A stretch of 27,462 nt of DNA from a virus: positions 1-27,462 of IMG/VR virus record IMGVR_UViG_3300031951_000994. One strand, given 5' to 3'. The notes beneath the pieces were generated by a model that saw only the letters and a program-made list of their open reading frames with translations, was not told where the DNA came from and searched no databases. The position numbers and the translations under genes were made by a program. Each line of letters opens with the position of its first letter. Position 1 is the first letter of the stretch. Below, piece by piece: positions 1-27,462 of this stretch.

Positions 1-1
1 C

Positions 2-1102
2 CAATGCGACAAGCCAGACCCAAGATTTGCCTACATTGCACCGACTTACGGACAGGCCAAGCGGGTTGCCTGGGACTACCTATGCAACTTCACGCGACCG
101 CTCGAAGCCACGGCGAACATCTCGGAGTTAAAGGTTGACTTCTACGGACGGCGAATACAACTTTACGGCTCGGACAATCCTGACAGTCTGCGCGGCCAGT
201 ATTTTGACGGTGTTATTCTTGACGAGATCGGTGATCAAAACCCAAAGATATGGAATGAGATTGTCCGTCCTGCTCTCGCGGATCGCATGGGTTGGGCGCT
301 ATTTCTAGGAACGCCAAAGGGTGCTAACCACTTCAAAGACTTCCGAGACCGAGCAGAAAAAGAGCCGGGATGGAAGTTACTTGAATTCAAGGCTTCGCAG
401 ACGGGAATACTTCCGGAAGCTGAACTGCTCGCTGCCAAGAAAGAAATGGGCGACGACAAGTACGCTCAAGAGTTTGAATGTTCCTTCGCGGCTGCGGTCG
501 AAGGTTCATATTACGCCGCTTTACTTAACGCTCTCCCGCCCGAAAGATTTAAGGAGTTTGCGCGGGACGATCTCTGTAAGACATATACGAGCTGGGACTT
601 GGGTGTTGGTGATTCCACGGCCATCTTCGTCTGCCAGGTCGCGGGGCAAGAGCGTCGCTTATTTGATTTCGTGGAAAACCACGGGGTCGGCCTCGACTGG
701 TATGTAAACTGGATCAAGAAGAACGGCTATACACAAGCAGAACACATCCTGCCGCATGATGTAGAGGTCAGGGAACTGGGAACCGGAAAGAGTCGGAAAG
801 AGGCTTTGCAAGATTTGGGACTAAACATCACCGTCTGCCCGCGAATCGGCGTAGACGACGGGATACAAGCTGTCCGTAGGATGCTTCCGAACTGCTGGTT
901 CCACCCAAATGTAAAGCAGGGACTAGACGCGCTGCGTAACTACCGCCGGGAATACGACGAGAAGCGCAACGTGTTCTACGATAAACCGCTCCACGACTGG
1001 AGCTCACACGCTGCCGACGCATTTAGATACTTGGCTGTTGGCATGAACCAAACCTCAAACTGGGGCAAGCCAATCACACCGAACGTGAAATGGATCGTAT
1101 AA
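2..1102 (+). CDS. terL: Terminase large subunit (5' end cut by window)
   Basis: Packaging motor ATPase and nuclease that moves phage DNA through the portal into the prohead and cuts the concatemer. The frame is open from base 2, so the N-terminus with the Walker A loop lies outside the window and 366 residues are visible. A Walker B segment GVILDEIGDQ lies at 209-238, with the Asp-Glu pair at 221-226, and the coupling motif GTPKG lies at 308-322. The C-terminal RNase H-like nuclease begins with SWDLGVGDST (Asp codon at 596-598) and ends with a late acidic residue in HAADAFRYLAVG (Asp codon at 1016-1018). The portal gene follows after 1 nt, the usual terL-portal order. The small terminase subunit is not in the window. 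An ATG at 287 lies inside the ATPase domain and is not the start. Confidence 0.95.
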   Translation, partial: QCDKPDPRFAYIAPTYGQAKRVAWDYLCNFTRPLEATANISELKVDFYGRRIQLYGSDNPDSLRGQYFDGVILDEIGDQNPKIWNEIVRPALADRMGWALFLGTPKGANHFKDFRDRAEKEPGWKLLEFKASQTGILPEAELLAAKKEMGDDKYAQEFECSFAAAVEGSYYAALLNALPPERFKEFARDDLCKTYTSWDLGVGDSTAIFVCQVAGQERRLFDFVENHGVGLDWYVNWIKKNGYTQAEHILPHDVEVRELGTGKSRKEALQDLGLNITVCPRIGVDDGIQAVRRMLPNCWFHPNVKQGLDALRNYRREYDEKRNVFYDKPLHDWSSHAADAFRYLAVGMNQTSNWGKPITPNVKWIV

Positions 1103-1103
1103 G

Positions 1104-3137
1104 ATGAATGAAGAAACCCTAAAAGGCATACTCGAAGATGAGATAGACAACGCGATTGGCTATCTAGAAACCGAGACCACCGAATCCCGCCGCAAAGCCA
1201 TCCAGTATTACAACGGCGAAGAGTACGGCAACGAGGTCGAAGGTCGGTCGCGCATCGTTACCCGCGAGGTGGCCGAGGCTGTGGACGGTGCGATGCCTGC
1301 GCTTATGCGTGTCTTTACCGCTTCCGAAGAGACTGTTGTTTTTGAACCACACGGACCGGAAGATGTAGACGCCGCCGAGCAAGCCACCAAGATGTGTAAC
1401 TGGGTGTTCATGCGGGATAACCCTGGCATCTCGATCCTGCACACCATGATTAAAGACGCCCTGCTCTCTAAGACAGGAACCGTCAAGGTCTACTGGAAAG
1501 ACGAGACCGAGGTCAACACCGAGAAGTACGAAAACCTTTCTGCCGAAGAGCTAGCCCTTTTGCTTGCCGATGAGCAGTACGAAGTCGTCAGCCAAGACCA
1601 GCGCCAGATTGGGGAAATCCCCGCTCTGCCAACACCGGAAGAGATTGCGCTGGCCCAGCAGACCGGACAGCCCCCGATGCCCCGCATGGAGCCGGTGTTT
1701 GCCTACGATGTAAAGATCAAGAAGATGGACAAGAAGGGCCGGGTGGTCATCGAGAACATCCCGCCCGAAGAGTTCATTGTCAGCAAGAAAACCATCCAAC
1801 TCAAGGATTCCCCGTTCTGCGCCCACCGCCGATTGGTGACCCGCTCAGAACTGGTGGCAATGGGGTTTGATAAGGACGAGATCTATAACCTCCCGTCATA
1901 CGAAGATCTGACCTACACGCCCGAGCGCGTGGCCCGCTACTCCAATGGCGAGCAGCCAGATGACGATAGCCTGGACCCGTCCATGCAGTTGGTGGAGACC
2001 TTTGAGGCATACATTCGGGTGGACTACGACGAGGACGGCATTGCCGAATTGCGCCGTGTCATCTACGCCGGAATGAACATTCTGGAGAACGAGGAGATCG
2101 ACTACCTCCCGTTTGCCTCCATCTGCCCGATCCCGCTGCCGCACAAGTTCTTTGGACAGTCGCTGGCCGACCGGACAATGGACCTCCAGATCATCAAGTC
2201 CACGCTGACCCGCCAGATTCTCGACAACCTGTACCTGACCAATAACGCTCGGGTCGTGGCTGTAGACGGACAGGTCAACCTAGACGACCTGCTGACCGTT
2301 ACTCCGGGTGGTGTGGTTCGCGTCAAGAACCCCGCCGCCATCCAGCAGTTGCCCGTTCAAGCAGTCGCAGGGCAGTCCTTCCCGATGCTGGAATACATGG
2401 ACAACATCCAAGCCAAGCGCACGGGTGTTACCGAAGCCTCGCAGGGATTGGACCCCAACATTCTGCAAAACACCACGGCCACGGCAATCGCGGCCATGCA
2501 GAACGCATCGGCTGGCAAGCTGGAACTGATCGCCCGTATCTTCGCTGAGACCGGCATCAAGGACATTTTCCGCAACATCCTGCACCTGCTCTGCAAGTAC
2601 CAGGACAAGCCCCGGGTCATCCGTTTACAAGGCAAGTTTGTGCCGATGGACCCCCGCGAGTGGGATACAGAGTACGACGTCACCATCAACGTGGGTCTGG
2701 GAACCGGGACCAAGCAGGAGCAGATGGCGATGCTTGGGATGGTCCTTCAGAAACAGGAGCAAATGCTGGCGCAGTTTGGTCCGGCAAACCCGCTGGTGTC
2801 GCTTGGGCAGTACCGCGCCACGCTGGGCAAGTTCATCGAGGCCGCTGGGTTGAAGGATTCCACCCGGTTCTTCAAGGAAATTACCCCAGAGATGGACCAG
2901 ATGCTGTCCCAGCCCGCACCGCAACAGCAGGGCGCTGACCCGATGGCGCAGGCGATCATGGCTCAGACTCAAGCCCAGATTCAGGCAATGATGGCAAAGG
3001 CTGAGGCCGATATTGAGGCCAAGCGCCAGAAGGCAATGGCCGACATCCAGATCGCCCAAGAGAAAGCCGCTGCGGATATTGCGCTCAAGCAACAGTCTGC
3101 CGCCGTCGATCTTCAACTCAAGGCATCAGGACTCTAA
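1104..3137 (+). CDS. Portal protein, P22-like
   Basis: Dodecameric head-tail connector through which DNA is packaged and released. The 677-residue product has the N-terminal pattern of P22-type portals: an acidic start, YYNGEEYG near residue 30, SRIVTREVAEAVDGAMPAL around residues 48-67, then VFEPHGPEDVDAAEQAT. The middle contains LADRTMDLQIIKSTLTRQIL and ASQGLDPNILQNTTATAI, typical of the stem and wing region. The last 90 residues are Gln/Ala-rich and strongly helical (repeats such as AKAEADIEAKRQKAMADIQI), matching the C-terminal barrel or coiled coil of podovirus portals. The ATG at 1104 follows the terminase stop by one base. The size fits P22-like portals (about 700 residues). Confidence 0.92.
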   Translation: MNEETLKGILEDEIDNAIGYLETETTESRRKAIQYYNGEEYGNEVEGRSRIVTREVAEAVDGAMPALMRVFTASEETVVFEPHGPEDVDAAEQATKMCNWVFMRDNPGISILHTMIKDALLSKTGTVKVYWKDETEVNTEKYENLSAEELALLLADEQYEVVSQDQRQIGEIPALPTPEEIALAQQTGQPPMPRMEPVFAYDVKIKKMDKKGRVVIENIPPEEFIVSKKTIQLKDSPFCAHRRLVTRSELVAMGFDKDEIYNLPSYEDLTYTPERVARYSNGEQPDDDSLDPSMQLVETFEAYIRVDYDEDGIAELRRVIYAGMNILENEEIDYLPFASICPIPLPHKFFGQSLADRTMDLQIIKSTLTRQILDNLYLTNNARVVAVDGQVNLDDLLTVTPGGVVRVKNPAAIQQLPVQAVAGQSFPMLEYMDNIQAKRTGVTEASQGLDPNILQNTTATAIAAMQNASAGKLELIARIFAETGIKDIFRNILHLLCKYQDKPRVIRLQGKFVPMDPREWDTEYDVTINVGLGTGTKQEQMAMLGMVLQKQEQMLAQFGPANPLVSLGQYRATLGKFIEAAGLKDSTRFFKEITPEMDQMLSQPAPQQQGADPMAQAIMAQTQAQIQAMMAKAEADIEAKRQKAMADIQIAQEKAAADIALKQQSAAVDLQLKASGL

Positions 3138-3368
3138 TTGGACAAAGCCGCAAGAGCGCAGAATTTACTGACCGACGAGTTTTTTACCGATGTTGTAAAA
3201 ACGCAACGCGAGTTGTATATTTACAACATTGTCAACAGTAGTCCCGAACAGGTTGATGAGCGGGAAGCCGCATACACCAAGCTCCGGGCGCTGGATGAAT
3301 TTATCGCCACTCTTGAATCTCTGGCTAAACAGCCCGAGGTGGAAAAGAAGCGAATGAAGTTTTTTTAA
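3138..3368 (+). CDS. Small conserved-type protein between portal and scaffold
   Basis: A 76-residue helical, charged protein of unknown function. It starts at a TTG directly after the portal TAA; the only in-frame ATG lies four codons before the end, so TTG is needed. An AGGA at 3128-3131 inside the portal gene can serve as its ribosome-binding site. Its composition (EREAAYTKLRALDEFIATLE) suggests two amphipathic helices, with a basic end KKRMKFF. Small proteins of this kind often sit between portal and scaffold in P22-like phages, but I cannot assign a role. It is followed after 15 nt by the scaffold gene. Confidence 0.72.
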   Translation: MDKAARAQNLLTDEFFTDVVKTQRELYIYNIVNSSPEQVDEREAAYTKLRALDEFIATLESLAKQPEVEKKRMKFF

Positions 3369-3383
3369 TTACTGGGAGTAAGC

Positions 3384-4334
3384 ATGGACGACACCAACCC
3401 GCAAGGGAGTGCAAAAACCGTAGACCAAGCCGCAGCACAGATTTTTGGGATGCTTGATCCGCAACAGCCAGAAGAAGGCCAAGTTGAGGAAGTAGCAGCA
3501 GAAGAGACCGCAGAATACGCGGAACCCGAACCCGAGGAAATGGAAGCCGCATCCGAGGAAGCCGTAGAAGCAGAAGAGCCACCCCGCTACCGTGTCAAAG
3601 TTGACAACGAGGAAGTGGAGGTTACGCTTGACGAACTTCTGAAAGGTTATTCTCGCACTTCGGACTACACCAAAAAGACGCAGACTCTAGCCGAACAGCG
3701 TAAGCAAGTAGAAGCTGAACGCCAACGGATAGAAGAAGCCGCCAAATTGCGTGACCAGTATGCCCAAAGGCTGTCCGTCATCGAACAGATGCTCGCATCC
3801 CAGCCCGAGGAAGATCTCACTTCACTCAAAGAGACCGATCCCATTGGCTACACAATGAAGATCGCCGAGAGAATGGAGCGGGAGAAGCAGGTACAGGCCA
3901 TTCGTGCCGAACAACAGCAAATCGCACAGAAGCAACAAGCGGAATACCAAGAAAACCTTCGTAGGCATTTGGCATCGGAAGCCGAGAAACTCTCTCAGGC
4001 CATCCCTGAAATGTCAGATCCGGTCAAGGGTGAGGTGATCCGCAAAGAGATTAAGGATTTTGCCCGGGCAATCGGGTGGTCAGAGCAGGAACTTGCTCAA
4101 ATCTACGATCATCGCGCTGTGTTGGCGCTGTATAAAGGGTTACAGCACGAAAAACTGCAAAAATCCAAGCCTGTGGCGACCAAAAAAGTCGCAGAAGCAC
4201 CAAAGATGCTCAAGCCGGGCACGACTGGTAAACAGACGACGGCAGAGCAGGATGCGGTTAAGAAACTACAGCAACGGCTCGCCAAGACTGGCGACCGCCG
4301 GGATGCTGCCCGATTGTTGGAAAAATTCCTTTAA
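3384..4334 (+). CDS. Scaffolding protein (capsid assembly)
   Basis: Internal scaffold that directs capsid shell assembly and leaves or is lost before maturation. The 316-residue product is extremely acidic over residues 30-70 (a run of Glu-rich sequence). It then has a module typical of phage scaffolds, DELLKGYSRTSDYTKKTQTL, at about residues 82-101. A long Gln/Glu/Lys/Arg-rich coiled-coil helix spans about residues 100-215, and the basic C-terminal third (KKVAEAPKMLKPG, then KKLQQRLAKTGDRRDAARLL) resembles the capsid-binding helix-loop-helix end of scaffold proteins. The position just before the capsid gene fits. The ribosome-binding site GGGAGTAA lies just before the ATG at 3384. Confidence 0.85.
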   Translation: MDDTNPQGSAKTVDQAAAQIFGMLDPQQPEEGQVEEVAAEETAEYAEPEPEEMEAASEEAVEAEEPPRYRVKVDNEEVEVTLDELLKGYSRTSDYTKKTQTLAEQRKQVEAERQRIEEAAKLRDQYAQRLSVIEQMLASQPEEDLTSLKETDPIGYTMKIAERMEREKQVQAIRAEQQQIAQKQQAEYQENLRRHLASEAEKLSQAIPEMSDPVKGEVIRKEIKDFARAIGWSEQELAQIYDHRAVLALYKGLQHEKLQKSKPVATKKVAEAPKMLKPGTTGKQTTAEQDAVKKLQQRLAKTGDRRDAARLLEKFL

Positions 4335-4344
4335 GGAGTAAGAA

Positions 4345-5298
4345 ATGACTGTCCCCTCAAATACCTACCTGCGCTACACCTCGATTGGTGTACGCGAGGA
4401 TCTTTCTGATGTTATTTATAGCATCAGCCCCACCGACACGCCCATTATGTCGTCTATCGGCAAAACCAAGGCTACCAACACCCTGCACGAGTGGCAGACC
4501 GATAGCCTGGCCGCTGCTACGACCAACAACGCTTTGATTGAAGGTGATGACGCTACCGCTGCTTCCCTGTCGCCCACGGTTCGTCTGACCAACTTTACAC
4601 AGATCGTTGGTAAAACTGTTCAGATCTCCGGTACGCTGGAAGCCGTTGACAAGGCTGGCCGTAAGTCTGAAAAGGCTTATCAGCTTGCCAAAGCATCGAG
4701 CGAGATCAAGCGTGACATCGAGACCATCCTGACCGCCAACCAAGCCAAGACCAACGGTACGGCTACCTCTGGCGCTCGTAAGATGGGTTCGTTGCTGTCT
4801 TGGATCACGACCAACGTCAGCAAAGGTTCGGCTGGTACGAACCCGACCGGCGACGGTTCCGATGTGCGTTCCGACACCACAACCCGCACTTTCCTTGAGT
4901 CCATGCTCAAAGAAGTGGCCCAGGAAATCTTCACCGAAGGCGGCACGCCCAAGATGCTGGTTGTTCCTCCTGGCCTGAAGGCTACGGTATCGGGCTTCCC
5001 CGGTGTTGCAGAGCAGCGTTATGTGACCGGCGCAGAGCCGACCACGATTGTTGCTGCCGCTGGTGCATACCTGTCGGACTTCGGTCTCATCTCCATCGTG
5101 CCGGATCGCTTTATGCGCTCCACCGATGCGCTGATGCTTGATCCTGAGTACGCAGCCATTGCCTACCTCCGTCCGTTCCAGACCAATGATCTGGCGAAGA
5201 CTGGTGACTCTGAAAAGACCCAGATCCTTGCCGAGCTCACGCTGGAAATGCGGAATGAGAAGGCTCATGGCGGTATCTTTGATATCAAAGCAGCCTAA
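4345..5298 (+). CDS. Major capsid protein, SU10-like
   Basis: Main shell protein of the head, HK97-fold. The 317-residue sequence matches the SU10-type major head protein family: N-terminal YTSIGVREDLSDVIYSISP, then PIMSSIGKTKATNTLHEWQT, a middle QLAKASSEIKRDIETILT helix, and C-terminal SIVPDRFMRSTDALMLDPEY with KTGDSEKTQILAELTLEMR. The start is set by a strong site AAGGAGTAAGAA just before ATG 4345. Scaffold lies immediately upstream, and a strong terminator immediately downstream should raise capsid transcript relative to the genes that follow. A 346-codon open frame on the opposite strand here is a shadow. Confidence 0.95.
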   Translation: MTVPSNTYLRYTSIGVREDLSDVIYSISPTDTPIMSSIGKTKATNTLHEWQTDSLAAATTNNALIEGDDATAASLSPTVRLTNFTQIVGKTVQISGTLEAVDKAGRKSEKAYQLAKASSEIKRDIETILTANQAKTNGTATSGARKMGSLLSWITTNVSKGSAGTNPTGDGSDVRSDTTTRTFLESMLKEVAQEIFTEGGTPKMLVVPPGLKATVSGFPGVAEQRYVTGAEPTTIVAAAGAYLSDFGLISIVPDRFMRSTDALMLDPEYAAIAYLRPFQTNDLAKTGDSEKTQILAELTLEMRNEKAHGGIFDIKAA

Positions 5299-5311
5299 AG
5301 TGTTGTAGAAT

Positions 5312-5341
5312 CGGGGGTGGGCCAGTCCCACTCCCGTTTTT
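5312..5341 (+). terminator. Rho-independent terminator after the capsid gene
   Basis: The arm CGGGGGTGGG (5312-5321) pairs with CCCACTCCCG (5327-5336) over 10 pairs with one G-U wobble, around a five-base loop CCAGT. It is followed directly by TTTTT (5337-5341). It is the only clear hairpin plus T-tract I saw in the late block and lies in one of its few intergenic gaps. It probably limits transcription from the head genes into the tail genes. Confidence 0.85.
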
Positions 5342-5350
5342 GGAGAACAA

Positions 5351-5668
5351 GTGTTAAAACTTGGTAGCGAAGTAATCAACGGCGAAGTTAGAACCACCTA
5401 CGCAGACGGCGATGGAAACCTAGTCGTCAAAGCGGAAACAAACCTTACCCCAATCATCGAGGCTAACAAAGCGGCCTATAACTCCACAGACGAGCGAGCA
5501 CGATGGGGAGAACTTAGCAGGGTTGCAGAAATACCATTCGCAGTCATAGAAGATCTCAACAAACAAGGCATTATGCGCGGCTTTGTTGTGCTCGACCAAA
5601 AGCGCATGAAGGCGTGGCTAAATAACCCCGATAATCGGTTCTTTCGTACCCGACCGGGAAAAATCTGA
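5351..5668 (+). CDS. Small conserved phage protein downstream of capsid
   Basis: A 105-residue protein of unknown function, starting at GTG 5351 with GGAGA at 5342-5346, directly after the terminator hairpin. The N-terminal part looks beta-rich (LKLGSEVINGEVRTTYADGD). The C-terminal part is helical and ends with a pattern I recognise from small proteins encoded near capsid genes of other podophages: MKAWLNNPDNRFFRTRPGKI. The aromatic and basic end is the most distinctive part. A virion or DNA-binding role is possible, but nothing in the sequence proves it. The glycosyltransferase starts 9 nt downstream. Confidence 0.8.
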   Translation: MLKLGSEVINGEVRTTYADGDGNLVVKAETNLTPIIEANKAAYNSTDERARWGELSRVAEIPFAVIEDLNKQGIMRGFVVLDQKRMKAWLNNPDNRFFRTRPGKI

Positions 5669-5677
5669 GGAGAAAAT

Positions 5678-6415
5678 ATGAAAGGCTCTAAAGCCAAAGT
5701 TGCCGTGTGTATTCCTACGCGTGGCGAAATGGAAGTAGGTACAGCGTTTGACCTAGCCCTGATGTGTGGTTATGACTCACGATTCAGAAGCAAAGGCCAG
5801 CAAAGTTTATACACGGTGGCCGGAACCCTGATATTTGACCAGCGCGAGAAGTTGGCGCAGACAGCAATAGACGAAGGTGCAGATTATATCCTTTGGGTGG
5901 ATGCAGATATGCGGTTCCCAAAGAATACGATTGAGCACTTGATCTCACGGGATAAAGACATTGTTGGCGCTAACGCTACAACCCGCGTCCCGCCGATCCA
6001 CGGCACAGCCAAGAACGCCTGGATTAACAAGAAAGAAAAGACGATCAACTGGCAGAAGATTAGTTCTAAAGACAAAAAAGGTTTGGAGCGTGTCACCGCA
6101 ATTGGCTGCGGTGTGATGATGGTCAAGCGTGAGGTTTTCCTCAAAACTCCGCGACCGTGGTTTTGGTTTGAGCAACTGCCTGGCGAGAAACTGCTGGGCG
6201 AGGATGTTTACTTCTGCGTGAGAGCGCATGACGCAGGATTTGAGACATGGGTGGATCACGACTTCTCTAACATGATCGGCCATGTCGGTTCATACACTTT
6301 TGGATGGCACGATATAGCCAGTAAGGAAAACGATGGCTCTGACGAGTTACTCTACACTAAAGACGGCAGTTGCGAACTATCTTGGGCGCAGCGACCTAAC
6401 CAGCCAGATTCCTGA
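5678..6415 (+). CDS. GT-A type glycosyltransferase in the head gene block
   Basis: Predicted nucleotide-sugar-dependent glycosyltransferase, 245 residues. The N-terminus KVAVCIPTRGE is the first beta strand of a GT-A (family 2-like) fold. ILWVDADMRFP at residues 71-81 carries the metal-binding DxD (Asp75, Asp77). GCGVMMVKREVF (143-154) and LLGEDVYFCVRAHDAGF (172-188) match the acceptor and catalytic-base part of the fold, and GHVGSYTFG follows at 201-209. The start at ATG 5678 has TGAGGAG upstream. The last 83 nt overlap the adaptor gene in another frame, an unusually long overlap for this window. Placement between capsid and adaptor suggests action on a virion protein or on phage DNA or host glycan late in infection; this is inference. 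A second glycosyltransferase is encoded at 25985-26668. Confidence 0.85.
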   Translation: MKGSKAKVAVCIPTRGEMEVGTAFDLALMCGYDSRFRSKGQQSLYTVAGTLIFDQREKLAQTAIDEGADYILWVDADMRFPKNTIEHLISRDKDIVGANATTRVPPIHGTAKNAWINKKEKTINWQKISSKDKKGLERVTAIGCGVMMVKREVFLKTPRPWFWFEQLPGEKLLGEDVYFCVRAHDAGFETWVDHDFSNMIGHVGSYTFGWHDIASKENDGSDELLYTKDGSCELSWAQRPNQPDS

Positions 6416-6953
6416 TTTCATCACGCTGGCAGAAGTCCGTCTAGCTCGGGAGATTCGCACCCGCAAACTGCTGAAATCGGTCACAACGACCACGACTGCT
6501 GGGGACTCCACGGTTGAGATTCCGTCCGACTTCTTGGAAATGCGTGACATTTATCTGGCCGGAAACCCACGCATCACGCTGAACTACGAATCACCGTCAT
6601 CATTTACCCGCAACGCACAAGCAGAAGAGTCTGGTAAGCCAGGCTTTTATACCCTGCTCGGGCAAGAGTTTGACCTCGCGCCAATCCCTGACAAAGCCTA
6701 CACGGTAGAACTGCTGTATTACTTCAAGCCCGTAGCCCTGTCGGATTCGGTAGCCTCTAACGAGTTCTTGGCAAACTATCCCGATGCGTTGCTCTACGCC
6801 TCGCTTCTGGAGTCTGAACCGTACCTAATGAATGATGCCCGGATTGCGGTGTGGTCATCTCTGTATGACCGCGCAATCATCAACATCAACACTTCCGACC
6901 AGAATTCTGAGTTTGCTGGTGTTCCCCTATCCATGTCTGTCACGTCGAGGTAA
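6333..6953 (+). CDS. Head-tail adaptor protein, SU10-like
   Basis: Ring protein that docks under the portal and joins it to the tail. The 206-residue sequence has the layout of short-tailed phage adaptors. An N-terminal helical part (TLKTAVANYLGRSDLTSQIP, then FITLAEVRLAREIRTRKLL) is followed by a beta part with SDFLEMRDIYLAG, then ELLYYFKPVALSD, and a helical C-terminus (NEFLANYPDALLYASLLESE). The ATG at 6333 has AAGGAAA just upstream and lies 83 nt inside the glycosyltransferase gene. The conserved N-terminal helices are encoded within the overlap, so this start is probably genuine. It is followed after 2 nt by the next structural gene. Confidence 0.87.
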   Translation: MALTSYSTLKTAVANYLGRSDLTSQIPDFITLAEVRLAREIRTRKLLKSVTTTTTAGDSTVEIPSDFLEMRDIYLAGNPRITLNYESPSSFTRNAQAEESGKPGFYTLLGQEFDLAPIPDKAYTVELLYYFKPVALSDSVASNEFLANYPDALLYASLLESEPYLMNDARIAVWSSLYDRAIININTSDQNSEFAGVPLSMSVTSR

Positions 6954-6955
6954 TC

Positions 6956-7342
6956 ATGTCTGAAATGTCAAATTATTTGGAGAATGGCTTACTAAACGCC
7001 GTTCTCCGCAATACATCGTATTCTTCTCCAACGACCGTCTATGTCGGCCTTTACACATCCAACCCGGATGAGGGCAACACGGGAACTGAGGTTTCTGGCG
7101 GCTCTTATGCCCGCAAAGATGTGACATTTGGTGCGCCTTCCAATGGCGTTTGCACAAACTCTGCTGCGGTTGAGTTTGCTCAAGCCACCGCTTCTTGGGG
7201 TACGGTGTCGCACGTTGGTCTGCTAGACGCAATTACCTCTGGCAACCTGTTGTTTTACACCGACATCACGACTTCTAAAACCATTGAGTCCGGCGACATC
7301 TTTAAGATTGCTGCTGGCTCGTTAAGCGTCACGCTTGCCTAA
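6956..7342 (+). CDS. Small phage tail/fibre structural protein, gp80-like
   Basis: A 128-residue, mostly beta-strand virion protein. Its pattern is a widespread phage one: NYLENGLLNAVLRNTSYSSP, VYVGLYTSNPDEGNTGTEVS, GGSYARKDVTFGAP, then SAAVEFAQATASWGTVSHVG and a closing FKIAAGSLSVTLA. The family is usually annotated as a tail fibre or gp80-like protein; its exact place in the virion is not settled from sequence. The ATG at 6956 lies 2 nt after the adaptor stop, and its own TAA overlaps the next start (TAATG), so it is translationally coupled both ways. Confidence 0.82.
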   Translation: MSEMSNYLENGLLNAVLRNTSYSSPTTVYVGLYTSNPDEGNTGTEVSGGSYARKDVTFGAPSNGVCTNSAAVEFAQATASWGTVSHVGLLDAITSGNLLFYTDITTSKTIESGDIFKIAAGSLSVTLA

Positions 7343-8310
7343 TGTCTCTCACGTTAGAACAACTGGATCAACTCGGCACGCTGGATTCCATGCCGCAGTA
7401 TCCGTTGGACGGAACGTGGTATGTAGATAAAGTCTGCGGTCCGTGGACGCTAGAGACAATGGACGCATTTGGAACCCTAGATTCTCTGAATTTACAGATG
7501 GATTCAGATGCTTGGGGAACCGCCTGCATCTACTTTGATGCTCCGGCAAGTTTTACCGCCTCGGCAACCGTAACGGCAGCAGGAGAAAAAGTTACGGAAT
7601 TCACAGTAGATTTCGTAACTTCTGGAACGATGCAAGCCGGTGCAATTGCTATCCGCACCGCACAAGGACTGATTACAGCCTCGGGAACCATGACGGCTGT
7701 TGGCGGGCTAGAAAGGCTCGCAGAAGCCGCCATGATGGGCGTGGGTAGCATGACCGCGGGGGGAAGCCTTGTCAGGTCAGCAGAAGCCCAAATAACGGCC
7801 TCTGCAACCGTTTCTGCAAGCGCATTTAGGATCACCACGGCAGAGGCACTTATTACCTCTGCCGGAACATTGGTAGTAACCCCAAGTCGGGTGCGTCTAG
7901 CCGATGGCGCGATGTCTGCGACCGGAACGCTTGTAGGCGCAGGAGACCGGATACGGACGGCAATGGCAGCAATGTCGGCCACCGCAACGGTAACGGCTAC
8001 GGGTGGATTTGACGCCTCTGGCTCGGCAAGCATTGTGGCTACCGGCTCCATGTCTGTAGCGGCCAACGCCACATTTGCGGCAACAGCAACTGTAAGCGCA
8101 AGCGGCACTCTAACGGTAATCGGCAAGATTCTCGGAGAGGATTGGACCAACGTGACGACCGGACCCAATACCTGGACAACGACTTCTGCGGGACCAAATA
8201 CTTGGACGCCCACAAATGTCGGAACAAACTCTTGGACGCCTGTCTCGGCAGGGTCTAACACCTGGACAACGAATACGGCTGGAAACAACACATGGCAACT
8301 AGCAGGGTAA
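7342..8310 (+). CDS. Repeat-rich virion structural protein (beta-solenoid-like)
   Basis: A 322-residue protein of unknown function, probably structural from context. Three regions are visible. Residues 1-60 carry two copies of a TLE-x-GTLDS-x-LD motif (TLEQLDQLGTLDS at 4-16, TLETMDAFGTLDSL at 36-49). Residues 71-230 are eight consecutive 20-residue units built on xxASGTMTAxGG followed by R-x-AEA, suggesting a beta-solenoid or stacked hairpins; less regular copies reach about residue 265. Residues 271-320 are five 10-residue units of the form TSAGxNTWTP. Its start overlaps the upstream stop by 1 nt, and its last 19 nt overlap the next gene. Amino-acid use is very restricted (Ala, Thr, Ser, Gly), as in fibre-like proteins. 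The GTLDS motif recurs in the downstream nozzle-type protein, which suggests the two are partners. Confidence 0.8.
   Translation: MSLTLEQLDQLGTLDSMPQYPLDGTWYVDKVCGPWTLETMDAFGTLDSLNLQMDSDAWGTACIYFDAPASFTASATVTAAGEKVTEFTVDFVTSGTMQAGAIAIRTAQGLITASGTMTAVGGLERLAEAAMMGVGSMTAGGSLVRSAEAQITASATVSASAFRITTAEALITSAGTLVVTPSRVRLADGAMSATGTLVGAGDRIRTAMAAMSATATVTATGGFDASGSASIVATGSMSVAANATFAATATVSASGTLTVIGKILGEDWTNVTTGPNTWTTTSAGPNTWTPTNVGTNSWTPVSAGSNTWTTNTAGNNTWQLAG
7552..8031 (+). repeat. Eight 60-bp coding repeats (20-residue units)
   Basis: In-frame tandem units of 20 codons, diverged at DNA level but aligned in protein. Examples are ITASGTMTAVGGLERLAEAA, MMGVGSMTAGGSLVRSAEAQ and MSATGTLVGAGDRIRTAMAA. Each unit has a small-residue strand, a Gly or Ala turn and a second strand carrying Arg. 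Further degenerate copies continue to about 8130. Confidence 0.85.
8152..8301 (+). repeat. Five 30-bp coding repeats (10-residue NTWT units)
   Basis: Five consecutive 10-codon units: VTTGPNTWTT, TSAGPNTWTP, TNVGTNSWTP, VSAGSNTWTT, NTAGNNTWQL. Trp and the preceding Asn-Thr/Ser are invariant. The last unit overlaps the start codon of the next gene at 8292. Confidence 0.9.
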
Positions 8311-9740
8311 GTTTCGGAGAATGGCTACCAGACCAGCCCGGACTGACGGGAACGGTCAAGGAAGCCCTAAATGTGTCGCCACAGGCTGTCGGATACGGCC
8401 CTATGCGCTCGCCTGTTGATTACTCGCAGGCTGCCTCAGAAAGCATTAACAACGTAGTGGCTGGCAGAAACCCAGCAACTGGCCTCACAGAAGTTTTTGC
8501 TGGTGGCGCAACAAAGTTATTTAAGCTCGATTCTGGTGACTTGTCTTTGGACGATGTTTCTAAAGCTGGCGGGTACACAACCCCAGCGGAACAAAAGTGG
8601 CGCTTTACACAGTTTGGTGATGTGCTGATTGCGGCCAATGGCGATGAGATTCTCCAATACTGGTTGCTTGGCACATCTACGGCTTGGACAGATCTTGATG
8701 CCGCAGCACCAACAGCCAAATATGTCACCGTTGTCCGAGACTTTGTAGTTACCGGATATACAAGTTCCACAGACTCACAAAAGGTCCAGTGGTCGGCCAT
8801 CAACAATGAATCAGAGTGGACCCCAACCGCCACCAACCAAGCCGACTTTCAAGTGATTCCTGACGGTGGTGCTGTCCAAGCAATTACGGGTGGTGAGTTT
8901 GGCCTTGTGCTGATGGAAAAATCCATCTACCGGATGTCTTACGTTGGAACCCCAGCAATTTTTCAGTTTGACAACATTTCGCGTAACTTGGGATGCTTTG
9001 AGCCGAACTCTGTTGTTCAATATCAAGGCGTAACCTACTTTTTAGGGGACGATGGCTTCTATGCGTGCAACGGTACTCAAGTGGTGGGAATCGGTACAGA
9101 AAAAGTTGACCGATATTTCTTTGGCGATCTCGACGAGGCTTACTCGTATAAAATCTCGGCTACGGTCGATCCGATCAAAAATCTAATCATTTGGGCTTAT
9201 CCATCATCCGGAAGTAACGGAAACGTAGACAGCCTGATGATTTATAACTTTGAGATCCAGCGATGGACTCATGCAGAAACAACCGCTGATTTTGTGGCCC
9301 AATCTGCTACTCCGGCCTACACATTAGAGGCTTTGGACGTCTTTGGAACGCTAGATTCTCTGACTTCTAGCCTTGATTCGCGTATCTGGACGGGTGGTAA
9401 GTCGCAGTTTGTAGGTGGGAATGGGGCAAAAATTGTCACATTTTCTGGTGTCAACCTTACTGGAACCATCAACACCGGAGATATTGAGATTCCTGGCTCC
9501 TACAGTATGCTGAACATGAGCCGCCCGCTTGTTGATAATGGTGGCGCATCTGTAGCCTACGCAAGCCGTAACCGCCTTGCAGACGCCGTGACATTTAGCG
9601 CATATAGCGCCGCCGATAGCGAAGGCAGAGCCGCTTTTAGGACGACTGGCCGCTATCACCGCCTCTCGATTCAGCCCTCTGGCTCATGGACCACGGCAAT
9701 CGGCATTGACTATGAAATCGTGCCAGCAGGTGTAAGATGA
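8292..9740 (+). CDS. Tail nozzle / DNA stabilisation-type protein (P22 gp10-like role)
   Basis: Probable tail hub or nozzle protein that closes the portal channel under the adaptor. At 482 residues it is close in size to P22 gp10 (472). The N-terminus FGEWLPDQPG, then ALNVSPQAVGYGPMRSP, is characteristic of podophage structural proteins at this position. The body is a beta-propeller-like series of WRFTQFGDVLIAANG, VQWSAINNESEWTP, GEFGLVLMEKSIYRMSYVG and YFLGDDGFYACNGTQVVGIG segments. Residues 344-366 carry TLEALDVFGTLDSL followed by LDSRIW, the same motif that occurs twice at the start of the upstream protein. The ATG at 8292 overlaps the previous gene by 19 nt; no better start is seen. Family assignment is from pattern and position, not from a search. 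Confidence 0.78.
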   Translation: MATSRVSFGEWLPDQPGLTGTVKEALNVSPQAVGYGPMRSPVDYSQAASESINNVVAGRNPATGLTEVFAGGATKLFKLDSGDLSLDDVSKAGGYTTPAEQKWRFTQFGDVLIAANGDEILQYWLLGTSTAWTDLDAAAPTAKYVTVVRDFVVTGYTSSTDSQKVQWSAINNESEWTPTATNQADFQVIPDGGAVQAITGGEFGLVLMEKSIYRMSYVGTPAIFQFDNISRNLGCFEPNSVVQYQGVTYFLGDDGFYACNGTQVVGIGTEKVDRYFFGDLDEAYSYKISATVDPIKNLIIWAYPSSGSNGNVDSLMIYNFEIQRWTHAETTADFVAQSATPAYTLEALDVFGTLDSLTSSLDSRIWTGGKSQFVGGNGAKIVTFSGVNLTGTINTGDIEIPGSYSMLNMSRPLVDNGGASVAYASRNRLADAVTFSAYSAADSEGRAAFRTTGRYHRLSIQPSGSWTTAIGIDYEIVPAGVR

Positions 9741-10534
9741 ATTTTAGGGTTTTACCGTATCAGGGTGGATCGCCTCGTGAGATTTCCGAGGTGGTCAACA
9801 ACATTATGAACGGCAAGACCAACAATACTGGCTCTGTAACGATTGCCACAGGTGGTGCTACCACAACCACCATCACGGATGCGCGGATTGGTGGTGACTC
9901 TGTAGTCATTTTGGTTCCGACCTCACAGACTGCTGCAAGCCAAGAGTTTCCGTATGGCTCTTTTAGCAGTACGGCCGACCAAACGATTGCCAGTACGACA
10001 ACGGCCTACGCCATGACGTACAACACCACGGACTTTTCCGACGGTGTAAGCGTATCCAATAACTCAAGGCTGGTTGCTGGGTTTTCTGGAATTTACAACT
10101 TGCAATTTAGCGCACAACTTTTGAACGCTAACGTGCAGATTCAAGATGCAAGTATCTGGTTTCGCAAAAATGGAACCGACATTGCCAACTCTAACAGTCA
10201 GTTCTCTGTGCCCAACAGTCATGGTGGCGTAGACGGAGCCTTGATTGCCGCGCTAAACCTGTATGTGGATTTACAAAAAGACCAGTATGTAGAAATTATG
10301 TGGTCGGCCACAAGTACCGATGTTTCCTTGCAGGCAATTCCAACGCAGTCAAGCCCAACCCGACCTGCAACGCCGTCAGTAATTGCAACAATGTGTTATG
10401 TGTCTACCAACGGATACACCAGCAACATTTACTTTGACCCGTATGTTTCAGCAACCACAAACGGTAGCGCGACAATCTCTCACGCCCCGAATACGATTGC
10501 TGGCAAAACCCTTGATTACGTTATCGTAGGATAA
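9737..10534 (+). CDS. Virion structural protein with an apparent C1q/TNF-like insert
   Basis: A 265-residue protein. Residues 1-65 (FRVLPYQGGSPREISEVVNN, a Thr-rich strand, then DARIGGDSVVILVPTS) and the last 35 residues (YVSATTNGSATISHAPN, then DYVIVG) together look like a compact phage protein of about 100 residues. That small protein is often found near nozzle and ejection genes. Between them, about residues 70-220 form a jelly-roll-like module with the C1q/TNF pattern: GIYNLQFSAQLLN, IWFRKNGTDIANSNSQF, ALNLYVDLQKDQYVEIMWSA. Such modules trimerise and bind ligands in fibres. The ATG at 9737 overlaps the upstream stop by 4 nt (ATGA). A trimeric decoration or fibre role is likely, but unproven. 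Confidence 0.75.
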   Translation: MNFRVLPYQGGSPREISEVVNNIMNGKTNNTGSVTIATGGATTTTITDARIGGDSVVILVPTSQTAASQEFPYGSFSSTADQTIASTTTAYAMTYNTTDFSDGVSVSNNSRLVAGFSGIYNLQFSAQLLNANVQIQDASIWFRKNGTDIANSNSQFSVPNSHGGVDGALIAALNLYVDLQKDQYVEIMWSATSTDVSLQAIPTQSSPTRPATPSVIATMCYVSTNGYTSNIYFDPYVSATTNGSATISHAPNTIAGKTLDYVIVG

Positions 10535-10538
10535 AAAC

Positions 10539-11891
10539 ATGGCTACACAACAGGAATTAGATCAATTTCAAAGATTGGTACAAAGCGGCGATTATTCTGC
10601 CGCAGCGGCACTCGCACAAAGCCAAGGATTTGGCCCAGAAACCGTAGCCAATTACATCAACTTAAATCCATCTCAGTTTGGGTTTTCTGGACAAGTACCA
10701 CTTAGTGCTATACAGCCGTTTTTTAGCACGACACCAACAACTACCACTACGCCAACTACCACCACACCAACGACAACTACAAGAACAACCCCAGTTGCAA
10801 CTACTACAACAACTGGCAATCCACTTCTTACATTTACTCAACAAAATCCTGGCGCGACAGATCAACAAATTGCCGCATGGATGCAGCAAAATAATTACAC
10901 TCCTCAGCAGGTATCACAATGGAGTGGGCTTCCGATTGCAGACGTACAATCACGTTACTTCCAAGCCAACCTTCCCGCCCCGCTTCCTGCCGGAACGCCT
11001 AGTGGCACAGGCTCAAGAATTGATCCTGCCCTCATGCCGTACTTGCAGATGGGCTTACAACGCGCCCAGCAACTTTTCTTGACCGGCCAACAACCCGAGT
11101 TCTTCCCTGGGCAAACCTACGTTTCCCCAAGCGCACAGACTCTCCAAGCACTCTCCCAACAGGAAGCCGCAGCAGGAGCCGCCCAACCGCTATTTGGACA
11201 GGCACAGCAGGCTTATCAAGCATCACTTGGGCAGATTGGTCAGACTGCCGCTGGCGGGTTCTTGCAAGGTTCTCCCTACCGCCAGGCAATGATTGAGTCG
11301 GCTACGCGCCCGCTTCAACAGCAGTTTGAGTCCCAAATCCTGCCGGGCATTTCCTCGGGATTCTCGCGTGCTGGCCGTTACGGTTCCGGCGCAATGCAAC
11401 GGGCTGTCGGGCAGGCTTCTGAGCAGTTTGGTCGTGCTTTGGGTGATGTCGCAACCAATATCGCTTACACCGACTATGCCCGCGAGCGTGCCGCCCAACA
11501 GCAAGCACAGGTCCAGCAGGCTGCTTTAGCACAGGCCGCACCAAGTTTCTTTACCGCAGGACTGATGCCTTCTCAGACCCTTGCTCAAGTCGGAGCCGCA
11601 AGAGAGGCCATCGCTGCCCAACCCCTGCAAGAGCAAATGCAACGCTTCCAATTCGGCCAGCAACTGCCATACCAACAGCTTCAGGGTTACTTATCAAGCG
11701 TGTACGGAACCCCAATGGGGTCGTCGCAATACGGTCAGATCCCGCAGGCACAGACAAACCGCCTCGGCCAAGCCGTAGGTCTAGGAACGCTCGGGTATTT
11801 GGGTGGTCAAGCTCTAGGTGGTCAGACATTTGGAATCCCAAATCAATTCCTCGGCGCTGCCGCCGGTGGTCTCTTAGGATACGGTCTATAA
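10539..11891 (+). CDS. Ejection / internal virion protein candidate with Thr-rich linker
   Basis: A 450-residue protein, probably packaged in the head and ejected with DNA. The N-terminal 60 residues and residues 95-145 are two small helical modules (DYSAAAALAQSQGFGPETVA; TDQQIAAWMQQNNYTPQQVS), separated by about 30 residues that are nearly all Thr and Pro (TTPTTTTTPTTTTPTTTT). The rest is Gln/Ala-rich and helical: RIDPALMPYLQMGLQRAQQL, PEFFPGQTYVSPS, and GFSRAGRYGSGAMQRAVGQA. The C-terminus is a Gly-rich hydrophobic stretch (LGYLGGQALGG, AAAGGLLGYGL) that could insert in membrane. The composition and place after the nozzle gene match podophage ejection proteins. No lytic transglycosylase motif is visible. 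Confidence 0.72.
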   Translation: MATQQELDQFQRLVQSGDYSAAAALAQSQGFGPETVANYINLNPSQFGFSGQVPLSAIQPFFSTTPTTTTTPTTTTPTTTTRTTPVATTTTTGNPLLTFTQQNPGATDQQIAAWMQQNNYTPQQVSQWSGLPIADVQSRYFQANLPAPLPAGTPSGTGSRIDPALMPYLQMGLQRAQQLFLTGQQPEFFPGQTYVSPSAQTLQALSQQEAAAGAAQPLFGQAQQAYQASLGQIGQTAAGGFLQGSPYRQAMIESATRPLQQQFESQILPGISSGFSRAGRYGSGAMQRAVGQASEQFGRALGDVATNIAYTDYARERAAQQQAQVQQAALAQAAPSFFTAGLMPSQTLAQVGAAREAIAAQPLQEQMQRFQFGQQLPYQQLQGYLSSVYGTPMGSSQYGQIPQAQTNRLGQAVGLGTLGYLGGQALGGQTFGIPNQFLGAAAGGLLGYGL

Positions 11892-13538
11892 ATGGCAACC
11901 GTCCAAACTCAATCAGGTTTAGCCGGTCAGTATGGGTACGCCAATGGTGCGCCCATTCTCAATGCGTCCGTAGCTCGTAATCTGCTTGGCAACGAGTTTT
12001 ACAAGCCGCTAGATATCGAGCGCAATGATCTTGGCTGGGGTACAAATTCACGGTATCAAGGAGCCATTAGAACCGGTGTTGGACTATACGGAATCCAAGG
12101 AAATCGTGACGAAATCCTACAACTGCTAGACATTGGTGAGCGGGCAAAACAAGATTTTGCCGCCGGTAAAATTATTGCTACCCAAGACCCTGAGACTGGT
12201 GAAGCTCGATATGCAGAGCTTGTAGATACTGAAGCTGGTCCACAATACAGCATCCCAGCCGCTTACCAAAGGTTTGCTATTGGAGGCGAAGAGGGCTCTA
12301 ACCCCATGCAAAACTTTGCTCGTTGGCAGGATATCACGAGCACACTACAAAATGCCGCGCAAAGCCTTGGAATTCCTACAACTGGACTAACAGATCGACA
12401 ACTTTTTGATGCCATAAATGCCGTAGACACTCGGGTTGCGGTTACTGGCCGCACACAGTTTTGGGACCCCGCCCAAGCAGGTATTGGTGGTCAACAAGGT
12501 CCACAACACGCAACTGTTGTATATGCAGAACAAGACGGGCGATTAGTTCCTGTCTCTACACCGCAAACTTTTACATTCCAAGACCCAAATACAACCCGTG
12601 GAGTTTTGGGTGATCTTGCGTCTTTTGTGCGTGATGTAATAAGTCTGCCACCAATTTCAGCCGCACTAGCAGCTTATATTGGACCGCAACTTGCATCTTA
12701 CTTGACAGCAACTTACGGTTTGTCTCCAACCGTTGCAACCACATTAGCAAATTCATCACTTAACGCCGCAATTCAAACCGCAGCAACTGGAGATGTTGAA
12801 GCTGGTCTGCAAAGCGGTTTGCTAAGTGCCGCTGGTTCTACGGTGTCTAATGCGTTTAACGGAACAGGGCAAGCTGGCGGGACTGGTCTAACTATTGGAG
12901 CCGGTGGAGAAACAGGATTATTGTCTGGGGCTGGCGGTGTTACCGGATTAACCGCACCACCAGGGTTTACATTTGCCCCTGATATTGGCTCAACACTTCC
13001 ATCCGTAGTATCAACAACACAACCAAACCTGTTGGACACAGCGCAGTTTGAAACTACGCTTCCAGAAATGGGTGGCGGTACTGGTATAACACCAACCGCA
13101 GCAGGAGAGGGTTTCCAAGTTCAAGAAACACCAAACATCAGAAGCATGGGTGGCGGTCAGGGTCTTACCGTTCCTGTAGAAAATGGAACGATCAGCCAAC
13201 TTGGTTTTACCCCGACAGGCGCTACTCCAGTTCTTGGCGATCCAAGTTCGTTTATAAACAACCCAGAAGTTCTCGGACAGCCTGTGATCCAACAAGGAAG
13301 CCCGACAAGTTCAATTTCTCCAAGAGATGCTCTTCGCGCTGCCAATGCGTTGCGCCAACTTACACAACAACCAGAGCCCCAAGGCCCACAGACACCCGAG
13401 CAAACCGGCCAATCTGGCCCTCTCGGCGTGGATTATTCGCAACTTCTGAATTTGCTTGCCAATCAAGCGCGTACAACCGGACTGTTGGGCACAAGATTCC
13501 AGCCAACACCTGTAAACTTATCTAGTCTTTTAGGATAA
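11892..13538 (+). CDS. Internal virion protein candidate
   Basis: A 548-residue protein that I do not recognise as a named family. It begins directly after the previous stop. The first 200 residues are mixed alpha/beta (LGNEFYKPLDIERNDLGWGT; GNRDEILQLLDIGERAKQDF). Residues 240-310 form a weakly hydrophobic Ala-rich helical stretch (SLPPISAALAAYIGPQLASY). A long Gly/Thr/Pro low-complexity region follows (GAGGETGLLSGAGGVTGLTA), and the end is a helical, Gln-rich segment closing with TRFQPTPVNLSSLLG. Size, composition and placement inside a run of Gln/Ala-rich genes suggest another packaged ejection protein. No enzymatic motif is seen. Confidence 0.7.
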   Translation: MATVQTQSGLAGQYGYANGAPILNASVARNLLGNEFYKPLDIERNDLGWGTNSRYQGAIRTGVGLYGIQGNRDEILQLLDIGERAKQDFAAGKIIATQDPETGEARYAELVDTEAGPQYSIPAAYQRFAIGGEEGSNPMQNFARWQDITSTLQNAAQSLGIPTTGLTDRQLFDAINAVDTRVAVTGRTQFWDPAQAGIGGQQGPQHATVVYAEQDGRLVPVSTPQTFTFQDPNTTRGVLGDLASFVRDVISLPPISAALAAYIGPQLASYLTATYGLSPTVATTLANSSLNAAIQTAATGDVEAGLQSGLLSAAGSTVSNAFNGTGQAGGTGLTIGAGGETGLLSGAGGVTGLTAPPGFTFAPDIGSTLPSVVSTTQPNLLDTAQFETTLPEMGGGTGITPTAAGEGFQVQETPNIRSMGGGQGLTVPVENGTISQLGFTPTGATPVLGDPSSFINNPEVLGQPVIQQGSPTSSISPRDALRAANALRQLTQQPEPQGPQTPEQTGQSGPLGVDYSQLLNLLANQARTTGLLGTRFQPTPVNLSSLLG

Positions 13539-13542
13539 CCTC

Positions 13543-14820
13543 ATGGCGACATACCAAGATCTACAAAACCTGCTCGGTGGCGGTCTCCCTCCGGGGTTGC
13601 TTACACCAGAGCAAGAAGCCGCAGCCGCACAGCGGGCACAAAACGCCGGACTGCTTAACTTTGCCTTTGGTGCGTTGCAGGCATCCCGTGGGCAACCCGG
13701 GCAGGGTAGACCTAGTCTGGCACAAGTTATCGGTCAAGCAGGCCCGGTCGGTGTGGCGGGCTATCAACAGTCGTTTGAGAATACGCTTGCAAACACTCTT
13801 CGGGGTATGCAGGTTGCTGATATGCGTCGCAGACAAGCCGAAGAAGAGCGAGTAAGGCAGGCTCGGGCTACATTTGAACAACAACTTTCTGGAGCTACCC
13901 GCACACTTCCAACCGCGGGCGCTTTTGCCACGCAACAGAGCAATATCGCACCCGAGCAGTTAGAAGGAATGCCTGCCCAGCAAGTAGCCCAACAAGCAAT
14001 TCAAGCTGGCCTGCCTACACAACAGGTTACAGATCAAGCAGCGGCAGATCAGGCCGTTTTAAATTATTTGCGTGTGGCTGCTCCTACCGAATATGCAAAA
14101 TTGCTTGTCAGAGAGCCAAAAGCACCACCGGCTTCAATTCAGGAATACAACTTTGCCGTTAATCAAGGCTATAAGGGCACATTCCAAGAGTTTGTAAACG
14201 AGCAAAAAAGGGCTGGCGCTCCATCTACAAATATCACCCTTCCTGGCGACAAAAAAATGGCTGAAGTTTTGGGTGCTAAAGGAGCAGAAAGGCTTGATAA
14301 TTCGCTCAATCAAGCGCAAGAAGCTCAAAGCACATTGCAAAACATTGCAGAACTTCGTCCAATTTTGGATCAGGGCGTGTTTTCCGGACCTCTCAGCGGA
14401 GCGCCTAGGGCAGTAGCTCAAATTGCAAGTCAACTCGGTATAACTGGCAAGGACACAAAAGAATTGCTAGAGCGTACTGCCGTTGCTATGCAGGGTCTAG
14501 CAAAGTTTGAACTGTCTGCCGCCGCCGCAATGCGCGGTCAGGGCGCAATTACAGAGAATGAGCGGATGTTGATTCAACGTGCCGCCGCTGGGCGCTTAGA
14601 TCAGTTTACTGCACCTGAAGTCCAGGCTCTTTTAACTGCAATGGAAAAAACCGCAAACTTCAAAATTGCTTCTCACAATCGACAGTTAGATGTTTTGAAG
14701 AAGAGTTCCAGCCCAGAGGTAAGGGATTTGATTCCGTTTTACGAGCTTGCACCCTTAAATATCGCTCCTGCAAGCCGACAAAGTGGTTTGCCTGAAGGTG
14801 TCACCGTAAGGAAAAAATAA
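13543..14820 (+). CDS. Internal virion / DNA ejection protein candidate
   Basis: A 425-residue mostly helical protein. The N-terminus has a pattern common in podophage ejection proteins: EAAAAQRAQNAGLLNFAFGA, a Gly/Pro stretch with SLAQVIGQAGPVGVAGYQQS, then a coiled coil VADMRRRQAEEERVRQARAT. The C-terminal half is a helical domain: LLERTAVAMQGLAKFELSAA, GQGAITENERMLIQRAAAGR, LLTAMEKTANFKIASHNRQL. The GAITENER segment is often seen in ejection proteins of this type. The gene lies 4 nt after its neighbour, and its stop overlaps the next start by one base (TAATG). A packaged role is inferred from family resemblance and context. Confidence 0.75.
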   Translation: MATYQDLQNLLGGGLPPGLLTPEQEAAAAQRAQNAGLLNFAFGALQASRGQPGQGRPSLAQVIGQAGPVGVAGYQQSFENTLANTLRGMQVADMRRRQAEEERVRQARATFEQQLSGATRTLPTAGAFATQQSNIAPEQLEGMPAQQVAQQAIQAGLPTQQVTDQAAADQAVLNYLRVAAPTEYAKLLVREPKAPPASIQEYNFAVNQGYKGTFQEFVNEQKRAGAPSTNITLPGDKKMAEVLGAKGAERLDNSLNQAQEAQSTLQNIAELRPILDQGVFSGPLSGAPRAVAQIASQLGITGKDTKELLERTAVAMQGLAKFELSAAAAMRGQGAITENERMLIQRAAAGRLDQFTAPEVQALLTAMEKTANFKIASHNRQLDVLKKSSSPEVRDLIPFYELAPLNIAPASRQSGLPEGVTVRKK

Positions 14821-16361
14821 TGTTTACTTACGAAATTACAATCCCTGGCAAAGGGACATACGAAGTTACCTCTAAAAATGAATTATCCGATACTCAGGCT
14901 TATGAGGCCGCATTAAGTCAGGTTCAGCAGGAGCCACAAAAAGGAACTGCCCGCAGAACCGCAGAAATTGTCACTAGGGGTGCTTTGCCTCCGGCGACAA
15001 TGGCTGCCACCGGAGCGGCTTTAGGATCGGTTGCAGGGCCACCAGGAGCGGCTATTGGAGCGTTGGCAGGGGGCGTGGCAATCCCCGTTTCTGACTTCTT
15101 GGTAAGTCTTTATAACCTTACCCAAAAAGAAGGCGTAAAACTGCCTTCCACAGCCATTTCAGAGATGTTAGATAGTCTCGGACTTGCCCGCCCAGAAAGC
15201 CGTGGTGAGCGGATGCTAGAAGCAGGTGCTGGAGCGGTTACCGGAGCAGGTGCTCAAGTTCCTGCTTTAGCAAGGCTAGCAACCACCGCTACGCAACCTG
15301 TGGTTCGCGGTGTGGCACAGCAAGCTGCTCAAGCACCAGCAGCCCAAATTGCTACCGCCGCACCAGCCGCCGCTACCGCACAATTGGTTGGCGAGGCAAC
15401 CGGAAGCCCAATTGCAGGATTGGTTGCCGGAACAGCGGTTGGAGCCGCTCCCGGTGTTCGTCCCGGCCGTGTTGAGCCAGGCGCTGGGAAGGCCCAGTTA
15501 ACATCACAAGCCGCATCAGCGTACCGTTTGGCTGATCGAGCAGGCTTAGTAGTCAAAGACACTTATGTTCAAAACATGGCTTCCACCCTCCGTAAAGAAG
15601 CCGCTGATCTTGGTTTTGATCCTGGTTTGCATCCCAAGGTTGCTGCTGTAATTAACCGTTTGGAATCAGAAGGAACATCACCAAAAACTCTAAAAGAGTT
15701 AGAAACCTTACGGAGAATTGTTCGCTCGCCTGAAGGCGATTTTACAAATCCGGATCAGCAACGCATTGCTGGGGTAATGGTTGATAAGTTTGATGATCTT
15801 GTAGAAAACATTGGTAAACCAAACATTCTTTCCGGCGATGACAAGTTAGCCATCTCCGCGCTTAAAGAAGCCCGCAAAGTTTATGGGCAAAGTAGACGCC
15901 TAGGAATTATTGAGGATTTAGTAAACAAAGCAGACATCAGTTCCGGCCAATATAGTCAATCTGGTATGGATAACGCCCTGCGTGTTCAGTTTGCTGCGCT
16001 TGCTAAGAATAATAAGCGTATGGCCGCATTTACCCCAGAAGAGCGCGCTCAAATTGAAAACATTGCCAAAGGCGGTGGAACCGGAGAACAGATGCTGAGA
16101 TTTGTCGGTAGGTTTTCAGTTCGCGGTCCAGTTACGGGTCTTGCAACGGGTGGTGCTGTAGCAATTGAGCCAGTAATTGGTGGCTCGCTTGCAATTGGCG
16201 CAGAAGCATCTCGTCGCGGTGCAGAAGCACTACGCCAACAAAATGTTCAGCGCCTAATGGAGCAGATTAGCCTTGGAAGAACGCCAGAAAGCCGCGCCTT
16301 TGAATTACTGCCCGCAACAACAATTCGTGGGTTGTTATCCTCTCAATATGGAATGGAGTAA
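14820..16361 (+). CDS. Internal virion / ejection protein candidate with glycine-zipper segments
   Basis: A 513-residue protein. A short beta N-terminus (YEITIPGKGTYEVTSKNELS) is followed by a strongly membrane-like Gly/Ala zipper at residues 55-90 (AATGAALGSVAGPPGAAIGA, then LAGGVAIPVSDFL). A second Ala-rich hydrophobic region covers residues 150-215. The central helical domain, residues 230-390, starts with SAYRLADRAGLVVKDTYVQN and contains a KTLKELETLRRIV helix, a module I recognise from podophage internal virion proteins. A third Gly-rich hydrophobic part (PVTGLATGGAVAIEPVIGGS) lies near residue 440. The three membrane-active segments fit a protein that forms a channel across the cell envelope during DNA entry. 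The final GGAGTAA doubles as stop and ribosome-binding site for the tail fibre gene. Confidence 0.75.
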   Translation: MFTYEITIPGKGTYEVTSKNELSDTQAYEAALSQVQQEPQKGTARRTAEIVTRGALPPATMAATGAALGSVAGPPGAAIGALAGGVAIPVSDFLVSLYNLTQKEGVKLPSTAISEMLDSLGLARPESRGERMLEAGAGAVTGAGAQVPALARLATTATQPVVRGVAQQAAQAPAAQIATAAPAAATAQLVGEATGSPIAGLVAGTAVGAAPGVRPGRVEPGAGKAQLTSQAASAYRLADRAGLVVKDTYVQNMASTLRKEAADLGFDPGLHPKVAAVINRLESEGTSPKTLKELETLRRIVRSPEGDFTNPDQQRIAGVMVDKFDDLVENIGKPNILSGDDKLAISALKEARKVYGQSRRLGIIEDLVNKADISSGQYSQSGMDNALRVQFAALAKNNKRMAAFTPEERAQIENIAKGGGTGEQMLRFVGRFSVRGPVTGLATGGAVAIEPVIGGSLAIGAEASRRGAEALRQQNVQRLMEQISLGRTPESRAFELLPATTIRGLLSSQYGME

Positions 16362-16364
16362 GAA

Positions 16365-17264
16365 ATGCCCAAAGTAAAAATCAGCGAATACTCGCAAACC
16401 GCAGCCAATAATACCGACATCAACAGCATTAACCTTGCAGAAGGTATGCTGCCGTCGGATGTGAATAACGCCATCCGAGAGTTGATGAAGCAGCTCAAGG
16501 ACTTCCAGGTAGGCGCACAGGGTGACGGTGCTACCTTTTCCTCGCTTAATCTAACCACTACCGCGCTGACGGTTCCTAACGGTGGTACTGGGGCGACATC
16601 CTTTACCTCTGGGGCGGTCCTAAAAGGCTCAGGAACCTCTGCCATCACCACGGCTACCGCTGGTACGGACTATGTAAAACCAGACACCGCTAGCACCTTT
16701 ACAGCCGCCCAAACCTTCCGCGCTGCCAATGCTATCCGCTCTGAAGCTGCAAGCACCCAAGACGCTATCGTAGTGGCTGGCCGGGCTGGTGGAACCTCTT
16801 CCTATGCAGTAACGCTAACTCCGACCACCCTGTCTGCTAACCGCACCCTGACACTGCCAAACGCCTCTACAACGGTCGTGGGAACGGATACTAGCGACAC
16901 CCTTACCAACAAGACCCTGACCGATCCTGCCATCGTTGGGACCATCCTAGAGGATGTCTACACCATCTCTGACGGTGCGGCATTTGAGATCGACCCAGGC
17001 AACGGCTCTATCCAACTCATCACTTTAGGAGCAAGCCGTACTCCCAAGGCTACAAACTTTGCCGCTGGCGAGTCTGTAATTCTGATGGTGGATGATGGTT
17101 CCGCTTACACGCTGACTTGGACTGACTCTACCTTTGGTGGTTCTGGTGTGGTGTGGAAAACTAACGGAGGAGTTGCTCCAACTCTGAACACCTCTGGCTA
17201 TACTGTGATTACACTTTGGAAAGTCTCTACTCAGGTCTACGGAGCGAGGGTTGGCGATGCTTAA
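16365..17264 (+). CDS. Tail fibre protein
   Basis: A 299-residue fibre protein. The N-terminal 50 residues contain AEGMLPSDVNNAIRELMKQL, a particle-attachment motif common in fibres of short-tailed and related phages. They are followed by strand-rich shaft sequence with the fibre hallmark LTVPNGGTGATSFTSGAVLK, then SANRTLTLPNASTTVVG and DTLTNKTLTDPAI, both common fibre segments. The C-terminal 85 residues (AFEIDPGNGSIQLITLGASR; ESVILMVDDGSAYTLTWTDS) form a small beta head common in aquatic phage fibres. The ATG at 16365 lies 3 nt after the previous stop with TGGAGTAA upstream. The LamG protein gene overlaps its end by 8 nt and may form the receptor-binding tip. Confidence 0.88.
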   Translation: MPKVKISEYSQTAANNTDINSINLAEGMLPSDVNNAIRELMKQLKDFQVGAQGDGATFSSLNLTTTALTVPNGGTGATSFTSGAVLKGSGTSAITTATAGTDYVKPDTASTFTAAQTFRAANAIRSEAASTQDAIVVAGRAGGTSSYAVTLTPTTLSANRTLTLPNASTTVVGTDTSDTLTNKTLTDPAIVGTILEDVYTISDGAAFEIDPGNGSIQLITLGASRTPKATNFAAGESVILMVDDGSAYTLTWTDSTFGGSGVVWKTNGGVAPTLNTSGYTVITLWKVSTQVYGARVGDA

Positions 17265-19263
17265 TAAAAAAGCATTAGCAGCATCTTTATCTGCTAAAGA
17301 AACCGATGCTGACTTCAAGCAGACTGTCTTGCTATTGCATGGCGATGGCACAAACGGAGCGCAGAATAATACATTCACCGACTCTAGCACCAATGCCTTC
17401 ACCATCACCCGCAACGGCAACACCACGCAGGGTACGTTCTCACCGTTTAGCCAGACGGGGTGGAGTAATTACTTTGATGGTAGTGGTGATTATATTTCTT
17501 TGCCAAATTCAAGCATTTCTCTTGGGTCTGGAAATTGTGCGGTTGAATTTTGGTGTTACATAACCGGAGAACCTTCAGCCAATCCGTTTTTATTTGATAA
17601 TTTTGGTAATAGTAGCGCTCGGTTGTATGCCTATTACGATGGCACAACGATGTATTTAAATGCTGATGGAACAACAAGAACAACAACATTTGCTTATAAC
17701 ACTTGGAATTTTTTTCAATTTACCCGTAGTAGTGGAACTGGTGGTTGGTACTTAAATGGAAATTTAATTAGCACTACTTTTTCTACTAGCGGAACTATTG
17801 ATCTTCAACGCATGACAATTGGTGCGGCTGAAGAATCTGGTACCGCTAATTCTAGCCAATGGACACAAGGTTATATAAGCAATTTTAGGGCATCAACTAC
17901 TAATCGTAGTACAAGTGTCCCAACAACAGCGTTTGCTTCCGATTCCAATACAATTGTTTTAACGTGCCAGTCGAATCGCTTCGTTGACAATAGTGCAAGC
18001 CCATTAACGCTTACTACTACAGGCAACACCAGCGTCCAAGCCTTCAGCCCTTTTGCCCCCACCGATGCTTACTCCGCAGGCACTAATGGTGGTAGTGGGT
18101 ACTTTGATGGGAGTGGGGATTATTTAAGCATTGCACGAGATTCAGCATTTGATGTTGGTAGTGGAAACTTTACAATAGAGTGTTGGGTTTACGCTAGTGC
18201 GTTTGTAACAGCAACTCCAATTTTCTGCCAACAACAAAGCTCTGCATCAGCACGAAATTCTTGGTCGTTGCGAATTGACTCCTCTGGAAATCCTCAATTT
18301 CAAGCATCTGCCGGAAGTAGTAATGATGTTCTTATAACATCAAGTGCACCTATTTCACTAAACAGTTGGAATCACATTGCTGGAGTTAGAAACGGAAATG
18401 ATTGGACACTATATGTAAATGGCGTTATCACCGGAACTGCAACAGCAAGCATAACCGTTAATTATGATTCTACTTACGGAGATGTGTTATTTGGAGCATC
18501 ACGAAATGTTGCTACGGTTGATAGGTATTACACTGGCTATATTTCTAGTGCTCGCTTGGTAAAAGGATCAGCAGTTTATACCGCTGGATTTACACCACCA
18601 ACTGCTCCGTTAACGAATATTAGTAATACCAGCCTTCTCTGCAACTTTACCAACGCTGGCATCATCGACCAAACAGGAAAGAACAACCTAGAGACTGTTG
18701 GCAACGCACAGATTGATACTGGTACTAAGAAGTTTGGTACTGGGTCGCTGGAGTTTGATGGTACTGGTGATTATTTGGTGATGAAAGATACGCCTCAAAT
18801 GGTGTTTGGGACTGGTGACTTTACCATTGAATTTTGGTTAAGATTAATTTCGGTTCCATCGAGTGGCAGTTTTGTTACACTTTATGATTCAAGACCAACA
18901 AGTGGGTCTGGAAATTATCCAACTATTTATTTAAATGATTCGAACGCAACACTCATATATTATACAAATAATGCAAATAGAATTACTGGGTCAAATTTGT
19001 CAACAGGTCAGTGGTATCACATCGCTGTGTCTCGGTCTGGAACAAGCACAAAATTGTTCATAGATGGAACACAAAGCGGATCTACTTATACAGATTCACT
19101 TGATTATACAAATGGTAGTTTTAGACCAGCAATTGGTGTTAATGGTTTTGATCTTTCGTCCGGCTACTTAAACGGCTACATCGATGATCTCCGTGTAACC
19201 AAAGGCGTTGCCAGATACACCGCTAACTTTACTGCGCCGACTAAGGCGTTTGCAGATCAATAA
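17257..19263 (+). CDS. Three-module LamG (concanavalin A-like) host-recognition protein
   Basis: A 668-residue adhesin-like protein, probably at the fibre tip or virion surface, that may bind host surface glycans. Three LamG-type jelly-roll modules are visible, each opening with YFDGSGDY or EFDGTGDY (nt 17470, 18100, 18751) and continuing with GSGNCAVEFWCYI, GSGNFTIECWVYA or GTGDFTIEFWLRL. Each then has a WNFFQFTR, WNHIAGVRNG or WYHIAVSRSG strand and closes with a GYISNFRAS, GYISSARLVKG or GYIDDLRVTKG strand. Joints carry phrases such as SNRFVDNSASP and TSVQAFSPFAPTDAYSAGTN. The base composition alternates: joints match the rest of the genome while module cores are AT-rich. ATG 17257 is preferred (GAGGG six bases upstream); TTG 17251 would add two residues. 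Confidence 0.88.
   Translation: MLNKKALAASLSAKETDADFKQTVLLLHGDGTNGAQNNTFTDSSTNAFTITRNGNTTQGTFSPFSQTGWSNYFDGSGDYISLPNSSISLGSGNCAVEFWCYITGEPSANPFLFDNFGNSSARLYAYYDGTTMYLNADGTTRTTTFAYNTWNFFQFTRSSGTGGWYLNGNLISTTFSTSGTIDLQRMTIGAAEESGTANSSQWTQGYISNFRASTTNRSTSVPTTAFASDSNTIVLTCQSNRFVDNSASPLTLTTTGNTSVQAFSPFAPTDAYSAGTNGGSGYFDGSGDYLSIARDSAFDVGSGNFTIECWVYASAFVTATPIFCQQQSSASARNSWSLRIDSSGNPQFQASAGSSNDVLITSSAPISLNSWNHIAGVRNGNDWTLYVNGVITGTATASITVNYDSTYGDVLFGASRNVATVDRYYTGYISSARLVKGSAVYTAGFTPPTAPLTNISNTSLLCNFTNAGIIDQTGKNNLETVGNAQIDTGTKKFGTGSLEFDGTGDYLVMKDTPQMVFGTGDFTIEFWLRLISVPSSGSFVTLYDSRPTSGSGNYPTIYLNDSNATLIYYTNNANRITGSNLSTGQWYHIAVSRSGTSTKLFIDGTQSGSTYTDSLDYTNGSFRPAIGVNGFDLSSGYLNGYIDDLRVTKGVARYTANFTAPTKAFADQ
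17470..18774 (+). repeat. Three copies of a 24-nt LamG anchor (17470, 18100, 18751)
   Basis: The first copy, 17470-17493, encodes YFDGSGDY. The copy at 18100-18123 matches it at 22 of 24 bases and the copy at 18751-18774 at 21 of 24. They mark the start of each LamG module and stay similar in DNA while the module bodies have diverged. The span given covers all three copies and the sequence between them. Confidence 0.8.
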
Positions 19264-19272
19264 GGAGTAATT

Positions 19273-19737
19273 ATGCAAGTTGCAATCGTAACTAACGGAC
19301 AAGTCACCGCAGTTGGTGATTACAGAACCGTATTTCCTAACACATCTTTTCCTGCATCTGGTCCTAACGATGTAGTATTGGCAGAACTATCTGCTAAGAA
19401 AGTATCGTTATTTAAAGATCACAACAGAAGCACACAGAAGTTAGTTGCTTGTGCGCCGTATGTAGAGGGTGACTTTGTTTTCACGGTAGAAGTAGCATCT
19501 AAGACAGCAGAAGAGATTGCCGCTGATACCGCATCCCTAGCGGCTCAGAAACGCGCTGCTCGTGATAGTGCTCTGAAAGCAACAGACTGGCGTGCTATTC
19601 GTGCGGCAGAAACCGGAATACCTATGTCAGCAGAGTGGGCATCCTACCGCCAAGCATTGCGGGATTTTCCTTCCCAGGCAGGATTTCCTAATATCGACCT
19701 GCCACATGATCCTGACTATGTTCCGATGGTGCGATAA
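19273..19737 (+). CDS. Tail fibre assembly chaperone-like protein
   Basis: A 154-residue protein probably needed to fold or attach the fibre or adhesin encoded just upstream. The C-terminal half has the pattern of the phage tail assembly chaperone family: ARDSALKATDWRAIRAAETG, then WASYRQALRDFPSQAGFPNI and a closing LPHDPDYVPMVR. The N-terminal half is a small beta domain (MQVAIVTNGQVTAVGDYRTV) likely to be partner-specific. A strong ribosome-binding site, AAGGAGTAATT, precedes ATG 19273. Position directly after the fibre genes is the usual one for these chaperones. Its stop is followed immediately by the holin-like start. Confidence 0.85.
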   Translation: MQVAIVTNGQVTAVGDYRTVFPNTSFPASGPNDVVLAELSAKKVSLFKDHNRSTQKLVACAPYVEGDFVFTVEVASKTAEEIAADTASLAAQKRAARDSALKATDWRAIRAAETGIPMSAEWASYRQALRDFPSQAGFPNIDLPHDPDYVPMVR

Positions 19738-19908
19738 ATGACCACAGAAGCCACAAAACACGCCGTAGACGCCCTGTCTGTCGCAACCGTCATCGGAACC
19801 CTAGCCGACATACTTCCGGCCATTGCAGCCCTTTTTACGATTGTTTGGACTAGCTTTCGTATCTACGAGACCAAAACTGTTCAAAGCTGGCTAAAGCGTA
19901 AGAAATGA
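19738..19908 (+). CDS. Small holin-like membrane protein
   Basis: A 56-residue protein beginning MTTEATKHAVDALSVATVIG. The hydrophobic core LADILPAIAALFTIVWTSF covers about residues 22-40 and could form one long or two short membrane helices. The end is basic (SWLKRKK). Size, charge pattern and placement at the start of the lysis region fit a small phage holin that opens the inner membrane for the endolysin; similar sequences starting with an E-A-T-K-H motif occur in aquatic phages. It begins immediately after the chaperone stop, and its TGA overlaps the next ATG (ATGA). A second holin candidate lies at 21717-22223, so which one times lysis is unresolved. Confidence 0.75.
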   Translation: MTTEATKHAVDALSVATVIGTLADILPAIAALFTIVWTSFRIYETKTVQSWLKRKK

Positions 19909-20348
19909 CCACCATCGCTGCTCGCGCATCTACGGGAGAAATTGCCGCAGATTCGATGGTCAGCGGCGATGATTCCTTCTATCTCGTGCAAAAACTGAGA
20001 CTTGGCAAGGGTTCTATATACGGGGCTTGCGGAGATTGGGATAAATGCTTGAAAATGCTACAGGTTTTGGAGTCCGGTGGGGAACTGGACTCCGACACCG
20101 ACGTTACAGTTCTTGAGATCAGAAATGACGGCCTTTGGATCTATGAGGGGACCGTGATTCCTGCTCGCATCAAGAACGACTTTTGGGCAATTGGAACTGG
20201 GGCTAACTTTGCTATCGCTGCCATGCACCTGGGATTAAGTCCCGCAGAGGCAGTAAAACTAGCCTGTCAGTACGACACCAGTTCTCACGAGCCCGTAGAC
20301 GAAATGCGGCTAGGAGGAGTTCGTGGCAGGAAAAAAAATACCGGATGA
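19905..20348 (+). CDS. HslV/proteasome-like Ntn hydrolase
   Basis: A 147-residue protein that aligns by eye with the proteasome beta/HslV fold. After removal of Met1 it starts TTIAAR, like mature HslV (TTIVSVR), giving an N-terminal Thr nucleophile. AADSMVSG supplies an Asp at position 15 (HslV Asp17). QKLRLG supplies a Lys at position 29 (HslV Lys33). GACGDWDKCLKML resembles the HslV glycine-rich strand and helix, and WAIGTGANFAIAAMHLG with SPAEAVKLACQYD resembles the HslV AIGSGG helix region. It is shorter than HslV (about 175 residues). No HslU-like ATPase is in the window. It may be an autonomous peptidase or amidase, and its substrate is unknown. The start overlaps the holin-like stop (ATGA), and its last 26 nt overlap the next gene. 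Confidence 0.82.
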   Translation: MTTIAARASTGEIAADSMVSGDDSFYLVQKLRLGKGSIYGACGDWDKCLKMLQVLESGGELDSDTDVTVLEIRNDGLWIYEGTVIPARIKNDFWAIGTGANFAIAAMHLGLSPAEAVKLACQYDTSSHEPVDEMRLGGVRGRKKNTG

Positions 20349-21273
20349 AACAATAATAGAAGCCTTCAAACGTCTTGGCAGTCCATCAAAGGTTGCTAAA
20401 GAGCTAGAGATGGATGTTACAAATGTCTACAAAAGACGAGACACCATTCAAAGACGACTAGGAATCAATCTTCCAAGTTTCAATGCCAAGCAGGATTCTG
20501 TTGTCAAAACCATCATCCCCGAGAACAAACGGATCATTGAGCATCAGGTAGAGAGTGGTCATGTGTTCATAGCCTCAGACTGTCACTACTGGCCCAACGA
20601 AGTCACCGTTGCCCACAAAGCATTTACCACCTTACTAAAAGAGTTCAAGCCACAAACAATCATCCTAAACGGGGATGTGTTTGACGGCTCTCGTATCTCA
20701 CGACACGAGCCTCTCATGGGAACCAACCCTCCGACCCCCAAGCAAGAGATTGAAGCCTGCCAGGACCGTCTAGATGAGATTCGTAACGCTAGTAAGAACG
20801 CTCGTTGCTTGTGGACTTTTGGCAATCACGATGTCCGGCTGCACCGCTATATTGCTATCAACGCTACTGAACTCTCCGACTTCCCAGACCTCTTCTCATA
20901 CTTTCCAGGCTGGCACACGGGTTGGCGAGTAGACATAAACAACGAAGTCATAGTCAAGCATCGTTGGCATAACGGTGTCCACGCGACTTACAACAACGCA
21001 CTAAAAGCAGGCAAGACCCTAGTTACAGGTCACCTGCACAAACTACAAGTAACCCCCTACTCTGACTATACGGGCCGTAGATACGGTGTAGACACGGGAA
21101 CGCTTGCAGAACCTTACGGCGAGCAGTTCGTTTACACAGAGGGCAATCCTGTCAACTGGTGCTCAGGATTTGCAGTTCTTACATTCAAACACGGAAAACT
21201 ATTACCACCAGAACTCTGTGAAGTTATCGATGGGGTAGCATACTTCAGAGGAGAGTCAGTTACGGGAGAATAA
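20323..21273 (+). CDS. HTH-metallophosphoesterase fusion
   Basis: A 316-residue calcineurin-like phosphoesterase. Residues 5-45 form a helix-turn-helix (IIEAFKRLGSPSKVAKELEM, then DVTNVYKRRDTIQRRLG). The catalytic domain shows the metal-binding series SDCHYW (Asp86, His88), LNGDVFDG (Asp118), FGNHD (Asn168, His169), KHRWH (His213, His216) and TGHLH (His237, His239). This is the full family signature, so it should be an active phosphodiesterase or phosphatase on nucleic acid or nucleotides. GTG 20323 is set by a near-perfect AGGAGG six bases upstream, within the end of the previous gene. The HTH suggests DNA targeting. Such proteins are common in aquatic phages, but the substrate is not known. 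Confidence 0.87.
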   Translation: MAGKKIPDETIIEAFKRLGSPSKVAKELEMDVTNVYKRRDTIQRRLGINLPSFNAKQDSVVKTIIPENKRIIEHQVESGHVFIASDCHYWPNEVTVAHKAFTTLLKEFKPQTIILNGDVFDGSRISRHEPLMGTNPPTPKQEIEACQDRLDEIRNASKNARCLWTFGNHDVRLHRYIAINATELSDFPDLFSYFPGWHTGWRVDINNEVIVKHRWHNGVHATYNNALKAGKTLVTGHLHKLQVTPYSDYTGRRYGVDTGTLAEPYGEQFVYTEGNPVNWCSGFAVLTFKHGKLLPPELCEVIDGVAYFRGESVTGE

Positions 21274-21276
21274 ATA

Positions 21277-21717
21277 ATGAGCGACCCGATTGAGACCACA
21301 CGGGCCGCATTAAGCGGAATAAAAGAAGCAGTCAAGGTCGGGCGTGAGATAAAAGAAACCGCTAGGGAGGTCAACACCTTCCTAGACGAAGAAGCCAAAG
21401 CCCGAGTAGCGTGGAAACGCAAGCAGCAACAAATGATGCGGCGCGGCGACATGGTGTGGATGGAGGCGATAGACGAATATCGCATCATCCGTCAAATCCG
21501 AGAAGCAGAGCAGGAAATGTACCGGCAGGTTGAACGCGAGTTTGGCCGCTCTGCTGTATCCGAAGTCAAATCCCTCATCAATCAATTACGCAAAGATCAT
21601 CGGGAGTTGAACGATGAGTTCTACCGCAACCGTATGCAAGCACGACGAGAGTGGAGCGGGATTATCCTCGTTTCTGCAATCGTTTATGGAATTCTCAAAG
21701 CAACAGGAGCTATTTAA
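21277..21717 (+). CDS. Coiled-coil protein with C-terminal membrane helix
   Basis: A 146-residue protein of unknown function in the lysis cassette. Residues 10-125 are almost entirely charged helix (VGREIKETAREVNTFLDEEA; IREAEQEMYRQVEREFGRSA; LINQLRKDHRELNDEFYRNR). The last 20 residues, WSGIILVSAIVYGILKATGA, form one membrane helix. This tail-anchored layout is the reverse of a classical i-spanin, which has an N-terminal anchor. No lipoprotein o-spanin partner is visible nearby. The start lies 3 nt after the phosphoesterase stop, and its TAA overlaps the next ATG. It could be a lysis accessory or a membrane-associated virion protein. Confidence 0.78.
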   Translation: MSDPIETTRAALSGIKEAVKVGREIKETAREVNTFLDEEAKARVAWKRKQQQMMRRGDMVWMEAIDEYRIIRQIREAEQEMYRQVEREFGRSAVSEVKSLINQLRKDHRELNDEFYRNRMQARREWSGIILVSAIVYGILKATGAI

Positions 21718-22223
21718 TGCTGTCATTACTGTCTACCCTTGGCGGGCTGCTCATCTCTGGCTTACCGAAAGTCTTAGACTTTTTTCAAAACAAATCTGAC
21801 CAATCCCACGAGTTAGCCCTTGCCAGACTGCAAAACGAAATGCAGTTGCAGATGGCGGCTCAAGGTTTTGCGGCCCAGGCTAAGATCGAGGAGATCCGAA
21901 CAGACCAGATCGCCATGCAGTCGGAAGCCCAAATGCAAAACGCCGCGCTCGACCATGACAAAAAGATCATGGACAAGGCAAGCAAGTGGGCGGTCAACTA
22001 TGTGGCTACCGTCCGTCCTACCGTGACCTACATCTTTGTGTTGGAACTGGTCCTTATCAACATGGGCCTGGTTTACTTCCTGCTGTTTAAGCAAGGACTT
22101 GGAACCCTGACCGTAGACCAGTTTATCGCCGCTACTGACCTGATCTTCTCCGAGGACGAAATGGCAATGCTTGGCGGTATTATTGGGTTTTGGTTTGGAT
22201 CACGGGGCTGGTCTAAGAAGTGA
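21717..22223 (+). CDS. Membrane protein, 3TM-holin-like candidate
   Basis: A 168-residue membrane protein. The N-terminus LSLLSTLGGLLISGLPKVLDF is a first hydrophobic helix. A Gln/Ala/Glu coiled coil follows (ARLQNEMQLQMAAQGFAAQA). The C-terminal half has RPTVTYIFVLELVLINMGLV as a second helix and MLGGIIGFWFGSRGWSKK as a third. The RPTVTY and FWFGSRGWSKK signatures resemble the 3TM-type phage holin and related membrane proteins. ATG 21717 overlaps the previous TAA (TAATG), and this start is preferred over a longer frame from 21651, which would lie inside the upstream gene. The endolysin start overlaps its TGA. Location supports a lysis role, but a virion role cannot be excluded. Confidence 0.75.
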   Translation: MLSLLSTLGGLLISGLPKVLDFFQNKSDQSHELALARLQNEMQLQMAAQGFAAQAKIEEIRTDQIAMQSEAQMQNAALDHDKKIMDKASKWAVNYVATVRPTVTYIFVLELVLINMGLVYFLLFKQGLGTLTVDQFIAATDLIFSEDEMAMLGGIIGFWFGSRGWSKK

Positions 22224-22726
22224 GAACGTCTGAGAAAGGCATCCACCTGATGCACCAGTTCGAGGGGTATCGTGATCGCCCATATTTGTGCCCAGCCCAC
22301 CTATGGACGTGCGGTTTTGGCGAGGTGCTCTACCAAGACCAAATTCGCCTGCCGATGGTCCGTAAGGATGGTTATACTGGCTTGATTCGCAAGGAATATC
22401 CGTTACGAGATGCAGACAACCGTACCTGGTCCAAGTCGGAGATTGAAGAACGCTTCAAAAATCTCCTCGTTAGTTTTGAGCGTGGTGTTCTTCGACTTGC
22501 TCCCAATCTTACTGGGCGTCAAGGCTTATTTGACGCTTGTGTCGCTCTTAGCTACAACATCGGTGTCGGGGGATTTCAACGCTCTACACTACGCCAGCGC
22601 ATCCTACGAGATGAACCCCTGGATAGCATTGCTGAGGGCTTTTTAGTCTACACAAAGGGCGGCGGCAAGGAGTTACCGGGACTGGTCCGGCGGCGCAAGG
22701 CTGAGGTCGCGCTCTTCCTTGGCTAA
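22220..22726 (+). CDS. Endolysin, GH24 (T4-type) lysozyme with E-C-T active site
   Basis: A 168-residue muramidase that cleaves the peptidoglycan glycan chain. The N-terminal active-site region reads HQFEGYRDRPYLCPAHLWTC, then GFGE. Glu15 is the general acid and Thr30 lies 15 residues later, as in T4 lysozyme. The usual Asp nine residues after Glu is Cys24, giving an E-x8-C-x5-T arrangement; Asp or Cys at this position is known in the family. The middle and end match GH24: FDACVALSYNIGVGGFQRST and GGGKELPGLVRRRKAEVALF. No signal peptide or SAR helix is visible, so export relies on a holin. GTG 22220 overlaps the previous TGA (GTGA). The last 54 nt overlap a convergent gene on the other strand. 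Confidence 0.9.
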   Translation: MRTSEKGIHLMHQFEGYRDRPYLCPAHLWTCGFGEVLYQDQIRLPMVRKDGYTGLIRKEYPLRDADNRTWSKSEIEERFKNLLVSFERGVLRLAPNLTGRQGLFDACVALSYNIGVGGFQRSTLRQRILRDEPLDSIAEGFLVYTKGGGKELPGLVRRRKAEVALFLG

Positions 22727-23017
22727 CTCCAAGATCCTATCTTTAAGCTCGTAGGTCAGTTCCGGCCCGTTCTTAAGCTCAAACTCCTCTAGCCACTTCC
22801 TTCTCTGGGTCTTGGTTTTCATCTTCAGCACATGACGGGCCAGCCCCTCTATCTTTGCCTCGTGCTGGGACATCATTGCTTGTAAGATTTCTTCCTTGGT
22901 TGCCCGAAACTCACCCGTGTCGGGCGTATTCTCCGTGAAGAAGCTCTCTTGCTGCTCGGACCGCTCCTGCCGCAGCTTTCTTAGAAGTAAACCTGCCGAG
23001 ATAAGTTCTTTTGCCAT
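22673..23017 (-). CDS. Unknown protein at the end of the leftward operon
   Basis: A 114-residue charged helical protein of unknown function. It contains KEEILQAMMSQHEAKIEGLA, RRKWLEEFELKNGPELTYEL and KDRILELAKEERD. The 3' end overlaps the endolysin gene tail-to-tail by 54 nt. If translation begins at 23017 (MAKELISAGLLLRKLRQERS), its first 107 nt overlap the 3' end of the HNH-AP2 gene in a different frame. An internal start at about 22876 (MMSQHEAK) would avoid that overlap. The N-terminal stretch looks coherent as a helix, so I keep the longer form, with doubt. No catalytic motif is seen. Confidence 0.65.
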   Translation of the reverse strand: MAKELISAGLLLRKLRQERSEQQESFFTENTPDTGEFRATKEEILQAMMSQHEAKIEGLARHVLKMKTKTQRRKWLEEFELKNGPELTYELKDRILELAKEERDLSLAPPDQSR

Positions 23018-23423
23018 TCGCGCAAACGTGTGCCTCGTAAACCCCTTTTTTCCGCTCGTAGACGCCTTTTATGTTGGTCTTGGTACTCTGATACCTTTTT
23101 GCGTTCCAAAGGTTCTGAGAGCAAATTACGGCCCTTAGATTGGAAATGCGGTTATCGGCCTTCTTGCCATTCTTGTGGTCAATCATCTCGGGAAAAACCC
23201 CATGATGGTAAAGCCATACAAGTCGGTGGGCCATATAATACTTTTTATAAATCGCTATGCGGATGTATCCCTTTCCCCCCACAGATCCGGCTGGCTTGCC
23301 TGCATACCGCTTATTCCACATCTTGTAAGCATTGACCCGCTTAAAGTCCTCGGGGGGCCTGTTGCGCCAAAACAACACTCCCCGCTTGTAGATAAACAGT
23401 CGCCTTACAAAGTCCTTATCCAC
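22911..23423 (-). CDS. HNH homing-type endonuclease with AP2 DNA-binding domain
   Basis: A 170-residue selfish-type endonuclease. The HNH part at residues 62-110 reads YMAHRLVWLYHHGVFPEMID, then HKNGKKADNRISNLR (His66, Asp82-His83, Asn91, Asn95), the common HNH_3 pattern. The AP2 domain at residues 116-168 reads TNIKGVYERKKGVYEAHVCA, then GKRTYLGRFTSKKAAAGAV and GEYARHG, and would recognise the target DNA. Genes of this architecture are mobile in phages. GTG 23423 overlaps the upstream stop by 8 nt and lacks a clear ribosome-binding site, unlike most neighbours. The gene lies between the MazG-like gene and the last operon gene, overlapping the latter by 107 nt. It may be a recent insertion. 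Confidence 0.88.
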   Translation of the reverse strand: MDKDFVRRLFIYKRGVLFWRNRPPEDFKRVNAYKMWNKRYAGKPAGSVGGKGYIRIAIYKKYYMAHRLVWLYHHGVFPEMIDHKNGKKADNRISNLRAVICSQNLWNAKRYQSTKTNIKGVYERKKGVYEAHVCANGKRTYLGRFTSKKAAAGAVRAARELLHGEYARHG

Positions 23424-23820
23424 GCTTATCGTAGTTCTGGATAATCCTCAACATATCCGGTGGACGCCATCCCGGAGGCTTCTTAATTTTTCCGTGGTCG
23501 TCCCGCAACACAGTCCCCAGCTCGGGATCGACTTTTCTTAAGTTTGTGATGGTGACCGCATCCCACCCCTGATCGACGGGCAAATCCATTACTCTTGCTA
23601 AACCTATCAATACCCAAATGGTGTCACAGATGGCATCAAGGGCATCCGCTTTGGCAAGCTGCTCGTCTTGCAAATTCTCAGCAGCGTGGTAGTCCGACAT
23701 CGCCTGCTCCAACTCCCCGGTCTCTTCCCGCACCAAGTCCAAGTAAAGCGAAACCTTCTTGGGATCAGGCCCGTGTCCCGCTGCCTTCATAAAGGCGTCT
23801 ACGTCATAAAAAATGCTCAC
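23416..23820 (-). CDS. MazG/HisE-like nucleotide pyrophosphohydrolase
   Basis: A 134-residue all-alpha NTP pyrophosphohydrolase of the MazG/PRA-PH superfamily, which hydrolyses nucleoside triphosphates or related molecules to monophosphate and pyrophosphate. The metal site is seen in LVREETGELEQAM (Glu32, Glu33, Glu36) and ADALDAICDTIWVLIG (Asp59, Asp62, Asp66). The remainder includes TITNLRKVDPELGTVLRDDH, as in phage HisE-like members. It may clean nucleotide pools or lower (p)ppGpp during infection; this is inferred from the family. GTG 23820 has AAAGGAGAAG upstream and overlaps the preceding TGA (GTGA). Confidence 0.85.
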   Translation of the reverse strand: MSIFYDVDAFMKAAGHGPDPKKVSLYLDLVREETGELEQAMSDYHAAENLQDEQLAKADALDAICDTIWVLIGLARVMDLPVDQGWDAVTITNLRKVDPELGTVLRDDHGKIKKPPGWRPPDMLRIIQNYDKRG

Positions 23821-24128
23821 GAGTTCTTCTCCTTTAGTTTGGCTTCGATGGCTGAAATGACCTTCTTGCCTTTTTGAGACACTGGGCCTGCACCACCATT
23901 CAAGCCGTAGTAGTAGCGCATAGTGTCATCGGAGAGGATTTCCTCATCCGTAAGGCCAACCCATTCACGCTCAGGCTTGGCTAGTCGGTCACGCAGGGCT
24001 TTAGCTATTTCAATTGCTTTGGTAGCCCAACAATCACCAAATACCAATCCAACTTCAACAATGTTTTTTTCGCCAAACTTAATAAAGTTTTTCAATTCAC
24101 GGTCAGAAATAGAATGTAAGACACTCAT
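23817..24128 (-). CDS. Unknown small phage protein
   Basis: A 103-residue protein without a recognised family. It begins MSVLHSISDRELKNFIKFGE and contains a helix ATKAIEIAKALRDRLAKPER followed by EWVGLTDEEIL, a phrase common in phage proteins of unknown function. It ends with the basic helix KKVISAIEAKLKEKNS. ATG 24128 is chosen over a longer frame from 24158 because it has AAGGAG seven bases upstream and overlaps the previous TGA (ATGA), the coupling seen throughout this operon. Its own TGA overlaps the MazG-like start. Confidence 0.75.
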   Translation of the reverse strand: MSVLHSISDRELKNFIKFGEKNIVEVGLVFGDCWATKAIEIAKALRDRLAKPEREWVGLTDEEILSDDTMRYYYGLNGGAGPVSQKGKKVISAIEAKLKEKNS

Positions 24129-24406
24129 TCCCACTCCTTGTAAGGTATTGATACCCAAAATCCGGCGGCATTTTTAGCCATTCCTTTAGCCAGCATACCC
24201 TCTACCCCTAGGCAACGCCTATCAACCCCTATTTGGCCTACCCTGTGGGCTTCAAAGGCACGAATTGAATTAAAGAGTTCGTCACAGGTTGGGCACTCGT
24301 TTCTAGACCCCGTTAAACCCACCACTTTGTAACGCGAAACATTCTTATATAACTTGCCTTTGTAAACAAATTGGTTGGGCTTGTCTCTTTGGCTGGTATC
24401 TTTCAT
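24125..24406 (-). CDS. Small zinc-binding protein, FDxHR-like
   Basis: A 93-residue protein with a probable zinc site: ECPTCDELFNSIRAFEAHRV gives Cys38, Cys41 and His54, and RRCLG gives Cys65. The FxxHR motif followed by a Cys and then MAKNAAGFWVSI matches the small FDxHR-type zinc-binding proteins of phages, here with Glu-Ala in place of Asp-x. Function in that family is not established, although nucleic-acid binding is plausible. The N-terminus (QFVYKGKLYKNVSRYKVVG) is a basic beta segment. The start overlaps the upstream TAA (TAATG), so the gene is translationally coupled. Confidence 0.78.
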   Translation of the reverse strand: MKDTSQRDKPNQFVYKGKLYKNVSRYKVVGLTGSRNECPTCDELFNSIRAFEAHRVGQIGVDRRCLGVEGMLAKGMAKNAAGFWVSIPYKEWE

Positions 24407-24636
24407 TAGAATGGCAGATCGTCTGGAACGTCGTCAAACGTCGGCTCGGGCTTGGGTTTCTTCTCCCTCGGTTCTTGCACCTTCAGGCTTAGAAACTTAC
24501 CGCTTTTGCCTTCCCTTACCCAGGCAGCAAGTTCAAATTCCTTCCCATCCACGTTGATCTTGCCCTTGTAAGCCGGAGCCTTTTCGTTGGGCGATTCGTT
24601 CTTAAAAAGTATTCCAGAATTGGAATAATCAGCCAT
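24406..24636 (-). CDS. Small DUF736-like protein with SSB-like acidic tail
   Basis: A 76-residue protein beginning MADYSNSGILFKNESPNEKA. Its core strands YKGKINVDGKEFELAAWVRE and KSGKFLSLKVQEP look like a small OB-like or DUF736-like beta domain. After a Lys/Pro linker (REKKPKPEP) it ends FDDVPDDLPF. This acidic, Pro-Phe end is very like the C-terminal tip of bacterial and phage single-stranded DNA-binding proteins, which recruits repair and replication partners. I infer a small ssDNA-binding or partner-docking protein acting with the exonuclease encoded upstream. ATG 24636 has AAGGAGAAG upstream and overlaps the previous gene by 8 nt. Confidence 0.78.
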   Translation of the reverse strand: MADYSNSGILFKNESPNEKAPAYKGKINVDGKEFELAAWVREGKSGKFLSLKVQEPREKKPKPEPTFDDVPDDLPF

Positions 24637-24832
24637 GTTTCTTCTCCTTCACGCGATAAGCCGCAAAATGTTTCCCGTCCTTGTGGACCGTTTTTGTAGC
24701 TACAATGTAGCCCATATTCTTTAAGTCCTTGATCCTCGCGGCCAGCCGCAAGCACCTACACCCCAAGTAAGCATCGAGCGGTGTAATCCACTTTCGCTTA
24801 CCCTCCTTTAGCACCCATTCCGTCTGCGTCAT
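24629..24832 (-). CDS. Small winged helix-turn-helix protein
   Basis: A 67-residue DNA-binding protein. WITPLDAYLGCRCLRLAARI forms the helix-turn-helix with recognition helix CLRLAARIKDLKNMG. The following YIVATKTVHKDGKHFAAYRV looks like a beta wing. This matches a short phage HTH family (HTH_39-like) with the pattern ITPLxA-x-RLxARIxxLRxxGY. It may regulate the operon. Its start overlaps the upstream membrane-protein TGA (ATGA), and AAAGGAGGG lies just before it on this strand. Confidence 0.85.
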   Translation of the reverse strand: MTQTEWVLKEGKRKWITPLDAYLGCRCLRLAARIKDLKNMGYIVATKTVHKDGKHFAAYRVKEKKHG

Positions 24833-24984
24833 TGTTGCCCTCCTTTGGCAGCGATATACAACCCCACATTCCCTAGGCTATAGCCCAAAAAAGCAATGCC
24901 CAGGCCCCAATTGTGAACCCTAAACAAATCCACCGCGACAATAAGATAAACAATTCCGATCCCCGCTATTAGCCACGACGCCAT
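24829..24984 (-). CDS. Tiny two-helix membrane protein
   Basis: A 51-residue protein starting MASWLIAGIGIVYLIVAVDL, with a second hydrophobic segment NWGLGIAFLGYSLGNVGLYI and a polar end AAKGGQQ. Two membrane helices are likely. It is supported by tight packing: it overlaps the preceding tiny gene by 16 nt, and its TGA overlaps the HTH gene ATG (ATGA). The AAAGGAGGG that serves the next gene is inside its last codons. Function unknown; candidates are a membrane-acting host modulator or superinfection factor. Confidence 0.68.
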   Translation of the reverse strand: MASWLIAGIGIVYLIVAVDLFRVHNWGLGIAFLGYSLGNVGLYIAAKGGQQ

Positions 24985-25082
24985 TCAAGCCACCCCGATA
25001 AAAGCATTACGGCCATGATAAACAGCCAAAACTTCAGTGGCCCCAGAGATTCCCAATCCACCACAAATACAGTCCAGTTCAT
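24969..25082 (-). CDS. Tiny single-helix membrane protein
   Basis: A 37-residue protein, MNWTVFVVDWESLGPLKFWL followed by FIMAVMLLSGWLEWRRG. There is one membrane helix, with aromatic residues at both ends and a basic cytosolic end. The ATG at 25082 has AAAAGGAGA six bases upstream and overlaps the exonuclease TGA (ATGA), strong evidence that it is translated. Function unknown. Confidence 0.65.
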   Translation of the reverse strand: MNWTVFVVDWESLGPLKFWLFIMAVMLLSGWLEWRRG

Positions 25083-25675
25083 TGCATCTCCTTTTCTACG
25101 TTAGCCAAGAAAGCCTGAACCTTCTCTAGCATTTCGTCTAACTCGGATTGCTTGGGTTCAAACCGCACAATAAAGAGCTGTTTAGAGTCCCGAACCCTGT
25201 TGTCAAAACTTACAAAGTCCACCCATTTCCTGCCGGTACACAGCAGTTGGCAGATCATCTGTCGCTTGTATTGCGTGGGAACTTTTCCTTCGTTTCTGTA
25301 GCGGAGATGGTTTGGGGTTTTGGGGCACTTGATTTCGATAAGCCCGCCATCTCCGACCAGTCCATCAGGAGAAGCGCCAAAGTACGGGATTTCGGGGTGA
25401 AGCCAGAAGCCTGTCTGGGTGACAAAAGTCCCGGTGTGGGCTTCGTATGCGGCGCGGGCGATGGGTTCCATTTCGGTTCCCCGCTGCATATCTGCGCTTG
25501 TGTAACTTTCTTCAACGGTCTGGGTTTCCCTCTCCGCTACCAGTTGCCACAGTAGATTTTGGTAAGCCGCCGTTGTTTCAGCAGCACAGAAGTCATTAGC
25601 CCGTGATGCTGTCGCACATCCCAACCTGGCCTGATGCCACTCTGGCGTGCCTTGGACGATCTCTTTCGAGTTCAC
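25079..25675 (-). CDS. YqaJ-type (lambda exonuclease-like) recombination nuclease
   Basis: A 198-residue 5'-3' double-strand DNA exonuclease of the YqaJ/lambda-exo family, which makes 3' single strands for annealing recombination and genome processing. Motifs are in order: VQGTPEWHQARLGCATAS at residues 7-24; RGTEMEPIARAAYE near 65-78 (catalytic Glu); FGASPDGLVG near 98-107 (Asp); and GGLIEIKCPKTP near 109-120 (Glu-x-Lys). GTG 25675 has AGAGGAG upstream. Its first 80 nt overlap the 3' end of the HTH/Q-like gene. No annealase (Beta, Erf, RecT) is seen in the window; one may lie beyond the right edge, or the SSB-tailed protein may assist. Confidence 0.92.
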   Translation of the reverse strand: MNSKEIVQGTPEWHQARLGCATASRANDFCAAETTAAYQNLLWQLVAERETQTVEESYTSADMQRGTEMEPIARAAYEAHTGTFVTQTGFWLHPEIPYFGASPDGLVGDGGLIEIKCPKTPNHLRYRNEGKVPTQYKRQMICQLLCTGRKWVDFVSFDNRVRDSKQLFIVRFEPKQSELDEMLEKVQAFLANVEKEMQ

Positions 25676-26006
25676 TTGTTAATCTCCTCTTCGCGTTTTG
25701 TAGTTCACTTTCGAGCCTGTCCACCGACATCCGCAGTCTTTGCGCCACGGTATGTTGTAGGTGGTACGGATACATTATAAAACGTGCTTTTAGAACTTTG
25801 CGATATTTTTCTGGAAGTTTTCTGACCGCTTGTTCAATTATTTCCCCGTCAATCATGTCCGGTTCAATTCGCGGTTCTTCGCCCTCAAAGACATCCTCGG
25901 ATTCGTAGTTACCCTCAGCAGAAGCGGCGCGGGTACGCACCTCCGGGCCAAGATGCCCCCAGGCGCAGTAAAAAGCCCAATTTTTTAGTCTTTCTTCCGA
26001 AACCAT
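25596..26006 (-). CDS. Sigma-70 region 4-like / Q antiterminator-like regulator
   Basis: A 136-residue protein that probably binds DNA or RNA polymerase to control late transcription. Early residues SEERLKNWAFYCAWG match the opening of phage Q-like regulators (RLxNWARW). Residues 75-125 have a sigma region-4-type HTH: VRKLPEKYRKVLKARFIMYP, then TVAQRLRMSVDRLESELQNA and a final KRRL. The acidic linker DVFEGEEPRIEPD lies between. I chose ATG 26006 because the longer frame from 26042 runs further into the upstream glycosyltransferase; even so it overlaps that gene by 22 nt and the exonuclease by 80 nt. It is the best candidate for switching on the rightward late block. Confidence 0.75.
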   Translation of the reverse strand: MVSEERLKNWAFYCAWGHLGPEVRTRAASAEGNYESEDVFEGEEPRIEPDMIDGEIIEQAVRKLPEKYRKVLKARFIMYPYHLQHTVAQRLRMSVDRLESELQNAKRRLTSELERDRPRHARVASGQVGMCDSITG

Positions 26007-26668
26007 AAGTCGTAAAGCTCTGGCCGATTCTCCCGAATCCAAGGTTTCGCGGATTCTATAAGATTCTTGGCGTCAAAGCCACAGGTTTGGCTGCCCACAT
26101 GGTGAACATAGGCGCGGGAGATAAAGTGCCGTTTACCGGCTTTCTGGAGATCTAGGCAGTTCACATCGTCCGAATACCAATTCAGGGGCGGGAAGTCGAT
26201 CCAGTCACTTTTCTGGATGTAGGCACAAATCGGCGCAATGACGTCGGTCTCAATAATGGAGTTCTCAGTCTCGTAGCGAAACCAACTCATTGGCCCCTTG
26301 CCAATCCGAATGTTCTGGTATCCTCTCGCGTAGTCGCTTCGGCACGCGACCCAGCCGAGGGGGATATTTTCACTTTTGAGTCTGGAAACGTCCTCGGATA
26401 GTGACTGCCAAGTCGTCGGGGTAAAGACAATATCGTCGTTACAGACCACCACCTCGTCAAACTCCTGAAATGCTTGTTGCACTACAGCATTGTAAGCATC
26501 CCCAAAGTTTGTAGAAGTATTATCAGAAGTGATAGTACGGTGGCGGGGAAAGATCATCTTGGAGCCCGACAGGAATACGGTCACATCCTGGGGCACATAA
26601 GCGGTCACAGAGGCCGCAAGGGTCACGAGACACTTCCCGCTGACGGTGGCAATTACGATGGCTTGCAC
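25985..26668 (-). CDS. Second GT-A type glycosyltransferase
   Basis: A 227-residue predicted glycosyltransferase. The N-terminus AIVIATVSGKCLVTLAASV resembles a first GT-A strand and helix. STNFGDAYNAVVQQAF precedes FDEVVVCNDDIVFTPTTW, with Asn77-Asp78-Asp79 as the metal-binding cluster. The catalytic-base region is PPLNWYSDDVNCLDLQKAGK, followed by YVHHVGSQTCGF. The HVGSxT motif is shared with the head-block enzyme at 5678-6415, suggesting related enzymes. GTG 26668 has GAGGAGG about ten bases upstream and overlaps the Ref-like gene by 16 nt. Lying in the DNA-metabolism operon next to a DNA methyltransferase, it could modify phage DNA or a host glycan; the sequence does not decide. Confidence 0.8.
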   Translation of the reverse strand: MQAIVIATVSGKCLVTLAASVTAYVPQDVTVFLSGSKMIFPRHRTITSDNTSTNFGDAYNAVVQQAFQEFDEVVVCNDDIVFTPTTWQSLSEDVSRLKSENIPLGWVACRSDYARGYQNIRIGKGPMSWFRYETENSIIETDVIAPICAYIQKSDWIDFPPLNWYSDDVNCLDLQKAGKRHFISRAYVHHVGSQTCGFDAKNLIESAKPWIRENRPELYDLWFRKKD

Positions 26669-26934
26669 AGTTCTAAAACCTCCTCTAAAAGCTCTTGCTC
26701 GGTAAACCCGTAGTGTCGAACAAATCCCTTTGTCCCAAGGCCGTGGACGCCAGTCTTTCCGCGATGGTGTTCAGGACATAGCCCGATTGTTTGAAAGTGA
26801 GAGCTTCTGCCCCATCCCTGACCGGCACGAATATGGTGGATTTCGCATGGGGTTCCTTCGTAGCCCAACCTTCGACACACCATACAGCCGAGTTCGGCCA
26901 CGCGATTGAGATGCTTTTTTTCATCTTTGGTCAC
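26653..26934 (-). CDS. Ref-like (RecA-dependent) HNH nuclease
   Basis: A 93-residue HNH-fold protein with the pattern of the phage P1 Ref family core. It reads HLNRVAELGCMVCRRLGYEG (Cys17, Cys20), then CEIHHIRAGQGWGRSSHFQT, IGLCPEHHRGKTGVHGLGTK and GFVRHYGFTEQELLEEV. The HHI and CPEHHR groups hold the metal and catalytic residues, and the GVHGLGTKGF segment is distinctive of Ref-like proteins. In P1, Ref cuts DNA in RecA filaments; whether this short form depends on RecA is unknown. GTG 26934 follows immediately after the TAG of the overprinted frame and lies 14 nt inside the methyltransferase gene. Confidence 0.88.
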   Translation of the reverse strand: MTKDEKKHLNRVAELGCMVCRRLGYEGTPCEIHHIRAGQGWGRSSHFQTIGLCPEHHRGKTGVHGLGTKGFVRHYGFTEQELLEEVLELCKPS

Positions 26935-27462
26935 CTAGATCTTCCCATGCTGTTGCTGCCACAAGTGGTACTTGTCCATTTCCAATGGCTTTAAGTCTGT
27001 CCATCCTAGCGGCCATCCCATTAGCCACTCGACCCACGTTGGGTTCAGTTTCCCACCAGCTTGCGTACTTAATGCCGTCCCGCCCTGCGCGTATTTGTTT
27101 TTCCTGTAGCTCGTATCGTCTGATACTGGGGTCGCCCAATGCACTACCGTTCCTAAATTCGGAGATTTTCTCTTGCCCTGGCTGGCTCCGCTGTCCTTCC
27201 AATCTCTTGAGTTTGGACTCGGCCACAATCCAGATTCTGTCTCGTTGATGCGGTGCGCCAACGTCTGCTGCTCCCAACACTCCCCATCTCGCATCAAACC
27301 CAATCGCGGCCAAGTCTCCGAGAACGGTTCCAAGTCCCCTAGAAGTGAGCATTGGTGAGTTTTCCACGAACACGAATCTTGGTCGTACTTCGTGAATGAT
27401 CCTTGCCATTTCTCGCCACATTCCTGATCGCTCTCCGTCAATTCCTGCGCCCTTTCCGGCTG
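26921..27462 (-). CDS. DNA cytosine-5 methyltransferase (N-terminal part outside window)
   Basis: The C-terminal 180 residues of a C5 cytosine DNA methyltransferase, open to the window edge. AGKGAGIDGERSGMWREMAR at the right edge follows the PCQ loop that must lie just outside. VRPRFVFVENSPML holds motif VI (Glu-Asn). GVLGAADVGAPHQRDRIWIV holds motif VIII (Gln-x-Arg-x-Arg). AARMDRLKAIGNGQVPLVAA holds motif X. The stretch between VIII and X is short (about 65 residues) and a clear motif IX is not visible in this frame. The enzyme probably protects phage DNA from host restriction. The same 500 bases are open and protein-like in another frame on the same strand. The TGA overlaps the Ref-like gene by 14 nt. 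Confidence 0.88.
   Translation of the reverse strand, partial: AGKGAGIDGERSGMWREMARIIHEVRPRFVFVENSPMLTSRGLGTVLGDLAAIGFDARWGVLGAADVGAPHQRDRIWIVAESKLKRLEGQRSQPGQEKISEFRNGSALGDPSIRRYELQEKQIRAGRDGIKYASWWETEPNVGRVANGMAARMDRLKAIGNGQVPLVAATAWEDLGDQR
26935..27462 (-). CDS. Overprinted second frame on the methyltransferase gene
   Basis: At least 168 residues, open to the window edge in a different frame from the methyltransferase on the same strand. It is Trp-rich and ordered: SFTKYDQDSCSWKTHQCSLL, FSETWPRLGLMRDGECWEQQ, SGLWPSPNSRDWKDSGAS, then GGKLNPTWVEWLMGWPLGWT and KPLEMDKYHLWQQQHGKI. I recall proteins with the SETWPRSGLMRDG and LNPxWVEWLMGxPxGWT pattern in many phages near methyltransferases. 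The NPTWVEWLMGWP part resembles methyltransferase motif IX, which is not evident in the main frame. A TTG at 27441 is a possible start, but the true start may lie beyond the edge. Its TAG abuts the Ref-like GTG exactly. Either a separate overprinted protein or a frameshift product is possible. Confidence 0.68.
   Translation of the reverse strand, partial: QPERAQELTESDQECGEKWQGSFTKYDQDSCSWKTHQCSLLGDLEPFSETWPRLGLMRDGECWEQQTLAHRINETESGLWPSPNSRDWKDSGASQGKRKSPNLGTVVHWATPVSDDTSYRKNKYAQGGTALSTQAGGKLNPTWVEWLMGWPLGWTDLKPLEMDKYHLWQQQHGKI

What the first reader, a model, noticed from the sequence alone, without database searches (positions are those of the whole stretch)
19905..20348. Proteasome/HslV-like Ntn hydrolase inside the lysis cassette
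The product keeps the N-terminal Thr-Thr, the Asp and the Lys at the spacing of HslV, and the AIGxG helix region, yet no HslU-type ATPase is in the window. It lies between a holin-like gene and a phosphoesterase with coupled starts. A self-standing N-terminal-nucleophile peptidase or amidase expressed late could mature virion proteins, cut host proteins or act on the cell wall.
Basis: partly seen in the sequence, partly recalled or inferred. Interest (0 to 1): 0.62.

Follow-up and report, generated by a model that had tools for sequence, protein, structure and literature searches.

The report
Phage mini-proteasome subunit paired with nuclease-like gene
The gene is a real, complete phage member of the proteasome family (the described but untested 'PPH' group), and in these freshwater phages it is permanently tied to a DNA-binding phosphoesterase gene rather than to the lysis genes, in a slot where relatives carry an unrelated small protease instead.

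Summary
ORF 19905-20348 encodes a 147-aa proteasome-like Ntn hydrolase. It matches phrog_1040 'peptidase HslV family' (E 1.7e-25). A confident model (pLDDT 91.6) finds HslV and BPH first in the PDB. Thr/Ser2, Asp16 and Lys30 are kept in 103/103 distinct homologues; dN/dS is about 0.13. [quoted passage not shown] Fuchs 2021, PMC8665760), named but never tested. No HslU-type ATPase was found in 20 phage records.

The lysis reading does not hold. The upstream holin-like gene is swapped between relatives (24/79), and five loci have no lysozyme nearby. The fixed partner is the overlapping HTH-metallophosphoesterase (77/77). In relatives without PPH the same phosphoesterase is usually coupled to an unrelated SprT-like zinc protease; no genome carries both. 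SprT-like genes also pair with two exonuclease types. One relative nested inside the PPH-bearing clade lacks PPH and phosphoesterase together and has SprT.

Best explanation: an active, ATPase-free peptidase serving a late 'nuclease-like protein plus small protease' module, perhaps clearing protein from DNA. Fold and family are solid, pairing is well supported, the substrate is a guess.

The parts
19905..20348 (+). PPH: proteasome-like N-terminal-nucleophile hydrolase, 147 aa, Met-Thr start
   Evidence: phrog_1040 E 1.7e-25; profile to BPH/HslV/proteasome; AF2 pLDDT 91.6 and Foldseek to HslV 3.9e-9
19908..19910 (+). Thr2, nucleophile once Met1 is removed (proteasome Thr1)
   Evidence: T in 97 and S in 6 of 103 distinct homologues
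19950..19952 (+). Asp16 (proteasome/HslV Asp17)
   Evidence: 103/103; aligned
19992..19994 (+). Lys30 (proteasome/HslV Lys33)
   Evidence: 103/103; aligned
20031..20033 (+). Gly43, probable oxyanion-hole glycine (proteasome Gly47)
   Evidence: 101/103
20193..20201 (+). G-T-G motif (residues 97-99), start of helix H3
   Evidence: G97 102/103 (one gap), G99 103/103; helix 100-108 in the model
20310..20345 (+). basic C-terminal tail (residues 136-147), disordered in its last part, on an acidic body
   Evidence: net +3 to +6 in 62 window-clade proteins and +4 to +5 in 10 DSL-LC04-clade proteins, median 0 in other PPHs; body median -10; pLDDT < 50 at 140-144
20323..21273 (+). HTH-metallophosphoesterase, GTG start overlapping the PPH gene by 26 nt; N-terminal three-helix segment plus calcineurin-like phosphoesterase; the constant partner
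   Evidence: PF00149 E 2e-7; phrog_221 2e-24 and phrog_7339 'DNA repair exonuclease' 4.5e-6; DxH, GD, GNHD and GHxH motifs invariant; overlaps PPH in 77/77 loci
19738..19908 (+). 56-aa holin-like protein, stop overlaps the PPH start; exchangeable neighbour
   Evidence: no significant family hit; present upstream in 24/79 loci
21277..21717 (+). 146-aa protein of unknown family; upstream of PPH in one subclade
21651..22223 (+). 190-aa holin-like protein (phrog_6637; weak match to a holin family)
22220..22726 (+). phage lysozyme, 1.9 kb downstream
   Evidence: PF00959 3.5e-24; within 3.5 kb in 46/51 loci

Best explanation
The gene encodes a PPH-family proteasome-like peptidase. Host methionine aminopeptidase is expected to remove Met1 and expose Thr as nucleophile, activated by Asp16/Lys30 with Gly43 in the oxyanion hole; no propeptide and no AAA+ unfoldase are needed (inferred from sequence and fold). 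It is made late, translationally coupled to a DNA-binding (HTH) metallophosphoesterase that is probably a nuclease (inferred). The two form one module whose protease slot can be filled by PPH or by an unrelated SprT-like zinc protease, so PPH's job in these phages is most likely proteolysis in the service of that DNA enzyme, for example removing proteins stuck on or crosslinked to DNA. Shown: fold, active-site conservation, fixed PPH-phosphoesterase coupling, PPH/SprT exclusion in the sampled genomes. Inferred: enzymatic activity, nuclease function of the partner, DNA-bound substrates. My separate estimates: PPH membership 0.97, catalytically competent 0.85, functional pairing with the phosphoesterase 0.6, DNA-bound protein as substrate 0.3.
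For: Fold and family: and 12 for the PPH definition. Active site 103/103 and dN/dS 0.13. Coupling: phosphoesterase overlaps PPH in 77/77 distinct loci while the upstream gene is swapped between at least four unrelated types. It persists in three genomes (G010, G011, G076) in which no homologue of the window's major head protein was found. Independent pairing of PPH plus C-terminal extension with an overlapping phosphoesterase in Klebsiella phage FBKp34. Protease swap: 7 head-protein relatives plus podovirus ctn9Y15 have the homologous HTH-phosphoesterase next to an SprT-like protease, usually with start/stop overlap; 14/14 PPH genomes of the window group lack SprT, 12 SprT genomes lack PPH. 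SprT-like genes in other relatives are coupled to an exonuclease (phrog_284, 7e-56) or a DnaQ/RNase-H-type exonuclease (phrog_403, 2e-90), which points to a nuclease role for the phosphoesterase. On the head-protein tree one SprT genome (G033) lies inside the PPH genomes with starred support and shows the empty site: holin, g21277, g21651 and lysozyme kept, PPH and phosphoesterase both absent. Basic tail in the two clades paired with HTH-phosphoesterase or HNH. Precedent: in eukaryotes DNA-protein crosslinks are removed by SPRTN or by the proteasome (PMC11098752).
Against: The swap rests on few independent events: the head-protein tree needs two changes for PPH; the other cases are unrelated backgrounds. 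Two relatives (G040, G041) have the phosphoesterase with neither protease, and three public phages likewise, so the phosphoesterase does not require a protease. Outside this clade and FBKp34-like phages PPH has no phosphoesterase neighbour in the records searched. The phosphoesterase model is poor (pLDDT 66) and its structural hits mix phosphodiesterases and SbcD nucleases, so nuclease activity is not shown. SprT sits downstream of the phosphoesterase in most genomes, PPH upstream. I found no measured activity for any PPH.
Confidence: 0.45

Rival explanations
1. PPH is a free-standing accessory (moron-type) protease that degrades or clips host proteins during takeover; the tie to the phosphoesterase reflects shared late expression and cassette exchange only.
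For: Very varied neighbours across phages: holins in Jerseyvirus, terminase large subunit in CcrSC and L171, primase in XM05 and L178/L180, unknown genes in Rhizobium phages. Absent from 14 of 17 sampled head-protein relatives, so accessory.
Against: Coupling to the phosphoesterase is 77/77 despite exchange of the other neighbour, pair lost together in G033, and another protease takes the same slot.
Confidence: 0.3
2. PPH is a virion-maturation or head protease.
For: In several unrelated phages it lies in the packaging module: TerL-PPH-portal (L171), terminase small and large subunit after PPH (L175), TerL-PPH in CcrSC; L192 has a probable TerL next to it (weak Pfam hit). No prohead protease was noticed in the window's head region, which has scaffold and major head protein genes.
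Against: In the window clade it is in the late accessory region far from the head genes, and relatives with homologous head proteins lack it.
Confidence: 0.1
3. PPH takes part in lysis, as protease or amidase acting on holin, spanin or cell wall.
For: Holin-like gene upstream and lysozyme downstream in the window; Jerseyvirus PPH sits right before holin, holin, endolysin; endolysin-PhoH-unknown-PPH order in Klebsiella myoviruses.
Against: The window-type holin-like gene is not the upstream neighbour in 55/79 loci; five loci have no lysozyme within 3.5 kb; other PPH loci are beside primase or terminase. The MTTIAARAS start gives no obvious export signal (by eye).
Confidence: 0.08
4. PPH borrows the host unfoldase HslU, or co-assembles with host HslV to redirect or poison it.
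For: Clear HslV relationship; no HslU-type gene in 20 phage records.
Against: Lacks H2, part of the flanking helices used for subunit contacts according to PMC8665760; sequence identity to HslV only 16-20 percent.
Confidence: 0.06
5. PPH is a peptide ligase or transferase like connectase rather than a protease.
For: Monomeric proteasome-like connectase is a ligase and lacks H1-H2 (PMC8665760); PPH also lacks part of this helix pair.
Against: [quoted passage not shown]
Confidence: 0.06

Closest known systems
[quoted passage not shown] phrog_1040 'peptidase HslV family'
   Same: About 140 residues, lacks helix H2, Thr1/Asp/Lys/Gly active site, found in tailed phages, no known unfoldase
   Different: The paper gives no function; the abstract and passages read here mention no phosphoesterase coupling, SprT-like alternative or basic tail
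HslV (ClpQ)
   Same: Fold, N-terminal TT, Asp, Lys, Gly, GSG motif; top Foldseek hit
   Different: Shorter by a helix-sized segment, 16-20 percent identity, no HslU in the phage, slightly shorter D/K spacing
BPH (beta-proteobacterial proteasome homologue)
   Same: Best profile hit (5ovu, 1.2e-10); shared FWxIGxGxNxAxxAMH stretch; also no known unfoldase
   Different: BPH is about 200 aa and forms a double heptameric ring with a long acidic pore loop (PMC8665760); oligomer of PPH unknown
[quoted passage not shown]
   Same: Klebsiella FBKp34 and Aeromonas/Vibrio homologues show a PPH-like N-terminal domain
   Different: C-terminal domain of about 150 aa absent here
SprT-like/SPRTN DNA-dependent metalloproteases (PF10263)
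   Same: Occupies the same slot beside the same HTH-phosphoesterase in relatives; small phage-encoded protease
   Different: Unrelated fold and chemistry (zinc HExxH); an analogue, not a homologue

Membership tests
Proteasome-like Ntn hydrolases | Proteasome beta-type sandwich fold | tested here: met
   AF2 pLDDT 91.6 and Foldseek to HslV 3.9e-9, TM 0.75 by query
Proteasome-like Ntn hydrolases | N-terminal Thr/Ser exposed, with Asp17, Lys33 and Gly47 equivalents | tested here: met
   103/103, 103/103, 103/103, 101/103; Met removal itself not tested
PPH | About 140 residues, in tailed phages | tested here: met
   147 aa; homologues in tailed phages
PPH | Helix H2 absent | tested here: met
   Single helix 45-57 between the sheets; 21-35 residue gap against HslV and BPH there
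PPH | Clusters with the published PPH sequences | tested here: inconclusive
   Published set not held; membership of phrog_1040 together with Jerseyvirus and Caulobacter homologues fits
HslV | Works with HslU encoded with it | tested here: not met
   No AAA_2 domain in 20 phage records; host HslU not testable
HslV | H1-H4 all present, about 175 aa, double hexamer | tested here: not met
   H2 missing, 147 aa; oligomer not tested
BPH | About 200 aa with long acidic pore loop | tested here: not met
   Segment deleted in the profile alignment
RPC | C-terminal extension domain | tested here: not met
   Ends after a 12-residue tail
Active peptidase | Hydrolysis of peptide bonds | not testable with these tools
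   Sequence and selection only

The most novel reading that the evidence does not exclude
Phages carry a two-gene 'DNA nuclease plus small protease' module in which a proteasome-type peptidase (PPH) and a Spartan-type protease are interchangeable: a phage counterpart of the two eukaryotic routes (SPRTN or proteasome) for clearing DNA-protein crosslinks or other protein obstacles, working without ubiquitin, unfoldase or ATP. This would give the first physiological role for the PPH family.
Probability: 0.27. Interest if true: 0.72.

Novelty: new member of a known kind. Interest (0 to 1): 0.47.

Why it matters
PPH was described as the first true viral branch of the proteasome family and no function is given in the paper that named it. 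Fixed coupling to one DNA-directed enzyme and exchange with a Spartan-like protease give a concrete, testable job for it, and would show a proteasome-type subunit doing targeted proteolysis through a partner protein rather than an unfoldase ring.

Tried and rejected
Pfam and NCBIfam alone miss the window protein; the relation appears only with PHROGs and an alignment profile. Single-sequence phmmer against the PDB gave only BPH at E 0.22. A genome-contig scan for host copies gave one locus, a Rhizorhabdus MAG, so the host was not identified. A profile scan of genome contigs with A1 failed. Lysis-cassette membership was tested by neighbour counts and rejected as a constant feature. The hypothesis that PPH always pairs with a phosphoesterase was tested over 38 records and rejected outside this clade and FBKp34-like phages; the Rhizobium phage Y65 and the Rhizorhabdus genome have phosphoesterases elsewhere. 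The phosphoesterase structure was too uncertain to name its substrate. The idea that PPH is generally next to nucleases (HNH in DSL-LC04, terminase in CcrSC, L171, L175 and probably L192) is a pattern without a control, because terminases and HNH genes are common in phages. Literature searches found no functional study of phage PPH.

Full report
OBSERVATION. The ORF at 19905-20348 (+) is real and complete: 147 aa, ATG overlapping the stop codon of the 56-aa gene before it, and followed by a GTG-started gene (20323) that overlaps it by 26 nt. Its start M-T-T is kept in nearly all relatives, often with a stop codon directly upstream in frame. Among 103 distinct homologues the nucleophile position is Thr (97) or Ser (6), Asp16 and Lys30 are in all, Gly43 in 101, Asp124 in 98; median dN/dS in the 62-protein window clade is 0.13.

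WHAT IT IS. PHROGs gives phrog_1040 'peptidase HslV family', E 1.7e-25. A 12-sequence profile reaches BPH, HslV and proteasome beta subunits in the PDB at 1e-10 to 1e-8. The AlphaFold2 model (30 sequences, all from this window and fetched loci) has pLDDT 91.6 and pTM 0.85 and its best PDB matches are HslV (3.9e-9) and BPH (5.9e-9); among viral models it matches Caulobacter phage 'Proteasome subunit beta' and 'Ntn hydrolase' proteins. Between the two sheets there is one helix only (45-57); HslV and BPH have 21-35 extra residues there, so helix H2 is missing. Size, missing H2, intact triad and phage distribution are the published marks of PPH (PMC8665760).

NO UNFOLDASE. An AAA_2 search (HslU/ClpX type; positive in all 14 control genomes) finds nothing in the window or in 19 other PPH-bearing phage records, several about 36 kb long. 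Use of a host unfoldase cannot be excluded.

NEIGHBOURHOOD IN THE WINDOW CLADE. I counted 82 distinct loci. The phosphoesterase overlaps PPH in 77 of 77 with enough sequence. The gene upstream is the window's holin-like protein in only 24 of 79; in most others it is an unrelated 53-aa protein with a C-terminal hydrophobic stretch, in others a g21277-like protein, a 77-aa protein, or (L015) an inserted endonuclease-like gene. Lysozyme lies within 3.5 kb in 46 of 51; five loci lack it. The link is thus PPH to phosphoesterase and not PPH to lysis. Three PPH genomes (G010, G011, G076) have no detectable homologue of the window's major head protein and still keep the pair.

THE PARTNER. It has a three-helix N-terminal segment (HTH-like by eye and in a low-confidence model, no significant Pfam hit) and a phosphoesterase domain with DxH, GD, GNHD and GHxH motifs invariant. 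PHROGs links it to metallo-phosphoesterases and more weakly to 'DNA repair exonuclease'. Its structure model is poor (pLDDT 66) and its matches mix phosphodiesterases and SbcD nucleases. I treat 'nuclease' as likely, not shown.

THE SWAP. I took relatives by the major head protein. PPH is absent from 14 of the 17 IMG/VR records searched, while ten of those 17 have the phosphoesterase. In G034, G036, G038, G039, G043, G058 and G073, and in the public podovirus ctn9Y15, the phosphoesterase neighbour is a 113-117-aa protein with HExxH...H, mostly with a start/stop overlap. Five of five tested are SprT-like above Pfam's cut-off; G058, G073 and ctn9Y15 score slightly below it in the six-frame search. 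Across 44 records, 12 have SprT-like and no PPH, 14 of 14 window-group PPH genomes have no SprT-like match, none has both. In G032 the SprT-like gene is coupled to an exonuclease (phrog_284) and in G035 to a DnaQ/RNase-H-type exonuclease (phrog_403, 2e-90); G037 has the same arrangement by sequence; in G033 it sits between lysozyme and a probable HNH-type gene. G033 shows the empty site: holin-like, g21277, g21651 and lysozyme (77 percent) in the window's order, PPH and phosphoesterase both absent. On the head-protein tree G033 lies inside the PPH genomes with starred support; the PPH label needs two changes. G040 and G041 have the phosphoesterase with neither protease.

OTHER PPH PHAGES. DSL-LC04 clade: HNH gene overlapping the start of PPH by 26 nt. 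Klebsiella FBKp34: PPH with C-terminal extension overlapping a calcineurin-like phosphoesterase. CcrSC and L171: terminase large subunit next to PPH; L175: terminase small and large subunits after it; L192: a probable terminase after it. XM05, L178 and L180: primase near it. Jerseyvirus: holins and endolysin after it. The two clades with an HTH-phosphoesterase or HNH partner have a basic C-terminal tail (+3 to +6) on an acidic body; other PPHs mostly do not (median 0). In the window clade the tail codons overlap the next gene, which could constrain them; in the DSL-LC04 clade the next gene is on the other strand and does not overlap.

MECHANISM. Most likely: Met removal exposes Thr, which cleaves peptide bonds by the usual Ntn route, without propeptide or ATPase. 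Specificity comes from a partner, here the HTH-phosphoesterase, and the natural substrates are proteins on DNA. The eukaryotic precedent is that DNA-protein crosslinks are removed by SPRTN or by the proteasome (PMC11098752); phage SprT-like proteins have been linked to this function by structure (PMC12363180). The catalytic step is inferred from conservation, the pairing from gene order, the substrate by analogy only.

LIMITS. The sample of relatives is small and related; counts of genomes are not independent events. The window and most relatives are metagenomic fragments with unknown hosts. Gene calls in unannotated loci were made by a simple ORF script. No biochemical fact about any PPH was found.

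VERDICT. The lysis reading is replaced by a conserved PPH-phosphoesterase pair with an interchangeable protease slot, which is the new and testable part.

Noticed in passing
L311:2932-4385 (Aeromonas phage 2L372D, NC_048769.1 119042-120495): Two different phrog_1040 proteasome-like genes in tandem (183 aa and 294 aa), both starting X-T; possibly a two-subunit phage proteasome-like enzyme.
   Followed up: partly
L015, about 680 bases upstream of PPH to PPH: A 167-aa endonuclease-like gene inserted between the holin-like gene and PPH, its stop overlapping the PPH start.
   Followed up: no
L059:5001-5441: PPH in which part of the C-terminal half (WCMGALAAGASLMKAMEIACNYDTSSRGPIDYMKLGG) diverges sharply from close relatives while the rest matches, as in a mosaic gene.
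   Followed up: no
window 22911-23423 (-) and 22673-23017 (-): Probable HNH endonuclease and a small gene on the opposite strand after the lysozyme, kept in most window-clade loci.
   Followed up: partly
window 5678-6415 (+): Glycosyltransferase-like gene (weak phrog_12406 hit) placed between head genes; function in the virion or host modification unknown.
   Followed up: no
L304:2445-3191 and L305:2513-3256: DnaQ/RNase-H-type exonuclease coupled to an SprT-like protease: another nuclease plus protease pair.
   Followed up: partly
L309, L088, L310 and L311: Large myoviruses keep PhoH a few genes before the proteasome-like gene, with endolysin just before PhoH in the two Klebsiella phages, despite different hosts.
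   Followed up: no
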